Shown in pieces: positions 1-64,000 of a stretch of 64,000 nt of DNA. Numbering within the stretch: the first letter of the stretch is position 1; each line of letters begins with the position of its first letter. This DNA is from Pannonibacter phragmitetus DSM 14782 (GTDB lineage Bacteria; Pseudomonadota; Alphaproteobacteria; Rhizobiales; Stappiaceae): contig NZ_KB908223.1 of assembly GCF_000382365.1 (NCBI RefSeq), positions 1 to 64,000 on the forward strand, written 5' to 3'. The notes below the pieces were generated by a model. It was not told where the DNA came from. It saw only the letters and a list, made by a program, of their open reading frames with translations, and ran no database searches. The position numbers and the translations under genes were made by a program.

Positions 1-1
1 C

Positions 2-241
2 GGAAGCGTCGGTGATAGTTACGACAACGCCTTGGCCGAGACGATCAATGGCCTCTACAAGGCCGAGGTCATCTGGCGCCAGCGGTCATGGCCGAGCGCG
101 TCGGCCGTCGAAATGGCGACCCTGCGCTGGGTCGATTGGTTCAACAACAACCGCCTGTTCGGCCCCATCGGGCACATCCCGCCCGCAGAGGCCGAAGCCA
201 AATACCATGCAGCCCAAAAGACCCTCGATATGGTTGCATGA
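2..241 (+). CDS. IS3-family transposase (OrfB, DDE integrase core), C-terminal part
   Basis: The reading frame is open from the window edge and ends at a TGA at 239-241. The peptide contains SYDNALAETINGLYKAE and later WVDWFNNNRLFGPIGHIPPAE. These are the hallmark C-terminal blocks of the rve/DDE integrase domain of IS3-family OrfB; the E of AET is the last residue of the DDE triad. It would cut and join DNA during IS transposition, together with an OrfA that is not visible here. Family assignment is secure. Subgroup and intactness cannot be judged. Confidence 0.85.
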   Translation, partial: GSVGDSYDNALAETINGLYKAEVIWRQRSWPSASAVEMATLRWVDWFNNNRLFGPIGHIPPAEAEAKYHAAQKTLDMVA

Positions 242-251
242 CTCAAATGAA

Positions 252-280
252 ACTGCCTCCGGAAAACCCGGGACGGTTCA
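252..280 (+). repeat. Terminal inverted repeat (right end) of the IS3-family element
   Basis: The stretch after the transposase stop reads CTGCCTCCGG, AAAACCCGGG, ACGGTTCA. Its reverse complement starts TGAACCGTCCCGGG, the usual form of an IS3-group end. The boundary at 280 is inferred from that pattern because the other end is not visible for comparison. Confidence 0.6.
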
Positions 281-374
281 CTTCCCCACAAGTTCCCTCT
301 TTTCAGGATGAGTTGAGTTTTCTCCACTTCCTCTCTGTGGTTTCGTTGATCCCAACGATTCGGAGCGCGTCACA

Positions 375-881
375 ATGCAGATCAACTTAGAGGGGTGGGT
401 AGCGGCCTATGCTGCAATTGTCGCAACCGGTGCATTGGCACTCGAAATACGCCGCTGGTTCGAAACGGGCCCCCGGATTTCCGTTCGAGCGCGTGCAGAC
501 ACGGTTTTACTTGATGGGGACCGAAAGACCGAGGGGCTGATCGCCGTCGATGTCGTGAACCGAGGCGACGCCCCAACTACCCTCAAAAATCTTCTAGTAC
601 TTAAATTCCCGAGCCGATGGGATAGATGGCGCATGAATCCATGCCGCACGTTTGTCATTCCCCATCCTCAATCCAATGGCTCACCCCCGATCCTTCCCGA
701 CGTTCTTCAACCAGGCCGTGTTTGGACCGGCTTTGTCCCCGATCGACCTGACGTGACTGGGGATATTCAGACCGGGGAATTTTGGGCTGCGGTCTACGCA
801 ACAGATAGAGATCGCCCCTATCTGGCTCACATTGCGAAGAAATCGGTGCGCAAAGAGCTTCAAGGAGCAGACAAGATCTAG
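375..881 (+). CDS. Hypothetical protein with one N-terminal membrane segment
   Basis: 168 codons, starting at an ATG preceded by GGAG nine bases upstream. Residues 5-22 (EGWVAAYAAIVATGALALEI) form a probable transmembrane helix, followed by RRW. The rest is a soluble domain rich in beta-type sequence, with no family I recognise (ISVRARADTVLLDG, then LIAVDVVNRGDAPTTL). The second block resembles Ig-like or arrestin-like beta sandwiches seen in membrane-anchored proteins of unknown role. It lies directly beside the IS end and alone on its strand, so it may be accessory DNA. No function is proposed. Confidence 0.6.
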   Translation: MQINLEGWVAAYAAIVATGALALEIRRWFETGPRISVRARADTVLLDGDRKTEGLIAVDVVNRGDAPTTLKNLLVLKFPSRWDRWRMNPCRTFVIPHPQSNGSPPILPDVLQPGRVWTGFVPDRPDVTGDIQTGEFWAAVYATDRDRPYLAHIAKKSVRKELQGADKI

Positions 882-967
882 GCCAATCCCGGAAATCTTT
901 GCTCCTACTTCTGCCCCCCACTCAGACTGGAAGGGCGTGCAAAAATGAAGCCGGCTTTCCACTCTTT

Positions 968-1044
968 CGTCATGGCTGTGCTTGTCCCGGATACCTGCAA
1001 GCCTCTGATTTATATAGGTCCTCGGCACAAGGCCGAGGATGACG
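968..1044. repeat. RIME-like palindromic intergenic element
   Basis: The element begins CGTCAT and ends GATGACG. Its right half is a clear hairpin (CCTCGGC at 1020-1026 pairing with GCCGAGG at 1032-1038). Its left half is a decayed copy of the same unit (GGCTGTGCTTGTCCCGG). Two inverted units bounded by CGTCAT/ATGACG match the layout of the RIME elements described from rhizobia. Assignment to that family is by memory of the pattern. Confidence 0.55.
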
Positions 1045-1075
1045 GGGGAGAGGCCGAAGGCTTGCCGGGAGCTTG

Positions 1076-1100
1076 AAGGCGCCCGGAGTGCGGGCGCCTT
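1076..1100 (-). terminator. Stem-loop downstream of the monooxygenase gene
   Basis: AAGGCGCCCG (1076-1085) and CGGGCGCCTT (1091-1100) form a perfect 10-bp stem with a 5-base loop, 21 bases past the stop codon of the minus-strand gene. No long T tract follows on the minus strand. It may be a weak intrinsic terminator or a 3' end stabiliser. Confidence 0.55.
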
Positions 1101-1121
1101 GGATATCAGGAGTGGTCCGGA

Positions 1122-2924
1122 TCAGGACAGGTGGTGCGGCTTGGTCATGCCGTAGACCGGAGTGTCGAGGCCCACGTGGCGGGCTTTCAGCTGCAGCGAG
1201 AGATATTGCGAATAGTGGCGGGACTGGTGCAGGTTGCCGCCGTGGAACCACAGCGCCTCCTGCTGCACCGGCTTCCACATGTTGCGCTGCTCGCCTTCCC
1301 AGGGGCCGGGATCCTTGGTGGTGTTGGAGCCAAGGCCCCAGCACTTGCCGACCTTGTCCGCCACTTCGCGCGAGATGAGATCGGCGGCCCAGCCGTTCAT
1401 CGAGCCGTAGCCGGTGGCATAGACCACCAGATCGGCCGGAAGCTCCGTGCCATCCTTCAGCACCACGGCGGTTTCGCTCAGATGCGACACGTCCACGCCG
1501 GACTTCAGCTTGATCGAGCCGTCGATGACGAGATCGCAGGCGCCCACATCAATGTAATAGCCGGAGCCCCGGCGCAGGTATTTCATGAAAAGGCCGGAGC
1601 CATCATCACCGAAATCAAGCATGAAGCCGGCCTTTTCAAGCGCCGCGTAGAAGTCTGCATCCTGCTCGCGGATCTTGTCATAGATCGGGATCTGGAACTC
1701 ATGCATGATGCGGTACGGCAGCGAGGCGAAGATGAGATCGGCCTTGCGGGTCGTCATGCCGCCCTGCACCGCACGCTCGGAGTAAAGGTCTCCGAGGCCG
1801 ATTTCCATCAGCGAGTCCGACTTGACGATGTGGGTGGAGGACCGCTGCACCATGGTGACACCGGCGCCCGCTTCCCACAACGCGGCGCAGATGTCATGCG
1901 CCGAATTGTTGGAGCCGATGACCACCACCTTCTTGCCGGCATAGGCATCCGGACCCGGATGCTGCGAGGAATGCTGCTGCTCGCCCTTGAACACGTCCTG
2001 TCCGGGGATTTTCGGCACATTGGGCTTGCCGGACATGCCGGTGGCCAGCACCAGCTGCTTTGGCCGCAGCACCACTTCCTCTCCGGCGCGGTCGACGATG
2101 ACGGTCCACTCGCCGGTCTTCTCGTCATAGTGCGCGGACTTGGCCGTGGTGGAGCCCCAGTAATTCAGCTCCATCACCCTAGTGTACATCTCCAGCCAGT
2201 CGCCCACCTTGTCCTTGGGCGTGAAGACGGGCCAGTTCTCCGGGAACGGGATGTAGGGCAGATGGTCGTACCAGACAGGATCATGCAGGCAGAGCGACTT
2301 GTAGCGCTTGCGCCAGCTGTCGCCAGGCCGCTCGTTCTTTTCGATGATGATGGCCGGCACACCCAGCTGGCGCAGGCGCGCGCCAAGGGCGATGCCGCCC
2401 TGCCCGCCGCCGATGATCACCACATAGGGCTGCACCGAATAACCGAGTTCGGCCGTCTCTGCCTCGCGCTTTTCCTTCCAGGTCTTGCGGTTGCGGTCAT
2501 GGCCGTGTTCGGCGCCCATGGGGCGGCGGAAGCCCTTCGGCTCCTCATGGCCCTTCAGCTCCGTCATGGTGGTGAGCAGGGTCCAGATCAGCCCGTCCTT
2601 GAGGCGGATATGGCCATAGCCGCGCGCCGCGCCGGTTTCGAACTCGAACCAGCCTTCGGTAACACCGCCCGCCTCCGATGCGGCCTCCTTGCTGTCCTGC
2701 ACGAAGCCGGCGGGTTTGATGGCGGCCAGCTGGCTGGTGAGCATGCTGCGGATCTCGCCGTGGCCTTCCAGCGTCTTCAGGTTCCAGGTGAAGGTCACAA
2801 GGTCACGCCAGTAGCATTCGGCCTGAAACAGGTTCACGGCGGCCTCTATATTGCCGCTTTGCAGCGCCTTGCCGAGCCTGGCAAGGACGGTGTCGATCTT
2901 CGTTGCGGGGCTGGTATCAAGCAT
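1122..2924 (-). CDS. Flavin-containing monooxygenase with N-terminal NTF2-like domain
   Basis: 600 residues from an ATG preceded by a strong GGAGGAG site; an open frame extends further upstream but has no such signal. Residues 10-125 look like a SnoaL/NTF2-like domain (WFEFETGAARGYGHIRLKDG). From about residue 167 comes an FAD-binding fold (VVIIGGGQGG), then the FMO/Baeyer-Villiger-type fingerprint FKGEQQHSSQHPG, then an NADPH-binding segment (VVVIGSNNSAHD). It should use NADPH and O2 to oxygenate a small organic substrate, probably in the cytoplasm. It is the second gene after the sigma-54 promoter at 4159-4175, behind a dehydrogenase. A role in ketone, diol or amine oxidation is inferred from that pairing; the substrate is unknown. 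Confidence 0.88.
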   Translation of the reverse strand: MLDTSPATKIDTVLARLGKALQSGNIEAAVNLFQAECYWRDLVTFTWNLKTLEGHGEIRSMLTSQLAAIKPAGFVQDSKEAASEAGGVTEGWFEFETGAARGYGHIRLKDGLIWTLLTTMTELKGHEEPKGFRRPMGAEHGHDRNRKTWKEKREAETAELGYSVQPYVVIIGGGQGGIALGARLRQLGVPAIIIEKNERPGDSWRKRYKSLCLHDPVWYDHLPYIPFPENWPVFTPKDKVGDWLEMYTRVMELNYWGSTTAKSAHYDEKTGEWTVIVDRAGEEVVLRPKQLVLATGMSGKPNVPKIPGQDVFKGEQQHSSQHPGPDAYAGKKVVVIGSNNSAHDICAALWEAGAGVTMVQRSSTHIVKSDSLMEIGLGDLYSERAVQGGMTTRKADLIFASLPYRIMHEFQIPIYDKIREQDADFYAALEKAGFMLDFGDDGSGLFMKYLRRGSGYYIDVGACDLVIDGSIKLKSGVDVSHLSETAVVLKDGTELPADLVVYATGYGSMNGWAADLISREVADKVGKCWGLGSNTTKDPGPWEGEQRNMWKPVQQEALWFHGGNLHQSRHYSQYLSLQLKARHVGLDTPVYGMTKPHHLS

Positions 2925-2965
2925 GTCATCTCCTCCATGAGTGCTTGGGGTTTGCAAGGTGGCAT

Positions 2966-2982
2966 GCCCCCGTTGCGGGGGC
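2966..2982 (-). other. Intercistronic hairpin between dehydrogenase and monooxygenase genes
   Basis: GCCCCCG (2966-2972), loop TTG, CGGGGGC (2976-2982) is a perfect 7-bp GC-only stem in the 123-bp gap between two co-directional genes. No T tract follows, so it is more likely an mRNA-stability or attenuating structure than a full terminator. Confidence 0.5.
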
Positions 2983-3047
2983 GCGCCGGGATTGAACCGG
3001 CCCGCTCCGCCCAAGCTCCTCTCCCGGGCAGGCGCAGGCCGGCAATC

Positions 3048-4121
3048 TTATTTCGACAGGTCGATCAGGATCTTCAGCTGGGTGCCGGCCGGGTCGAGCA
3101 GGGCGTCGAAGCCTTCCTTCACGGCGGTGCCGAGCGTGATGCGCTTGGTGACGACTTTCGTCGCCGGCAGCAGGCCGGAGGCGATCAGCCGGATGACGCG
3201 CTGCCAGTAGTGGGTCGGATAGGCCCAGGAGCCCTTGATCTCCAGATCGCGGAAGGTGACCTGGAACCAGTCGAGCGGGTTGTCATGCGGATGCAGGCCC
3301 GTCTGCACGACGACGCCCTGCTTGCGCACCGCATCGGCGCAGGCCTTCAGCGCGTGTTCATTGCCGACGCATTCGATGGCCACATCACAGCCCACCTGCC
3401 CTTCGGTCAGCGAGCGGACCACATCGCCCACCTTGTCGCGCTTGGGGTTGATGGTGATGACGTCCGGCAGCACACCCTTGGCCAGTTCCAGCCTTGCATC
3501 GTTGAGATCGGAGACGAAGAGCTGCGTGGCACCGGCGGCACGGGCGGCAAGCAGCGTCAGCATGCCGATGGGGCCTGCGCCCGTCACCAGCACGCTGTTG
3601 CCCGCCGTCACCCCGCCCCGGTCGCAGGCATAGACGGCAACCGCCGTGGGCTCGACGAGCGCAGCCTCTTCATCCGTCATTTCATCGGGGATTTTCTGGA
3701 CATTGTACTCGTTGACGAGAGCGGCCTCGGCCATGCCGCCGCCATCCCAGCTGAGGCCGACAAGGGCGAGCTGCGGGCTGAGGTGGAACAGCCCGCGGTC
3801 GGCGAAGTAATCGCCCGAACGCGGCATGACGAGCGGCTGGATCGATACCCGGTCGCCGGGAGCAACCGAAGTCACACCATCCCCCACGGCTTCGACAACG
3901 CCGCCGAATTCATGGCCGAGAACCTGCGGGCCATGGGCGCCGGTGAAAGGATGCGGCTCGGTGGGAATGAAGATCGGGCCGTAGCTGTATTCGTGCAGAT
4001 CGGTGCCGCAGATGCCGACGAACCGGTTGCGGACGAGTACCTGTCCCGGCCCCGGCTTCTTCGGCTCGGGAATGTCCTCAAGCCGCAAATCCTTGGCTGC
4101 ATGAAATCTGAGCGCGCGCAT
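3048..4121 (-). CDS. Zinc-type alcohol dehydrogenase, (R,R)-butanediol dehydrogenase-like
   Basis: 357 residues, with a good AGGAGGAAAC site before the ATG. It is a medium-chain dehydrogenase: the catalytic zinc site is CGTDLHEY with GHEFGG around residue 70, and the NAD-binding Rossmann motif is TGAGPIGM. Overall sequence resembles 2,3-butanediol/sorbitol dehydrogenases, which oxidise secondary diols to keto-alcohols. The segment that normally carries four structural-zinc cysteines reads PLVMPRSGDYFADRG and has none, so the structural zinc is probably absent. It is the first gene behind the sigma-54 promoter and lies downstream of the AcoR-like activator gene, which fits inducible catabolism of acetoin, butanediol or a related alcohol. 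The precise substrate is not determinable. Confidence 0.87.
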   Translation of the reverse strand: MRALRFHAAKDLRLEDIPEPKKPGPGQVLVRNRFVGICGTDLHEYSYGPIFIPTEPHPFTGAHGPQVLGHEFGGVVEAVGDGVTSVAPGDRVSIQPLVMPRSGDYFADRGLFHLSPQLALVGLSWDGGGMAEAALVNEYNVQKIPDEMTDEEAALVEPTAVAVYACDRGGVTAGNSVLVTGAGPIGMLTLLAARAAGATQLFVSDLNDARLELAKGVLPDVITINPKRDKVGDVVRSLTEGQVGCDVAIECVGNEHALKACADAVRKQGVVVQTGLHPHDNPLDWFQVTFRDLEIKGSWAYPTHYWQRVIRLIASGLLPATKVVTKRITLGTAVKEGFDALLDPAGTQLKILIDLSK

Positions 4122-4158
4122 GTTTCCTCCTGTGGCTGCTTCTTGATGCCAGGGGGAA

Positions 4159-4175
4159 TTGCAACGGCCGTGCCA
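4159..4175 (-). promoter_or_regulatory. Sigma-54 (-24/-12) promoter for the dehydrogenase-monooxygenase operon
   Basis: On the minus strand the site reads TGGCACGGCCGTTGCAA. This matches the RpoN consensus TGGCACG-N4-TTGCW at every defined position, with GG at -24 and GC at -12. Transcription would start near 4149, giving a leader of about 28 bases that contains the AGGAGG ribosome site of the dehydrogenase gene. Together with an enhancer-binding protein gene immediately upstream, this is a strong regulatory prediction. Confidence 0.88.
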
Positions 4176-4236
4176 GCGCAGACGGCGGGAAGGCTGATTG
4201 AAAAGACAGGATTTTCAGGGCTTGTGACGGCGGCAA

Positions 4237-4283
4237 GCGCCACAGGTGTGGCGCAACAGCTGTGGCACACGCCACAGTGTGGC
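4237..4283 (-). promoter_or_regulatory. Cluster of TGTGGC/GCCACA palindromes, probable enhancer sites for the AcoR-like activator
   Basis: GCGCCACA-GG-TGTGGCGC lies at 4237-4254. TGTGGC-ACAC-GCCACA follows at 4261-4276, and its second arm pairs again with TGTGGC at 4278-4283. The cluster sits roughly 90-130 bp upstream of the predicted sigma-54 start, the normal place for an upstream activator sequence. Binding by the neighbouring AcoR-like protein is inferred. Confidence 0.65.
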
Positions 4284-4383
4284 GGCTGATATCAAGGCGC
4301 TGAGATGCGGACGGATCGGCATTCGTGATATCCGGAGCAGGCCCTTGCGCCGCGCGTCAGCCTCACCGCTCTGGAAGCCGGTT

Positions 4384-4417
4384 GTTCCCGGATCTCCGCT
4401 CCGCTGCGTCCGGGACG
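4384..4417. repeat. Palindromic intergenic repeat (RIME/REP-like)
   Basis: TCCCGGA (4386-4392) pairs with TCCGGGA (4409-4415) around a GCTCCGCTGCG loop. Sequences of this form recur between genes in many Rhizobiales genomes. Recognition is from pattern memory only. It separates the two groups of TGTGGC sites. Confidence 0.45.
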
Positions 4418-4427
4418 ACGCCCCAAG

Positions 4428-4453
4428 TGTGGCGTGGCACAAGCTACGCCACA
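4428..4453 (-). promoter_or_regulatory. Distal TGTGGC...GCCACA palindrome
   Basis: TGTGGCG (4428-4434) and CGCCACA (4447-4453) are perfect 7-base arms separated by 12 bases. They carry the same half-site as the cluster at 4237-4283. The site lies between the 3' end of the activator gene and the promoter, so it could be a further enhancer site acting by DNA looping. Confidence 0.5.
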
Positions 4454-4482
4454 ATCGCGCCCATCACAGGCCCCGATCCGTC

Positions 4483-6369
4483 CTAATGTGGGCGGCCGAT
4501 GCCCAGGCGCCTCATCCGGCGGTGCAAGGTGGTGCGGTCGATGCCGAGCCGCCGTGCGGCCTCGGAGACATTGCCCTTGCAGGCGGAGAGCATGGCGCGC
4601 AGGCCGTCCCCGTCATTGCCTTCTGCGATAACATGGGGCGAAAGGGTCAGCTGCTCCGGCAGGTCCTCCACCCCGATCACGCCGTCCTCGCAAAGGGCAG
4701 CGGCAAAGGCGATGGCATTGTCGAGCTCGCGGATGTTCCCCGGCCAGGAATGGGCGAGCAGCAGCACTCTGGCCTCCGGCGAAAGCCGCAAGGGGCGGCC
4801 TCCGGCGGCATGCTTTTCAAGGAGCCGGGCGAGCAGCCAGGGAAAGTCCTCCCGCTCGGACAGCGGCGGCAGTGGCAGAACGGCGGCATTCAGCCGGTAA
4901 TAGAGATCCTCGCGGAAACTGCCTGCCGCCACAAGGGCTGCCAGTGGCCGGTGAGAGGCGGAGATGACGCGGAAACTCACCTTGCGCGGCACGGAGCCGC
5001 CCACGGGCAGAACCTCGCCTTCCGCCAGCACCCGGAGCAGCCGGCTCTGCGCGGCAAAGGGCATGTCACCGATTTCATCCAGGAACAGCGTGCCGCCGCC
5101 CGCCTCTTCCACCAGCCCCTTGCGCCCCTTGGCAAGCGCTCCGGTGAAGGCGCCCGGCGCATAGCCGAACAACTCGCTCTCGATCAGCTGTTCCGGGATG
5201 GCAGCGCAATTGACGGCGACGAACCGGCCGGAAACACCGCTGACTTCATGGATGATCCGCGCCAGATGCTCCTTGCCGGTGCCCGTCTGCCCCTGAAGCA
5301 GCACAGGCAGGCGCGCGGGCGCCAGCTTCATGACCTTGCGCCGCAGGCTGTCCATGGGCGGACAGGCGCCGCCCAGCCGGCTCAGCGCGGGCAAAGCACG
5401 CGGCAGGCGGACCGCCGGCTGGCCTGCAATGCGCTGCTGCGGCTCGATGGCATGGGCATAGAGGAACGCGCCGCCACGCAGGGCAATCCTGCGGTCCTGC
5501 GGCAGGCTGGCCCGCGTCAGCGAAGCCAGTTCGCCAAACTCCGCTTCAAAGAAATCCGTGACCAGTTGCCCCAGCAGCAGCTCGGGCCTGCGCCAGTCAA
5601 GACCACGCGAGCCAGCCAGAAGCTTTGCGCCGCCATGCGTCATGCCGGTGATGCGCCCTGCCCCGTCAACGGCAATCGCCGCTTCCGGGTCCACATCGAG
5701 AAACTCCGGCGCTCCGGCAAAGCGCAGCACCAGATCATGCCGGCTGCTGGCCATCAGATTGGCCAGCTCGATCCGCCGCACCGTGGAGGAAACCAGATGG
5801 CGCGCCATATTCTGGCTGGTCTTGAGGATCGGCGAGCTCAGCAGCGAGATGTCGAGAACGGCCGCAAGTGAGCCCTGCGTGTCATAGATCGGCGCGGCAG
5901 TGCAGGAAAGCGGCGTGTGGGTGATGTCGAAATGGTCGGTCTGGTGGATCGTCAGCGGCTCGCCGGTGGTGATGCAGGCCCCAACCGCACAGGTTCCGGC
6001 GCGCGGCTCGGACCATTCCGAGCCCAGATAAAGCCCGGCCTTGCGCAGGTTGTTGTTGAAGGACGGATCGCCCAGAAACTCGACGGTGACGCCCTGACGG
6101 TCGGAGAGCAGCAGGACATAGTTCTGCTCCGCCACCTGCCGGTAGAGCCGCTCCAGACCGGATCTTGCGATATGCACCAGATCCTCGGCCTGCTGCCGGT
6201 GCTCGCGCAGCCGCGTCTCGGAGACGATCACCGCCTCCCGCGCCTTGGCCGGATCAAGCTGGTAGGTCTCCAGGCAGCGCCGCCAGGAGGCAACGACCAC
6301 GGCATCCCTGCCCGTGTTGCTGCCCTGCCCGACGCGCTCAATTTCCTTGATGTGATCGGAAAAGCCCAT
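4483..6369 (-). CDS. Sigma-54-dependent transcriptional activator, AcoR family
   Basis: 628 residues from the ATG at 6369 (GGAGGGG about 11 bases upstream). The N-terminal third is a GAF-type sensor region (NYVLLLSDRQGVTVEFLGD; GTCAVGACITTGEPL). The central AAA+ domain has Walker A (GQTGTGKE), the sigma-54 contact loop GAFTGA and Walker B (GGTLFLDEIGDM). The C-terminus is a Fis-type helix-turn-helix (NVSEAARRLGIDRTTLHRRM). It should bind enhancer palindromes and use ATP to open an RpoN promoter. The next gene downstream has a matching -24/-12 promoter, so local control of the dehydrogenase-monooxygenase pair is very likely. The inducer, sensed by GAF, is probably acetoin or a related alcohol or ketone. 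Confidence 0.92.
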   Translation of the reverse strand: MGFSDHIKEIERVGQGSNTGRDAVVVASWRRCLETYQLDPAKAREAVIVSETRLREHRQQAEDLVHIARSGLERLYRQVAEQNYVLLLSDRQGVTVEFLGDPSFNNNLRKAGLYLGSEWSEPRAGTCAVGACITTGEPLTIHQTDHFDITHTPLSCTAAPIYDTQGSLAAVLDISLLSSPILKTSQNMARHLVSSTVRRIELANLMASSRHDLVLRFAGAPEFLDVDPEAAIAVDGAGRITGMTHGGAKLLAGSRGLDWRRPELLLGQLVTDFFEAEFGELASLTRASLPQDRRIALRGGAFLYAHAIEPQQRIAGQPAVRLPRALPALSRLGGACPPMDSLRRKVMKLAPARLPVLLQGQTGTGKEHLARIIHEVSGVSGRFVAVNCAAIPEQLIESELFGYAPGAFTGALAKGRKGLVEEAGGGTLFLDEIGDMPFAAQSRLLRVLAEGEVLPVGGSVPRKVSFRVISASHRPLAALVAAGSFREDLYYRLNAAVLPLPPLSEREDFPWLLARLLEKHAAGGRPLRLSPEARVLLLAHSWPGNIRELDNAIAFAAALCEDGVIGVEDLPEQLTLSPHVIAEGNDGDGLRAMLSACKGNVSEAARRLGIDRTTLHRRMRRLGIGRPH

Positions 6370-6648
6370 CAAATCACCAGCCCCTCCGGACTGCCTCCCG
6401 TGATCTTTGGCCCGATCATAGCCGGGATTGTCTGAACTGCCTAATCCTCGCAGCCTCCTTCTTGGCCCAATCAAAACAGGACAAGAGCCCCGTCAGAAGA
6501 GCCATCGCCAGGTTCTCCGGTTAGGACGGCGCGGTCCGAGATCACGAATCCACGTCTTGCACAGGGGCAGAATGCTTGCATCAGGCTTGAAAACGGGAAG
6601 ATTCAGAATTGTTTTTCCGGCTGAAACCCGGCGTATTTTCGGAAAATC

Positions 6649-6665
6649 ATGTTTTTCAAAAACAT
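6649..6665. promoter_or_regulatory. Perfect palindrome immediately upstream of the cspA -35 box
   Basis: ATGTTTTT-C-AAAAACAT is a perfect 17-base palindrome that ends three bases before the -35 hexamer of the cold-shock gene. Its position suggests a protein-binding site or an intrinsically bent A-tract element. No regulator is named. The rest of the 6370-6648 gap holds no convincing gene. Confidence 0.45.
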
Positions 6666-6668
6666 AAT

Positions 6669-6697
6669 TTGACAAGACGAAGGCTTTCCATTATGTA
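6669..6697 (+). promoter_or_regulatory. Sigma-70-type promoter for the cold-shock gene
   Basis: TTGACA (6669-6674) is a perfect -35 hexamer. A 17-base spacer leads to TATGTA (6692-6697). Initiation near 6704 would give a leader of about 138 bases before the start codon, the long 5' UTR usual for cspA-type mRNAs. Confidence 0.75.
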
Positions 6698-6841
6698 TTC
6701 TTCATCGATATCTTTTTTGCTGAGCTTTGGTTATCACGCGATCAACATCGCGCAGAACGAACACTCCCTCTAAAGCATCGTTATCACCGCCTGCAGGCCT
6801 TCCGGCTTGCGGCTTTTCTCTATGCTATGAAAGGGTTCATC

Positions 6842-7051
6842 ATGACCACTGGCACAGTAAAATGGTTCAATTCCACCAAGGGTTTCGGCTTCATCGAGCC
6901 TGACAACGGCGGCCCGGACGCCTTCGTTCACATCTCGGCCGTCGAACGGTCCGGCATGCGCGAAATCGTGGAAGGCCAGAAGCTTTCCTATGACATGGAG
7001 CGCGACAACAAGTCGGGCAAGATGTCTGCCTGCAATCTGCAGGCCGCCTGA
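6842..7051 (+). CDS. cspA: Cold-shock protein, CspA family
   Basis: 69 residues starting MTTGTVKWFNSTKGFGFI. The RNP1 (KGFGFI) and RNP2 (DAFVHIS) nucleic-acid-binding motifs are intact, and the length is that of a single CSD domain. It binds single-stranded RNA/DNA and acts as an RNA chaperone in the cytoplasm. An upstream in-frame ATG at 6827 exists, but AAGGG six bases before 6842 and family alignment favour the shorter form. It has a strong promoter with a long leader and is followed by an intrinsic terminator, so it is probably mostly monocistronic. Alphaproteobacteria carry several paralogues, so the cspA symbol is generic. Confidence 0.95.
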   Translation: MTTGTVKWFNSTKGFGFIEPDNGGPDAFVHISAVERSGMREIVEGQKLSYDMERDNKSGKMSACNLQAA

Positions 7052-7119
7052 TAGATCCGGGATCTGCTTTCCCTTGACCACGGATGTACTGGCATTGCCG
7101 AAAGCATGAGACCAAACAA

Positions 7120-7146
7120 GGTCAGGCAGTTTGCCTGGCCTTTTTT
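7120..7146 (+). terminator. Rho-independent terminator after cspA
   Basis: GGTCAGGCA (7120-7128) pairs with TGCCTGGCC (7132-7140), with one G-U pair, and is followed directly by TTTTTT. A second perfect hairpin, GTTGCCCG-CTGCTG-CGGGCAAC (7147-7168), abuts it just before the next gene's ribosome site. Confidence 0.85.
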
Positions 7147-7184
7147 GTTGCCCGCTGCTGCGGGCAACGTCCGGAAGGATCCCC

Positions 7185-7409
7185 ATGACCGACAAGCACA
7201 GCAAGTCCCGCCAGCAGGCAGAAACGGCCTTTGGCCGGGAACAGTCGCAGTTCTTTGCCCGCACCCGTGCCTTTGAAGAGCTGGACGCGATCACGGCCGC
7301 GCGTGACGAAAAGACCCTGAGACTGCGGGAAGCACGGCTTGCCAGGGAACTGAGCGAGAGCCTCGCAGCTGCCGCCAAATCCCCCGCCAAACGGACCAAA
7401 CGGACCTGA
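7185..7409 (+). CDS. Small highly charged hypothetical protein (74 aa)
   Basis: Starts at an ATG with GGAAGG seven bases upstream. The sequence (MTDKHSKSRQQAETAFGREQ; then DEKTLRLREARLARELSE) is almost wholly charged helix, ending in a basic tail PAKRTKRT. No domain is recognised. Similar short basic/acidic helical proteins commonly follow cspA genes in Rhizobiales, so it may be part of the cold or stress response as a nucleic-acid-associated helper; that is inference from neighbourhood alone. It lies beyond the cspA terminator, so it would be expressed by read-through or from an unseen promoter. Confidence 0.7.
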   Translation: MTDKHSKSRQQAETAFGREQSQFFARTRAFEELDAITAARDEKTLRLREARLARELSESLAAAAKSPAKRTKRT

Positions 7410-7486
7410 CCGCGAGGCCCGTTGCACCGGCAGCTGGTGACCTTGCATGAAAAAGCCAAGGCGGAACCGCCTGATGGAGTGAAGAC

Positions 7487-7867
7487 TTGAGAGACATGAC
7501 GAACAACGGCCATTCCGGCCGCCGCAGCACAGCCTCCGACGCGAAGGCAGCTCTTGTGCAGGCTTACCGCGCCGCAAAGGAAGCAGCCGGACCGGAGCGC
7601 GAAGCAAAACAGGCCGAGCGGATCAGGATCGCGGAAGCCCGTGATGCCCGCCGGGCAGAGCGCGCAAAGGCAAAGCTGGATGAACAGAACCGGGCCGCGA
7701 ACGAAGCCGCCCTCAAGGCCGCCGAAGCAGAAGCCGCAGCCAGAGCCGAAACCGAAGCGCGCGAACTGGCCGACAGAAACCGCGCTGCCCGCGTCCTCGA
7801 AGATGAAGCTGCCCGCAAGGCCGAGCGTGACCGGCGCTATGCCAACCGGAAAGCCCGTCAGGCCTGA
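7487..7867 (+). CDS. Charged coiled-coil protein, DUF6481-like
   Basis: Up to 126 residues. A TTG at 7487 has GGAG seven bases upstream, while the first ATG is at 7496 with poor spacing; the TTG start is preferred slightly. The body is a long Ala/Arg/Glu helix (AREAKQAERIRIAEARDARR type) ending RYANRKARQA, the style of the DUF6481 proteins found after cold-shock genes in alphaproteobacteria. It is predicted to be a cytoplasmic coiled coil. A nucleic-acid or ribosome association is possible because of its neighbours and basic end, but is unproven. Confidence 0.72.
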   Translation: MRDMTNNGHSGRRSTASDAKAALVQAYRAAKEAAGPEREAKQAERIRIAEARDARRAERAKAKLDEQNRAANEAALKAAEAEAAARAETEARELADRNRAARVLEDEAARKAERDRRYANRKARQA

Positions 7868-7957
7868 GAATAGACCTGGGAATTGGCCCAGGGGCAGGTC
7901 CGCGTTTCTCTGGCAGGGAGCCCTTTCACGCCGCTCCCTGTTCAGGCGTTTGCCGGA

Positions 7958-9079
7958 TCACGCGGCCCCATAAAGCACCGCCTTGTCGCGGCCGCTTTGC
8001 TTGGCAAGGTAAAGTGCTTCGTCGGCCCTGTGCCGCAAGGCGCGGGCATCCTCCGCCCCGTTCCAGACGGCAACACCGAGACTGGCGCTGGTTGTGACGG
8101 CAGCCGCGTCAGGGCCGAATGTGAGTGACTTCACGGCCTGCCGGATCTGTTCAGCCCCAGCAAAGGCAGTTTCTTCCGTCTGGCCGCGCAGGAACAGGCA
8201 GAACTCCTCGCCCCCAAGGCGGCCCAGAAGCGCACGCGGACCGGCAGCGCCTGCAATCGCCTGCGCCACGCCGGTCAGCACAACATCTCCGGCCTCATGG
8301 CCGAAACGGTCGTTGATGCTCTTGAAATGGTCGATGTCCAGCATGATGAAGGCGTCACCCGGCTGCATGTGCTGCGGCAGCGACGCCAGAAAACACTGCC
8401 GGTTCGGCACGCCGGTGAGCGCGTCGGTGTTGGCCAGACGCTTCAGCTTGGCCTCCGCCCGCTCCTGCACCAGTACCACCACGAAGAGCGCAATGGCGAA
8501 CTTGCAGATGATCAGCATGAAGAACAAGTGGCGCGGATCGGGCAGGCCGAGGCCCGGGGCTCCCAGCGCCAGCGCTGCCAGAACGCAGAAAACAATGGAC
8601 GTCAGCAGCGCCCCCAACAGGCCGAAACGGGCCGGAAGATGGTCCCGCAGATAATCCCGGAAGATGACCAGCGCAGCGGCCGCCAGAAAAATGGCAGTGG
8701 TCAGATTGAACAGCACAGCCCGCACGGTGTTGTCCGGGTACCACTCCATCCGCCAGACCAGAAGAACGAGTGCCAGCGCGGCGGCGCCTGCCGCCCAGTC
8801 CCCCACCCACCGGCGGCGGCTGCTCAGTTGCACCAGCCCTGCAGCGATCAGCGCATATCCGCCTGCTCCGGCCGCAAAACTGCCCATCGTCCACATGATG
8901 AAGGCCACCAGCCCCTGTTCACCCCACCCGGCCAGTGTCGAGCTAAAAGCGAGAACTGCAAAGCCTGCAGCCAGAAAGTCCAGCCCCGGCTCCTGCGACC
9001 GGCAGCGCATATAGGCAAAACAGACTGCTCCAACGATCAGCGAGGACTTGTAGAGCAGGAGAATCGTCGCAAGATCCAT
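7958..9079 (-). CDS. Membrane diguanylate cyclase (GGDEF domain)
   Basis: 373 residues from ATG 9079 (a TTG two codons upstream is also possible). The first 200 residues contain about six hydrophobic segments with no recognised ligand-binding family. The GGDEF domain follows (RLANTDALTGVPNR; DIDHFKSINDRFGHEAGD) with an active-site GGEEF. The inhibitory I-site RxxD is missing (GPRA occupies that place), so product feedback is probably weak. It should make cyclic di-GMP from two GTP in response to a membrane or envelope signal. It is transcribed divergently from another GGDEF gene of similar design across a 282-bp spacer. Confidence 0.9.
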   Translation of the reverse strand: MDLATILLLYKSSLIVGAVCFAYMRCRSQEPGLDFLAAGFAVLAFSSTLAGWGEQGLVAFIMWTMGSFAAGAGGYALIAAGLVQLSSRRRWVGDWAAGAAALALVLLVWRMEWYPDNTVRAVLFNLTTAIFLAAAALVIFRDYLRDHLPARFGLLGALLTSIVFCVLAALALGAPGLGLPDPRHLFFMLIICKFAIALFVVVLVQERAEAKLKRLANTDALTGVPNRQCFLASLPQHMQPGDAFIMLDIDHFKSINDRFGHEAGDVVLTGVAQAIAGAAGPRALLGRLGGEEFCLFLRGQTEETAFAGAEQIRQAVKSLTFGPDAAAVTTSASLGVAVWNGAEDARALRHRADEALYLAKQSGRDKAVLYGAA

Positions 9080-9361
9080 CTTCAATCCAGGAACCAGCCA
9101 AGCATAGTCCAGCGGATACTGCAGAAGAGCTACTTTTGCGTGAACTTACAATATCTCCGCTCAGCCTGACGCAAATGAGGATGGAGGGAACAGATGCCTC
9201 CGGGAGAAAACAGTGCCGCACCACCTGGAAATACTATAAATCACAATCCTTCGGCATTTCATGCGGGCTGACACCGGAAAGTCAGGAAAACCTTCACACT
9301 TGCACAGTATCCAGCATTGGTAAAAACCACGAAGCGGCAATAACTTCAGAGCAGCATCACG

Positions 9362-10507
9362 ATGAACGGCGCAGCATTTTTCCTGATGGTGAATTTCGCT
9401 GTCGCCCTGTCCTTCAGCGCCGTATTTTTCGTCGCCGCCCGGCGCAGCCAGTTTCCTCTTGCAGCAAGATGGATTGGCGCTGGCTTTTGTGTGGCTTCAC
9501 TCTCTGCCCTGTGCGAGCTGCTTGTCGCCTATGCAGGGCCGCCCCGGCTGTGGGCGCTGGGGGCCTTTGCCACCGTTCTGTTCGGGCTGACCATGATGAC
9601 CGCCGGGATCGGCGAAATGTACCGCCGCCGGATCGATGTCAGGGGCATTGCCGTCTTCCTCTCCGCCAGCCTGTTTCTCGGTTACATCATTTACGATCTG
9701 CCAAGGGGCACGCCGCTTCACGCCTTCCTCTATCAGGCACCTTTTGCCACCACGGTACTTGTTGGCGCCCTTGTCGTGTTGTCAGCTCCGCACCGCACGG
9801 GGCTTGACCGTTTTCTCGGCATCCTGCTGCTGGCCACCGGCCTGCATTTCCTGGCCAAGGCGGGGTTCGCAGTCGTCTTCGGAGCCGGCAGCACTGCCAA
9901 GGACTATGTTCACACGAACTATGCGCTCATCTCGCAAAGTCTGACGGCCGTTCTGATGGTCGCCACTGGATTGACTCTGCTGGCGAAGCTCGTGCTCGAG
10001 ATCATGGCCCTGCAGCAGACGCAATCAGAGCTCGACAGTCTGTCGGGCCTTGCCAACCGGCGCGGATTTGACCGGCGTGCCGATGTTCTGCTGCGCGAGG
10101 ATCCGCATGGCCCCCACGCCATCATCCTGTGCGATCTGGATCATTTCAAACAGATCAACGACACTTTTGGCCACCATGCAGGTGATGCGGTGATCAGGGG
10201 TTTTGGCGAGCGGCTGCGCGCCTGTGCCGGGATCAAAGCCGTGGCCAGCCGCATGGGCGGGGAGGAATTTGCCCTGTTCCTGCCCGGAATGGATGTTGAA
10301 GCCGCCGTCCAGATTGCACAGCGCCTGCGGCTGGAGGTCATGTCTCTGCCGGACCTGCCGCATGATCTCAAGGTGACTGCCAGCTTCGGCGTTGCGCCGG
10401 TGCCCTTCCAGACCAGCCTTGCGGAGGCCTGCCGCCTCGCCGACCAGGCGCTTTACAGAGCCAAGAATACCGGACGAAACAGGGTCAAGCTTGCAGCAGC
10501 CAGTTAG
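9362..10507 (+). CDS. Membrane diguanylate cyclase (GGDEF domain), second copy
   Basis: 381 residues. About 200 residues of N-terminal membrane segments (for example FFLMVNFAVALSFSAVFFVA) precede a GGDEF domain with LSGLANRRGFDRR, DLDHFKQINDTFGHHAGD and active-site GGEEF. As in its divergent neighbour, no RxxD inhibitory site precedes the motif (GIKA instead). No clear Shine-Dalgarno is seen before the ATG. It should synthesise cyclic di-GMP. The shared architecture and head-to-head arrangement suggest an old duplication, though the N-terminal halves are clearly diverged. Confidence 0.9.
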   Translation: MNGAAFFLMVNFAVALSFSAVFFVAARRSQFPLAARWIGAGFCVASLSALCELLVAYAGPPRLWALGAFATVLFGLTMMTAGIGEMYRRRIDVRGIAVFLSASLFLGYIIYDLPRGTPLHAFLYQAPFATTVLVGALVVLSAPHRTGLDRFLGILLLATGLHFLAKAGFAVVFGAGSTAKDYVHTNYALISQSLTAVLMVATGLTLLAKLVLEIMALQQTQSELDSLSGLANRRGFDRRADVLLREDPHGPHAIILCDLDHFKQINDTFGHHAGDAVIRGFGERLRACAGIKAVASRMGGEEFALFLPGMDVEAAVQIAQRLRLEVMSLPDLPHDLKVTASFGVAPVPFQTSLAEACRLADQALYRAKNTGRNRVKLAAAS

Positions 10508-10684
10508 GTCCAGTTCCCCGGATGAGCCAAGAGTGCGGGCGGGCCCGGCAGCAGCGGGTGGAGTTTCCCGAGAGCGTTCAGGGCGCCGGAACGGCACCGG
10601 CTTTCAGGGATGCGCGGATGAGACCGTATTCATCCGTTGAGATTTAAGGCGTGAACTCGCAGAGCATCTGGCCCCCCTTCCGCT

Positions 10685-10846
10685 TCAAGGCATGACTCCC
10701 CATCCGGCTGGTTGAGGCCGATGAGCTTGAAATTGCCGGTCATCGGGGATGAAGTCCACCTTGGTTATAGTGGCAACCACATTGCGGAACTCTTCCACAC
10801 GCCGCGCGTGGCTGAAGTCTTTCGACCGTATCGACAGAACCGCCAT
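10685..10846 (-). pseudogene. Truncated remnant of an AraC-family regulator (N-terminal piece)
   Basis: A 53-codon frame starts at ATG 10846, preceded by GGGGGAGGG, and stops at 10685. Its product (MAVLSIRSKDFSHARRVEEF, then RNVVATITKVDFIPDD) resembles the opening of AraC proteins with the AraC-binding-like N-terminal domain, which typically begin with an F-x(4)-R-x-E-x-W/F-R pattern. No AraC helix-turn-helix follows in any frame, so the gene appears to have lost everything after its first 50 codons. The rest of the 10508-11043 gap contains no supported gene. Confidence 0.45.
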
Positions 10847-11043
10847 ACCGCCACCCTCCCCCGCAGAACCAACAGACCGGTCTTCTGCTTGAGAGGACTA
10901 TAGCAAATGCGGGAGCGCGCCACCTGTGACGAAAGTCACGCATGGGAAGCTGCGCGCGGGAGCTTCACGGCTTGCCGGAGCAGCCAGAGCAACCAGAGCG
11001 GATCTGCGGGCCGCAGCAACAACGGCTGCCTTCAAACATGAAT

Positions 11044-11071
11044 CAGGCTCCGGAGCGGGCCCCGGAGCCTG
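11044..11071 (-). terminator. Stem-loop terminator of the chemoreceptor gene
   Basis: CAGGCTCCGG (11044-11053) and CCGGAGCCTG (11062-11071) form a perfect 10-bp stem 24 bases past the minus-strand stop codon. It is followed on that strand by the moderately T-rich ATTCATGTTTG. Confidence 0.65.
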
Positions 11072-11094
11072 TGCCATTGCGCGGCTGCGCAAGA

Positions 11095-12726
11095 TCATGC
11101 AGCGCTGACGCGGCGCAGGAAATCGTCGATGTTGCCAGCCAGACGGCGGGTCCTCTCCGAGACATCACCCGACGAGCGCGACACATCGGCTGCGGCGGAA
11201 GATGTCTCCTCGACCGCATGCTTGACGCTGGTCATGTTGACCGTGATCTCGCGGGTTCCGGAGGCCACTTCCTGCACAGAGTTGCTGATCTCGGTGGTGG
11301 CCAGCCCCTGCTGCTCCAGCGAACGGGAAATGGCATCGGTGTACTCGTTGACCCGGACCATGGTTCTGGCAATTTCGTCGATCGCTGCCACGGAGCCGGT
11401 GGAAGCATCCTGAATGGCCGTGATCTGGGCCGCGATCTCTTCGGTCGCCTTTGACGTCTGGGTCGCCAGATCCTTGACCTCGGCGGCCACGACCGCAAAG
11501 CCCCGGCCAGCCTCGCCAGCGCGCGCGGCCTCGATGGTGGCGTTGAGGGCCAGCAGATTGGTCTGTTCGGCGATATCCTGGATCAGCTGCAGCACGGCGC
11601 CGATCCGCTGGGCAGAGGCGGCAAGCCCGGCGACCTGCTGGTTGGCGGAAGCTGCCTTGATGTTGGCCGCGGAGACAACATCACTGGTGTCTGCGATCTG
11701 CCGCGAGATTTCGCCGATGGAGGCCGACAGCTCTTCCGCAGCCGAGGCAACGGTCTGCACGCTGGCATAGGCCTGCTCGGTTGCGGCAGCGACAGAGGCG
11801 GTGCGGCTGAAGGTATCCCTCGACATGCCGAGCAGCTGGTCCGAAATCTGCGCCATGGCGGCGGTTGACTGCTGCACCGGCTCGAGCAGCTGGCTCGAGT
11901 CATTGCGGAAACCGGCGATCAGCGCCTCGAGCGCAGCCTGGCGCTCACGCTCCTTCTCGTAGGCTGCGGCCTGCTCCCCTTCAAGTTCGCGCTGGCGCCG
12001 GCCATTGTGCCGGAACACTTCCACGGTCTTGGCCATCTGCCCCAGCTCGTCGGCCCGGTCGAGGCAAGGCACCTCGCAGTCGAGCTGACCATCGGCCAGC
12101 GTCAGCATGGTGCGCGACAGCTGCGCAATCGGCTTGGCAATCCGGCGGATCAGGAGGAACAGGCACAGCGACACGATCACGATCGCAGCCAAAGTCAAAG
12201 TCAGTGAGGTTGTCAGCGCCTCGGTCCGGGCGCTGGTGACGAACTGACGGTCAAACGCCACATAGGCACTGCCGATCCGGGTCTGCTTGCCACCGCCGTC
12301 ACGCATGACCGGCTTGATGCCGACGATATATCCCGGCGTCATGATGAACTTGGTGCGCCCGTCATCCGCAGGCGCCTGATCTTCGGCAGCCACATTGGCA
12401 AGCAGATCCTGCCCGGCGGCACCGGCCCGGTCAATCACGGCAAAGATCGAGCCGCTCTCCTCCCGCACGACTGCCCAGGAAAAACGCGGGTTATCCAGAA
12501 GCGGCCTCAGAACGGTCTTGGCCAGATCCGCATTGAAATCCCAGATCGCGTTGCCGAGCGCGAGATTCGAGAGCTCCGTGCTCAGCTGGATCTCGGACCG
12601 GAAGGATGCCTCCACCGTCTCAATCTGCTTGGCACCCGTGACATAGGAGAACCCGGCAAAAGCCACGGCGACAACCGCCACGACAGGCGCAATGGTAGCA
12701 AATTTTACGGACTGCCAAAATTTCAT
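11095..12726 (-). CDS. Methyl-accepting chemotaxis protein
   Basis: 543 residues, GGGGATG ahead of the ATG. A first membrane helix (residues 8-27) and a second near residue 195-215 (SLTLTLAAIVIVSLCLFLLI) bracket a periplasmic sensor of about 165 residues (ALGNAIWDFNADLAKTVLRP, resembling a small Cache-type domain). A HAMP region (KPIAQLSRTMLTLADGQLD) and the signalling tip (AEQTNLLALNATIEAARAGE) follow. It should sense a periplasmic ligand and control CheA through CheW. The C-terminus lacks a CheR-docking pentapeptide. It stands alone, with no che genes nearby; its upstream region is AT-rich. Confidence 0.95.
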   Translation of the reverse strand: MKFWQSVKFATIAPVVAVVAVAFAGFSYVTGAKQIETVEASFRSEIQLSTELSNLALGNAIWDFNADLAKTVLRPLLDNPRFSWAVVREESGSIFAVIDRAGAAGQDLLANVAAEDQAPADDGRTKFIMTPGYIVGIKPVMRDGGGKQTRIGSAYVAFDRQFVTSARTEALTTSLTLTLAAIVIVSLCLFLLIRRIAKPIAQLSRTMLTLADGQLDCEVPCLDRADELGQMAKTVEVFRHNGRRQRELEGEQAAAYEKERERQAALEALIAGFRNDSSQLLEPVQQSTAAMAQISDQLLGMSRDTFSRTASVAAATEQAYASVQTVASAAEELSASIGEISRQIADTSDVVSAANIKAASANQQVAGLAASAQRIGAVLQLIQDIAEQTNLLALNATIEAARAGEAGRGFAVVAAEVKDLATQTSKATEEIAAQITAIQDASTGSVAAIDEIARTMVRVNEYTDAISRSLEQQGLATTEISNSVQEVASGTREITVNMTSVKHAVEETSSAAADVSRSSGDVSERTRRLAGNIDDFLRRVSAA

Positions 12727-13077
12727 GGTACATCCCCATCTGAATTTGCAGAATTGTTACTTATACTGACAAACGAAGTCTTAATTACGCATATGACTGC
12801 AGATAAATATTCCTGACCCAAATGTTCAAATGAAAATATACTGACAATTTCAGACTTTCATCTGATCTCATCGTCAGTTGCGAGGATGTGCCTGCGCCTA
12901 TACCTGTGCCTATGACTTTGCCCGGCAGCATGACGGCGCCCCCCTGCCTCGCAGCCCGGAGGTCACACCATCAAACGGCAGGTCTCTCACCAGCAGACCT
13001 GGCCTCAGGGAGACGCCAGGCAGGATCTTAAGGCAACAGGCCCCGGCAGCAGCACCCCGCAGCCGGGGCAAAGCGCC
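12727..13077. promoter_or_regulatory. AT-rich chemoreceptor upstream region with an 11-bp direct repeat
   Basis: TATACTGACAA occurs at 12762-12772 and again at 12837-12847, 75 bases apart in the same orientation (TTGTCAGTATA on the coding strand of the chemoreceptor). The repeat lies within an AT-rich tract that must carry its promoter, so it may be a binding site. No gene is supported here. At 13041-13068, CCCCGGC and GCCGGGG could form a weak terminator for the gene ending at 13078. Confidence 0.4.
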
Positions 13078-13788
13078 TTAGAGGCCGCTGTCGAAGGCGT
13101 CGCGCGCCTTGCGGCCATCGTCCGAGTTCTTGAAGCAGACATGCAGACCATGCTCCTTCAGCAGAACATCATTGAAGGAAAGCTTGGCAGCAACGGCAGA
13201 CACCTGCGGATCGGTCTTGGCAAGATGCTCGAAGACCAGCTTGTCGACCACAGCAGCGTCCGTGCGCCCGCCAGCGGCCTTCAGGATGTTCTGCACATCG
13301 CTGTCCGCCTCATCGACCTTGATCTCGCCCTTTGCGGCCATGGCATCGAACTGTTCTTCGTTGTTGTAGCCGCGCACCACGCCGATCTTGTAGGCCTTCA
13401 GATCATCCAGCGATTTCCAGGTGATGGGCTTGTCTGCAAGCTGGATGAACCCGACAGGGCTGATGCCGAAGGACTTGGAGAACAGGCAGCGGCTGCCGCC
13501 TTTGTCGGCATCGGAGTCAGAGCTGTAATATTCCGGGAACACCCCGATCCAGGCCGGATCTTCCGCAGCCATCTTCACGGCGCGGTTCCAGGGAAAGACC
13601 GCCACTTCCGCGCTGTGACCTGCCTTTGAGAAGGTGCCCTTCACCGCATCGGGGCTGGTGCCGGAGCCGTCAGCCATGACATAGGGCGGCCACTCCAGCG
13701 TGGTGAGCTTGTAGGAGTCGGCAAGCACCGGCGATGCAGCAAGGAGCAGGGAGGCGGCGATTCCGGTCTTCAGCAAGGTGGTCGGCAT
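13078..13788 (-). CDS. Periplasmic solute-binding protein, amino-acid (SBP_bac_3) type
   Basis: 236 residues with a classical signal peptide (MPTTLLKTGIAASLLLAASP, cleavage after VLA). The mature chain begins DSYKLTTLEWPPYVMAD, a standard opening of family 3 binding proteins (EWPPY), and includes KSLDDLKAYKIGVVRGY, the interlobe segment. GGGGAAG precedes the ATG. No permease or ATPase gene is adjacent, so it is an orphan: it may serve a transporter encoded elsewhere or feed a sensor such as the neighbouring chemoreceptor (an inference from proximity). The ligand is unknown. The upstream region (13800-14040) is AT-rich and likely holds the promoter. Confidence 0.88.
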   Translation of the reverse strand: MPTTLLKTGIAASLLLAASPVLADSYKLTTLEWPPYVMADGSGTSPDAVKGTFSKAGHSAEVAVFPWNRAVKMAAEDPAWIGVFPEYYSSDSDADKGGSRCLFSKSFGISPVGFIQLADKPITWKSLDDLKAYKIGVVRGYNNEEQFDAMAAKGEIKVDEADSDVQNILKAAGGRTDAAVVDKLVFEHLAKTDPQVSAVAAKLSFNDVLLKEHGLHVCFKNSDDGRKARDAFDSGL

Positions 13789-14390
13789 ATTGTCTTCCCC
13801 GTATTGAAAAAATGCAGATGCAGCGCCCCGTCTCTTTGTCTCTACCGCATCAGATCAACAGCAGCCCTGCGAAGAGGACGCTAGACTTACTCCGTTAAAA
13901 ATCAGCCAACACTCAACGGAATAAAAAGCCATCTTTACTTCCTTAGCAGGCAAACAAAGTCAATTATACTCAATATCTATTTATTTCACACGAAAAATGC
14001 ACGTTTTTGCGAGAATTTATCAGCGTATTGCTGGACTTGATACATCAAGCCCGGCTTAGCTCTGCATCCCACCCCTCCCGGGCGCAATCTTCGGCCCCGG
14101 CGTCACTGGCATCACACGTGGATAACCCCTGTTTGCCTTGTTCAAATCAGCCATGAGTGCCCCTTTGCCGGGCCTTTCCGGTGTACCGTGAATGCAGTTT
14201 TCCTGTCCTTTTCCGCTCCCCGGCCGGGGCGCGGGGAAGCGGACCGGAATCCGTACGAAAGTTCGTTGCCAGTGGGCACGGGTGAGCCGCCACGCAGCCA
14301 GTGCGTACAGGCGCTCATCCGGCTGATTGCGGCCATCCGGCCCCTTCAAGCAGGCTGCGCAAGAGACGTGACCGCATGCCGGAGGGCCCG
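13789..14390. other. Intergenic region upstream of the autotransporter
   Basis: The left 250 bases are AT-rich and contain TCCGTT (13891-13896) and AACGGA (13915-13920), a spaced palindrome 100 bp upstream of the binding-protein gene. The right part has a strong hairpin, TCCGCT (14212-14217) with AGCGGA (14238-14243), around the palindrome CCCCGGCCGGGG (14218-14229). A very short minus-strand ORF at 14056-14154 is listed separately. Confidence 0.4.
14056..14154 (-). CDS. Possible 32-aa peptide
   Basis: An ATG with AAAGGGG seven bases upstream opens a 32-codon frame (MADLNKANRGYPRVMPVTPG and a Gly/Pro/Arg-rich end). There is no recognised family. The ribosome site is good, but the frame is short enough to be chance. 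It is listed for completeness only. Confidence 0.2.
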   Translation of the reverse strand: MADLNKANRGYPRVMPVTPGPKIAPGRGGMQS

Positions 14391-17300
14391 ATGCAGCATT
14401 CCTGGAGTTTTACCGATTTCCGCAAGGGGCGGGGCTTCCCTCAGGCTCTTCCTGCGATCAGACCGGGCGTGCGCGCCGTCCTTCTGAACTCGGCCTTTGT
14501 GCCCCTGGCCGCAATCAGTGCGGCAACGGCCCTCTCCCTCACCGGCGGTCAGGCTTTGGCCGCAACCTACACCGTGACACAGACCACGGACGACGGCTCG
14601 GGTACCACGCCCGGCAGCTTGAGCTGGGCAATTCTCAATGCAGTGTCTGATGGCGATTTCATATTCATCTCGCCAGGTGTCTCCAGGATCACCGTTACAG
14701 GTGGCGCACTGCCCGGTCTTCAAGCCAGCGTGACAATTGCGGCGGAGCAAGCTGTCGAGATAACGGGTGCATCGCTCTCCAGCAACACGGCCTCCTCGCT
14801 GGAGCTGTCCGGAGCAAGCTTATCGCAGGCTGTCACCACCGGCTTGTCCGGGAGCATTCTGGCGGCGCCGGGTGATCCAGGATCATCAACCACAGGTCAG
14901 GATGGCGGCAGCGGGCAAAACGGCGCGACAGCCCTGTCTGCACAGGGCTCTGCCGTCACCAGCAGCGCCGGGTTGACCGGCGGAGATGGCGGACGGGGCG
15001 GACAGGGAGCAGATTCCAGTTCTGCAAACATCAGTTTTGCCGGTGGTACCGGCGGTACAGGCGGTACGGCTCTGGACGTTAGCCATTCTCAGATCACAAA
15101 CACGGGGACGCTCACGGGCGGGAACGGCGGACTGGGCGGCCCCGGTGGCGACAATACAAGCAACAACAGAGACGGCGGCTTTGGCGGCACAGGCGGGACC
15201 GGCGGGCTCGGAGCCTCAGGCAGCCATTTCACCTTGACCAATACTGGAACGATTTCCGGTGGCGGTGGTGGCCGCTCCGGTATCGGCGGCAATGGAATAT
15301 ACACTCACTACGACGGCACTCAGACACCGAATTGGAGTGGTTTCGGCGCAGGCGGGATGGGAGGAACAGGCGTCTCGGGCACAGACATGACCCTTATGAA
15401 CAGCGGAACGATTACCGGCGGGAGTGGTTTCGATGGCGAAGTTACTGTGCCTTCCTACGTTTCGAATGCCTACTATGTCGGCAATGGTGGCGCAGCTGGT
15501 GCGGGAATTGTTTCCGTGGACTCGACCATCACGAACACCGGTAGAATTTCTGGCGGCAATGGCGGCGCTTCCGGCTATGCAAACACCGCCTTTATCAACC
15601 CCGGGGTCGGTGGTGCTGCTGGCACGGCTGGCATAGGCATCTCCGGCTTGAGCACCACCATCGTCAACAGCGGTACGATTTCTGGCGGCGTTGGAGGCAC
15701 GCGCTTTTCGCCAACCAGTTTGACGGTCGCAGGTCCGGCCGGTGCAGGCGGCGCAGGCATTAGCGGCAGCAACCTGACGATCGTCAACAGCGGCACGATA
15801 TCCGGGGGCCTTTCCGGAGATGGGAAGACCAGGGCCAACGCCATCGAATTCACCTCCGGCAGCAACTCTCTGGAGCTTCAGGCCGGTTCGGTCATTACCG
15901 GCAACGTGGTTGCCAATGGCAGCTCGGACACACTGATCCTGGGCGGCAGTGGCAGTGTCAACTCCAGCTCCAACTTTGACCTCAGCAGCATCGGGACGCA
16001 ATACACCGGCTTCGAGGCCTACTCCAAGAGCGGCACGTCCTACTGGATGGTGACAGGCGCCACAGCGAATGGCGCTCCCCTTTCGGCTCTCTCTGTCTCC
16101 GGCGGCACATTGGACTTTTTCGGCAGCAGCACCTCAGCCCTGGTGACAACCCTCAGCGTTGACGGCGGGACACTGCGGATTTCCAATGGCGCGGCACTGA
16201 CCAACGCCAGTGGCAGTACCGTCATCGGCAAGGCCTCCGGTTCGAACGGGACCATCATCGTTGCCGGATCAGGATCGGTATGGAACGTGGCATCGGGCAG
16301 CAGCTCGTCCCTGAGCGTCGGAGGGCAAGGCACGGGTGTGCTGACGATCTCTGACGGCGGAACCGTCTCAGCCGGTGGCGGCAGCGGATTGGTCCAGATT
16401 GGCGCCAGCGGGGCGGTGAACATCGGCGCGGCTGCCGGCGAAACGGCAAAGGCGCCGGGAACCCTGTCGGCTGATATCATATTTTTCAATGGCGCGAACG
16501 GCGTGCTTGTCTTCAACCATACGGACATGAACTACCAGTTCAATGTCAATGCCGGCAGCACCGGCACGATGGCATTCTATTCCGGTGTCACCACATTGAC
16601 CGGTGATTACTCTGGTTTCACCGGCCCGCAGCCCTTGTATGGAAAAGGCGATTACATTGCAGGAAACGGCATTGCCGAAATCTACAAGACCGGCGCCTTG
16701 AATCTTACGTCTGCCTATGGCGGAGCTGTTGGTCTCAACAAGGGTGTCGTCTTTCAGGCGACCGGGACTCACGACAACTATTTTCTTGTTCGGTCCGGTG
16801 GCACGCTCGGCGGATCCGGGACGATTGGCGGAGTGACGGTCTTCTCCGGAGGCACGATGGCCCCGGCCAATGCCACTGGCACGCTGTCGGCCAACAATGT
16901 TGAATTCCAGACCGGCTCGACATTCCAGGTTGAGCTGGCGGCTGCCGGGGGATCCGGCAAGCTGGTGTCCATAGGAATAGTTAATATCGATGATGGAGCG
17001 AAACTGTCCATCCTCTCGGACACCGCTTCAACCTACAGCACGGCGATCAGCTATTCGATCCTCGAAGCTCAGGCATTTCTGGTGGGCACATTCCAGAGCG
17101 TCACGGACAATTTCGTGTTTCTGGATCCTGCGGTAGAATATGCCACTCAAGGCGTGACGCTCACCCTCACCCGCGCCACCACACCCGACGGGGTCTTGCT
17201 GTCCTTCGCCTCCAGGGCCTCGGGACCAAACGGCAAATCGGCCGCTGATGCGATCGACGCCGCCGGCGCGGGGGCGCTGCATGATGCCGTTCTGTCGATG

Positions 17301-18338
17301 CGCGAGGGCGAGCCGGAGCAGGCCTTCCAGATGCTGTCCGGCGAGGCCCATGCGACGGTGCAGCGCACCGTCATGTCCGCCAGCAGCACCAGCCGCACCA
17401 GCATGACGCAGCGGATCATCACCGCCACCGGAGGGGTAGGCGGGTCCACGGGCACGCAGGTCTCCATGGCCTTCAACGGCAAGGGCGGCGTGCCGCTGGC
17501 AAGGCAGATCGATGCCCGGGTCTGGAGCCAGGCCACCGGCGGCTGGGGCAGGACGGATGCCACCGCAAGCACCGCAGCTGCCGAAAGCTATGGCGGCGGC
17601 TTCCTCACCGGCCTTGATGCGGAAATCCTCCCCGGCTGGCGCACCGGCCTGATGGCCGGCTATTCCAGAAACCAGTTCAGCTCTGCGGCAAACAGCGCCA
17701 GCGGCTCTGCGGACACCTATCAGGCCGGTGTCTATGCAGGCACGCAGATGGATGCCATCGGCCTGCGGCTGGGGGCAAGCTATGCCTGGCACACTCTGGA
17801 CACCCGCCGCAATGTGGCCTTCACCGGTTTTGCTGACCGGCTGGCGGCGGCCTACAGCGCCTCGACCGCGCAGGCCTTTGCCGAGATCGGCTATGCCCTG
17901 CATCTGACCCCGGCCACCGTGGAGCCCTTTGCCGGCATTGCCGTCATCAACCAGCACACGGACGGCTTCACCGAAACGGGCGGCCCGGCAGCGCTCAACA
18001 GCCGCAGCAGCAACGATGTTCTGGGTGTGACCACGCTGGGCCTGCGCGGTGAAGCGGCCATCGGCCGGATCAGCGGCTTCACGGCCTCGCTCACCGGCAC
18101 GCTTGCCTGGCGCCACGCCTTCGGCGACGTCACCCCCTCGTCCACCCTGCGCTTTGCCAATGGCGGGGATGCCTTCACCGTTTCCGGCACACCGCTGGAC
18201 CGGGACGCGGCGCTGTTCGAGGCGGGGCTGTCGCTGAAGAACGATCAAGCCCTCGGCCTCACCCTCGCCTACCAGGGCGAACTGGGCACCACCACCCAAA
18301 CCCACGCAGGCCGCCTCAGCCTGCAGTACAGGTTCTGA
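14391..18338 (+). CDS. Large type V autotransporter with glycine-rich passenger
   Basis: 1315 residues. The ATG at 14391 has GGAGGG four bases upstream; in-frame starts at 14376 and earlier are weaker. A long basic leader precedes a hydrophobic signal segment ending QALA. The passenger opens with a pectate-lyase-like beta-helix start (GDFIFISPGVSRITVTGG). It then has six glycine-rich repeat units (TNTGTISGG, VNSGTISGG and similar) between about 15085 and 15815, followed by further beta-helix repeats of the GGTLRISNGAALTN type. The last ~280 residues are an autotransporter beta-barrel (ARVWSQATGGWGRTDATAS) ending in Tyr-Arg-Phe. It should export its own passenger to the cell surface, perhaps as an adhesin. 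Confidence 0.92.
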   Translation: MQHSWSFTDFRKGRGFPQALPAIRPGVRAVLLNSAFVPLAAISAATALSLTGGQALAATYTVTQTTDDGSGTTPGSLSWAILNAVSDGDFIFISPGVSRITVTGGALPGLQASVTIAAEQAVEITGASLSSNTASSLELSGASLSQAVTTGLSGSILAAPGDPGSSTTGQDGGSGQNGATALSAQGSAVTSSAGLTGGDGGRGGQGADSSSANISFAGGTGGTGGTALDVSHSQITNTGTLTGGNGGLGGPGGDNTSNNRDGGFGGTGGTGGLGASGSHFTLTNTGTISGGGGGRSGIGGNGIYTHYDGTQTPNWSGFGAGGMGGTGVSGTDMTLMNSGTITGGSGFDGEVTVPSYVSNAYYVGNGGAAGAGIVSVDSTITNTGRISGGNGGASGYANTAFINPGVGGAAGTAGIGISGLSTTIVNSGTISGGVGGTRFSPTSLTVAGPAGAGGAGISGSNLTIVNSGTISGGLSGDGKTRANAIEFTSGSNSLELQAGSVITGNVVANGSSDTLILGGSGSVNSSSNFDLSSIGTQYTGFEAYSKSGTSYWMVTGATANGAPLSALSVSGGTLDFFGSSTSALVTTLSVDGGTLRISNGAALTNASGSTVIGKASGSNGTIIVAGSGSVWNVASGSSSSLSVGGQGTGVLTISDGGTVSAGGGSGLVQIGASGAVNIGAAAGETAKAPGTLSADIIFFNGANGVLVFNHTDMNYQFNVNAGSTGTMAFYSGVTTLTGDYSGFTGPQPLYGKGDYIAGNGIAEIYKTGALNLTSAYGGAVGLNKGVVFQATGTHDNYFLVRSGGTLGGSGTIGGVTVFSGGTMAPANATGTLSANNVEFQTGSTFQVELAAAGGSGKLVSIGIVNIDDGAKLSILSDTASTYSTAISYSILEAQAFLVGTFQSVTDNFVFLDPAVEYATQGVTLTLTRATTPDGVLLSFASRASGPNGKSAADAIDAAGAGALHDAVLSMREGEPEQAFQMLSGEAHATVQRTVMSASSTSRTSMTQRIITATGGVGGSTGTQVSMAFNGKGGVPLARQIDARVWSQATGGWGRTDATASTAAAESYGGGFLTGLDAEILPGWRTGLMAGYSRNQFSSAANSASGSADTYQAGVYAGTQMDAIGLRLGASYAWHTLDTRRNVAFTGFADRLAAAYSASTAQAFAEIGYALHLTPATVEPFAGIAVINQHTDGFTETGGPAALNSRSSNDVLGVTTLGLRGEAAIGRISGFTASLTGTLAWRHAFGDVTPSSTLRFANGGDAFTVSGTPLDRDAALFEAGLSLKNDQALGLTLAYQGELGTTTQTHAGRLSLQYRF

Positions 18339-18929
18339 GGGGCGGGAGAAATGGGGGGCGGACTGCACCACACAGGCTTGCCCCGCTCTCGATGTGTCAA
18401 ACTCATCGAGTGCGGGTCTCACTCCTCCCCGAAGAAATCCTCATCCAGCCGCTTGAACTCGACCTGCTCCCCAGTTTGTGCTCGTTTAGAAGTTAATTCT
18501 GTTCAGGGTTTGGTCCATTACTGACCGATTGAGGAACTCCCGCGGGGCGATCATGCCGTCACGGCGACCGTCCAAGCCCGCGCAGCACCTAAGCAAGTTC
18601 AAGGCGTGATGCGCCAGCATCTCAGCCCCCTGGCATCAGCCTCTCTGTCAGCGGGGCAGCTGTTTCCGGGCTTTTGTTTCCGGGCTTCATCGCCTGTCTC
18701 AAAAGGCCCAGCTGACGCCACAGCCAACACGTGCCCCGCCACCTACGGCAGCAACACCGGCCAGCGTAAACTCGGACAGCACGTCATCTTGCCTCGCGGC
18801 AGCTATCTATTGGCGGATCGGGGCTTAGCGCCTAAGCAAAACAAAATCGCAAGCACTTCTATCTAAGATTGACCTAATGCCTCGAGCACGCATAACCTGA
18901 TTGGGTAATAACGAGCCGGGGGAGCCAAG
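18339..18929. other. Gene-poor gap with a hairpin and possible gene debris
   Basis: CTCGATG (18388-18394) and CATCGAG (18404-18410) form a stem-loop 50 bases past the autotransporter stop and may terminate it. On the minus strand near 18420-18470 a frame tail reads GEQVEFKRLDEDFFGEE then stop; farther on, 18601-18630 resembles 10646-10677 at about 80 per cent. These look like fragments of lost genes. No intact gene can be supported. Confidence 0.4.
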
Positions 18930-20132
18930 GTGTGGTGGCGTAGTTTTTTCTGTTTTTGTTCATTGGTAATGCTACCCACAAGCCAAGCTTGGTCGCTTAC
19001 TTTTGAACCGCTCACCATCGATTCGGAGACAGCTCTTATCGTTGTCTCGGGCCCCTTCGAGGCGTACGAGGACTTCACACCATTCTTCAAGGTAATAGAC
19101 AGCCTTGGACGACGCTCAGCAATAGTGACATTCGATTCACCGGGCGGGAACCCATCAAAGGCAATAGAACTTGGACGTATTATCCGGGCGCTGAAGCTTC
19201 CAACCTTGCAGACACGCTCACGTATCTGCGCTTCTGCCTGTGCTTTGGCCTTTATCGGAGGCATTGTACGAGGGGCCGAAGCTGGCTCAATAGGCGTTCA
19301 CAAATCTTCATTTGCAGATACATCAGGAATGACAGTTGATGGCGCCGTCTCTTACGTTCAGCATCAAATGGCTGAGACAATTTCTTATCTGCTCGAAATG
19401 GGAGTAGAACCCGGTCTCCTTCAGCTTTCTCTCAGATACGAGCAGGACGACATACGCTTTCTTTCAAAGAGCGAAATGCAGGAATACCGCGTCACAACGT
19501 TTGATCTTAGCAAAGGAATAGGAACAACTACTGCCACATCCCAACCGCGCAATACAACTCCCTCGCACCCCCAAGCAGCGCCACCACATAGCACCAGCAG
19601 TTCAGCGAGCAGGGCATTGCCCGATTACAGGGTTGCACCCAATGATACTCGTTTTCGCATTCCGCTGGCACAATCGGGCATGGTGTATGTTCCCAAGGGG
19701 CGAGAGCATCTCCGGTCTGCAGAAAACCAGTCATCCGCCAAAATTGTTGAATTGAAGAATGGAGATCCCGTCGAAATTCTATCGGTCGGCGAGCGCTGGT
19801 ATCATGTGCGAGTACTAGGTAAAGTCGGGTACCTGCACCACAATTGGGTCCGCGTCGATCAGTTTGTGCAACGCCCCTTCGACCATCGCTTCATCCAAAT
19901 CAAGAGCTTTGACAACTTCGCAGAGGCAGAATATTTCGTCATAAATTCGGATTTACCACTTACTGCATATCTTGCGACAAATAACTGGTTTGCCATAGCT
20001 CTCGCGGGAACCTTCCCCTTAGAGAGAGCCAAGACATTGCTAGATAATTTAAAGACACAACAGCTTGTACCAAACGATGCGTTTGTGACGGTGGGCAACA
20101 CCTACGTCAACGCAGTTTGCTGTGAGCGATAA
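18930..20132 (+). CDS. Secreted ClpP/crotonase-fold protein with SH3 and SPOR-like domains
   Basis: 400 residues from a GTG with GGGGGAG five bases upstream, then a signal peptide (about residues 1-21). Residues 30-190 resemble the predicted periplasmic ClpP-like family (COG3904 type): FDSPGGNPSKAIELGRIIR, a probable nucleophile Ser102 in ICASAC, and His124 in IGVHKSS. A Pro/Ser/Thr linker (about 200-235) leads to a bacterial SH3 domain (about 250-310: VYVPKGREHLRSAEN, then GDPVEILSVGERWYHVRV). The end (about 320-397) looks like a SPOR domain. The combination suggests a cell-wall-associated serine protease. The gene is clearly more AT-rich than its surroundings, so it was probably acquired. 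Confidence 0.75.
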   Translation: MWWRSFFCFCSLVMLPTSQAWSLTFEPLTIDSETALIVVSGPFEAYEDFTPFFKVIDSLGRRSAIVTFDSPGGNPSKAIELGRIIRALKLPTLQTRSRICASACALAFIGGIVRGAEAGSIGVHKSSFADTSGMTVDGAVSYVQHQMAETISYLLEMGVEPGLLQLSLRYEQDDIRFLSKSEMQEYRVTTFDLSKGIGTTTATSQPRNTTPSHPQAAPPHSTSSSASRALPDYRVAPNDTRFRIPLAQSGMVYVPKGREHLRSAENQSSAKIVELKNGDPVEILSVGERWYHVRVLGKVGYLHHNWVRVDQFVQRPFDHRFIQIKSFDNFAEAEYFVINSDLPLTAYLATNNWFAIALAGTFPLERAKTLLDNLKTQQLVPNDAFVTVGNTYVNAVCCER

Positions 20133-20201
20133 AAGCCCAATGACGAGCCTGATCTGCCTCCTGAGGAGCCGGGCAATCACCTCCGGCTGCCATAGCCCCC
20201 C

Positions 20202-21002
20202 TCACGGCCCCTCGCACCGCGCTGCGCGGCTGGTTGCCACTTGTGATGTTTCGGCGGTGTAGGCGCGCAGGCCGTGATCGTCGAGGAGGAGGATGCGGTA
20301 GGTGGGGTTGCCGCCGGTCCACCAGGGGCATGGGTCGGCAAGGTCGGTGATGAACCGGTGACCGGTTGCCTGACCGGAGCTGTAGGCGATGCCGTTGGCT
20401 GCCGTGCCTGACATGGGGATGTGGATGTGGCCGAAGACGATGTGGCGCACACCGCCCGGATGGGCGCCGAGGCGCTGCATCAGCGCGCCATCATCATGCA
20501 GGCCGATGTTGTCGAAATGGCCGATGCCGCAGTCGAAGGGCGGGTGATGGATGAAGACGGTGACGGGCACATCCCCTGCCCCGGCCAGCGCTTCATCGAG
20601 AAACACCATGCGGTCTGCCCCGTAGAGCCCGCCGATCATGCCCGCTTCATGGGTGTCCAGAAACAGCAGGCGGCCATGGCCGGTATCCTTGAAGGACTGG
20701 ACGAAGCCCTGCCCGTCCACCGGATGCTCAGGGAAGGCGTCGCGGAATTCCGGGCGGCGGTCATGGTTGCCGATCAGCAGGCGCACTTCGAAGGACACGG
20801 GCGCAAGGATATCGCGCAGCAGCGCATAGGCTTCCGGATCGCCGTGGTTGCACAGGTCACCGGTGATGACCATGAGGTCCGTGTCGCCATGGCGGGCGAG
20901 AATGTCGTCGACGGCAAGGCGCAGCTGGCGCTCCGGATCGACGCCATTCACCACCGCGCCGGGGGGCATCAGGTGGGTGTCGGTGAGCTGGATGATTTTC
21001 AT
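20202..21002 (-). CDS. Metallophosphoesterase, GpdQ/CpdA-type phosphodiesterase
   Basis: 266 residues starting MKIIQLTDTHLMPPG; an upstream open frame lacks a ribosome site. All five metallophosphoesterase blocks are present: DTHL, GDLCNHGD, GNHDRRPEF, HHPPFDCG and GHIHIPMSG. These hold the two-metal centre of class III phosphodiesterases, which cleave cAMP or glycerophosphodiesters. It is the last gene of a Ugp-like importer cluster, so hydrolysis of imported glycerophosphodiesters is the favoured role, with cAMP as an alternative. A T-tailed hairpin separates it from the binding-protein gene, so its expression is probably lower. Confidence 0.85.
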   Translation of the reverse strand: MKIIQLTDTHLMPPGAVVNGVDPERQLRLAVDDILARHGDTDLMVITGDLCNHGDPEAYALLRDILAPVSFEVRLLIGNHDRRPEFRDAFPEHPVDGQGFVQSFKDTGHGRLLFLDTHEAGMIGGLYGADRMVFLDEALAGAGDVPVTVFIHHPPFDCGIGHFDNIGLHDDGALMQRLGAHPGGVRHIVFGHIHIPMSGTAANGIAYSSGQATGHRFITDLADPCPWWTGGNPTYRILLLDDHGLRAYTAETSQVATSRAARCEGP

Positions 21003-21039
21003 GGGAATTGTCCTGAAAGGGTATGCAAGGGGCAAGAAA

Positions 21040-21068
21040 AGGCTGCGGGAAACAGGCCCCCGCAGCCT
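21040..21068 (-). terminator. Rho-independent terminator between binding-protein and phosphodiesterase genes
   Basis: On the minus strand AGGCTGCGGG pairs perfectly with CCCGCAGCCT across a 9-base loop, followed by TTTTCTTG. It lies inside an apparent operon, so it should act as a partial terminator. Confidence 0.75.
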
Positions 21069-21087
21069 CAACGGTCAATTGGCTGTG

Positions 21088-21117
21088 CCCGGCTGCCGCA
21101 AGACGCAGACAGCCGGG
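21088..21117 (-). other. Stem-loop just after the binding-protein stop codon
   Basis: CCCGGCTG (21088-21095) pairs with CAGCCGGG (21110-21117). It starts nine bases after the stop codon and has no T tract. Such stems commonly protect the 3' end of highly expressed binding-protein mRNAs. Confidence 0.5.
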
Positions 21118-21125
21118 AGAAAGCA

Positions 21126-22418
21126 TCACTTCATCAGGGCGTTGGTCTGTTCAACCACCTGCTTCAGGCCGTCTTCCGGTGTCAGCTCGCCGCGCATGAC
21201 GGCGCCGATGATGTCGCGCTGGGTGCGCCAGATGCGGACCGAGTCGCCGCCCGGATAACCGGCCCAGGGCATGGAGCGGTCGGCCTGCAGGGAAGCGGTC
21301 TTCACGTTCGGCTTCTCGGCATAGAAGGGCGCCAGATAGTCCGGGCCGGTGGCCAGCTTGTTGGTCGGCAGATAGCCGGTGATGCGCACGATGGTGTCCT
21401 GCGCCTGCGGGCCGGTGATCCACTTCAGGTACTTCCAGGCCGCATCCTGCTTGGCCTTGTCCTGCGTCAGGATCACGGCGGAGTTGCCGCCCGTCGGCAC
21501 GCCGCCGGTGTCCTTGTTGTCCAGCGGGAAGGTGGCGGTCTTCAGCGCGAAGCGGTCACCCACCAGGCCTTCGATGGTCTGCACGTGGGCGGGCGTGGAG
21601 AAGATGAAGCCGGTGAGGCCTGCGCCGAACTGCTGGCGCGACTGGTCCCAGTCCAAAAGGTTCTGGCCACCCTCGGTGACGAAACGGCGGGTCAGCTTCA
21701 GGGCATTGAGGCCAATTTCGTTGTCGAAGGCAACGGTCTTGGTCTCAGCATCGACCAGACGGCCGCCCTGCTGGAAGATCAGCGCCTGCCACAGCCAGTC
21801 ATCCGGCCAGCCGTTGATGTCATAGCCCATGCCGGCGATCTTCGGATCAAGGGCGTGGATCTTCGCAGCCAGTTCGATGAGGCCTTCGAAGGTGGTGGGC
21901 ATCTTGTCCGGGTCGCCGCCGGCCTTCTTCACCAGATCGGCGTTGATGTAGACGATCGGCGAGGACGCATTGACCGGCAGGCCATACTGCTTGCCGTCGA
22001 TCTGGCCGAGGGCGGCCATCTTCGGGCTGTAGTTGGCGTCGAGGAAGGCCTGGCCGCCTTCGGCTTCGATGAAGGGCGACAGATCGGTGATCTGGTTGCG
22101 CGGGGCCAGCGTGTGGACGAGTTCCGCCGTCAGGTTATAGCCGGAGAAATAGACATCCGGCAGGTTGCCCGTCACGGCGGCGCGCAGCACCTGCTGCTGG
22201 CCTTCGTTGTAGCCGGCGGCAGGGGCGAGGAAGTTGATCTTGATGTCCGGGTTGTTCTTCATGAACTCATCGGCCAGCGGCTGATGGAACTTGGTGAAGC
22301 CCGGCAGGTTGTAGAGCACGTCGAGCGTGATCTGATCGGCAAGGGCCGGCTTGCCAAGCCCGGCCATGGCGAGGCCGAGGGCAAGACCGCCGATGGCGGT
22401 GCGGCGTGTGATCTTCAT
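21126..22418 (-). CDS. ABC transporter solute-binding protein, UgpB-like (family 1)
   Basis: 430 residues, GGAG seven bases before the ATG. The signal sequence MKITRRTAIGGLALGLAMAG contains a twin arginine and may use the Tat route. The mature protein has family 1 features (TLDVLYNLPGFTKFHQPLAD; GKQYGLPVNASSPIVYINAD; WKYLKWITGPQAQ; TGYLPTNK). The last block and the neighbouring phosphodiesterase point to glycerol-3-phosphate or a glycerophosphodiester as ligand, but a sugar is possible. It delivers substrate to the two permeases encoded upstream on the same strand. Confidence 0.87.
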   Translation of the reverse strand: MKITRRTAIGGLALGLAMAGLGKPALADQITLDVLYNLPGFTKFHQPLADEFMKNNPDIKINFLAPAAGYNEGQQQVLRAAVTGNLPDVYFSGYNLTAELVHTLAPRNQITDLSPFIEAEGGQAFLDANYSPKMAALGQIDGKQYGLPVNASSPIVYINADLVKKAGGDPDKMPTTFEGLIELAAKIHALDPKIAGMGYDINGWPDDWLWQALIFQQGGRLVDAETKTVAFDNEIGLNALKLTRRFVTEGGQNLLDWDQSRQQFGAGLTGFIFSTPAHVQTIEGLVGDRFALKTATFPLDNKDTGGVPTGGNSAVILTQDKAKQDAAWKYLKWITGPQAQDTIVRITGYLPTNKLATGPDYLAPFYAEKPNVKTASLQADRSMPWAGYPGGDSVRIWRTQRDIIGAVMRGELTPEDGLKQVVEQTNALMK

Positions 22419-22459
22419 GACAGTCTCCAGATGCGGTTGGGAGGAGGAGAAAGGCCGGG

Positions 22460-23281
22460 TCATTTGACACCGGTCATGGTGATGCCCGCGATGAAATGGC
22501 GGCGGGCAAGGAGGAAGCACAGCACCATGGGTGCGGTGATGAGGGTGGCTCCGGCCATCAGCGCGCCGTAGTTGGCGCCCGTCTCCGCATCGGCGAAGAA
22601 CAGCATGCCGAGCGGCGGCGGAGCGAGGTTGACGTCGGTGACGACGATCATCGGCCAGTAGAGGTCATTCCAGTGGGCCACCACCGAGAAGACCGAGAAG
22701 GCAGCGAGCGAAGGTAGCGAGCCGCGCAGCACCAGACCCCAGCAGATTTCCATCTCCGAAAAGCCATCCATGCGGGCGGCCTCGATGATTTCGTCCGGAT
22801 AGCTGCGGAAGGACTGGTGGAAGAGGAAGATGGCGAAGACCGACAGGAAGAACGGCAGCATCATCGCAAAGTAGGTGTTGAGCATCTTCGTCCAGGCGAG
22901 GCCGACGAAGAGCGGCAGGGCCAGCGCCTGAATGGGCACGCAGAGCGCGGCGATGACGAGGCCGAGCAGCAGGCGGCGGCCCGGAAAGCGGAGCTTGGCC
23001 AGCGCATAGGCCGCCGGCACCGCCGTCAGGATCTGCACGATCAGGATGCCGCCGCAGACGATGGCGCCGTTCAGCATGAAGCGCGCCATGGGCACCTGGC
23101 TGGCGGCGCGGGAATAGTTCTCCGCCCCGTCGAACTGGTCCGGAAATGGCCAGAGCGAGACGTTGAAGATCTCCGCAGGCGGGCGGATGGAGGTCAGCAG
23201 CATCCAGTAGAACGGCAGCAGCATGAAGGCCGCGCCGAGGGCCAGAACCAGATGCGGGGCAAAGCGGCGGAGAGCGGCCAT
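22460..23281 (-). CDS. ABC transporter inner-membrane permease, UgpE/MalG type
   Basis: 273 residues starting MAALRRFAPHLVLALGA. The start codon overlaps the stop of the upstream permease by one base (TGATG), indicating translational coupling. Six membrane segments are apparent, and the ATPase-docking EAA loop is EIIEAARMDGFSEMEICWGL. It pairs with the UgpA-type permease to form the channel of a sugar or glycerophosphoryl importer. Confidence 0.9.
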   Translation of the reverse strand: MAALRRFAPHLVLALGAAFMLLPFYWMLLTSIRPPAEIFNVSLWPFPDQFDGAENYSRAASQVPMARFMLNGAIVCGGILIVQILTAVPAAYALAKLRFPGRRLLLGLVIAALCVPIQALALPLFVGLAWTKMLNTYFAMMLPFFLSVFAIFLFHQSFRSYPDEIIEAARMDGFSEMEICWGLVLRGSLPSLAAFSVFSVVAHWNDLYWPMIVVTDVNLAPPPLGMLFFADAETGANYGALMAGATLITAPMVLCFLLARRHFIAGITMTGVK

Positions 23282-24213
23282 CAGTAATGCACCTTCCGGT
23301 CCATGTGCACCGTCTGCCCGATGGACAGCACCAGCACGATTGCAAGGAAGATCAGCGTCAGCGCGGCGGCATAGCCGGTGTTGGAATATTCGAAGCCTTC
23401 GAGATAGAGCGCGAAGAGCAGCGTTTCGGAGCCGAAGCGCCCCTTGGTCAGCACGGCCACCGTCTCGAACACCTTGAAGGCGGAGATGGAGGTGGTGACC
23501 ACGACGAAAAGCGTGGTCGGTCCCAGCATCGGCCAGGTGACGGTGAGGAACCGGTCCAGCGGCGAGCGGGCGCCGTCCAGCCTTGCGGCCTCGTAAAGGT
23601 CCTGCGGAATGGCGGTGAGACCGGCCAGAAACAGCACCATGTTGAAGCCCAGCACCTGCCAGATGCCGATGATCGCCATGGACGGGATCAGCAGCACCGG
23701 ATCGGAGAGGAAGGACACGGGCGAGAAGCCCAGCCACTTGATCGCCGCATTCACCGGGCCGATGGAAGGGTGCAGCAGGAACTGCCAGACGGTGGCCATG
23801 GCGACGAGCGTTGCCGTGACCGGCAGGAAATAGGCCACTTCCCAGAAGCTGCGGCTGCGCTTGCGGGCATTGACCAGCAGCGCCGCGCCAAGCCCTAGGC
23901 CGACGCCGAAGGGGATGACCAGCGCCGCATAAAGCGCGGTGTTGCGCAGCGCCCGCATGAACACCGGATCGGAGAAGGCCTGTGCGAAATTATCAAGGCC
24001 AATGAAATGAAGCGACAGCGCGCCCAGCCGGTAATCCGTGACGGAAAACCCGGCGAGAATGATGACGGGCAGAATGTAGATGCCGAGCAGAAGCAGGCTG
24101 GCGGGGGCGGCAAACATCAGCCCGCGCATCATCATCTGCCGTTCACGGCGGGTGCGGCGGCGCGGCACGGGCGCTGCCTCTCCGGTTTCAAGGCCGAGGC
24201 TGGTCACGCTCAT
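23281..24213 (-). CDS. ABC transporter inner-membrane permease, UgpA/MalF type
   Basis: 310 residues. A basic cytoplasmic leader (RRRTRRERQ) is followed by six membrane segments; the EAA loop is DLYEAARLDGARSPLDRF. Its start overlaps the end of the ATPase gene by four bases (ATGA) and its end overlaps the next permease, so the three genes are one translationally coupled unit. It forms the heterodimeric channel with the UgpE-type partner. Confidence 0.9.
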   Translation of the reverse strand: MSVTSLGLETGEAAPVPRRRTRRERQMMMRGLMFAAPASLLLLGIYILPVIILAGFSVTDYRLGALSLHFIGLDNFAQAFSDPVFMRALRNTALYAALVIPFGVGLGLGAALLVNARKRSRSFWEVAYFLPVTATLVAMATVWQFLLHPSIGPVNAAIKWLGFSPVSFLSDPVLLIPSMAIIGIWQVLGFNMVLFLAGLTAIPQDLYEAARLDGARSPLDRFLTVTWPMLGPTTLFVVVTTSISAFKVFETVAVLTKGRFGSETLLFALYLEGFEYSNTGYAAALTLIFLAIVLVLSIGQTVHMDRKVHY

Positions 24214-25355
24214 GCGGCCGCCCTCCCCTGCGTTGCGGCTTCCCGGCGCTGGCCATCGGCACCGAAGACATGCAGCCGCTCCGGCGCGAAGGACAGGTTC
24301 AGCGTGCCTTCCGGCGAAACGGCCAGCGGCACGGCCGCGGACTGGCGGAACGTCAGGACGAGATCATCGTGTCCAGCAAGCGCGCAGCTGACATAGCGGT
24401 CGGCGCCATGCATCTCGGCCCGCAGCACGCGGACGGTCAGGCCGTCGGACGCAGGGACCAGGTCTTCCGGCCGCAGGCCGATGGTGGCGGTTTCCGCCCC
24501 TTGTGCGGCCACCTGCACGCCCAGATCCTGCCCCAGCGCATGCACGCGGCCTTCGGCCGTGATTTCGGCCGGCAGCAGGTTGATCGCCGGCATCCCGATG
24601 AAGCGGGCGACGGTCAGCGTCGCCGGGCGGCGGTAGAGCTCATCCGGCGTGCCCAGCTGCTCGATCCGCCCTTCCGACATCAGCGCGATGCGGTCGGACA
24701 TGGTCATGGCTTCGATCTGGTCATGGGTCACATAGATGAAGGTCGCGCCCAGCCGCCGGTGCAGGGCCGCCAGTTCCTCGCGCATGTGGGCGCGCAGCTT
24801 GGCGTCGAGGTTCGACAGCGGCTCATCCATCAGGAAGGCCGAAGGAGAGCGCACCAGCGCCCGGGCAAGCGCCACACGCTGGCGCTGGCCGCCGGAAAGC
24901 TGGGCGGGCCTGCGGTCCAGCAGATGGCCAATCTGCAAGGTTTCGGCGGCGTCTTCGACAGCGGCGGAGATTTCGGCAAGCCGTGCCTTCGGCGCCATCA
25001 GGCGGCCCACCAGCGGCAGGCGGGCGGAAGCGGGCAGACGGCGCATGCGCAACGGGGTGGCGATGTTCTGGCGCACACTCATGTGCGGGTAAAGCGCGTA
25101 GGACTGGAACACCATGGCAAGGTTCCGGTCGCTCGGGTCCATGCCGGTCACATCCGCGCCGCCGATGTTCACCTTTCCCTGATCCGGCGTCTCCAGCCCG
25201 GCGATGACCCGCAGCAGCGTGGACTTGCCACAGCCGGAGGAGCCGACCAGCGAGAGAAATTCACCCGGACGGATGGACAGATCGATGCCCTTGAGCACGC
25301 TTTCGCTGCCAAAGGTCTTGCGGATTCCGGAAAGTTCGACTGCTTGCGGCGACAT
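24210..25355 (-). CDS. ABC transporter ATP-binding protein, UgpC/MsmK family
   Basis: 381 residues, GGGAGCGCAGG before the ATG. It has Walker A GSSGCGKST, the Q-loop in MVFQSYALYPHMSV, signature [16 protein letters not shown], Walker B AFLMDEPLSNLDA and the H-loop in YVTHDQIEAM. The last 130 residues form the TOBE/MalK-type regulatory domain (IGLRPEDLVPA). It is the first gene of the importer operon and powers uptake. The order here (ATPase first, binding protein fourth) differs from the enteric ugp operon. Confidence 0.92.
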   Translation of the reverse strand: MSPQAVELSGIRKTFGSESVLKGIDLSIRPGEFLSLVGSSGCGKSTLLRVIAGLETPDQGKVNIGGADVTGMDPSDRNLAMVFQSYALYPHMSVRQNIATPLRMRRLPASARLPLVGRLMAPKARLAEISAAVEDAAETLQIGHLLDRRPAQLSGGQRQRVALARALVRSPSAFLMDEPLSNLDAKLRAHMREELAALHRRLGATFIYVTHDQIEAMTMSDRIALMSEGRIEQLGTPDELYRRPATLTVARFIGMPAINLLPAEITAEGRVHALGQDLGVQVAAQGAETATIGLRPEDLVPASDGLTVRVLRAEMHGADRYVSCALAGHDDLVLTFRQSAAVPLAVSPEGTLNLSFAPERLHVFGADGQRREAATQGRAAA

Positions 25356-25751
25356 CCTGCGCTCCCTGTTCAGGGGCGCATATGCAAGTCTCCATATGAC
25401 AGATTGACGAAGCCTTGCTGACCATTTGATGAATTAAGCAAATTTAAGCAGAGATTTTATCCGCGTGTAATCAGGATTGATCATATGGATAAGCAGGATT
25501 TATGGCTTTGCGTATCTTCGATTGCTTTCTTAGACGGCACAAAAACCTCATAGCATCTGCCCGCCACCGTGACTCGGCTGAATCTGTGCAAGGCGGAGCA
25601 TGAGGGCGGCAGTCCGTGACACGCAGCACACCTTGCAAGACAGGCTGCTGTAAGATCATTGCCCGCAGGTTGCCTTTGCTGCTCCCGGCGGATTATCCAG
25701 TAGGCAGCAACGCGGGCGCCATTTCGGGCATCATTCCGGGCAGGACAGACG
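25356..25751. promoter_or_regulatory. Divergent promoter region between the importer and caspase operons
   Basis: 396 bases without a supported gene. The importer-proximal half is AT-rich and contains two tandem copies of AATT(T)AAGCA (25432-25440 and 25441-25450) and three CATATG motifs (for example CCATATGAC at 25392-25400), which are candidate operator sequences. No confident -35/-10 pair was found for either direction. Confidence 0.4.
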
Positions 25752-27977
25752 ATGAGACAAGCTGACAGCGGGTCGCGGAAGACGATGGCAGAGCCCGCCA
25801 GACTGGTGCCTGCGATGATGATGGCCGTTCTGGTTCTCTGCCTCATGCTGCTGGGTGCGGTGGCTCCGGCACGTGCGCAAGACACGGCCAGCCGCCTCGC
25901 GCTGGTGATCGGCAATGCCGCCTATGACAGCCCTGCCCTGCCCGCCCTGAAAAACCCGGCCAATGATGCGGCGCTGATTTCCGGCAGTCTCAAGGCGGCA
26001 GGCTTTGAGGTGACGCTGGTGATGGATGCGGATCTGCGCGGCATGAAGGCGGCGGTGCGCGACTTCACGGCCAGGCTCAAGGCCGCCCCCTCCGGCACGC
26101 TGGCGGCGGTCTATTACTCCGGCCACGGCTTTGCCGCCGGCGGGCGCAATTATCTGGCCCCGCTCGGCGCGGATCTGCGCGAGGAAGTGGATGCGGAGTT
26201 CGAGGCGCTGCCGGTGGACTGGGTGCTGGCGGCGGTGGAAGAGGCCCATGACGGGCCGAACATCATCATCCTCGATGCCTGCCGCAACACGGCGCTGACC
26301 CGCTCCGCAGGCGGCAGCGCGGGCGGTCTGACGCTGCTGACGGGCACGCCGCGCGGCAGTTTCATTTCCTTTGCAACGGCTCCCGGCAGCACGGCAGCGG
26401 ATGGTGAGGGTCTCAACAGCCCCTATTCGGCGGCCATTGCCCGGGAGCTTCTGGTGCCCGGCGCCAGCATCGAAACCGTGTTCAAGCGCGTGCGGCAGGA
26501 TGTGGTGACGGCAACGGACGGGGCGCAGGTGCCGTGGGACCATTCTTCACTCACCACCGACATCATCCTGATGCCAACCGCAGACAGCGCGGATGCAGCG
26601 GGCGCCGGTCCTGCCCCTGCGGCCACCGCCGAGGCGCTGCAGCAGGAACTGGTGTTCTGGAACGGGGTAAAGGACAGCCGCACCGCCGCCGACTACGAGG
26701 CCTATCTGGAGCGCTTTCCCGCTGGTGCCTTTGCCGAGCTGGCCCGCATGCGCCTTGCCAGCTTGCCTGCGGCGGACACCGGGCAGATCGAACAGCTTTT
26801 CGCCGCCCTGCAAAGCCGCTCGCTGCTGGTGGAAAATCCGCAGCGCCCGCATGAATTCTACGCCAACGCCCGCCTGCGCGAGCTGAAGGGCGATTATCCG
26901 GGCGCACGGCAGGACTATCTGAAATATTTCGCCTTCGGCGAGCCGCAGATTGATCCGCACCTGCGGTTTCAGGCGGTGCTGAAGGTGCAGGAGGGCCGCG
27001 CCGGAGCGCGCGAGGTCTACCGTGCGCTTTCCGCCGGGCGCCGCGATCCGGCCACGCTGTTTGCCTCGATCCTGCTGGAGGAGCGGGACGAGCGGGTGCG
27101 CCGGCTGGACAGCTTCATAGAAGCCTATCCGGATTTCGGCCCGGCGCTTTACGAGCTCAGCCTCGATTATTCGCAGAGCCGCCTCGGCCAGCAGTCGCTG
27201 GCCGACAAGACGAGGGAAAAGGATCTGCTGACCCGTTTCGTCGAGGCGGCGGATCAAGGCAAGGTGCTGCGCTATTTCATCGACCAGCAGATGGCCGCCA
27301 GCTGGCTGGAAGATGCCCGCAGCCGCCTTGCCGCGCTTTCGGCCATGAGCGATGCGGCCATGGCCAATCCGCTGCAGCTGTCCGCCACCCGCAGCAATCA
27401 GGGCTGGCTGATGACGCTCTCCATCGCCGACAAGGCGCGTGAGATCTTCGTGCGCCTGCCGGGCGGCGAGTTCCGCTCCACCGGCGTCATGAGCGGGGCG
27501 ATGGACCCGGCCACCGGCCAGCACCTGCCCTATCCCGGCTTCGAGCTGCCCGGCTCGGCGACCGCCATGGAGATCGAGGTGCAATACACCAATCTGCACG
27601 GCGAGACGCAGGGGCCGTACAGGCTGCATTTCGATCCGGACACGGCGCTGATTGCCGGGCAGAAGGACATTCTCGAGCGTTTCTGGAACAGCTGGATCTC
27701 CTTCGGCGGCACTGGTGACAGGCTGGCCTATTTCACCCATCTGCTCAGCTACCGCTGCGCATTGTCCGGCGTGCGCTACGGCATCAACAAGGATGAGCCG
27801 GACACAGCCTTCGACACCGGCCCCTGTGACCCGGACAATCCCCATGCCGTGCCCCGCTCCGGGCCGGGATCGGATGTCTATCTGCAGGTGCCGCGCAGCA
27901 CGTCCTATATCACCGTGCAACTGACCTACAGGGACGGCACCCGCTCGGACGTGCGCCGCTTCGACGCCCCCAGATGA
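25752..27977 (+). CDS. Secreted caspase-like cysteine protease (peptidase C14/metacaspase)
   Basis: 741 residues. A hydrophobic signal or anchor (residues 20-42) ends ARAQD. The caspase fold follows (LALVIGNAAYDSPALPALKN, the p20 opening), with catalytic His125 in YYSGHG and Cys177 in LDACRN, both intact. The ~450-residue C-terminal part has TPR-like helical stretches (WNGVKDSRTAADYEAYLERF; LKGDYPGARQDYLKYFAFGE), then a beta-rich region. It is the first gene of a three-gene unit and overlaps the cyclase gene by four bases. It should cleave after basic residues, as metacaspases do, in the periplasm. Physiological targets are unknown. Confidence 0.88.
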   Translation: MRQADSGSRKTMAEPARLVPAMMMAVLVLCLMLLGAVAPARAQDTASRLALVIGNAAYDSPALPALKNPANDAALISGSLKAAGFEVTLVMDADLRGMKAAVRDFTARLKAAPSGTLAAVYYSGHGFAAGGRNYLAPLGADLREEVDAEFEALPVDWVLAAVEEAHDGPNIIILDACRNTALTRSAGGSAGGLTLLTGTPRGSFISFATAPGSTAADGEGLNSPYSAAIARELLVPGASIETVFKRVRQDVVTATDGAQVPWDHSSLTTDIILMPTADSADAAGAGPAPAATAEALQQELVFWNGVKDSRTAADYEAYLERFPAGAFAELARMRLASLPAADTGQIEQLFAALQSRSLLVENPQRPHEFYANARLRELKGDYPGARQDYLKYFAFGEPQIDPHLRFQAVLKVQEGRAGAREVYRALSAGRRDPATLFASILLEERDERVRRLDSFIEAYPDFGPALYELSLDYSQSRLGQQSLADKTREKDLLTRFVEAADQGKVLRYFIDQQMAASWLEDARSRLAALSAMSDAAMANPLQLSATRSNQGWLMTLSIADKAREIFVRLPGGEFRSTGVMSGAMDPATGQHLPYPGFELPGSATAMEIEVQYTNLHGETQGPYRLHFDPDTALIAGQKDILERFWNSWISFGGTGDRLAYFTHLLSYRCALSGVRYGINKDEPDTAFDTGPCDPDNPHAVPRSGPGSDVYLQVPRSTSYITVQLTYRDGTRSDVRRFDAPR

Positions 27978-29935
27978 CCATGGGCCGCGCCAGCAAACCC
28001 GCGCTTGCGGGGCCATTGCAGCGCAGGCTGGCGCCGGTTCTGGCGGCCTGCCTTGCGCTTATTCTGGTGCTGCCCGTGGCCACAAGGCTGGAGCCGCGCC
28101 TTGGCGATGTGATCCTGTTTGCCGGTGGCGGCACGGCAGCGGAACGGCGCGAGGATATCGTCATCCTCACCATCACCGAGGAAACGCTCGCCGCCTTTCC
28201 CTACCGCTCGCCCATCGACCGGGGCTTTCTCGCGGCCCTGATCCGCCGCATCAGCGCCACCGGCCCCAAGGCCATCGGCATCGACATCCTGTTCGACGGC
28301 CCGAGCGACCCGGTGAAGGATGCCGATCTGCTGGGGGCGATTGACGACGCTTCAAGCCCGGTGATCCTGGCTGTTGCCAGCGACCTCAATGACCTGACGC
28401 CGCAGCAGCGGATTTATCTGGGAAACTCGGTCAGCGGGCGCGGCCATGGCTCCATCGTGCTGCAGCGCGATGATTCAGATGGCATCGTGCGGCATCTGCC
28501 CTTCCCGCAGGACAGGGACGGCGCACCGATCACCACCTTCACGGCAGCGCTGGCCGCCGAAGCTGCCGGCACGCCGCCGCCGCGCGGGCGCATTCTCTAT
28601 CAGGCGCCGCAAGGCCCCGGCCTCACCGCCTTTCCGCAATATCCGGCCCACACGGCGGCGCTGCTGCCGGATGAGTGGCTTGCCGGGAAATACGTGCTGA
28701 TCGGCACGGACCTGCCGCATCTCGACCAGCATCCGGCGCCGATGGTGTCCCTTGCCGGCACCGAAGGCGGCACCGTGCCGGGCATCGCCATCCACGCGCA
28801 TATTCTGGCGCAGGTGCTGGAAGGCCGCAGCCTGCCTGCCCTGCCGCTGGAATTCGGCCTCATGCTGGCTGCCCTTGCGGCGGCCGCCACCGTCACCGGC
28901 TTCACCCTGACGCAGAAGCCGGGCCGCTTCTTCCTCGTGCTTGGCCTTGCCGCATTTGCCTGTCTTGCCGTGTCCGCGCTGCTGCTGCGCTTGCAGATCC
29001 TGCAGCTGCCGGTGCTCACCCCGCCTGCCGCCGCGATTGCCGCCGCGCTGCTGCTCGCCCTGTTCCGCTGGCGCATCGACCGGTCAGAGCGGGCGTTTCT
29101 CAACACCGCCTTCTCCCGCTATGTCAGCCCGCAAGTGGTGCAGCGGCTGACCTCGGGGCGGCTCAGCCTTGCCCTTGGCGGGGAAAAGCGCACCGTCACC
29201 TATGTGTTCACGGATCTGGAAGGCTTTACCACCCTGTCGGAGCAGCTGACGGCGGATCAGGTGGCCGCGATCCTCAACCGCTATCTGGACCGCATGTGTG
29301 ACCTTTTCGTCGGCCACGGCGCCACCATCGACAAGCTGATCGGGGACGCCGTGGTCGGCTTCTTCGGCGCACCGGAGGAAGACCCGGAGCAGAGCCTCAA
29401 GGCCGTGAAGCTGGCGCTGGCGGTGGATGCCTTCTGCGAGGGCTTCCGCAAGGAGATGGCGGCGGAGGGCATTCCGCTCGGCGTCACCCGCATCGGCCTG
29501 CACCGGGGCGAGGCTGTGGTCGGTAATTTTGGCGGTAGCCGGTTTTTCGATTATACAAGCATCGGTGACACGGTGAACACCGCCGCCCGGCTGGAAGGCG
29601 CCAACAAGTATCTGGGCACGCGCATTTGCGTCAGCGCCGCAGCTGCGGCCCACGCTCAGGGCCTCACCTGCCGGCCCATCGGCGATCTGGTGGTGAAGGG
29701 CCGCGCGGAACCCTTGCCCTGCGTCGAGCCTTTGAGTGAGGCGGAGGCCGGGACGGAGTGGATGGCGGCCTATGCCGCCGCTTTCGCCTTGCTGCAGCAA
29801 GAGGATGCGGAGGCGGCGCGGCAGGGGTTCGAGGCGGTGCTGCGCCTGCGCGGCGATGACGGCCCCTCGCGCCTGCATCTGGCGCGCCTCGGGCAAGGTG
29901 AAACGGGTACACAGATCGTTCTGGGCGGCAAATGA
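27974..29935 (+). CDS. CHASE2-domain class III adenylate cyclase
   Basis: 653 residues starting inside the caspase stop codon (ATGA). One N-terminal membrane helix leads to a periplasmic CHASE2 sensor (about 45-290: EDIVILTITEETLAAFPYRS; ATGPKAIGIDILFDGP). Three membrane helices follow (about 293-365), then a class III cyclase domain (about 405-590). Metal-binding Asp414 (FTDLEGFT) and Asp458 (LIGDAVVGFFG) are present. Lys454 and Asp526 (FFDYTSIGD) favour ATP over GTP, and NTAARLE supplies the transition-state residues. It should make cAMP inside the cell on a periplasmic cue. Translational coupling to the caspase gene suggests a joint function. Confidence 0.93.
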   Translation: MTMGRASKPALAGPLQRRLAPVLAACLALILVLPVATRLEPRLGDVILFAGGGTAAERREDIVILTITEETLAAFPYRSPIDRGFLAALIRRISATGPKAIGIDILFDGPSDPVKDADLLGAIDDASSPVILAVASDLNDLTPQQRIYLGNSVSGRGHGSIVLQRDDSDGIVRHLPFPQDRDGAPITTFTAALAAEAAGTPPPRGRILYQAPQGPGLTAFPQYPAHTAALLPDEWLAGKYVLIGTDLPHLDQHPAPMVSLAGTEGGTVPGIAIHAHILAQVLEGRSLPALPLEFGLMLAALAAAATVTGFTLTQKPGRFFLVLGLAAFACLAVSALLLRLQILQLPVLTPPAAAIAAALLLALFRWRIDRSERAFLNTAFSRYVSPQVVQRLTSGRLSLALGGEKRTVTYVFTDLEGFTTLSEQLTADQVAAILNRYLDRMCDLFVGHGATIDKLIGDAVVGFFGAPEEDPEQSLKAVKLALAVDAFCEGFRKEMAAEGIPLGVTRIGLHRGEAVVGNFGGSRFFDYTSIGDTVNTAARLEGANKYLGTRICVSAAAAAHAQGLTCRPIGDLVVKGRAEPLPCVEPLSEAEAGTEWMAAYAAAFALLQQEDAEAARQGFEAVLRLRGDDGPSRLHLARLGQGETGTQIVLGGK

Positions 29936-29962
29936 CCTGCGCCCGAACGGATCGAGAGCAAG

Positions 29963-30697
29963 ATGAGGTTCGGCATGTTCCGGCAGATGATGATCGCGGC
30001 CCTGTTGAGCGGGGCAACCGCAGCGCCAGCGCTGGCGGACATGATTGTGGTTGCCGCCAGCGGCCCCGCCAGCCTGCAGCCGGGCGACCGCATTGCCGAA
30101 GGCTCCAGCCTCAAACTGCCTGATGGCGCAAAGGTCACCGTTCTTTTCCAGTCCGGTGAAATGAAACGCATCGACGGCCCCTTCGACGGCAAGCTGGATG
30201 CCGCCCCGCCGGTGGAGCGCCCCTTCAGCGGCTGGGATGCGGTGCGCAAGTTCCTTGGCGCTGGCGGCCAGACATCGGAAGTGCTCGGCGCCTCGCGCAA
30301 GACGGACAGCAGCCTGCCGGACCAGCCGGGCATCTGGCTCGTCAGCATCGACAGCTCCGGCGAACGCTGCACCCGCAAGGATGAACTGACCTTCTGGCGG
30401 CGGGACGCGGCAGAGACCCTGACCGTCACCCTGCGCAATGAAGCAGGCAAGGCGTCAGATCTCAACTGGCCGGCGGGCAGCCACACATTCACAGCCCCAG
30501 CCACATTCCCTGTGACCGAAGGCGCGCTGGCGCTTTCGGCTGGCTCAAACTTGCGCAAGTTCGGCCTCAAGGTGCTGCCGCAGGATCTGGAAGACGCCTA
30601 TCCCGGTGCCGTGCTCGGCTGGCTGCTCGACAGCGGCTGCAACCGCCAGGCCTCCGCACTCATCTCCCGCGTCCACGGCGGACAGCCGCTGGAATGA
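29963..30697 (+). CDS. Secreted FecR-like beta-domain protein
   Basis: 244 residues with a signal peptide (cleavage after PALA). Residues 26-75 (VVAASGPASLQPGDRIAEG, then LKLPDGAKVTVLFQSGEMKR) follow the FecR-type beta pattern G-x-L-x-x-G-D-x-I-x-x-G-x-x-L. The middle (GERCTRKDELTFWRRDAAET) and end are unrecognised; two cysteines (in GERC and SGCN) may pair in the periplasm. It follows the cyclase gene by 27 bases and should be co-transcribed. A role as periplasmic partner or input for the CHASE2 sensor or the protease is an inference. Confidence 0.65.
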   Translation: MRFGMFRQMMIAALLSGATAAPALADMIVVAASGPASLQPGDRIAEGSSLKLPDGAKVTVLFQSGEMKRIDGPFDGKLDAAPPVERPFSGWDAVRKFLGAGGQTSEVLGASRKTDSSLPDQPGIWLVSIDSSGERCTRKDELTFWRRDAAETLTVTLRNEAGKASDLNWPAGSHTFTAPATFPVTEGALALSAGSNLRKFGLKVLPQDLEDAYPGAVLGWLLDSGCNRQASALISRVHGGQPLE

Positions 30698-30723
30698 GGC
30701 AAGGGCTGCCCGCCCTTGCCTTT
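30698..30723. terminator. Bidirectional terminator between the caspase-cyclase operon and the peptidase gene
   Basis: GGCAAGGGC (30698-30706) and GCCCTTGCC (30712-30720) form a perfect 9-bp stem with a 5-base loop, followed by TTT. It starts immediately at the stop codon of the plus-strand gene and sits between convergent genes. Confidence 0.75.
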
Positions 30724-30730
30724 GCCGCCC

Positions 30731-31861
30731 TCAGGACAGCCGCAGGAACAGGCCGGCGCAGAGCTTGGCACGCTCTGCGAGGCTGTCGATCAGGATATGC
30801 TCGTTAAGCGTATGCAGACCTGAACCGCGCACGCCGATGGAATCCAGCGTCGGGATGCCGAGGGCGCCGGTGAAGTTGCCATCCGACCCGCCGCCCGCGC
30901 TGGCGTGGCTCATCTCGAAGCCCACTTCTGCGGCCAGTTCCTTTCCGATCTCGTAGAGCGCCAGCGTGCCTGCATCGGGCTCCCACACGGGACGGGTGAC
31001 GCCGCGTGTCACCTCGATGATCACCTCGCCGCTGTCATCATTCAGCGCCAGCATCCGCTCCACGCCCGCATCAAGATCCGCCTGCCGCTTGGCCATGGAC
31101 AGCACCTGCCCCTCGCAGAGGGACGAGACGCAGTTGACCCACTCCCCGCCCCGGACGATGCCGACGCTGAAGGTGCAGTCCTCGCCCGTCATTGCCTCGA
31201 TTTCCAGCACCTTGCGGGCCATGGCGGCAATCGCCGAGCGCCCGTCCTTCAGCGCCCAGCCCGCATGGCTGGGGCGGCCGATGGTGCGCAGGTTGAAACG
31301 GGCAATCGCATAGCGGCCCGTGACGCAGCCGCCATCCTCCCGCGCCGGTTCCGGCACCAGCACATAGCGGTTGCGCAGGGCCTCCATCTCGATGAGATCG
31401 CGCGTCGAAGGCGTGCCCACTTCCTCATCGGGGGTAAAGAGCACCGTCACCGGCAGCGGCGTGGAGAGCCCGGCGCGGATGATCTGGCGCAGAGCCTCGA
31501 CGGCGACGTAATTGCCGCCCTTCATGTCCTGAATGCCCGGCCCGTAGGCCCGGTTGCCCTCGATGCGGAACGGCAGCTTCTCCAGCGTGCCGATGGGATG
31601 CACGGAATCCATGTGGCCGCTGACAAGAATGCCCGGCTTGCCCTTGTCCGGATGCGGCAGGCGGGCGCGCAGCGATCCGCCAAAGCCCATCCGCCCCGGA
31701 ATGCGCTCGATATCTGCGCCGAGCGCTGCCAGCTCATAGGCGGCGAGATCCATCATCCGGTTGAGCGCGGCCGCGTCATGGGTGGGGCTTTCGCATTCCA
31801 CCCAGGGACGCAGGCCCTTGATCATTTCATTGCTGTCGAAAGGTAAGTCCGTGAAACGCAT
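30731..31861 (-). CDS. M20-family metallopeptidase (carboxypeptidase G2/ArgE-DapE-like)
   Basis: 376 residues, GGGAGCAGG before the ATG. Metal-site blocks of M20 are SGHMDSVHP, GIQDMKGG and the catalytic TPDEEVG; a dimerisation-domain stretch (GRPSHAGWALKDGRS) follows. It hydrolyses an amide or peptide bond, probably releasing a C-terminal glutamate or similar from N-acyl amino acids or dipeptides in the cytoplasm. It is the last gene of a unit that encodes a peptide importer and another M20 enzyme, so it likely processes imported substrate. Confidence 0.88.
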   Translation of the reverse strand: MRFTDLPFDSNEMIKGLRPWVECESPTHDAAALNRMMDLAAYELAALGADIERIPGRMGFGGSLRARLPHPDKGKPGILVSGHMDSVHPIGTLEKLPFRIEGNRAYGPGIQDMKGGNYVAVEALRQIIRAGLSTPLPVTVLFTPDEEVGTPSTRDLIEMEALRNRYVLVPEPAREDGGCVTGRYAIARFNLRTIGRPSHAGWALKDGRSAIAAMARKVLEIEAMTGEDCTFSVGIVRGGEWVNCVSSLCEGQVLSMAKRQADLDAGVERMLALNDDSGEVIIEVTRGVTRPVWEPDAGTLALYEIGKELAAEVGFEMSHASAGGGSDGNFTGALGIPTLDSIGVRGSGLHTLNEHILIDSLAERAKLCAGLFLRLS

Positions 31862-31923
31862 GGCCTGCTCCCGGCGGTTCTGCGTGAAGGGATGAGGTTG
31901 AGGCTGAGCGTCAGGCCGCCAGA

Positions 31924-33084
31924 TCAGGCCGCAAGCCGCCGTTCGGCAATGCGGGCATAGATGCTGGCCCCAACCGGCAGGATGGCGTCATCCAGCACGA
32001 AACCCGGATTGTGCACCGGCACGCCGCCGCTGTGGCCGACGGTGCAGTAAGCCCCCGGCACGGCCAGCAGCATGTCGGCGAAGTCCTCGCTGGCCGGCAC
32101 CAGATCCACCTGATCGGTAACGAGATCGCCGCCGACAATTTCGGCGGCCGCTTCCAGATAGGCCGCACTCAGGGATGGGTCGTTGCGCAGCACGGAGAAC
32201 ACGGGCCGCAGTTCCGGCGTGATGGTGACGCCGAAGCTGGTGGCATAACCGGCACAGAAGGCCTCGATCCGCTCATGAATGAGATCGCGCACGCCATCAT
32301 CGAAATATCGGATCGTGCCGGAGATGACGGCTTGATCGGGAATGACGTTATAGGCCGTGCCGGAATGGATCTGCGTCACGGACAGAACTGCCGGCTGCAC
32401 CGGCTCCACATTGCGGCTGACGATGCTTTGCAGGTTCTGCACCAGCGAGGTGGCGACGATGATAGGGTCCTTCGAATGATGCGGTGCCGCGCCGTGGCTG
32501 CCGCGCCCCTGAATGGTGATATCGAAGAAGGTGGAGCCGGCCATGGCAACACCAGGGCGCACCGCCACCCGGTTCGGCTGCGCCAGAGGGTTGTTGTGCA
32601 TGCCATAGACTTCATCGCAAGGGAACCGGTCGAACAGCCCGTCCGCCAGCATGGCCCTTGCGCCTCCCAGCCCCTCTTCGGCCGGCTGGAAGATGAAGAC
32701 CACGGTTCCGGCAAAATCGCGCGTCTCGGAGAGATAGCGCGCCGCCCCCAGCAGCATGGTGGTGTGGCCGTCATGACCGCAGCCGTGGAATTTGCCCGGA
32801 TGGGTGGAGCGGAACGGCAGATTGGTGTGCTCGTCCATGGGCAGCGCATCCATGTCGGCGCGCAGGCCAATGGTCCGGCCCTCGCCCTTCGCCCCTTTCA
32901 GCACGCCGACGACGCCGGTCTGGCCGATGCCCCGGTGCACCTCAAGGCCCCATTCCTCCAAAAGGCTGGCGACAATGCCGGACGTGCGCTGTTCCTCGAA
33001 GCCGATTTCCGGGTGAGCGTGGAAGTCATGGCGCAGGGCCGTCAGTTCCTTGGCATAACCGGCGATTTTCTCGATGACGGGCAT
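31924..33084 (-). CDS. M20D amidohydrolase (hippurate/N-acyl-amino-acid hydrolase type)
   Basis: 386 residues starting MPVIEKIAGYAKELTALRHD. Typical M20D motifs are present: ADMDALPMDE, FHGCGHDGHT (metal-binding Cys and His) and PAEEGLGGARAML (catalytic Glu). Family members cleave hippurate, N-acetyl amino acids or indole-3-acetyl amino acids. It lies downstream of the oligopeptide ABC genes, beyond a hairpin with a T-rich tail at 33128-33159, and upstream of a second M20 gene. A deacylation step after uptake is the natural role; the acyl group is unknown. Confidence 0.92.
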   Translation of the reverse strand: MPVIEKIAGYAKELTALRHDFHAHPEIGFEEQRTSGIVASLLEEWGLEVHRGIGQTGVVGVLKGAKGEGRTIGLRADMDALPMDEHTNLPFRSTHPGKFHGCGHDGHTTMLLGAARYLSETRDFAGTVVFIFQPAEEGLGGARAMLADGLFDRFPCDEVYGMHNNPLAQPNRVAVRPGVAMAGSTFFDITIQGRGSHGAAPHHSKDPIIVATSLVQNLQSIVSRNVEPVQPAVLSVTQIHSGTAYNVIPDQAVISGTIRYFDDGVRDLIHERIEAFCAGYATSFGVTITPELRPVFSVLRNDPSLSAAYLEAAAEIVGGDLVTDQVDLVPASEDFADMLLAVPGAYCTVGHSGGVPVHNPGFVLDDAILPVGASIYARIAERRLAA

Positions 33085-33127
33085 GGGTCAGTCCTCTGAC
33101 AGATGAAATGAAACGGAAAGGGAAGAA

Positions 33128-33159
33128 GCAGCCGGGGCGGCTGCGGGTGCCCCGGCTGC
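33128..33159 (-). terminator. Strong stem-loop between ABC ATPase and amidohydrolase genes
   Basis: GCAGCCGGGGC (33128-33138) pairs perfectly with GCCCCGGCTGC (33149-33159). On the minus strand it is followed by TTCTTCCCTTTCC. It probably reduces transcription into the two hydrolase genes. Confidence 0.65.
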
Positions 33160-33175
33160 GGCGGACGCGAACGCC

Positions 33176-34846
33176 TCAGGAGGCCAGCGTCAGCTCACGG
33201 AAGTTGGCAAAGTCCCAGTTGCGGCCGGGTGCCGCCTCGATGAGGGCACGGGTGTAGGGGTGTTTCGGATGGGCCAGCACCTCGCCCGCAGGCCCGTGCT
33301 CCACCACCCTGCCCTTTTGCATCACCAGCACATCGTCACAGATCTGCGCCGCGACGCGCAGGTCATGGGTGATGAACAGGATGGCGATGCCGAGCTTGGC
33401 CTGCAGATCCTCCAGAAGCTTGAGCACCTGATCCTGCACCGACACATCCAGTGCCGATACGGCCTCGTCCGCCACCAGCACGTCCGGCTCCATGGCGATG
33501 GCCCGGGCGATGGCAATGCGCTGGCGCTGGCCGCCGGAGAACTGGTGCGGATAGCGGTCCACCGCATCGGCCGGAAGGCCGACAAGCGCCATCAACTCGC
33601 GGGCGCGGGCCATGGCCGCCTCCTTGTCCTGGCCAAGGTTCAGCGGCCCCTCGATCAGCGAGCGCCCCACCGTCCAGCGCGGATTGAGCGAGCGGAACGG
33701 GTCCTGAAACACGATCTGGATGTGCTTGCGGTGCGGGCGCAGCTTTGCGCGCGGCATGCTGGCGATCTCAAGCCCGGCCACCTTGATGCCGCCGCCGGAG
33801 GGATCAATCAGCCGCATGACGCAGCGCGCCACAGTGGATTTGCCCGAGCCGCTTTCGCCGACGATGCCGAGGGTGCGGCCCGGCGCGATGGTAAAGGCCA
33901 CATCCTGCGCCGCCCGGGTCGGCTCCCGGTTGAGCAGCCAGCCGGAGGTGCCATAGACCTTGGCAAGGTTCGAGACTTCCAGCACCGGCGGCTTGTCTTC
34001 CACAGCTGCGCGCGGCGGGCGCGGCGTCAGGCTGGGCACGGCCTTCAGCAGGCGGCGGGTGTAGTCGTTCTGCGGGTTGCGCAGAAGCTCCGCGACGGGG
34101 GCATTCTCCACCATCTCCCCATGCTTCATCACCTGCACCGTGTCGGCAATCTCGGCCACCACACCCATGTCATGGGTAATGAACAGAACAGCCGTGCCGT
34201 GCTTTTCCTGCAGTTCCGCGATCAGTGAGAGGATCTGCTTCTGGGTGGTCACATCCAGCGCCGTGGTCGGCTCGTCGGCGATGAGCAGCTGCGGTTCCAG
34301 GATCAGCGCCATGGCGATCATGATGCGCTGGCGCTGGCCGCCGGAGAGCTGGTGCGGGTAGGACCGGTAGATCCGCTCCACATCCGGCAGATGCACCTGT
34401 TCCATGATGGCAAGCACGCGCTTGCGCTTTTCACCGGCCGGCAGCTTCGTGTGGGTGTCGAGCACTTCCTCGATCTGCTGGCCCACCCGCATCACCGGAT
34501 TGAGCGCGGTCATCGGCTCCTGAAACACCATGGAGAGATTGCGGGTGCGCATGTCGCGCATCTGCTGCGGCGAGAGTTTCAGAAGGTCGGTCTCGCCAAG
34601 CAGGATACGCCCGCCCGTCACCTCCAGCGCGTTCTTCGGCAGCAGCCCCATGGTGGCAAGCGACGTGACGGATTTGCCCGAGCCGCTTTCCCCCACAAGG
34701 CAGACCGTTTCGCCCGCCCGGATGGTCAGGGACACACGGTCAAGGATGGGCCGGAACTCCGGCGCAGCGGTGGGAATGCGGACGGTGAGGTTGTCGATGG
34801 TGAGGACAGCCGGAGCGCCCTCGAAGGATCTGGACTTGAAGATCAC
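33176..34846 (-). CDS. Fused dipeptide/oligopeptide ABC transporter ATPase (DppD-DppF type)
   Basis: 556 residues from a GTG at 34846 with GGAGG nine bases upstream. Two complete ATPase domains lie in tandem, each with Walker A GESGSGKS and signature ([32 protein letters not shown]) and D-loop ([18 protein letters not shown]). Each ends in an oligopeptide-type tail ([12 protein letters not shown]). This is the GsiA-like fused form. It energises the DppB/DppC permease pair encoded directly upstream; the start codon lies four bases beyond the permease stop. Confidence 0.93.
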
Positions 34847-34850
34847 AGGC

Positions 34851-35738
34851 TCAGCCCTCCCTCTTGCGCAGGCGCGGATCCAGGAGATCGCGGGCCGTGT
34901 CGCCAAGCAGGTTGATGGACAGGATGCACAGGGACAGCATCAGTCCCGGCCAGAAGATCAGCGAGGGCTTGAGCTGGAAGTGCATCCGCCCCTCGGCCAT
35001 GATGTTGCCCCAGGTGGGAATTTCCGTGCTGACGCCCGCGCCCAGGAAGGAGAGGATCGCTTCCGTCAGGATGGCGGAGGCGCAGATGTAGGTGGCCTGC
35101 ACGGTCAGCGGCGCCAGCGTGTTGGGCATCAGGTGCTGCCACAGGATCTTCGGCATGGAAGACCCCAGCGCCACCGCCGCCTCCACATAGGGCTCTTCGC
35201 GCACGGACAGGACGACGGAGCGCACCAGCCGCACCACGCGGGGGATTTCCGGGATGGTGATGGCGGCAATCACCGACCACAGGCTCGGGCCGTTGAGGGC
35301 CACGAGCGCAATCGCCAGCAGGATCGACGGGATGGCCATCAGGCTGTCCATGATCCGCATGATGATCGCATCCGCCAGCCGGAAGAAGCCGGAGACGAGG
35401 CCAATGGCAAGGCCGATGAGCACGCTCGTCACCGCAGCGCCAATGCCGATGAACAGCGACACGCGCCCGCCCATCATGACGCGGGAGAAGAGATCGCGGC
35501 CGAAGGCATCGGTGCCCAGCAGGTTGCTTTCCGAAGGGCCCTTGAGCCGGTTCAGCGCATTGAGCGCCACCGGATCATGGGGAATGTAGAGCGGTGCCAG
35601 CAGCACCGCGACGGCAATGATGGCCAGCACGATGGCCGCCACCATCGGCCCGCCGCCAAGCTTGCGGACTTTCGCCGGCAGGGACAAAAGGCGAAGGACG
35701 GGTTGCAGCCGGGATACGGGGTCGGAAGAAGCTGACAT
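34851..35738 (-). CDS. Oligopeptide ABC transporter permease, DppC type
   Basis: 295 residues. Its ATG overlaps the DppB stop by one base (TGATG). It has the N-terminal OppC segment ([20 protein letters not shown] then a first helix), six membrane spans in all, and the EAA-like loop [20 protein letters not shown]. It forms the heterodimeric channel with the DppB-type partner for peptide or amide import. Confidence 0.93.
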
Positions 35739-36679
35739 CAATACCGGATCCTCGGGTCAAGAAGGCTGTAGGCAACGTCGATCATCAGGTTGATGAAGAC
35801 GTAGATGGCACTCGTCAGCAGGATCATCGCCTGGATGACCGGATAGTCACGGGCAAGGATCGCATCGACGGTGAGCCGGCCGATGCCGGGGATGTTGAAG
35901 ACGCTTTCCGTCACCACCACGCCGGAAATGAGCAGCGCAAAGCCGGTGCCGATGATGGTCAGGATCGGCACCGAGGCATTGCGCAAGGCGTGGCGGAACA
36001 GCACCGCCTTTTCCCTCAGCCCCTTGGCCCGCGCGGTGCGGATGTAATCCTCGCCCAGCACCTCCAGCATGCTGGCCCGAGTCATGCGCGCAATCAGGGC
36101 GATGTAGATCGTCGCCAGCGTCAGGCAGGGCAGAATGGCGCGGGTGAGGAACTTGCCGAAGTCCTGCGAGGGCGCCGTATAGCCCTGCACCGGCAGCCAG
36201 CGCAGCTGCAGGGAAAAGACCTGGATGAAGATGTAGCCGATGACGAAAACCGGGATCGAGAAGCCCAGCACCGAAAAGGCCATCACCGCATAATCCGTCC
36301 AGGTGCGGTGCCGCCAGGCGGCCAGCACGCCCATGGGCACGGCGATGAGCACGGCCAGAATGATGGTCATGACGGCGATGTTGATCGTCGGCCAGATGCG
36401 CTGGCCGATGAGATCGGTCACCGGAACATTGGAAATGAGCGAAATCCCGAGATCACCTTCCGCAAGGTGCCCGGCCCAGGTGATGAACTGAGTCAGCAGC
36501 GGCTCATTGAGGCCAAGCGAGGTGCGGATCTTCTCCAGCTGCTCGGGCGTTGCCGCATCACCGGCAAGGATGGCTGCCGGATCGCCCGGCGTCAGGCGCA
36601 GCAGCAGAAAAACAAAGATGGCGACACACAGCACGACCGGAATGACGGCCAGGATGCGCCGGAGGATGTAACCGATCAT
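35738..36679 (-). CDS. Oligopeptide ABC transporter permease, DppB type
   Basis: 313 residues starting MIGYILRRILAVIPVVLCVA, the standard DppB opening helix. LTPGDPAAILAGDAATPEQLE is the conserved periplasmic loop and DYIRTARAKGLREKAVLFRH the ATPase-coupling loop. It precedes DppC with a one-base overlap and follows the binding-protein gene across a 130-bp gap rich in short GC hairpins. Confidence 0.94.
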   Translation of the reverse strand: MIGYILRRILAVIPVVLCVAIFVFLLLRLTPGDPAAILAGDAATPEQLEKIRTSLGLNEPLLTQFITWAGHLAEGDLGISLISNVPVTDLIGQRIWPTINIAVMTIILAVLIAVPMGVLAAWRHRTWTDYAVMAFSVLGFSIPVFVIGYIFIQVFSLQLRWLPVQGYTAPSQDFGKFLTRAILPCLTLATIYIALIARMTRASMLEVLGEDYIRTARAKGLREKAVLFRHALRNASVPILTIIGTGFALLISGVVVTESVFNIPGIGRLTVDAILARDYPVIQAMILLTSAIYVFINLMIDVAYSLLDPRIRY

Positions 36680-36809
36680 CGGCGGATGCTCCCTTCCCTT
36701 CGGGCGGTGAGAGCGGCGCAGGTCCTGCCCTTTGCAAGGCAGCCCCGCCGCTCCCGGTGAGCCGGGGCCGCGTTGGGCGGTCCCGGCAGCCGTTCAGACG
36801 GCGGGAGGA

Positions 36810-38444
36810 TCAGTCTTCCTTCTTCATGTTCCAGAACACCGGCACCGGCGAGGGGATCATGTCCACCAGCTTGACCGAACGCCCCTGCGGGGTGAGGTAC
36901 TGGCCGAGCGGGATGTAGTTCACGACATCCATGGCATGAGCCTGGATCTTCTTGGCCACTTCCACCTGCTCTTCTGCGGACCCGGCCGCGATGAACTCCT
37001 TGCGCAAGGCTTCGAGCTTTTCGTCCGTCGGCCAGCCGAACCAGGCGGCGCTGCCGCGGCCATTGAGCATCGGACTGATCAGCGGCGAGGCGATTTCCGG
37101 CACGGCCCAGTTCGTGAAGAACAGGTTCCAGCCGCCTTCGGACGGCTTGGACTGGCTGGCGCGGCGGGTGACCAGGGTCTGCCAGTCCATCGGCTGCAGA
37201 TCGACGGTGAAGCCCGCATCGCGCAGCGCCTGGGCTGCCACCACCGGCTGGGCGGAAATGGCCGGCACGTCGGTCGGCTGCATCAGCACCACGGGCGTGC
37301 CGTCATAACCGGACTCGGCCAGAAGCTTCTTCGCCTCTTCGATGTTGCCGCCGCTGATGAGGCTTTCCGCCCCGGTTTCGTCGGCCAGCGGCGTGCCGCA
37401 GCCGAACAGCGCACCGCAGATCTTGTAGTAATCCGGATTGCCGATCAGCGTCGCCAGCACCTGCTCCTGGCTGATCGCCATCATGGCCGCCTTGCGCACC
37501 TTCACATTGTCAAAGGGCGGGTAGAGGAAGTTCATGCGGCCCATGGTCTGGTAGCCGAGCGGATCGCGCAGCTCCGACAGCACATCGTCATTGCCCTCCA
37601 GCAGCGGCAGCAGATCAACCGGCACCTGTTCCATATAGTCGATTTCGCCGGAAGACAGCGCATTCACCGCCGTCTGGGCATCGGGCATGGTGATCCATTT
37701 CACCTTACCCACGTGAACGGTCTTGCCACCGGCCATCCAGCTGGACGGCTCGTCACGCGGCACATAATCGGCGAACTTCTCGTAAGTGACGCTGACGCCG
37801 GGCTGGAACTCGGATTCCACGAAGCGGAACGGGCCGGACCCGATGAAGCTCTTGATCGACTCGGATGCCGGAGTGGCGGCAACGCTCGCCGGCATGATGA
37901 AGGGCGGCAGTGCCGACATCTTCGCCAGAGTCTCGATCAGCGGTGCATAGGGCTCCTTCAGTTGCCAGACGAGCGTCTTGTCATCGGCAGCCGTCAGGCT
38001 GTCGGTCACGTCGAAGATGAGCTGGCCGCCGGAATCCTTCTGGCCCCAGCGCTTCAGCGAGGCCACCGCATCTTCCGCCGTCACCGGCGCGCCATCATGG
38101 AACTTCAGACCATCGCGCAGGGTGAAGGTGTAGGTCAGCTTGTCATCGGAGATGGTCCAGTCCGCCATCTGCGGCCTGGGCGTGAAGTTCTCGTCCACGG
38201 CGATGAGCACATCGTAGATCATGTAGGCATGATTGCGCACGATGTGGGCGGTGGTGATGACCGGATCGGTGACACGCAGGCCGGAATGCATCACGGCGGT
38301 GATCACCTTTTCCTGCGCCATGGCGCTGCCGGCCAGAAGCGTGCCGGCAACAAGACCGGCGGCAAGGCGGCCTAGGCCCCTCAGGCGGCGCGGCCGGCTC
38401 TCAGCCATCAGTCTGCTTACGACCCCAGTTTCAACACTCAGCAT
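36810..38444 (-). CDS. ABC transporter substrate-binding protein, family 5 (peptide/nickel type)
   Basis: 544 residues from ATG 38444; ATG 38408 is an alternative that leaves a more compact signal peptide (MAESRPRRLRGLGRLAAGLV, ending SAMA). Family 5 features are YDVLIAVDENFTPRPQMADW, FTLRDGLKFHDGAPVTAEDA and FYPPFDNVKVRKA-like MNFLYPPFDNVKVRKAAMMA. It captures an oligopeptide or similar ligand in the periplasm for the downstream Dpp-type transporter. The neighbouring MlrC-like and M20 hydrolases suggest a ligand with peptide or amide bonds. Confidence 0.92.
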   Translation of the reverse strand: MLSVETGVVSRLMAESRPRRLRGLGRLAAGLVAGTLLAGSAMAQEKVITAVMHSGLRVTDPVITTAHIVRNHAYMIYDVLIAVDENFTPRPQMADWTISDDKLTYTFTLRDGLKFHDGAPVTAEDAVASLKRWGQKDSGGQLIFDVTDSLTAADDKTLVWQLKEPYAPLIETLAKMSALPPFIMPASVAATPASESIKSFIGSGPFRFVESEFQPGVSVTYEKFADYVPRDEPSSWMAGGKTVHVGKVKWITMPDAQTAVNALSSGEIDYMEQVPVDLLPLLEGNDDVLSELRDPLGYQTMGRMNFLYPPFDNVKVRKAAMMAISQEQVLATLIGNPDYYKICGALFGCGTPLADETGAESLISGGNIEEAKKLLAESGYDGTPVVLMQPTDVPAISAQPVVAAQALRDAGFTVDLQPMDWQTLVTRRASQSKPSEGGWNLFFTNWAVPEIASPLISPMLNGRGSAAWFGWPTDEKLEALRKEFIAAGSAEEQVEVAKKIQAHAMDVVNYIPLGQYLTPQGRSVKLVDMIPSPVPVFWNMKKED

Positions 38445-38576
38445 GTTCGTGAACCCCGTCTGGTTGGTTGTGATGATGCTTCGTTGGAGCCCGGCCTGTT
38501 TTCCGGCCGGTTGTGATCTGCTCTGCTTCTCCTCCCATCCGCTCCCGCAAGCCCGTGGAGCGAACATCATTTCATA

Positions 38577-40109
38577 TCATATGTTAGTTGCCTTGATGGC
38601 TGTTTCATTGGCCATGAAGGCAGGTCCGCAAGGCGCCAGCCGGATGCCCGGCTTCAGGTTGCGGAAGGGCAGATCGCTGGCGTAAAGCGCCATCGGCCCT
38701 GGCGAGCGGGCGACGAGAATTGTCTCGGCCACCGGCTCGAAATCGGCACGGAAATGCACCGAACTCTTGTTGACGAGAATGGCTTCCTGCGTCGGTTCAA
38801 TGCCAACGAAACGGTACATGGCGAGGTCCGCCATCTGCACCTTGCGGCTGGCCAGCACCACACGCACGCCGCCGATGGAGACACAGGCCGACAGACCCAG
38901 ATCCATGTGTGTGTGCCCGAAGAACGGGCCACCGGCCATGAAACTGCCGTCCGACAGGCGCTCCACCTTGAAGGTCCCGGTAAAGGACTCATCGCCCGCA
39001 ACGCCTGAGCGCCCGCCGAGGGTGAGCGTCACCTCCGCCCCCTCACCCGCCGCATGCGCAGCTTTGGCTGCCTCGGGGTCAACCATCAGGCCAAGCGAGG
39101 CGCGGGAAACGCCCGCCCGCACCAGCGCCGCCAGCATGCCGGCCGTGTTGGAATCCCCGCCCGCGCCGGGATTGTCCTGCGTATCTGCAATGACGACGGG
39201 CCGGGAGGCGGAAGCTGCAATCCGCAGTGCTTCGGCAATAGCCTCCTCAGGCTCATAGGCCCTGCCCTGGAACGCAGGCTCTGCCGCCAGAATATCCGCC
39301 ACCAGCGCATCGGCTGCCGCATCGGCCGCAGCCTGATCTTTCGCATAGGTGATGACGGAGGGAGCACAATCCTCAAAGTCGGCTGCCGGGAAGCCGGTCA
39401 GAAAGGAGGTGCTGGCAACAGCCCCGCCTTCCAGCGCGGCAACACGGGCATAGAGGCTCCTGGCCGGTTCCAGCCCGGTGCATTGCCAGGGGATGGGAAT
39501 GAGGAAGGGCAGTTGGCGGAAGGCCTTGGCATAGCGCTTGCCCGATTGCATCAGCCGGTCGAGCTGCACCGCCGTGCGGTAGCCGGTTTCAGCCATGTCC
39601 ACATGCGGATAGGTGCGGTAGGCGGCGAGAACATCGCTCTCCTCCACCATGCGGGCAGTGACATTGCCGTGCAGATCGAGGCTGGCAGCAATCGGCAGAT
39701 CCGGGCCAGCCACCTTGCGCAGGCGGGCGAGGATTTCCCCCTCCCCGTCATCCAGATGCTCGCAAACCATCGCCCCATGCAGATCGATATAGAGCCCGTC
39801 GAGCGGCCCGGCAGCGGCCAGCCGCTCGCACAGCTCACCGAGGATAGCCTCGAAAGCGTCTTTCTCGACATGGGCAGACGGAATGGCCACGGTCCACAGT
39901 AGCGGCACCAATTCCCACCCGGCCTCGCGGGCGTAGTCCACGGCACCGGCAACGCCAATGTTGATGCCGGGGCAGCGGTCCAGGATCTCCTGCCCCCGTG
40001 AAATCGGCATGTGCCCGCCGCCTTCAGCGAAATGCGCCAGCGTCGCACGGGAGGGGGCGAAGGTGTTGGTTTCGTGCAGGAAACCGGCAACTGCCACGCG
40101 CCTTGTCAT
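38577..40109 (-). CDS. M81-family metallopeptidase, MlrC (microcystinase C)-like
   Basis: 510 residues, GGAGAGACG before the ATG. The start RRVAVAGFLHETNTFAPSRA and the blocks GLYIDLHGAMVCEHLDDGEG, ASLDLHGNVTARM and TQDNPGAGGDSNTAGML are characteristic of the MlrC/DUF1485 family. These are zinc-type hydrolases named for the last step of microcystin degradation but widespread with other roles. It is the first gene of the peptide-uptake operon and is divergent from an IclR regulator. Hydrolysis of an imported peptide-like compound is inferred; microcystin as substrate is not implied. Confidence 0.93.
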   Translation of the reverse strand: MTRRVAVAGFLHETNTFAPSRATLAHFAEGGGHMPISRGQEILDRCPGINIGVAGAVDYAREAGWELVPLLWTVAIPSAHVEKDAFEAILGELCERLAAAGPLDGLYIDLHGAMVCEHLDDGEGEILARLRKVAGPDLPIAASLDLHGNVTARMVEESDVLAAYRTYPHVDMAETGYRTAVQLDRLMQSGKRYAKAFRQLPFLIPIPWQCTGLEPARSLYARVAALEGGAVASTSFLTGFPAADFEDCAPSVITYAKDQAAADAAADALVADILAAEPAFQGRAYEPEEAIAEALRIAASASRPVVIADTQDNPGAGGDSNTAGMLAALVRAGVSRASLGLMVDPEAAKAAHAAGEGAEVTLTLGGRSGVAGDESFTGTFKVERLSDGSFMAGGPFFGHTHMDLGLSACVSIGGVRVVLASRKVQMADLAMYRFVGIEPTQEAILVNKSSVHFRADFEPVAETILVARSPGPMALYASDLPFRNLKPGIRLAPCGPAFMANETAIKATNI

Positions 40110-40170
40110 CCGTCGTCTCTCCTTACACCCAATCAGGAAATTTCACGGCTTGCTTCGCTATATCGCTGTG

Positions 40171-40186
40171 CAATACACTTGTATTG
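40171..40186. promoter_or_regulatory. Candidate IclR operator between mlrC-like and iclR genes
   Basis: CAATACA-CT-TGTATTG is a perfect 16-base palindrome midway in the 137-bp divergent spacer. IclR-family regulators usually bind such 15-16 bp palindromes next to their own gene. It overlaps the region where both promoters must lie. Confidence 0.55.
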
Positions 40187-40246
40187 ATTATGCTGACCCA
40201 GTTAACCACCGAGGTCAATGTCAAAACACATGCAATCCGGTGCCTC

Positions 40247-41059
40247 ATGAGCCCAAAATTTTTGCGTTCCATCTTTGGCGCGCCCGTCCAGCAGGACGAA
40301 ACCTGGGAAGATCCGCTGTTCATTCAGTCGGTTGGACGTGCCATGCAGGTGCTCTCCGCCTTCCACCAGAACGAAAGGCCGATGTCGCTGCAGGACCTTG
40401 CCAGCGAAACCGGACTGACGCGCAGTGCCGTGCAGCGGCTGGTCTTCACGCTGAGGCATCTGGGCTATATCGCCCGCGATCCCGATGACACCGGCTATGT
40501 TCCGGGCCTGCGCATCCTCGACCATTCGCTCGATTTCCTGCGGCTCAACCCGGTGGTGGTGAAGGCAACGCCCGTGCTGCTGGAACTGCGGCGGCAGGTG
40601 CGCGAGCGTGTCGATCTCAGCCTGCGGGACGGCTTGCGCCTCGTCTATGCCAGCCGCCTGCAAAGCAAGCGGGAGATCCTGTCCTCGACCATGGTCGGCC
40701 ACAGCGTGCCGCTTTTTTGCACCTCCGGCGGCTGGGCCATTCTCGCCCGCCTGCCCGAAGCCGAATGCGCGGAACTGATTGCCAGCTCGAACCGCGTGCC
40801 GGTGACGCCGCAGACCATCACCGATCCGGCGGTCCTGATGGAGCGCGTGGCCGAAACCCGGCGCAATGGCTATGCGCTGGCGCTGGAGCAGATCCTGACC
40901 GGAGAAATCGCCATCGGCGCGGCCATTCTCGATGCTTCTGGACGTCCGGTGGCCGCCATCCACGTGGCGGGCTCTCTCTCCGAATGGGAGCCGGAGGACT
41001 TTGCCCGTCAGGTTGCGCCGCTGGTGATCCAGGCGGCGCAAACCATCAGCCGGGGCTGA
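40247..41059 (+). CDS. IclR-family transcriptional regulator
   Basis: 270 residues from ATG 40247; an in-frame ATG at 40190 would add 19 residues but overlaps the operator region and has no ribosome site. The N-terminal winged helix is FIQSVGRAMQVLSAFHQNER and MSLQDLASETGLTRSAVQRL. The effector domain follows (HSVPLFCTSGGWAILARLPE; ILTGEIAIGAAILDASGRPV). It is divergent from the peptide-uptake operon and presumably controls it in response to a small catabolite. Confidence 0.92.
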   Translation: MSPKFLRSIFGAPVQQDETWEDPLFIQSVGRAMQVLSAFHQNERPMSLQDLASETGLTRSAVQRLVFTLRHLGYIARDPDDTGYVPGLRILDHSLDFLRLNPVVVKATPVLLELRRQVRERVDLSLRDGLRLVYASRLQSKREILSSTMVGHSVPLFCTSGGWAILARLPEAECAELIASSNRVPVTPQTITDPAVLMERVAETRRNGYALALEQILTGEIAIGAAILDASGRPVAAIHVAGSLSEWEPEDFARQVAPLVIQAAQTISRG

Positions 41060-41079
41060 GCAGGACGCCATCACGGCCC

Positions 41080-42501
41080 TCAAGGCTTCGGCCAGTTGGA
41101 AATGCCGCCGGTCCAGCTTTCAAAGGCCTTCGTAACCGACAAGACCCTGAGATCAGCAAAGCGCGGACCGATGATCTGCAGGCCGATCGGCATGCCCGAA
41201 ACCGAGAAGCCGCAATTGATAGAACAGGCCGGGTTGTCGCCCATGTTCCAGGGCACGGTGAAGGCAATATGTTCGAAAGGCAGCAAGGGATCGTTGGTCG
41301 GCCCCGCCCATTCCGCCGGGAAGCTGACCACCGGGTTGACCGGCGAGAGGATGAGATCCAGCCCCTGAAACACCTGCGCTGTGGCTTGCCGGATCGCCAG
41401 CATCTGGTCAAAGCCGATTGCTGCCCGCGTGGCAGGCAGATCCTTGGCGCCTGCCGCCCAGTCCAGGATGAAGGGCAGGATCTTTGCCTGCCGCTCCGGC
41501 GTGTAGGTTTCCATCAGCGCCCAGAAGCGCGCGCGCCAGAAATCATCCAGCCCGTCCAGCATCTGCCGTGTGAGAATGCCATCCACCGGGATGATCTCTG
41601 CGCCTGCATCTTCAAACCGGCGCGCAGCGGCGAGCACCGCAGTGCGAATTTCACCGTCGACCGGCAGGCCGCAGCCCGCATCCAGCATGAGGCCGATTTT
41701 CATGCTGCGCACGGAAGCGGGCGGCACGTTCCAGTCCAGATCTTCCGGCGGCAGCGAAGTGGCATCGCGCCAGTCCGGGCGGCTGATCGAGGCCATCAGC
41801 AGCAGCGTGTCATCCACCGCCGGCGTCATCGGCCCGGCGCAGCGGCCCGGATAATAGGGATAGACCGGCACACGGCCCTGAGACGGCTTGTAACCGATGA
41901 GCCCGGTCCAGCCGGCAGGCAGGCGGATGGAGCCGCCGATGTCCGTGCCGATATGCAGCGGGCCATAGCCTGCCGCCCCCGCCGCCGCAGCGCCCGCACT
42001 GGAGCCGCCCGGGTTCTGCGTCAGGTCCCAGGGGTTGCGCGACAGATGATGCAGGCTGGAGAGACCGGAACTCAGCATGCCGAAGTCAGGGCATGTGGTC
42101 TTGGCATAGAAGATCGCGCCATCCTCGCGCAGGCGCGCCGTCAGCGGCGCGTCTTCGGCTGCGGGCGTCATGTCGGCAGCGGCGGTGCCAGTCGTCACCG
42201 GATCGCCCTTCATGGCGAGGTTGTCCTTGATGCTGACGGGCATGCCATCCAGCGGGCCAATGGGTGCGCCCTTGACCCAGCGGGCTTCGGATGCCCGCGC
42301 CGCCTTCATCGCTTCATCGGGACGGAAATCATAAAGAGCGCAAACCCTTGGCTCACGACCTTCAATTCTTGCGATAAGCGCTGCCATATACTCGGCAGGC
42401 GAGAGACTGCCCGCCTTGAAGGCCGAGAGCACGCTGCGGGCCGGAAGGGACAGAACCTCGTCTTCCGGGCGCACCCGCTCGTCCGCATCCACCATCGCCA
42501 T
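41080..42501 (-). CDS. Amidase (amidase-signature family)
   Basis: 473 residues from ATG 42501, chosen because AGGAGG lies five bases before it; a GTG at 42522 would add seven residues. The Ser-cisSer-Lys triad is visible: Lys in VSIKDN, the Gly-Ser block NPGGSSAGAAAAGAAGYG and the nucleophile in GTDIGGSIRLP. It hydrolyses a carboxamide to acid plus ammonia or amine in the cytoplasm. It is the last gene of the run that begins with the LysR at 50693; a second amidase lies at 44410. The substrate cannot be told from sequence. Confidence 0.92.
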   Translation of the reverse strand: MAMVDADERVRPEDEVLSLPARSVLSAFKAGSLSPAEYMAALIARIEGREPRVCALYDFRPDEAMKAARASEARWVKGAPIGPLDGMPVSIKDNLAMKGDPVTTGTAAADMTPAAEDAPLTARLREDGAIFYAKTTCPDFGMLSSGLSSLHHLSRNPWDLTQNPGGSSAGAAAAGAAGYGPLHIGTDIGGSIRLPAGWTGLIGYKPSQGRVPVYPYYPGRCAGPMTPAVDDTLLLMASISRPDWRDATSLPPEDLDWNVPPASVRSMKIGLMLDAGCGLPVDGEIRTAVLAAARRFEDAGAEIIPVDGILTRQMLDGLDDFWRARFWALMETYTPERQAKILPFILDWAAGAKDLPATRAAIGFDQMLAIRQATAQVFQGLDLILSPVNPVVSFPAEWAGPTNDPLLPFEHIAFTVPWNMGDNPACSINCGFSVSGMPIGLQIIGPRFADLRVLSVTKAFESWTGGISNWPKP

Positions 42502-42575
42502 GCCTGCCTCCTGTGCGCTCACATGCCGTCATCCGCATGTCATGGCCTCAGGCTGCACGACTTTGCAGCGCACAC

Positions 42576-43535
42576 TCAACGAAGATCTTGAGTGCTCCGT
42601 GTTGCGTAAACCGTTGCACTGGAGGCCGAAGAAGAGCCGAACCTTGCGCGCAGCAGCCGTTCCAGCGACGCGGCAAAGCGGCTGGCGGCGAAACTCAGCT
42701 GGCGTTCCGGCGAAAGACTGAGCTGCAGTGCCGTGTCGATGGCGGCATCTGCGGCCAGCGGGCGGGCAACGAGGCTGCCGAGTTCCAGATCGCGGATCAC
42801 CGCAATCTCAGGCAGAATCAGGATCGCAGCCCCCAGCCGGGCAAGTTCCTTCTGCACGGTCAGCGAGGCCGTGGTGAAACTGACGGAAAGCGGATCATGG
42901 CCACCAGCCCGCAGCCGCGCCTCAAGCGCCGCACGCAGACTGTAGGACGTGTCCGGCACGGCCAGCGCGTGGGTGGTGAGCGCATCCAGATCAAGGCTTT
43001 TCAGCGCCGCGGCCGGATGATCGGGCGCAAGAATGGCCGCATGGCGCACCGGCACGCGGACACGCGCCGTCACGCGCGGGTCGTCCGGCGAGAACAGGGT
43101 CAGCGCCATGTCCGTGTCGCCGCGCACAATGGCGCTCATGGCCTCGCGCGCCGAGGTTTCCTGCACGGTGACGCGGATCGCCGGAAATTCCTTCGAGAAG
43201 GCAGCCAGCGCTGCCGCCAGAATGGAGCCGCCGGTGGCGCCATTCACGTGCACGCTCACCTCGCCCCGGCGCAAGCCCCGCAGATCGTCAATCGCCTGAT
43301 TGGCCTGATCGAAGGCACGGATCGCCGTCTTCAGCCGGGCCGCCACCACTTCGCCCGCCGCCGTCAGCTCGATGCCGCGCGCACCGCGCTCCACCAACTG
43401 CACGCCGAAATGATATTCGAGATTGTCGAGCTGGCGGCTGATCGCAGTCGGCGTCACGCCAAGGTTCTGGGCGGCCTGCCGGATGGACCGGCAGCGCACC
43501 AGTTCGTTGAAATAGGTGATCGCCTGAAGCTGCAT
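42576..43535 (-). CDS. LysR-family transcriptional regulator
   Basis: 319 residues. The helix-turn-helix is FNELVRCRSIRQAAQNLGVT and PTAISRQLDNLEYHFGVQLV. The substrate-binding-like effector domain follows (RRGEVSVHVNGATGGSILAA; ATVQ-type core). It lies between the hydro-lyase and the distal amidase, in the same direction as both, so it is likely co-transcribed with them rather than divergent, which is unusual for LysR. It may regulate the flanking amide genes. Confidence 0.92.
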   Translation of the reverse strand: MQLQAITYFNELVRCRSIRQAAQNLGVTPTAISRQLDNLEYHFGVQLVERGARGIELTAAGEVVAARLKTAIRAFDQANQAIDDLRGLRRGEVSVHVNGATGGSILAAALAAFSKEFPAIRVTVQETSAREAMSAIVRGDTDMALTLFSPDDPRVTARVRVPVRHAAILAPDHPAAALKSLDLDALTTHALAVPDTSYSLRAALEARLRAGGHDPLSVSFTTASLTVQKELARLGAAILILPEIAVIRDLELGSLVARPLAADAAIDTALQLSLSPERQLSFAASRFAASLERLLRARFGSSSASSATVYATRSTQDLR

Positions 43536-43605
43536 TGCGCCCTGCCCCTCATTCTCTGCCGAAGCATGACTCAGAATGGCATAGCGGGTGACGCCAAGGC
43601 CAGCC

Positions 43606-44394
43606 TCACATCAGCGAGGCGTTGGGAATGTCGGTCACCAGCATGTGGCCCGGCGCATGGGTGATGCAGAACTCCGGTTTCACACGGGCAATCGCCGCCT
43701 GCGGCGTCACCCCGCAGGCCCAGAACACCGGCACCTCGCCTGCCCGCACGCTCACCGCATCGCCGTAGTCGGGACGGGAGAGATCGGCAATGCCGATCTG
43801 TGCCGGATCGCCGATATGGATCGGGGAGCCATGGGCGGCCGGCAGGCGTGAGGTGATTTCCACCGCCCGCACCGCGTCCTTCGGGCTCATCGGCCGCATG
43901 GAGACCACCACCGGGCCGGAGAAGCGCCCGGCGGGAACCGTCTCGATGCTGGTGCGGAACATCGGCACGTTGCAGCCTTCCTCGATATGGCGGATGCCGA
44001 TCCCAGCTGCCAGCAGCGCCTCTTCGAACGAGAAAGAGCAGCCGATCAGGAAGGACACCAGATCATCACGCCACCAGTCTTCGACGCTCTGCGGCTCGGC
44101 CACCAGCTCCCCCTTCTGCCACACGCGGTAGCGCGGCAGGTCGGTGCGGATGTCGAGGTTGCGGCCAAGGGCCGGGATCATCGGATCGCCGGTTTCCGAC
44201 ACACCCACCAGCGGGCAAGGCTTGGGGTTGCGCTGGCAGAACAAGAGGAAGTCATAGGCCAGATCCTGCGGCAGAATGGCGAGATTGGCCTGAATGAACC
44301 CCGGTGCCAGATTGGCAGTCGGCCCGCACAGGGCGCCAGAGCGGGCGGCCTGCCGGACATCGAAGGGGCTGGTGAGAAGGCTGGTTGCGGTCAT
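43606..44394 (-). CDS. Putative hydro-lyase, DUF1445/D-glutamate cyclase family
   Basis: 262 residues. It matches the family in length and in its blocks: [52 protein letters not shown] and [15 protein letters not shown]. Members are described as hydro-lyases or D-glutamate cyclases, which form or open 5-oxoproline. Fifteen bases separate it from the upstream amidase gene. Beside amidases and DUF2848, a role in the breakdown of a cyclic amide or amino-acid derivative is plausible but inferred. Confidence 0.88.
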
Positions 44395-44409
44395 GCCGGT
44401 ATCAATCGG

Positions 44410-45783
44410 TTAGGCGGTGATGGCGGCAAGTGCCGCCTCGATGGAAAGGCCGAGGGCCAGGATCTTGCGGTCCTGCATCTGCGTGCCGGCAATCATCAGC
44501 CCCACCGGGGCTTCACCGGCGGCATGGCACGGCACCGACAGGGCGCAGCCATCAAGGAAGTTGATCATCGTCGGGTTGCGCAGGATCAGGCCGTTGGCCG
44601 CAAAGAAGGCGGCCTCATCGGCCTCAAGCGGCGCAATCTCCGGGGCGATCACCGGCACGCTGGGCAGGATCATGGCATCAAAGTGGGCGACGCGAGCCTC
44701 AACGGCGGCCTGCCATGCCTTGCGGCTGGCGAGCGTATCAAGATAATCCGCCGAGGAAATGTCCCGTCCGCGCAGGATGCGCTGACGCACCCGCTGATCA
44801 TAGCTGTCACCGGCCTTTTCGATCAGCGCCCGGTGCCAGTGCCAGGCTTCGGCAGCAACAAGCCCGCCCTTGGCATTGATCGTGGCAAGCTGCGCAAATT
44901 CGGGGATCTCGATTTCCGTGATCAGCGCCCCAGCGGCTTCCAGCACCTTGCGGGCGCGGGCGAAGGCGGCGCTGACGGTTTCATCCATGTCCGACAGCAC
45001 GACCGTGGTGGGGATGGCGAGCCGCAGTCCAGCGAGCGGCAGGGCTGCGGGCACGTCTTCGCCGCTGCCGGAGAGCACAGCGTCGATGACGGCACAGCAG
45101 GCAACGCTGCGGGCAATCGGGCCGATGGAGTCGAGCGAAGTGGACAGCGGCACCACACCTTCGGCAGGCACGCGGCGGGCGGTCGGCTTGAAGCCGGTCA
45201 GCCCGCAAAGCGCCGCCGGAATGCGGATGGATCCGCCCGTGTCCGTACCGATGGCAGCCAGCGCCATGCCATCGGTGACCGAAACCGCAGCGCCGGAGGA
45301 CGAGCCACCGGGAATGCGCCCCGTGGCGCGGTCATAGGCATTGCGCGGTGTGCCGTAGTGCGGGTTGATGCCGAGGCCGGAGAAGGCAAACTCGCTCATG
45401 TTGGTGGTGCCGGTGATGACGGCACCTGCCGCCACCAGCCGCGCCACCACAGGGCAGTCTGCCGTCTCTGCTGCGGCATCCTTGAGGGCGATGCTGCCGG
45501 CAAGCGACACTTCTCCGGCGATGCCGAAGAGGTCCTTCACCGAAATGGGCAGCCCTTCGAGGGGCGAGCGCACATGCCCGGCAGCACGCACGGCATCCGA
45601 GGCCTCCGCCAGCTTGCGGGCGCGGGTATCATTGCGCCGCACGAAGGCACGCGCCCCCTCGCCTGCTGGATCATTCATGCGCGCCAGCGCCTCGTCCGTC
45701 AGGCTGGTGGAGGTCACGGTTCCTTTCGCCAGAGCATCGGCTGCGGCGGCAAGGGTCAGGCGGGAGGTCTCGGAGTTTGTCAT
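44410..45783 (-). CDS. Amidase (amidase-signature family), second copy
   Basis: 457 residues. Catalytic Lys is in PISVKDLFG, the serine block is IPGGSSSGAAVSVTDGMALA and the nucleophile lies in GTDTGGSIRIPAALCG. The overall form is like allophanate-hydrolase/AtzF-type or mandelamide-type amidases. Its ATG overlaps the stop of the DUF2848 gene by one base, which implies translational coupling. It probably hydrolyses an amide taken up by the TRAP transporter of the same operon. Confidence 0.92.
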   Translation of the reverse strand: MTNSETSRLTLAAAADALAKGTVTSTSLTDEALARMNDPAGEGARAFVRRNDTRARKLAEASDAVRAAGHVRSPLEGLPISVKDLFGIAGEVSLAGSIALKDAAAETADCPVVARLVAAGAVITGTTNMSEFAFSGLGINPHYGTPRNAYDRATGRIPGGSSSGAAVSVTDGMALAAIGTDTGGSIRIPAALCGLTGFKPTARRVPAEGVVPLSTSLDSIGPIARSVACCAVIDAVLSGSGEDVPAALPLAGLRLAIPTTVVLSDMDETVSAAFARARKVLEAAGALITEIEIPEFAQLATINAKGGLVAAEAWHWHRALIEKAGDSYDQRVRQRILRGRDISSADYLDTLASRKAWQAAVEARVAHFDAMILPSVPVIAPEIAPLEADEAAFFAANGLILRNPTMINFLDGCALSVPCHAAGEAPVGLMIAGTQMQDRKILALGLSIEAALAAITA

Positions 45784-46469
45784 CAGGCGATTTCCGGCAA
45801 GGTTTCGATGGAATAGCTGTGCGCAATGGTCCGGTTCAGAACCGGATCATGCAACTCCATTCTGAAGGTTTTTGACGGACGGATGCCGCCGATGGCGCCA
45901 ACCGTGCCGCAAACCATGCCAGTGCCTGTCTCCAGCATGTCATTCCCGCCGGAGTAACCGGCAATCAGGTCCTGCGGGCTGCGCAAGGAAGCAAGCGTGC
46001 CTTCCTGATAAAGCACTTCCGCACCGTTCTCCTCGATGAAGGAGCGGATGATCAGCTGGTCCCAATGCGGCGCAACTTCTGCGAAAGGCCAGGCGCGGGA
46101 AGCCACCGGCTTGGCGCAGATCTGCTTGGACAGGGCGACGCTGTGGGATTCCAGCTTGCGGTCGGTGTGGTCGGAAGCGATGGAGACGAACAGCTCATCA
46201 CCTGCACGGAAGACGAAGGTCTCGACCTCGCCCGAGGTTTCCTCGCCCACCACCTGGATGGTGTCCGCCTGCACCAGAGAATTGTCGGAGCAGCGGTAAT
46301 AGAGCGGCACGGTGCTGGGGCGCGGCACGCCGATGGCGGCAAGTTCCTCGATGTGATGCTCGATGGCGTGGATGTCGCGCCCGGCCCAGCCGGCAACGAT
46401 GAGGTCAGAGATGCTCACCTCAAGGCTCGACGGGGCCTTGAGGGTTTCAACGGTGAAGGACAGTTTCAT
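45783..46469 (-). CDS. DUF2848 family protein
   Basis: 228 residues. Family blocks are LIVAGWAGRDIHAIEHHIEE, TVPLYYRCSDNSLVQADTIQ and AGYSGGNDMLETGTGMVCGT. DUF2848 proteins look like fumarylacetoacetase-fold enzymes and are repeatedly found beside TRAP transporters and amidases; their reaction has not, to my knowledge, been settled. Here it is coupled to an amidase and follows TRAP permease genes by 43 bases, so it is probably the partner enzyme of a catabolic pathway. Confidence 0.88.
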   Translation of the reverse strand: MKLSFTVETLKAPSSLEVSISDLIVAGWAGRDIHAIEHHIEELAAIGVPRPSTVPLYYRCSDNSLVQADTIQVVGEETSGEVETFVFRAGDELFVSIASDHTDRKLESHSVALSKQICAKPVASRAWPFAEVAPHWDQLIIRSFIEENGAEVLYQEGTLASLRSPQDLIAGYSGGNDMLETGTGMVCGTVGAIGGIRPSKTFRMELHDPVLNRTIAHSYSIETLPEIA

Positions 46470-46512
46470 GTGTCTTGTATCCGGATGGAATGGTCGTGGT
46501 ACCGGGAGGCCG

Positions 46513-47796
46513 TCAGCCGGCCAGCCCCGGCAGGTAAAGGGCGATTGACGGGAAGATGGCGAGCAGGACGATCAGCACGCCCATGGAGACGACGAACGGC
46601 AGGCTGCCGATGATCACCGGCCCCATGGAGCCGCTCTTGCGCAGGCTGTGCACCACGAAGAGATTGAGCCCCACCGGCGGCGTGATCAGCGCCGCTTCCA
46701 CCAGCACGATGATCAGGATGCCCACCCACAGCGGATCGAAGCCGAGGGCAAAGAGGATCGGCGTCACGATCGGAATGGTGGTGATCATGATCGACAGGGA
46801 TTCCATGAAGCAGCCGAGGATCAGGTAGAAGATCACGACGACCGCAATCATCTGCATCGGCGACAGGCCAAGCCCCTTGATCGAGTTGGTGATGGCATCG
46901 GTGATGCCGGCCGCCGACATGATGAAGTTGAGGAAGCCCGAGGCGATGATGATGAGGAGGATCATCGCCGAGGATTTCATCGTGCCCTCGATGGCGGTGG
47001 CCAGCATGGAGAGGGTCAGCCGGCGGAAGCATGCGGCAAGGATCAGCGCTCCCAGCACGCCCAGCGCGGCGGCTTCCGTCGGGGTGGCGATACCGGCATA
47101 GATGGAGCCGACAACCAGCACGAAGATGGCCAAGGGCGGTGCAAGATGCACGAGGCTGGCAAAGCGTGCGCCCCAGGCGCCCCTCACCCGCTCCCCGCCC
47201 CAGCGCGGGACCAGAAGGCAGCCGGCGATGATCGTCAGCATGAACAGGCCGGTGAGGAGGAGGCCGGGCAAAATGCCCGCGAGATAGAGCTTGGGCACGG
47301 ACGTATTCGTCAGCACGCCGTAGAGCACCATGTTGATCGACGGCGGAATGAGAATGCCCAGCGTGCCACCGGCCGCAATGCTGCCGAGGAACAGCGGCTC
47401 GTTGTAGCCATAGCGGCGGATCTGCGGAATGGCGACGGTGCCGACCGTGGCAGCCGTGGCGACACTGGAACCGGACGTCGCCGCGAACAGGGCCGAAGCG
47501 CCGATGTTGGCATGCATCAGGCCGCCGGGCAGCCAGGAGAGCCACAGGCTCATGGCGCTGTACATGCGCTCGGCAAACCCGGCACGCAGCAGGATTTCCC
47601 CCAGCAGGATGAACAGCGGAATGGCGACGAGCAGAAACTCGTTGTTGGTGCTCCAGGCCATTTCGCCCATGGCCCGCGTCAGCGGCAGCATGGAATAGAG
47701 CGGGTCCAGAATGAGACCCAGCACGCCCAGCGCCGCAGCGACGGGAACGGACAGGCCGATGAGGACCAGAAGAATGATGAGCGTTGTGGCGATCAC
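46513..47796 (-). CDS. dctM: TRAP transporter large permease (DctM)
   Basis: 427 residues from a GTG that overlaps the DctQ stop by four bases (GTGA). About twelve hydrophobic segments are apparent, with DctM hallmarks such as NNEFLLVAIPLFILLGEILL, SGSSVATAATVGTVAIPQIR and GMLIPPSINMVLYGV-like GTLGILIPPSINMVLYGVLT. It is the sodium-driven transport subunit for an organic acid or amide brought by the cognate DctP. Confidence 0.93.
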   Translation of the reverse strand: MIATTLIILLVLIGLSVPVAAALGVLGLILDPLYSMLPLTRAMGEMAWSTNNEFLLVAIPLFILLGEILLRAGFAERMYSAMSLWLSWLPGGLMHANIGASALFAATSGSSVATAATVGTVAIPQIRRYGYNEPLFLGSIAAGGTLGILIPPSINMVLYGVLTNTSVPKLYLAGILPGLLLTGLFMLTIIAGCLLVPRWGGERVRGAWGARFASLVHLAPPLAIFVLVVGSIYAGIATPTEAAALGVLGALILAACFRRLTLSMLATAIEGTMKSSAMILLIIIASGFLNFIMSAAGITDAITNSIKGLGLSPMQMIAVVVIFYLILGCFMESLSIMITTIPIVTPILFALGFDPLWVGILIIVLVEAALITPPVGLNLFVVHSLRKSGSMGPVIIGSLPFVVSMGVLIVLLAIFPSIALYLPGLAG

Positions 47797-48413
47797 TTGC
47801 GCTCTCCCTGAATGAGGCGTTCGCCCTGGGCTGCTTCTTCCTCGGCCTCCTCCTTGGTGGAGCGCATGCCGGCCACGAGCTTCACCGTCTCGATGTCACC
47901 GGTGACGAGTGCGACGGAGGAGCGGATCAGCATCAGCGCGAGGATGAGGCACATGAAGACAAGGCCGCCGAACCACAGGCCCTGCGGCAGGGCAAGCGGC
48001 GTTCCAAGCGGCGTGTTGGCGCGCGAGCCGTAAATCCACGACTGGGCCACCACGTCATAGGCATAGAAGGTGAGATACCCGATGAAGACGCCCATGCAGA
48101 CCAGTGACAGCCAGTCGAGCAGCGCCGAAACGCGCACCGGCAGATACTGGTAGAGCACGTCCACCCGCACATTCGCCCGCTGCAGCACGCCATAGGCGAG
48201 CGACCAGGAGGTGCTGATGGCAAAGGCATAGCTGGACAGTTCGTCCGAACCGCCGATGGTGACGCCGAACAGCTTGCGGACGATCACGTCGTAGGAAATC
48301 AGCAGAACGCTTGCGATGGTCAGCGCGCCGCTTGCCAGAACCGCATATCGCGCCGCGGTATTGGCAAAGCGGTAGGCACCCGCAAGGACGGGTAGAGATC
48401 CGGAAAGCCCCAT
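47793..48413 (-). CDS. dctQ: TRAP transporter small permease (DctQ)
   Basis: 206 residues with four membrane helices and the DctQ pattern (VIVRKLFGVTIGGSDELSSY). The C-terminal tail is unusually long and charged (STKEEAEEEAAQGERLIQGE). It joins DctM in the membrane complex. A T-tailed hairpin separates it from the dctP gene upstream. Confidence 0.9.
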   Translation of the reverse strand: MGLSGSLPVLAGAYRFANTAARYAVLASGALTIASVLLISYDVIVRKLFGVTIGGSDELSSYAFAISTSWSLAYGVLQRANVRVDVLYQYLPVRVSALLDWLSLVCMGVFIGYLTFYAYDVVAQSWIYGSRANTPLGTPLALPQGLWFGGLVFMCLILALMLIRSSVALVTGDIETVKLVAGMRSTKEEAEEEAAQGERLIQGERK

Positions 48414-48430
48414 GTCTCACGGCTCCAATC

Positions 48431-48478
48431 AAAAAAGGACAGGGCGGAACCCCGGCTGCAGCGTGGCCCCGCCCTGTC
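48431..48478 (-). terminator. Intra-operon terminator between dctP and dctQ
   Basis: GACAGGGCGG (48438-48447) pairs perfectly with CCGCCCTGTC (48469-48478). On the minus strand the stem is followed by CTTTTTTG. It starts nine bases after the dctP stop codon and should let the binding protein be made in excess of the permeases. Confidence 0.82.
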
Positions 48479-48487
48479 AATCTGGCA

Positions 48488-49534
48488 TTACTTGGCGGCG
48501 GTCAGGTTCATTTCCTTGCCAATGGTGGCATTGAAATCAGCAACGCACTCGTCCGAGCAGCGGGCCGCCCATTGCGGCAGGATCTTGGTCTTCAGCGTCT
48601 CGGCCAGAAGCGCCTTGTCCTCATCGGACGGCACCACCAGCGTCATCTTGCCCTTCACCTCAAGGGTGCAGGAGGCAGCGCCGGTGTTGCAGTCGAAGCC
48701 CTGCTGGGTCTGCGCCTCGGCAGCGGTCCAGATGCCGTCCATCAGGGTGTTGATGTTTTCCTGCAGGAAGGCCTGAACCTTCGGGTCCAGCTTGTCCCAG
48801 GCGCCCTGGTTGACGCCGTGGATCTGCTGGTTCCAGTTGATCGGCAGGGCCAGAAGGTGGGTGGAGACTTCATACCACTTGGCCGAATAGCCGGAGAGCG
48901 AGCCGGTGATGGCGCAGTCCACCACCTTGTTCTGCAGGGCAGGAACCACTTCACCGAAAGCCATGGTCACGCTGGCGCCGCCAAAGGCTTCCACGAACTC
49001 GGCCTGCGTGCGGCTGGAAGTGCGCACCTTCTTGCCGGCCAGATCCTTGAGGCTGTTGATCTCCGCGTTGCAGAACAGAACCTGCGCCGGATAGGTGGAG
49101 ATGCCCAGCAGCTTCACGCGCGAGCCTTCACCGTAGAACTTTTCGTAGACCGGCTGAAACGCCGTGGTCACCTTGCGGGCTGTCGTCACATCAGGAGCCA
49201 GACCCGGAAGGTCGATGGCTTCGTTGATCGGATTGTCCGAAGCGAAATAGGACAGGGTCGCGGTGCCGAACTCGATGGCGCCCTGAGACATCAGGCGCAT
49301 CAGTTCCGGGCCCTTCACGCCCATCTCGTTGAAGCCCTTGATGGTGGCCGTCACCTGGCCGCCCGACTTTTCCGGGATCGTCTTTTCCCAGAAGGGCTGC
49401 TCGAACTGCTGATAGGCCGTCAGATTGCTGAGGCCGCCAACGACATGCAATTCGGTCTTCGGCAGATCCTGCGCGAAGGCGGAGAGCGAGGTAGTTGCGG
49501 CGAGGAATGCGGTCGTCAGGGTAAGAAGTCTCAT
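48488..49534 (-). CDS. dctP: TRAP transporter solute-binding protein (DctP family)
   Basis: 348 residues starting MRLLTLTTAFLAATTSLSAF with signal cleavage after FAQ; AAGGGA precedes the ATG. The DctP signature region contains the conserved Arg and following helix (GKKVRTSSRTQAEFVEAFGG), and VTMAFGEVVPALQNKVVDCA is the ligand-pocket strand. Four cysteines near the C-terminus (QQGFDCNTGAASCTLE; AARCSDECVA) suggest two disulfides. It feeds the DctQM permease encoded next. The ligand is probably an organic acid or amide degraded by the downstream enzymes. Confidence 0.92.
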   Translation of the reverse strand: MRLLTLTTAFLAATTSLSAFAQDLPKTELHVVGGLSNLTAYQQFEQPFWEKTIPEKSGGQVTATIKGFNEMGVKGPELMRLMSQGAIEFGTATLSYFASDNPINEAIDLPGLAPDVTTARKVTTAFQPVYEKFYGEGSRVKLLGISTYPAQVLFCNAEINSLKDLAGKKVRTSSRTQAEFVEAFGGASVTMAFGEVVPALQNKVVDCAITGSLSGYSAKWYEVSTHLLALPINWNQQIHGVNQGAWDKLDPKVQAFLQENINTLMDGIWTAAEAQTQQGFDCNTGAASCTLEVKGKMTLVVPSDEDKALLAETLKTKILPQWAARCSDECVADFNATIGKEMNLTAAK

Positions 49535-49676
49535 GATGCGGTCCCTTATGCTGCTGATGCCGGTACAGCACTGCACGCAGGGAGGAAACGGGGCCGCCGG
49601 AGATATAAGCACAGGGCAAACCTGTCCCGTCCTGCCGGATGTTTTATCTGCCCAATCTGTTCCCTTGCATGCAGCT

Positions 49677-49700
49677 TATAGCGCTGTCTTGTCCGCTATA
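49677..49700 (-). promoter_or_regulatory. Candidate LysR operator upstream of the dctPQM operon
   Basis: TATAGCG (49677-49683) and CGCTATA (49694-49700) are perfect arms 10 bases apart, containing the T-N11-A form typical of LysR sites. It lies 143 bp upstream of the dctP start, between it and the LysR gene that ends at 49761. Confidence 0.55.
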
Positions 49701-49760
49701 GAACGACGACGGAAACCCGGCTGTCCAATCGTATGTTTGGAAGCATGATATAAACTTTAT

Positions 49761-50693
49761 TTATGTCTCAGCTTCAATTCCAGGCATTTGCACAGTTTCC
49801 AGGCATGGCTCGCCACCTGCCACCAGCTGCGCCATGCGGGCAATGACGCGGGCAGCGTAGCTGTCCGGCCCGTCGATCCATGTGGCGGTAAAATTGAGGT
49901 CCGGCAGCGGGTCCGCGATCACATCGAGGATTTCCAGCTCTCCCCGCTCAAGCTCCGCTCCGAGGAAGATGGGCGTGATCACCGCCGTGCCGATGCCATC
50001 CTGCACCATGCGCACGATCATCGACAGGGACGCGCAACCATACATGCGCGGCGACGGCACCCCTTCACGGCGCAGCATATCGCGCACCTGCCTGTAAGGC
50101 GCGCTGTTGGAAGCATAGGTGATCACCGGCAGTTCGGCGATCCGCTCCAGCGTCAAGGGCCGGGGCCCGAGATCAAGCCCCGCCTTGGCCACCCAGGACA
50201 GGGGATAGGTGCACAGACGCCGGTTCTCCATGCGCGCTTCCAGCACCGGCCCCATCATGAAGGCGAGATTGAGCCGCCGGCTCGTCAGATGCGCCTTCAG
50301 CATCTCGCTGCTGTCCACCTCGATTTCCAGCGTCAGCGCCGGATAGGCGGCGTGGACCCCGGCAATGAGGCGCGGCAGCCAGGTCTGGACGATGGTTTCC
50401 GCCACGCCGATGTGGAAGCTGCCGCTCATGGTGGTCTGGTCGCGGGCGGCCTGAATGATATCATTGCGCGCCTGCATCATCCGCTCCGCATGGGCCAGCA
50501 GCTCATGCCCCTTGGCGGTGAGGCGCACACCGCGTGCGGCGCGCTCGAACAGCCGCACGCCCAGCGCCCCTTCCAGCGAAGCGATGCGCTGGGACACGGC
50601 AGGCTGGGTGGTGCCCAGCTTCTCGGACGCAGCCCGCAGACTGCCGAGAGCCGCAGCCCAGAAAAAGGTTTCGATATTGCGCAGATCAATCAC
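49761..50693 (-). CDS. LysR-family transcriptional regulator
   Basis: 310 residues from a GTG at 50693 giving MIDLRNIETFFWAAALGSLR, the expected LysR start; the frame is open further upstream but with no homology. The helix-turn-helix is RAASEKLGTTQPAVSQRIAS, and the effector domain has SGSFHIGVAETIVQTWLPRL. No clear ribosome site is seen. It is transcribed toward the TRAP/amidase operon, with a palindromic operator candidate in the 226-bp gap, and is its likely regulator. Confidence 0.9.
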   Translation of the reverse strand: MIDLRNIETFFWAAALGSLRAASEKLGTTQPAVSQRIASLEGALGVRLFERAARGVRLTAKGHELLAHAERMMQARNDIIQAARDQTTMSGSFHIGVAETIVQTWLPRLIAGVHAAYPALTLEIEVDSSEMLKAHLTSRRLNLAFMMGPVLEARMENRRLCTYPLSWVAKAGLDLGPRPLTLERIAELPVITYASNSAPYRQVRDMLRREGVPSPRMYGCASLSMIVRMVQDGIGTAVITPIFLGAELERGELEILDVIADPLPDLNFTATWIDGPDSYAARVIARMAQLVAGGEPCLETVQMPGIEAET

Positions 50694-50832
50694 GGCATGG
50701 CCCAGAAAGGAGAGGAGTACGGCATGATACTCCCTGCGCCCGCGCGATCCTACTGCGGATCGGGCAATTCCACCGTATGCGCCTATTGCCCCTCCCCTGA
50801 AAGATGCCAGCAGGCTGCGGTCTGTAGCCCAT

Positions 50833-50864
50833 GAAAAAACCGCATCGCGGGAGGCGATGCGGTT
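50833..50864 (-). terminator. Rho-independent terminator after the serine hydrolase gene
   Basis: AACCGCATCGC (50838-50848) and GCGATGCGGTT (50854-50864) form a perfect 11-bp stem with a 5-base loop. On the minus strand it continues into TTTT and then CATGGG. It lies 50 bases past the stop codon at 50914. Confidence 0.88.
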
Positions 50865-50913
50865 CTGGAGTTTGGGGGACACGCTGTGAAACCGCGTGTC
50901 CTTCTGCTGCAGG

Positions 50914-52146
50914 TTACTTCGCCAGCTTGCCGGTGATCTGCTTGAACAGAGCCAGATTGGGCTCGTCATGACCAACCGGATCGGGCGAAGCGGTCGCCTT
51001 CATGATAACGAGATTGTTGGTGGGATCGACGTAGATATACTGGTGGAACAGGCCCAGCGCCGAATAGGCGTCGCTCTCCGGGAAGGTCCACCACTGGTAC
51101 TGGTAGCCCAGCTGTTCTTCCGGCCCGGCAGGCTCGTTGCCCTCGGACGGCACGGTGGCTTCCTTCACCCAGTCTGCCGGGACGACCTGCTTGCCGCTGG
51201 ACTTGCCCTGATTGAGGAACATCAGGCCAAAGCGGGCATGATCGCGGGCGGTGGCGGCAAGGCCTGCGCCGAAGAACTCGCGGCCAACGGAAGGCGGCCC
51301 GTCCATGATCCAGTAGGCGTCATTTGCCATGCCGGCCGGCTTCCAGAGCTTTTCGGACATGTATTCGGCGCCGGTCTTGCCGACAGCCTTTTCGAGGATG
51401 CAGCCAAGCACGCTTGTGTCGAGCGTGGCGTAGTTGAAGGGCCGCTCCGCCGCATTGGCGCCCGGCTTGGATTCCTTGGCGGCATAGTCGCACCAGCGGT
51501 ACTTGTAGCCGACGAGGGAATTGTCATGAACGGTGGTCAGCTGGGTATCGCTGCCGAATTCATAGACCTCCAGCCAGTCCACGCCGGAGCGCATCTGCAG
51601 CAGATCGCGGATGGTCGGCCCGTCATAGCCGCTGCCCTTCATCTCGGGCAGATAGTCGGTCACCTTGTCGTCGAGGCTCTTGATATGGCCATCGGCCAGC
51701 GCGAGGCCGATAAGTGTCGAGACATAGGACTTGGCGACCGAGAAGGTCAGAAAGCGGGTGTTCTCGTCACTGCCATTGCGGTAGGTCTCGTAAACGAGGT
51801 TGCCGTCCTTCAGCACGACCAGCGCATTGGTGTGGGTCGCCTCAAGCGCTCCTTCCAGGTCCAGCTTGGCATCGCCGATCGTGTACTCGCCCTCCAGCGA
51901 AACAGGCATTGACGGCAGCGGCTGCACTTCGGACCCTGCGGCAACGGTCCGGGTCGCGAACATCTGGTCCATGTGCTGGAACGTCAGGTAGTTCAGCGCC
52001 GGGTTCAGCATGTTGGCGCGGGCATTCACCATGGTCGGTGACAACCATTTCGCATCATTCTGGTCACTGGCCGATGCAGCCGCCGGAAGGCTCATCAAGG
52101 CCATGGCCAGTATTGCCGGGATTTTTTTGAATTCAGTTCGCGACAC
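50914..52146 (-). CDS. Secreted serine hydrolase, beta-lactamase/class C-like (6-aminohexanoate hydrolase type)
   Basis: 410 residues from a GTG at 52146, with a strong GGGGAGGAAG site; an upstream open frame is not supported. The signal peptide ends ASA. The catalytic S-x-x-K is FSVAKSY and the Tyr motif is YATLDTS (Y-A-T in place of Y-x-N). The sequence resembles class C-like esterases and nylon-oligomer hydrolases (NALVVLKDGNLVYETYRNGS). It acts in the periplasm on an ester, amide or beta-lactam-like bond. It is divergent from a LysR gene that probably controls it. Confidence 0.88.
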   Translation of the reverse strand: MSRTEFKKIPAILAMALMSLPAAASASDQNDAKWLSPTMVNARANMLNPALNYLTFQHMDQMFATRTVAAGSEVQPLPSMPVSLEGEYTIGDAKLDLEGALEATHTNALVVLKDGNLVYETYRNGSDENTRFLTFSVAKSYVSTLIGLALADGHIKSLDDKVTDYLPEMKGSGYDGPTIRDLLQMRSGVDWLEVYEFGSDTQLTTVHDNSLVGYKYRWCDYAAKESKPGANAAERPFNYATLDTSVLGCILEKAVGKTGAEYMSEKLWKPAGMANDAYWIMDGPPSVGREFFGAGLAATARDHARFGLMFLNQGKSSGKQVVPADWVKEATVPSEGNEPAGPEEQLGYQYQWWTFPESDAYSALGLFHQYIYVDPTNNLVIMKATASPDPVGHDEPNLALFKQITGKLAK

Positions 52147-52306
52147 AAGCTTCCTCCCCTGGTCTGCCGCTCCGGGAACAGAAGCGGCACCGAACCCGCG
52201 CGTCTTTGCGCCTGCGGTTGTTCGTTTGGCCATTCAGACATATTGGCAAAAATCAAAACAGACACATAATGTTGCCACCTGACAACCAAGAGAGTTCATC
52301 CCGCCC

Positions 52307-53200
52307 GTGAAGACACAGCAGCTCAAGGCGCTTGTCGCCCTTGCCGACAAAGGCTCCATCCGCGGTGCAGCGCGGGAGATGGGGCTGTCCCAAAGTGCGC
52401 TGACCAAGATGCTGCGGGAGCTGGAAGCGCAGACCGGGGCGGCGCTGCTGCTGCGCGCCTCGCACGGCACGCAGTTCACCCCGGCCGGCAAGGCGCTGAT
52501 GACCCATGCAAGGCTGATCGTGGCGACCATGCGCCGTGCGGAAGAGGAAGTGCGGCGCATCTCCGGGCAGACGGTGGCCACCGCTCGCATTGCAGTGACA
52601 CCTGTCGTGGCTGCAACAAAACTCGGCAGCATTCTGCACGAGTTCCAGCGCCGCCATCCGGAGGGGCAGCTTGAGGTGGAATCCGGCACGCTGGGCAACA
52701 TCGTGCCCCGGCTTCAGGACGGGCAGCTGGATCTGGCGCTTGGCATTGCAGTGCCGGGCGCCCTGCCGGCGGATCTCGCCTTCTTCTCTTTCGCTGAAGT
52801 CCAGATTGCCCCCGTCACCGGCTCAGCCCGGTTTGCCGGCCGTCAGATGTCCTGGGAAGAACTGGCAAGGGAACGCTGGCTGCTCAATCCCGCGCCCGGC
52901 AGCGCCGATCAGGCGGCGCTGGACTGGCTGGAGGAGAAGAATATCACCCTTGCCCATCCGCCAACCCTGTGCCGCTCTCCCTTTCTTCTCGCCGCCCTTA
53001 ACCGGTCAACGGATCTGATCGCCTTCTGCCCTTTGCGCATTCTCGATCATGCCTTCTGGGGGCAGGACCTCCATGAAATCAGCGTGCCGGATCTGCCGCC
53101 GCCGATGCAGCTCGGCGTGCTGACCCGCAAGCACACGCCGGCCTCGCTGGTCTCGCGCGACATCATTGATATTTCGACAAGGCTGCTTCAAGCGCTCTGA
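52307..53200 (+). CDS. LysR-family transcriptional regulator
   Basis: 297 residues from a GTG (MKTQQLKALVALADKGSIRG). The helix-turn-helix is AAREMGLSQSALTKMLRELE, and the effector domain has VTPVVAATKLGSILHEFQRR. No strong ribosome site precedes it. It is divergent from the serine hydrolase gene. The 160-bp spacer contains TGGCAA (52244-52249) and TTGCCA (52272-52277), a possible spaced site. An EamA exporter follows on the same strand after 223 bp. Confidence 0.92.
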   Translation: MKTQQLKALVALADKGSIRGAAREMGLSQSALTKMLRELEAQTGAALLLRASHGTQFTPAGKALMTHARLIVATMRRAEEEVRRISGQTVATARIAVTPVVAATKLGSILHEFQRRHPEGQLEVESGTLGNIVPRLQDGQLDLALGIAVPGALPADLAFFSFAEVQIAPVTGSARFAGRQMSWEELARERWLLNPAPGSADQAALDWLEEKNITLAHPPTLCRSPFLLAALNRSTDLIAFCPLRILDHAFWGQDLHEISVPDLPPPMQLGVLTRKHTPASLVSRDIIDISTRLLQAL

Positions 53201-53423
53201 ACGGATCACCGGCCGGCTTCCTCCTGGAAAGGGCGGCAAGCTGTGGACCAAGGGCGGAGATTACGTGCACTTTTTTGCGGCAGATGGCATTCTCGATGGC
53301 AGGTTCCGTAACCGGTCAACAGCCGCCCGTCCCACTTCTGACGGCCTCGCGCGGACCCTGCTTTTCATCGCATCATACCGGCCGCTTCAGGCAGCCAGCA
53401 TCCTGGCCACAAGGACCCTCAAC

Positions 53424-54338
53424 ATGACTTCCACGAGCACGGCTGTTCATCGCCTTGGCGGTATTGCAGGACCTGCCATCATGCTGCTCGGCATGTTCCT
53501 TTTCGCGCTCAACGACGCCATGGGCAAATGGTTAGTCGCCAGCTACAGCGTCGGCCAGGTGGTGCTGATCCGCAGCATCGCGGCGCTGCTGATCCTCGCC
53601 CCATTTCTCTGGATGTCTGGCCTCAAGCCGCTGCTCAAGCCGGAACGCCCGGGCATGCAGGCAGCCCGTGTGGCCTTTTCCACCTTCGAGCTTTTCTGCT
53701 TCTACTATGCGGTCACCTATCTGCCGCTGGCCGATGTGATGACCTACTGGCTGGCCGCGCCGATCTATGTGGCCGCGCTCTCGCCCTTCCTTCTGGGCGA
53801 AAAGGTGGGCTGGCGGCGCTGGAGCGCCATTGCGGTGGGCTTCATCGGCGTCATCATCGCGCTCAATCCGTCGAGCGCCATGTTCACCCCGCCCGCCATC
53901 CTCTCCATCGCCGGGGCAGCGGCCTTTGCCTTCATGATGCTGTCAGGCCGCAGCCTGCGCGGCACGCCGGACAAGACGCTGGTCTTCTTCCAGACCGCTG
54001 GCGCAGGACTTGCGGGGCTTGCGATGGCGCCGTTCGACTGGCGGCCCATCGCCTCGATGGAGGATGCGCTGCTGCTCTCCCTGCTCGGCATCGTTGCCAT
54101 GAGCGCGCATATCATGGTCAACCGCGCCCTGAAGATCTCGGATGCGGCCACGGTTGCGCCGCTGCAATATACGCTGCTGCTGTGGGCCGTGGTCTTCGGA
54201 TGGTATTTCTTCGGCGACCTGCCCAAGCCCAGCATGATGCTTGGTGCAGCGCTGATCACCGGCGCCGGACTGTTCATCTTCTTCCGCGAGCAACAGCTGA
54301 AGAAGCGCGATCAGGTGCTTCCGGCCGTTCCGGAGTAA
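53424..54338 (+). CDS. EamA/DMT-family transporter
   Basis: 304 residues from ATG 53424 (AAGGA upstream). Ten hydrophobic segments fall into two EamA repeats (GMFLFALNDAMGKWLVASYS; LLSLLGIVAMSAHIMVNRAL). Members export metabolites, amino acids or purines across the inner membrane. The function here is unknown. The gene may be read with the LysR upstream or from its own promoter in the 223-bp spacer. Confidence 0.9.
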   Translation: MTSTSTAVHRLGGIAGPAIMLLGMFLFALNDAMGKWLVASYSVGQVVLIRSIAALLILAPFLWMSGLKPLLKPERPGMQAARVAFSTFELFCFYYAVTYLPLADVMTYWLAAPIYVAALSPFLLGEKVGWRRWSAIAVGFIGVIIALNPSSAMFTPPAILSIAGAAAFAFMMLSGRSLRGTPDKTLVFFQTAGAGLAGLAMAPFDWRPIASMEDALLLSLLGIVAMSAHIMVNRALKISDAATVAPLQYTLLLWAVVFGWYFFGDLPKPSMMLGAALITGAGLFIFFREQQLKKRDQVLPAVPE

Positions 54339-54410
54339 CGCTCAAGGCGGCGGGATGCTGACGCATCACGCCTTGAAAGTGCTCAGGCGCCGCATGGGCT
54401 TGACCAACGG

Positions 54411-54440
54411 AAAAGACCCGCAACGTTGCCGCTGCGGGTC
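54411..54440 (-). terminator. Rho-independent terminator after the second dctP gene
   Basis: On the minus strand GACCCGCA pairs with TGCGGGTC across a 10-base loop and is followed by TTTT (54411-54414). It lies 75 bases beyond the stop codon at 54516 and ends the FAH-dctQMP operon. Confidence 0.82.
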
Positions 54441-54515
54441 TCTGCGCTGGACTGCTGCAGATGGGCACCGCAGTCCGGGGGATGGGTCAGGAGGGGCAAG
54501 GCCCCTCCTTGAGGA

Positions 54516-55520
54516 TCAGCCGCGGATCTTCGCCAGTTCCTGCTGCACGCGCTCGATCACATCGGCACCGATGGTGTCCTTGTGCTTTTCGTAGACCAGC
54601 TGAGACTTTTCGAGCATGCGCTTCTGCTCGTCTTCGCTGAGGGTGTTGAACTTGACGCCTTCTGCCTGGATCTTCTCCAGAGACTTCTGGTTCAGTTCAC
54701 GGATCACCTTGCGCTCTTCATCGCGGCCAACGATGGCGCAGTCCCTCAAGGCAGCCTGCTCATCGGCGGTGTAGCTGTCGAAGATCGGCTTGGAGAACAG
54801 GAACAGGAATGGCGTGTAGGCGTGACGCGTCTCGCTGACATATTCCTGCACCTCGTAGAACTTCGAGGTGTCGATGGTGACATAGGGGTTTTCCTGCGCA
54901 TCGATGGTCTTGGTTTCGAGCGCGGAGAAGACCTCGCCAAAGGCCATCGGCGTGGCATTGGCGCCGAAGTTCTGGAAGGTGTCGAGGAACACGTTGTTCT
55001 GCATCACGCGCACCTTCATGCCCTGCAGATCCTCCCACTTGGTGACAGGACGGCTGGAGTTGGACAGGTTGCGGAAGCCGTTTTCCCAATAGGCGAGATT
55101 GACGAGACCGGCCTCGGCCAGCTTGCCATTGAGGAACTCGCCGAACTCGCCATCCATCACGGCATCGGCTTCCTCGTTGCTGGCAAAGAGGAACGGCAGG
55201 TCGAAGACGCCGAGCGCCGTAACGATGCCGGCCAGCGGCGAGGACGAGGTGACGACGGCTTCCTGAACGCCGGCGCGCAGGGCCTGCGTTGCCTGCAGGT
55301 CGCCGCCGAGCGCGCCGCCCCAGAAAGCGGTCAGCTTCAGCTTGCCGCCGGACTTTTCGTCAAGGCAGGCCTGCATGGCATTGATGCCGTTGCCGACCGG
55401 ATGGTCCGCATTGATGCCATTGGACACCCGCATGTTGCGGTCATTGAATTGCGCCGATGCCGGAACAGCGGCGGTCGCGGCAAACACCACAGCCGTGGTG
55501 GCGAGAAGCAGTTTCTTCAT
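54516..55520 (-). CDS. dctP: TRAP transporter solute-binding protein (DctP family), sugar-acid cluster
   Basis: 334 residues starting MKKLLLATTAVVFAATAAVP (signal cleavage after ASA); GGGAGGAAGA precedes the ATG. The substrate-arginine block is WEDLQGMKVRVMQNNVFLDT and the pocket strand ATPMAFGEVFSALETKTIDA. It binds a carboxylate ligand, most likely an aldonate or related sugar acid given the enzymes encoded beside it. It is the last gene of the operon and is followed by an intrinsic terminator. Confidence 0.93.
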   Translation of the reverse strand: MKKLLLATTAVVFAATAAVPASAQFNDRNMRVSNGINADHPVGNGINAMQACLDEKSGGKLKLTAFWGGALGGDLQATQALRAGVQEAVVTSSSPLAGIVTALGVFDLPFLFASNEEADAVMDGEFGEFLNGKLAEAGLVNLAYWENGFRNLSNSSRPVTKWEDLQGMKVRVMQNNVFLDTFQNFGANATPMAFGEVFSALETKTIDAQENPYVTIDTSKFYEVQEYVSETRHAYTPFLFLFSKPIFDSYTADEQAALRDCAIVGRDEERKVIRELNQKSLEKIQAEGVKFNTLSEDEQKRMLEKSQLVYEKHKDTIGADVIERVQQELAKIRG

Positions 55521-55598
55521 TGTGTCTTCCTCCCTTTTGATCAAGTTTTCCAGGCAGATGGCCACTCCTCTGACCGCCTGCCGGGGTTTCGCATGCGC

Positions 55599-56876
55599 CT
55601 AATGCAGCCAGGACAGCGGCACCAGCACCAGTTCCGGGAACAGGATCAGCAGCAGCAGCACTGCGATCTGTGACAGCAGGAAAGGCATGACGCCTGTCAC
55701 CACCTTGCCGAGCGGCACCCTGGACACGCCGCTGACCACGTTGAGCACCACGCCAACTGGCGGCGTGATGAGGCCGATGCAGGTGTTCATGACGAAGAGA
55801 ACACCGAAATAGACCGGATCAATGCCCGCCTGCTTGACGATGGGCATCAGCACCGGCGACAGGATCAAAATGGTGGGCGCCAGATCCAGCGCCGTTCCCA
55901 CCACAAGCACCAGCATCATCATCACCAGCATCAGCAGCTTGGGCTGCTCGATCAGCGGGGCAATGTGGCGGGTGATCTCTGCCGGAATGTTCGCCGCCGT
56001 GATCAGCCAGGCCGACACCAGCGCCGCCGCCACGAGGAACATGACGATCGAGGTCGTCTTCGCCGCCCGCAGGATGACGAAGTAGAGATCGGCGGCCTTC
56101 AGTTCCCGGTAGACGAAAAGCCCGACCATCAGCGCATAGAAGGCGGCAATCACCGCCGCTTCCGTCGGCGTGACCACTCCCATGCGGATGCCGCCGAGAA
56201 TGATCACCGGCATGCCCAACGCCCAGGCGGCGCGGCCCGTTGCCGCAAGGCGGACGGACATGGGCTGGCGCGGAAGCGTCTCCACCTTGGACCTGCGGAC
56301 AAGGAAGGTCCAGGTCACGGCCAGAGCCACGCCCATCATGATGCCCGGCACGATGCCGCCCATGAACAGCTTGGTGATCGAGACGTTTGCAGCAACGCCG
56401 AAGATGATGAAGGCGAGCGACGGCGGAATGACCGGGGCGATGATGCCGCCCGCCGCCATGAGGCCGGCGGAGCGCGGCACGTCATAGCCCGCGCGGGCCA
56501 TCATCGGCACCAGGATCGCGGCCAGAGCCGCCGTATCGGCCGCTGCCGAACCGGACAGGCTGGCCATGATGATCGCCGCCACGATGGCCACGAAGCCGAG
56601 GCCGCCGCGGATATGCCCGGCCCAGGCCAGCGCAAAGTCGATGATGCGGCGGGACAGGCCGCCGGAGTTCATCAGTTCACCGGCGAGGATGAAGAAGGGA
56701 ATGGCCAGCAGCGTGAAGGTGTCCGCGCCGGAGATCATGTTCTGCGACACGATCTGCGTGTTGAACATGCCCATGTAGGACATGAGGATGACGCCGCAGA
56801 ACATCAGCGCGAAAGCGACTGGCACACCGATGGCCATGGAACCCAGCAGGGAGCCGATGAAGACGAGAAGCGTCAT
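55599..56876 (-). CDS. dctM: TRAP transporter large permease (DctM), sugar-acid cluster
   Basis: 425 residues with about twelve membrane segments: MTLLVFIGSLLGSMAIGVPV start, ISGADTFTLLAIPFFILAGE and SGSAAADTAALAAILVPMMA blocks. It begins three bases after the DctQ stop codon. It moves the acid bound by the downstream DctP into the cell with sodium. Confidence 0.94.
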   Translation of the reverse strand: MTLLVFIGSLLGSMAIGVPVAFALMFCGVILMSYMGMFNTQIVSQNMISGADTFTLLAIPFFILAGELMNSGGLSRRIIDFALAWAGHIRGGLGFVAIVAAIIMASLSGSAAADTAALAAILVPMMARAGYDVPRSAGLMAAGGIIAPVIPPSLAFIIFGVAANVSITKLFMGGIVPGIMMGVALAVTWTFLVRRSKVETLPRQPMSVRLAATGRAAWALGMPVIILGGIRMGVVTPTEAAVIAAFYALMVGLFVYRELKAADLYFVILRAAKTTSIVMFLVAAALVSAWLITAANIPAEITRHIAPLIEQPKLLMLVMMMLVLVVGTALDLAPTILILSPVLMPIVKQAGIDPVYFGVLFVMNTCIGLITPPVGVVLNVVSGVSRVPLGKVVTGVMPFLLSQIAVLLLLILFPELVLVPLSWLH

Positions 56877-56879
56877 GTG

Positions 56880-57413
56880 TCAGTGCTCCATCAGCTTGGC
56901 AGGGTCCACGTGCTCACCGGCGAACATGGCGATTTCCTTGTCCGTGGCGCGGCCCAGCAGGATGCGGATGAAGCGTTCCATCGAAATCAGGAACATGCCG
57001 CCACCGGTGAAGAAGCCGATGCCATAGACCCAGATCATCGGCATGCCGGTGACGGGGGCTGCCATGGAGGCATTGATGGGGAACTGCTTCCAGGTGCCCC
57101 AGAAGAAGATGGCGGAACAGGCCATGATGATGATGTTGACCAGCGCCATGCAGAAGAGGCGCCCGCGCCGGGAGAAATGCACCACCAGCGTCTCGATGCC
57201 GAGATGGGAGTTCTCCCGGAAGGTCACGACCGCACCGATGAAGGTGAGCCAGACGAAGAAGTACCGCGCCAGCTCTTCCGAGACGACGAGGCCGGAATTC
57301 ATGCCGTAGCGCAGGACCACATTGACGAAGACCATGATGGCCATGGAGGCCAGCAGGAAGACGAGGACCGCTTCCAGCGTGCGGTAGAAAAGGCGGGTGA
57401 GGGTCGCGATCAT
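56880..57413 (-). CDS. dctQ: TRAP transporter small permease (DctQ), sugar-acid cluster
   Basis: 177 residues from ATG 57413; the longer open frame upstream belongs to the FAH gene region. It has four membrane helices with the DctQ motif RYGMNSGLVVSEELARYFFV and NSHLGIETLV. Seven bases separate it from the FAH-family gene. It forms the membrane complex with DctM. Confidence 0.92.
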   Translation of the reverse strand: MIATLTRLFYRTLEAVLVFLLASMAIMVFVNVVLRYGMNSGLVVSEELARYFFVWLTFIGAVVTFRENSHLGIETLVVHFSRRGRLFCMALVNIIIMACSAIFFWGTWKQFPINASMAAPVTGMPMIWVYGIGFFTGGGMFLISMERFIRILLGRATDKEIAMFAGEHVDPAKLMEH

Positions 57414-57420
57414 GGCTCCC

Positions 57421-58587
57421 TCACACCTTGTCCGCCAGCCCGCGGCGGGCAAGGTTGCGGAACAGCTCACGCAGGCCGAAAGTCCATTCCGGGCAGGCAT
57501 CCGTGCGGTCGATCCAGTTGACCAGACGTCCCAGCTTCGGCGTGTGGATCTCCACCCGGTCGCCAATCTCGTGGGTGAAGCCCTGCCCCACCCCGCGCCG
57601 GTCCTTGACGGGCGCAAACATGGTGCCGAGGAACAGCACTGCCCCGTCCGGATACTGGTGATTGCGGTTGCGCAGCTGACCGGCCAGTTCCTCCGGCGAG
57701 CGGCTGATGGCTTCCATCGGGCTTTCTCCCGTCATCACGAACCCGTCCTCGCCCTCCACCAGCAGCGACACCCGCACCTTGCGCAGGTCATCGATGGTGA
57801 AGCCCTCATCGAACAGGCGGATGAAGGGGCCGATGGCGCAGGAGGCGTTGTTGTCCTTCGCCTTGCCGAGCAGCAGCGCGGAGCGGCCCTCCACATCGCG
57901 CAGGTTCACGTCATTGCCGAGGGTAGCGCCGAGAATGGCACCGTCCGAGCGAACCGCCAGAACCACCTCCGGCTCCGGATTGTTCCACTCGGAAATGGGA
58001 TGGATGCCAGCCTTGGCACCGCAGCCAACAGATGACATGGGCTGGGCCTTGGTGAAGATCTCCGCATCGGGGCCAATGCCCACTTCCAGATATTGCGACC
58101 ACAGACCCATGTCCTGCAGCAGCGCCTTGACCTTGCGGGCCTCTTCGGACCCCGCCTTGACGCCGCGCAGACTGCCGCCCAGCACCGGGGCCAGCCGCTC
58201 GCGGATTTCCAGCGCACGGGAACTGTCACCCTTGGCCTGCTCCTCGATCACCCGCTCCAGCATGCTGTCGGCAAAGGTGACGCCTGCGGCCTTGACGGAT
58301 TGCAGATCGATGGGCGCCAGCAACTGTCCGGCGCTGCCATCAAGGAACGCGTCCAGCGGCCCCAGATCCGGCAGGCCTGACGCCTGCTTCAGCCGTGCGG
58401 CGATCTCCGGCATTTCAAAAAGGGAGGAAACGGTGGCGGCAATGCCGGTCAGGTTGAGCACCTGCCCATCGCGGATCAGCACCGGGCAAGGCCCGTCTTC
58501 CGCCTTCGACCAGACGCGGCCAACGAGCACGGCGTCCTGCGCATCGGCAGGCAGAATTCCAGATGCAGTAACAGCTTGACCGGCCAC
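57421..58587 (-). CDS. Fumarylacetoacetate hydrolase-family enzyme (probable 2-keto-3-deoxy acid dehydratase type)
   Basis: 388 residues from a GTG at 58587 with an excellent GGAGGAGG site. The FAH fold is seen in NPEPEVVLAVRSDGAILGAT (metal-binding Glu) and GNDVNLRDVEGRSALLLGKA, with a long N-terminal region (VGRVWSKAEDGPCPVLIRDG) typical of the subgroup found in aldonate pathways. Members there act as 2-keto-3-deoxy-sugar-acid dehydratases or related enzymes. It heads an operon with a TRAP importer and lies near DenD and IlvD/Edd genes, so a sugar-acid degradation step is likely; the exact reaction is uncertain. Confidence 0.86.
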   Translation of the reverse strand: MAGQAVTASGILPADAQDAVLVGRVWSKAEDGPCPVLIRDGQVLNLTGIAATVSSLFEMPEIAARLKQASGLPDLGPLDAFLDGSAGQLLAPIDLQSVKAAGVTFADSMLERVIEEQAKGDSSRALEIRERLAPVLGGSLRGVKAGSEEARKVKALLQDMGLWSQYLEVGIGPDAEIFTKAQPMSSVGCGAKAGIHPISEWNNPEPEVVLAVRSDGAILGATLGNDVNLRDVEGRSALLLGKAKDNNASCAIGPFIRLFDEGFTIDDLRKVRVSLLVEGEDGFVMTGESPMEAISRSPEELAGQLRNRNHQYPDGAVLFLGTMFAPVKDRRGVGQGFTHEIGDRVEIHTPKLGRLVNWIDRTDACPEWTFGLRELFRNLARRGLADKV

Positions 58588-59156
58588 CAGAGCCCTCCTC
58601 CCCAAATCCCCGCCCGGCAAGGCAGCGCCTCCACGCGTCAGAGCCTCGCGGCCTCTTGCCGGATTGTCTGGATGTCATACAATCAGATTTATGTTTCTTA
58701 GCAATATGGCGCCGGGCTTGTCCAGCCCGTGGCACCGCCTGTGTGCAACTTCAGCGAAGATGTGCGAACGCCCTGCGGGATTGCGCAGCTAAGGCCCCGC
58801 CCCAGGACATCAAGAGCTTGCCGAACCGCAGTCTGAAAATTGAGGGGCTTATTCAGGCGAAAGACTGCCCCGGCCTCTTTGCCACGCCTTCAACGGCAGC
58901 CCGCAGCCATTGCCCTGCATCACAGCAACCGTCGGTTTCGCAAGACCCAACCATTTCGTCATGCCATGGCCCCGACCATGGCATCCATTCCATGACCTTG
59001 CCGCACCCGAGAGGCAGCAAATATTCCCCATATCTAAAAGCAAATGACTTTCGGATCGCAAGGGCATGGATGCCATGGCCGGGGCCATGGCATGACGAAA
59101 TATGAAAGTTTCGAACGCGAAATCTAATATCTGAGCTGCAGACAGAGAGAGATACG
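58588..59156. promoter_or_regulatory. Intergenic region with operator-like, REP-like and long inverted-repeat sequences
   Basis: 569 bases without a gene. ATTGT (58663-58667) and ACAAT (58679-58683) form a spaced palindrome upstream of the FAH gene, in a segment that also contains TTGTCTG. GGGCT (58714-58718) and AGCCC (58724-58728) form a REP-like hairpin. The element at 58953-59101 is described separately. The FAH-dctQMP promoter must lie here. Confidence 0.45.
58953..59101. repeat. 149-bp element bounded by 36-bp inverted repeats (MITE/BIME-like)
   Basis: The 36 bases at 58953-58988 (beginning ATTTCGTCATGCCATGG) are the reverse complement of 59066-59101 with one mismatch. Each arm is itself a hairpin because it contains GCCATGG and CCATGGC. 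The 77-base interior has weaker inverted similarity (CCTTGCCG... against CGCAAGGGC). No transposase frame is inside and no clear target duplication was seen. Confidence 0.8.
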
Positions 59157-59870
59157 TCAATAGATCTCGAGATTGAGCGCGATACGGCTTGCAGCGCCTG
59201 TCAGATGCTTGCGCATGGCGGCGCGGGCGGCCATTGCATCCCGGCTGGCGATGGCGTCACGCACGGCCACATGTTCGGCGATGGTGATTTCGACAATCTC
59301 TTCCAGCACGGCGCTGGCCCGCGCCGCATTGATGGCGAGGCTGATGCGCTCGGCGATGAAGCCGATGAACATGCCGAAATAGGCATTGCCGGTGGCATCG
59401 GCGACGGCCCGGTGGAAGGCAAGATCGGCAATGATGCCCTGCTCCGTCCACTTCTCCGCCCCGGTCATCTGCGCCAGCGCCTCGTCCAGCCGGGCGAGGT
59501 CTTCGGCCGTATGATGCAGGGCAGCAAGTCCGGCCGCCTCGATCTCCAGCGGCAGGCGCAGCTGGAACAGGTCACGGAAGCTCTCCCGGTCGTCCAGATC
59601 GTCCTGGGCAATGCGGATCGGCCGCGCCTGCGGCTCCGTCACGAAGGCGCCGACGCCCTGCCGGGTTTCCACCAGCCCCTCGTTGCGCAGCTGGGCAATG
59701 GCCTCACGCACCACCGTGCGGCTGACGCCAAGGGTCTTGGCCAAAGCATGTTCCGTCGGCAACCGGTCACCGGGCTTGATCCGGCCCTCGCTGATGTCGC
59801 GGGCGATCTGCGCCGCAATGCGTGCAGGCAGATGTTCACTGCGCCGGATCTGTTCCATGCCGATGGCCAT
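59157..59870 (-). CDS. GntR-family regulator, FCD (FadR) subfamily
   Basis: 237 residues. The GntR winged helix is IKPGDRLPTEHALAKTLGVS and RTVVREAIAQLRNEGLVETR. The all-helical FCD domain follows, with its metal-binding Asp/His set (DLAFHRAVADATGNAYF; EHVAVRDAIASRD). Such regulators respond to sugar acids or lactate-like ligands. It follows the GlcD-like oxidase gene by 32 bases and lies inside the sugar-acid locus, so it probably controls both divergent operons; a palindrome at 61471-61491 is a candidate site. Confidence 0.93.
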   Translation of the reverse strand: MAIGMEQIRRSEHLPARIAAQIARDISEGRIKPGDRLPTEHALAKTLGVSRTVVREAIAQLRNEGLVETRQGVGAFVTEPQARPIRIAQDDLDDRESFRDLFQLRLPLEIEAAGLAALHHTAEDLARLDEALAQMTGAEKWTEQGIIADLAFHRAVADATGNAYFGMFIGFIAERISLAINAARASAVLEEIVEITIAEHVAVRDAIASRDAMAARAAMRKHLTGAASRIALNLEIY

Positions 59871-59902
59871 TCCCTGTCCTGTCTTCTGGGCGATCAGCGC
59901 CT

Positions 59903-61375
59903 TTACCCCGAAACCCCGCCCAAATTCAATTGGCAGCCGGGATTCATGATGCCTTGCGGATCGATTGCCGCCTTGAGAGAGGTCAGAAGCTGACGTTGCA
60001 CTGGCTGCAGCAGCGCCTCGAAATCAGGCTTCTTCAGCCGGCCGATGCCATGTTCGGCGCTGATCGAGCCGCCGAATCCGTCCAGCACGGCGTTGAGCAC
60101 GGTCTTGGCCTGATAGATCCGCGCATCCGCCTCTTGCCTTGTGAGGCCCGCTGGCGGCAGCACATTGAGATGCACGTTGCCATCGCCCACGTGGCCATAG
60201 GAGACGCAGGTGCAGTCGGGCAGCGCCGCATGGATGGCGGCCTCCGCCTCGCGCACGAAATCCGGCACGCGCGACAGGGGCACGGAGACATCCGTGCGCA
60301 GGTGCCGCCCGCGCTTTGCCTGCCCCTCGTTCATTCCCTCGCGGAAAAGCCAGAGAGTGCGCGCCTGCGCCTGCGAGGCCGCAACCACCCCGTCCACCAC
60401 CAGCCCGTCGGCCATGACGCCCTCGAGGAATCGGCTCATCAGATCGTCCACATCGACGAGCCCGGAGCCGGAAATCTCCATCAGCACATAGGCCGGATAG
60501 TCAGCCGCCATCGGCATGGGCAGGTCCGCAATGGCCTCCTGCGCCAGGGTGAAAGCCAGCGGCGGCATGAATTCGAAGGCCGACATCAGGTCGCAGCAGT
60601 CGCGCCGCGCCCGCCGGTAAAGCCGGATGGCATCCTCCAGCGCATTGAGCCCCAGCAAGGCGGTGGCCACCTGATCCGGCTGCGGCAAGAGCTTGACGGC
60701 CACGGCTGTGACGATGCCGAGCGTGCCTTCTGCCCCGATGAAAAGCTGCTTCAGGTCGATGCCCCGGTTGTCCTTGCGAAGGGCAGAGAGGCCATCGAAA
60801 ATGCTGCCGTCCGGCAGCACCACCTCCAGCCCCAGCACCAGCTCCCGCGTCATGCCATAGCGCAGCACGTTAATGCCGCCGGCATTGGTGGAGACATTGC
60901 CGCCGATGCGGCAGGAGCCCTGAGCCCCCAGCGACAGCGGGAAGAACAGCCCTGCCTCCGCCACCTTGTCCTTGAACTCCGACAGCACCGCCCCGGCCTC
61001 GACCACGGCGGAAAAATCATCGGCATCCAGACGGCGGATGGCGGTCATCCGCTCAAGGCTCAGCACCACCTGCCCTGCCGGATCATCCGGCGTTGCGCCA
61101 AGCACCAGCCCGGTGTTGCCACCCTGCGGCACGAGGGAAAGCCCCAGCGCGGCCACGGCCTTCACCGCCCGCGCCACATCTTGCGTGGAGCGTGGCCGCA
61201 GCACGGCAACGGCGCCGGTTTCCACATCCCCATGCCAGTCGCGGCAATAGCGGGCCACATCAGCGCCCGTCAGCACCATATCCGCGCCAAGCGCATCCTC
61301 CAGCCTTGCCGCCACGGCTGCGCATGCGGCTTCAGGCTGGCCTGTTCCCTGCGGGTGTTCCATCACATCCGTCAT
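59903..61375 (-). CDS. FAD-linked 2-hydroxyacid oxidase/dehydrogenase (GlcD-like)
   Basis: 490 residues from ATG 61375 (GGGA upstream). The FAD-binding PCMH domain has LVPQGGNTGLVLGATPDDPA and GSCRIGGNVSTNAGGINVLR. The C-terminal FAD-oxidase domain has VSYGHVGDGNVHLNVLPPAG and SAEHGIGRLKK, the pattern of glycolate oxidase GlcD and D-2-hydroxyglutarate or D-lactate dehydrogenases. It should oxidise a D-2-hydroxy acid to the keto acid. It stands first in a two-gene unit with the GntR regulator and is divergent from denD. Confidence 0.92.
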   Translation of the reverse strand: MTDVMEHPQGTGQPEAACAAVAARLEDALGADMVLTGADVARYCRDWHGDVETGAVAVLRPRSTQDVARAVKAVAALGLSLVPQGGNTGLVLGATPDDPAGQVVLSLERMTAIRRLDADDFSAVVEAGAVLSEFKDKVAEAGLFFPLSLGAQGSCRIGGNVSTNAGGINVLRYGMTRELVLGLEVVLPDGSIFDGLSALRKDNRGIDLKQLFIGAEGTLGIVTAVAVKLLPQPDQVATALLGLNALEDAIRLYRRARRDCCDLMSAFEFMPPLAFTLAQEAIADLPMPMAADYPAYVLMEISGSGLVDVDDLMSRFLEGVMADGLVVDGVVAASQAQARTLWLFREGMNEGQAKRGRHLRTDVSVPLSRVPDFVREAEAAIHAALPDCTCVSYGHVGDGNVHLNVLPPAGLTRQEADARIYQAKTVLNAVLDGFGGSISAEHGIGRLKKPDFEALLQPVQRQLLTSLKAAIDPQGIMNPGCQLNLGGVSG

Positions 61376-61470
61376 TGTTCCGGTCCCGTATGCCGCCACG
61401 GCGCGATGCCGGTCTTCTCCACCGGGCGCCTGTGCAGACAATCACTCTGGCTGTTTTCAAATCCATCATA

Positions 61471-61491
61471 TAAGGTTATCAGACAACCTTA
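61471..61491. promoter_or_regulatory. Candidate GntR/FCD operator between the oxidase and denD genes
   Basis: TAAGGTT-ATCAGAC-AACCTTA has perfect 7-base arms around a 7-base centre. It contains TTATCAGACAA, the general form of sites bound by FCD-type GntR proteins. It lies in the 220-bp divergent spacer. On the other strand it shares TTGTCTG with the spaced palindrome at 58663-58683. Confidence 0.6.
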
Positions 61492-61595
61492 CAAATGGTT
61501 TCCACACGCTGCCGCACACCGGTCCGGCAGCGCTGCGGATGGAGGAAAGGCAGCCTCCCAAGCGGCTGCAATTGAGGATGCGGAGGAGAGAGCGC

Positions 61596-62582
61596 ATGCA
61601 TGTTCTGATCATTGGTGCAGCTGGAATGGTGGGCCGCAAGCTGGCTGAGCGTCTGGCAAGGGATGGCCAGCTGGGCGGCAAGTCCGTGGACCGGATGACA
61701 CTGGCCGATGTGATCGAGCCTTCCGCGCCCGCAGGCTTTTCCGGCCAGGCAACGCTGGAGACGGCAGACCTCTCCGTTCCCGGCACCTCGGAGCGGCTGA
61801 TTGCAGACCGCCCGGACGTGATCTTCCATCTTGCCGCCATCGTGTCGGGCGAAGCCGAACTTGATTTCGACAAGGGCTACCGCATCAACCTTGACGGCAC
61901 GCGCTATCTCTTCGACGCCATCCGCCTCGCCCACGGGGCAGACGGATATTACCCGCGCATGGTCTTCACCTCGTCGGTCGCCGTCTTCGGTGCGCCCCTG
62001 CCCTATCCCATCTCCGACGACTTCCACACCACGCCGCTGACAAGCTATGGCACGCAGAAGGCGATCTGCGAGCTGCTGCTGTCCGACTATTCCCGCCGCG
62101 GCTTCTTCGATGGCGTCGGCATCCGCCTGCCGACGATCTGCATCCGCCCCGGCAAGCCGAACAAGGCCGCCTCCGGCTTCTTCTCCAACATCCTGCGCGA
62201 GCCGCTCATCGGCGAAGAAGCCGTGCTGCCGGTGCCGGAGGACATCCGCCACTGGCACGCATCGCCGCGCTCGGCCGTTGGCTTCCTGCTGCATGGCGCC
62301 ACCATTGACACCGGCCTCGTCGGCCCGCGCCGCAATCTCTCCATGCCCGGCGTCAGCGCCACGGTGGGCGAGCAGATCGAGGCCCTGCACCGCATTGCCG
62401 GCGAAAAGGCCGTGAAGCTGATCCGCCGCGAGCCGGACGAGATGATCATCCGCATGGTCTCCGGCTGGGCCCCCGGCTTCGAGGCCACCCGCGCCACGGC
62501 GCTTGGCTTCACCGCCGAAACCTCCTTTGATGAAATCATCCGCGTCCACATTGAGGACGAGCTGGGAGGCCGCATCGCATGA
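61596..62582 (+). CDS. denD: D-erythronate dehydrogenase-like SDR/epimerase (DenD family)
   Basis: 328 residues from an ATG with GGAGGAG upstream. It is an extended SDR: NAD-binding [11 protein letters not shown], active-site serine in FTSSV and Tyr-x-x-x-Lys in TSYGTQKA. The blocks [20 protein letters not shown] and LRLPTI-like [20 protein letters not shown] match DenD, the enzyme that oxidises D-erythronate to 2-keto-D-erythronate. Related sugar acids are possible substrates. Its end overlaps the IlvD/Edd gene by four bases (ATGA), so the two are co-translated. Confidence 0.88.
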
Positions 62583-64000
62583 GCGGTGACAGCAAACCCG
62601 CCCGCCGCCTGCGCTCGCAGGACTGGTTCGACAATCCGGACCATCTGGACCTGACGGCGCTCTATCTGGAACGTTTCATGAATTATGGAACGACGCCGGA
62701 AGAACTGCGCTCGGGCAAGCCCATCATCGGCATTGCCCAGTCCGGCAGCGATCTCAACCCCTGCAACCGGCATCACATGGATCTGGCCAAGCGCGTGCGC
62801 GACGGCATCCGGGATGCTGGCGGCATTCCCATCGAGTTTCCGACCCATCCGCTGTTCGAGAACTGCAAGCGCCCGACGGCGGCGCTGGACCGGAACCTCG
62901 CCTATCTCGGTCTGGTGGAAATCCTCTATGGCTATCCGCTGGATGGGGTGGTGCTGACCACCGGCTGCGACAAGACCACACCCTCGGCCCTGATGGCCGC
63001 GTCCACCGTGGATATTCCCGCGATTGTCCTGTCCGGCGGGCCGATGCTGGATGGCTGGCATGACGGGGAGCTGGCGGGCTCGGGCACCGTCATCTGGCGC
63101 TCGCGCCGCAAATATGGCGCGGGCGAAATCACCCGCGAGCAGTTCCTGGAAGCGGCTCTGAGCAGCGCGCCTTCCATCGGCCATTGCAACACCATGGGCA
63201 CGGCGCTGACCATGAATTCCATGGCCGAAGCGCTCGGCATGTCGCTGACCGGCTGCGCCGCCATTCCCGCCGCCTACCGGGAGCGCGGCCAGATGGCTTA
63301 CCGCACCGGACGGCGGGCGGTGGAACTGGTGCTGGAGGACATGCGCCCCTCGAAGATCCTGACGCGGGAGGCCTTCCTAAACGCTGTGCGGGTGAACTCC
63401 GCCCTTGGCGGCTCCACCAATGCCCAGCCGCATCTGATGGCCATGGCCAAGCATGCGGGCGTTGACCTCAGGCCCGAGGACTGGCAGCTGCACGGCTATG
63501 ACATTCCGCTTCTGGCCAATGTGCAGCCGGCCGGCGCCTATCTCGGCGAGCGCTTCCACCGGGCGGGCGGTGTTCCGGCCATCATGTGGGAGCTGATGCA
63601 GGCGGGCAAGCTCGACACCGGCTGCCTGACCGTCACGGGCCGCAGCATGGGCGAAAACCTTGACGGCTGCGAGGCCACCGACCGCGAGGTCATCCGCCCC
63701 TACGCCGCCCCGATGAAGGAGCGCGCCGGGTTCCTCGTGCTGAAGGGCAATCTCTTCGACTTCGCCATCATGAAGATGAGCGTCGTCTCGGAAGATTTCC
63801 GCAAACGCTATCTGAGCGAACCGGGCCGCGAAGGCATCTATGAGGGCAAGGCCGTGGTCTTCGACGGTTCGGAGGATTACCACGCCCGTATCAACGATCC
63901 CGCGCTCGGCATCGACGAGCGCACCATTCTGGCCATCCGGGGCGCAGGCCCGCTGGGCTGGCCGGGCTCGGCGGAAGTGGTCAACATGCAGCCGCCCGAT
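62579..64000 (+). CDS. IlvD/Edd-family sugar-acid dehydratase, 5' part (cut by window end)
   Basis: 474 residues are visible ([20 protein letters not shown] onward), and the frame is open to the last base; family members are about 580-600 residues. The Fe-S cysteines appear in [18 protein letters not shown] and [24 protein letters not shown] and [10 protein letters not shown] are standard family blocks. The RSQ-W start resembles the arabonate/xylonate dehydratase side rather than the biosynthetic IlvD. It should remove water from an aldonate to give a 2-keto-3-deoxy acid. It is coupled to denD by a four-base overlap. Confidence 0.9.

Follow-up and report, generated by a model that had tools for sequence, protein, structure and literature searches.

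A gene for an exported protease of the caspase fold, one for a membrane-bound cyclase with a CHASE2 sensor domain, and one for a small exported protein that we call P3 lie together in Pannonibacter phragmitetus DSM 14782 and, always in the same order, in many of its relatives. Caspases of several other lineages also recur beside P3, far more often than random gene placement would give. We propose that the three genes would form one envelope signalling module, in which a receptor made of P3 and the cyclase would be the core and the caspase a third, optional member. The composition of the unit, its conservation, the co-occurrence and linkage of its genes, the active-site residues and the export segments were all computed, starting from the window, a stretch of 64,000 nucleotides at the beginning of contig NZ_KB908223.1.

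The three-gene unit and its products

All three genes are on the + strand: the caspase-fold (C14) protease gene at 25752..27977 (741 aa), the CHASE2 - transmembrane - class III cyclase gene at 27974..29935 (653 aa) and the P3 gene, encoding an exported protein of an uncatalogued family, at 29963..30697 (244 aa). The cyclase start and the caspase stop overlap in an ATGA at 27974-27977 and 27 nt separate the cyclase gene from the P3 gene, so that the ORF coordinates bear out the arrangement described in a sequence-only reading of this DNA, and the unit is flanked on both sides by long opposite-strand ORFs. That reading also had a terminator closing the unit, which does not hold up: what follows is an 11-bp hairpin (30696..30722, + strand) where the third gene ends; it lacks a T run, and a consensus scan lists no terminator after the P3 gene. 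The hairpin folds at -22.7 kcal/mol, 12 of 200 shuffles fold equally well, and it points weakly to a possible transcript end. No Sigma-70-type promoter on the + strand upstream of 25752 was listed in a scan of 25300-30900. The caspase is 97% identical in Pannonibacter indicus DSM 23407, the nearest named relative, and dN/dS values against P. indicus of 0.08, 0.12 and 0.14 for the first, second and third gene indicate purifying selection on all three.

The first protein matches Peptidase_C14 of Pfam over aa 48-270 (E 6.8e-33, 114.7 bits against a cut-off of 21.4), and its His125/Cys177 dyad is invariant in all 26 rows of an alignment made up of the window protein, 24 unit orthologues and the distant caspase of locus L049, so a caspase fold with an intact dyad, as had been claimed, is well founded. 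A hydrophobic segment at aa 19-37, found by hydropathy, fits the claimed secretion. The C-terminal region, about 440 aa, is conserved and gives only a weak TPR hint. By sequence, the nearest solved relative of this caspase is the paracaspase MALT1. In TbMCA2, whose catalytic Cys is residue 213, the S1 residues proposed in the available text include Asp95 and Asp211 (PMC4357240); Asp175 of the window protein corresponds to Asp211, and Asp72 would be the counterpart of Asp95. As both match the S1 pocket described in that text, a cut after Arg or Lys is what one would first guess, and the two aspartates are the basis on which the caspases linked to P3 are taken to be putative proteases that probably cut there.

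The second protein exceeds the Pfam cut-offs both for CHASE2 (PF05226; E 7.3e-29, 101.5 bits against 26.3) and for Guanylate_cyc (E 5.7e-18, 65.6 bits against 21.9). Its hydrophobic segments (15-33, 287-305 and 320-338, by hydropathy) fit a membrane protein with one N-terminal segment, two after CHASE2, and the CHASE2 domain between. Asp414, Lys454, Asp458, Thr528, Asn535 and Arg539, which we take to be the key class III cyclase residues by role, are invariant in 25 of 25 aligned cyclases. The claim of a CHASE2 cyclase with its catalytic residues thus stands, and this predicted membrane sensor probably makes cyclic AMP. That CHASE2 can restrain a cyclase follows, as far as the consulted text goes, from a Sinorhizobium meliloti CyaD1 construct without CHASE2, which produced cAMP constitutively (PMC5498481); the CHASE2 cyclases of that species are described in an accessible excerpt as receiving a protein signal via an outer-membrane protein (PMC13001267).

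The P3 family

P3 had been described as a small, secreted beta protein resembling FecR, and the first three attributes agree with its 244 aa, an export segment and its richness in beta strands; hydropathy fits export. A beta-strand region (aa 26-77) and a low-confidence linker (aa 101-116) are followed by a beta sandwich (aa ~133-204) and two C-terminal helices, and Cys136 and Cys226 are invariant. The resemblance to FecR, on the other hand, fails in every test that was run. The FecR profile PF04773 does not appear, up to E 1, among the matches of 33 P3 members; a FecR scan of the bacterium's own genome points to four places, all other than P3; and hhalign of P3 against the four FecR domains of that genome, with a FecR side of four rows only, gave a probability of 1.7% and E 0.029 over 18 columns. 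With no profile match and this hhalign probability, membership of P3 in FecR was rejected. As judged by its profile matches, P3 is an uncatalogued family, without a credible Pfam or NCBIfam match. Its fold weakly resembles that of MtxA, in a two-domain fold match. Kinship of the two in sequence was also considered and rejected, since solved MtxA (4z29) is not among the matches of three P3 profiles up to E 10.

The linker carries a conserved LGAxR motif (with Arg112) that looks like the site of an Arg-protease. Of 55 aligned P3 rows, 52 retain Arg112, among them all 12 that come from genomes in which no C14 domain is detectable, for which reason LGAxR looks like a core P3 motif. The motif was rejected as a caspase-specific cleavage site on the same ground, and on present evidence the alignment does not allow it to be read as a caspase site.

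Conservation of the unit among relatives

The sequence-only reading had called for a search for co-occurrence across Alphaproteobacteria and would have been refuted by a neighbourhood confined to this strain; the outcome is that the unit is conserved well beyond the strain. P3 matches were observed in 26 of 87 host-family genomes (25 strong and one weak, in G005), and full-length caspase relatives, scoring over 1340 bits, in exactly the same 25 genomes as the strong P3 matches. Besides the window's there are 24 units, with caspase, cyclase and P3 always in that fixed order; genes 1 and 2 overlap or lie close together in these relatives, a few with the ATGA overlap and many with short gaps. The claim that a protease, a periplasmic sensor and an exported beta protein belong to one unit is in this respect supported. 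In a named collection, 26 of 30 loci have all three genes, 17 of these 26 complete units being apparently the same as those of host-family genomes and nine being new. In L072 and L079 the contig ends after the caspase and CHASE2 genes, L077 (Acuticoccus) has a caspase alone, and the caspase of L084 is distant and lacks the dyad.

Flanks of 5 kb were grouped for 34 of the 36 complete units (all except L076 and L081); some are shortened by contig ends, and together they form 14 upstream and 10 downstream groups. Thirteen units from one genus have both flanks in common and 13 further upstream-downstream flank pairs have a gene in common, which leaves fewer than 14 independent contexts.

Linkage of caspases to P3 and CHASE2

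In wider samples, which overlap, P3 profiles found matches in 26 genomes out of 297 from the order, in 34 out of 337 from the class and in 31 out of 398 drawn from the phylum. Linkage was counted in the 44 P3-matching order and class genomes that do not have the window-type unit, a set that leaves out eleven genomes with that unit, the window's own genome, and G249, G289, G292 and G311, where P3 is weak. These 44 genomes hold 93 C14 places and 126 CHASE2 places. A CHASE2 gene lies within 5 kb of P3 in 38 of the genomes and at 38 of 49 P3 places. Twelve of the 44 genomes, from 9 families, have a caspase no further than 5 kb from P3, against 0.26 expected (Poisson 1.4e-16, or 1.1e-11 by families), the test assuming random gene placement and rounded genome sizes; at 1, 2.5 and 8 kb the counts are 3, 6 and 12 against 0.08, 0.14 and 0.39 expected. 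Caspases are found within 5 kb of 12 of the 41 CHASE2 genes near P3 (11 genomes) and of none of the 85 other CHASE2 genes (Fisher 4e-7), which places the link with the P3/CHASE2 subtype; in both tests genomes that are related (f133 contributes three, f24 two) are counted singly unless the count is by family.

The P3/CHASE2 pair can nevertheless do without a caspase, since in 32 of the 44 genomes P3 has no caspase neighbour at up to 5 kb (on some contigs the end is close by), and in 12 of the 44 no C14 domain at all is detectable. Because P3 accompanies CHASE2 in most P3 genomes, with or without a caspase, we regard P3 as the best candidate for a periplasmic CHASE2 partner.

From the phylum sample 20 loci were fetched, 16 of them outside the class; these 16 are one place from each of 16 of the 18 outside-class genomes with a P3 match (all but G750 and G837). 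In the class set, Pfam C14 found distant caspases to which a profile made from the window's caspase family alone had been blind, and the outside-class search used a broader profile built from them. As a raw count, a caspase ORF lies within 0.3 kb of P3 in five of the 16 outside-class loci, from three families, and in three others a caspase lies 5-8 kb from P3. In L222 and L224 the caspase is beside P3 and the fetched stretch contains no CHASE2 or matching cyclase. The weak-P3 genome G005 (locus L049) has P3, a caspase and a CHASE2-less class III cyclase with TPR on the same strand, the cyclase sitting just upstream, so that cyclase, caspase and P3 are again found together.

The linked caspases are diverse in architecture. 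In the window type the caspase is followed by a long C-terminal region without a named domain; there are caspase-FGE proteins (L183, L184, L186), a Sel1-SH3-caspase (L174), caspases with a peptidoglycan-binding domain (L049 and L117, below the cut-off in the latter) and WD40-caspases (L166, L167 and, by eye, L170). Three of five giant outside-class caspases (L222, L223, L226) combine DUF4347 with the caspase, two of them also with Ig or cadherin-like domains. In L175 and L187 the caspase comes after a region that Pfam does not name; a by-eye reading of that region as Ig-like found no confirmation in Pfam and was rejected. In the caspase tree separate branches, some of them weakly supported, hold the window type, L117/L119, L183/L184/L186, L049 and L174. 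Residues aligned to Asp72, His125, Asp175 and Cys177 are kept in all 17 linked caspases checked. Hydropathy places a hydrophobic segment before the other domains in nine of the 12 linked caspases of the 44-genome set, whose starts are approximate, and the remaining three look exported by eye; in the five giant outside-class caspase ORFs it finds no hydrophobic export segment.

Comparison with known systems

No description of a caspase, a CHASE2-cyclase and P3 together was found in the open-access literature searched, and the words "cyclase" and "FecR" are absent from the main text of a 2012 survey of bacterial caspases and their operons. Several systems resemble part of the unit. In Campylobacterota, CHASE2-adenylate cyclases cluster, as here, with a surface protein, one with a FecR domain, and with a TPR protein, and a shared pathway has been proposed; these clusters, however, have a phosphodiesterase, the available text mentions no caspase, and the partner is called FecR, whereas P3 is not FecR by sequence (PMC9239204). 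In magnetotactic bacteria mtxA, like the P3 gene, adjoins a CHASE2-cyclase gene, and MtxA is likewise exported; it combines a beta region and helices with an Ig-like domain, and as described in the sections consulted it has 313 aa and, unlike P3, two TPR motifs; "caspase" is absent from the main text of that paper (PMC4439547). The BiofilmReg operon of Burkholderia and its two-gene version in P. aeruginosa place a gene for a periplasmic LysM/FecR protein beside one for a CHASE2 sensor; there a histidine kinase is the output, joined in Burkholderia by a response regulator, and the accessible part of the paper mentions no caspase (PMC5192318). The CyaD1/CyaD2/CyaK-NsrA-Clr system of S. meliloti resembles the window unit in its CHASE2 cyclases, which receive an envelope protein signal, yet has an outer-membrane barrel as its input, again with no caspase in the text available (PMC5498481, PMC13001267). 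A caspase fold is combined with CHASE2 in the metacaspase-CHASE2 of Trichodesmium (PMC3501461, PMC2853523) and the EACC2 caspase-CHASE2 (PMC8195603), but these are fusions, with no cyclase or P3 mentioned in the portions consulted; in the Trichodesmium protein the authors, as far as those portions go, place the caspase in the cytoplasm (PMC3501461, PMC2853523).

A proposed mechanism and its alternatives

P3, soluble in the periplasm, would be the partner of the CHASE2 domain; together with the CHASE2-cyclase it would make a receptor that sets cytoplasmic cAMP. The exported caspase, in the same compartment, would target P3, CHASE2 or a protein held by them, and its cut, probably after Arg or Lys, would change cyclase output; physical contact, cleavage, the direction of control and cAMP as the product are what we infer here. 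We would give about even chances to a model in which P3 or the P3/CHASE2 complex is what the caspase acts on, with cAMP tuned as a result. More tentatively, the arrangement may be a proteolysis-to-cAMP receptor, exported Arg-cutting caspases of several lineages having been repeatedly recruited to P3 as a periplasmic adaptor, where they would free a CHASE2-restrained adenylate cyclase; it is with the same reserve that we suggest P3 processing, or occupancy by the caspase, as the means of release.

One may also consider the reverse order of events, in which P3 and the CHASE2-cyclase sense the envelope and, via cAMP and a Crp-like regulator, control the caspase as an exported effector protease that acts on other targets. 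Many P3/CHASE2 pairs have no linked caspase, and such pairs may represent the older core (CHASE2 near P3 in 38 of the 44 genomes, a caspase in 12); the linked caspases vary widely, as effectors often do, not least the giant DUF4347 proteins; and the genome has 12 cNMP-binding domains. However, the caspase-P3 neighbours without CHASE2 in L222 and L224 fit contact with P3 better than control by cAMP, and the ATGA overlap argues for matched protein amounts, although few relatives have it. Given the P3-linked caspases without CHASE2 and the cyclase/caspase/P3 trio of L049, we favour the caspase as input over the caspase as output, which we consider less likely.

A role in anti-phage defence, Pycsar-like or caspase-based, with the cyclase giving a cyclic-nucleotide alarm and the caspase killing the cell, is unlikely, and we would be surprised if it proved correct. 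In Pycsar defence a cyclase is accompanied by an adjacent gene for a cyclic-nucleotide-binding effector, and none of the 12 PF00027 cNMP-binding places of the genome is on the window's contig. The cyclase does match the PADLOC PycC model (E 1.5e-30), but over the cyclase core only (aa 402-545). The caspase matches the PADLOC caspase model at 9e-8, and bacterial caspases fused to conflict-system domains have been published, according to the available part of the report (PMC8195603), yet the window caspase appears to be exported, which would make it a poor cytoplasmic effector. Unlikely too, and the least probable of these readings, is that the genes are neighbours carried along in related genomes without a joint function: part of the data does come from related genomes, with 13 one-genus units sharing both flanks, but several unrelated contexts remain, the linkage recurs with caspases on separate branches and in 9 families beyond the window-type unit, and all three genes are under apparent purifying selection.

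Implications

The P3 family and one CHASE2 subtype give several bacterial caspase lineages a specific and testable set of partners, and since a partner encoded beside CHASE2 recurs in Pseudomonadota, the finding also bears on what CHASE2 domains sense. It suggests a role in surface signalling for some bacterial caspases. If the reading as a proteolysis-to-cAMP receptor is true, it would define a signalling role for bacterial caspases outside the cytoplasm and unrelated to cell suicide.

Caspase genes in the host family and outside the class

In a profile search of the genomes of the host family, up to 15 caspase-profile matches per genome were found in the genus g6, the maximum being that of genome G035, where three of the matches are clustered at G035:C1:5217846-5222587. 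Outside the Alphaproteobacteria, P3 genes (P3 being the exported protein encoded by the third gene of the unit) adjoin giant caspase ORFs of 1,093-2,214 aa at five loci (L222, L223, L224, L226 and L231), and all three of the giant ORFs that were scanned begin with a DUF4347 domain. In the window itself, the protein encoded at positions 18930-20132 has an apparent signal peptide and contains a bacterial SH3 domain, and its region N-terminal to the SH3 domain looks, by eye, like ClpP.

Loci with incomplete or different gene sets

CHASE2 proteins with no cyclase match, as judged by Pfam for L125 and L126 and by our own profiles for L122, L127 and L129, were observed at these five loci, the L127 protein being cut by the contig end; at all of them other than L129 a P3-like gene adjoins the CHASE2 gene. 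At the distant locus L049 (9714-15375, genome G005), three genes lie consecutively on one strand: those for a class III cyclase with TPR and without CHASE2, for a caspase that carries a peptidoglycan-binding domain, and for P3. On a metagenome contig (L081:551-5506) the caspase and cyclase reading frames of the unit are in pieces. In Acuticoccus a window-type caspase stands alone, adjoining an SMC-like gene (L077:7986-10166), and at L118 (7555-10323) P3 and the CHASE2-cyclase occur without the caspase, next to what is apparently, by eye, the same SMC-like gene. Each of these last two loci looks as though the other half of the unit had been lost.
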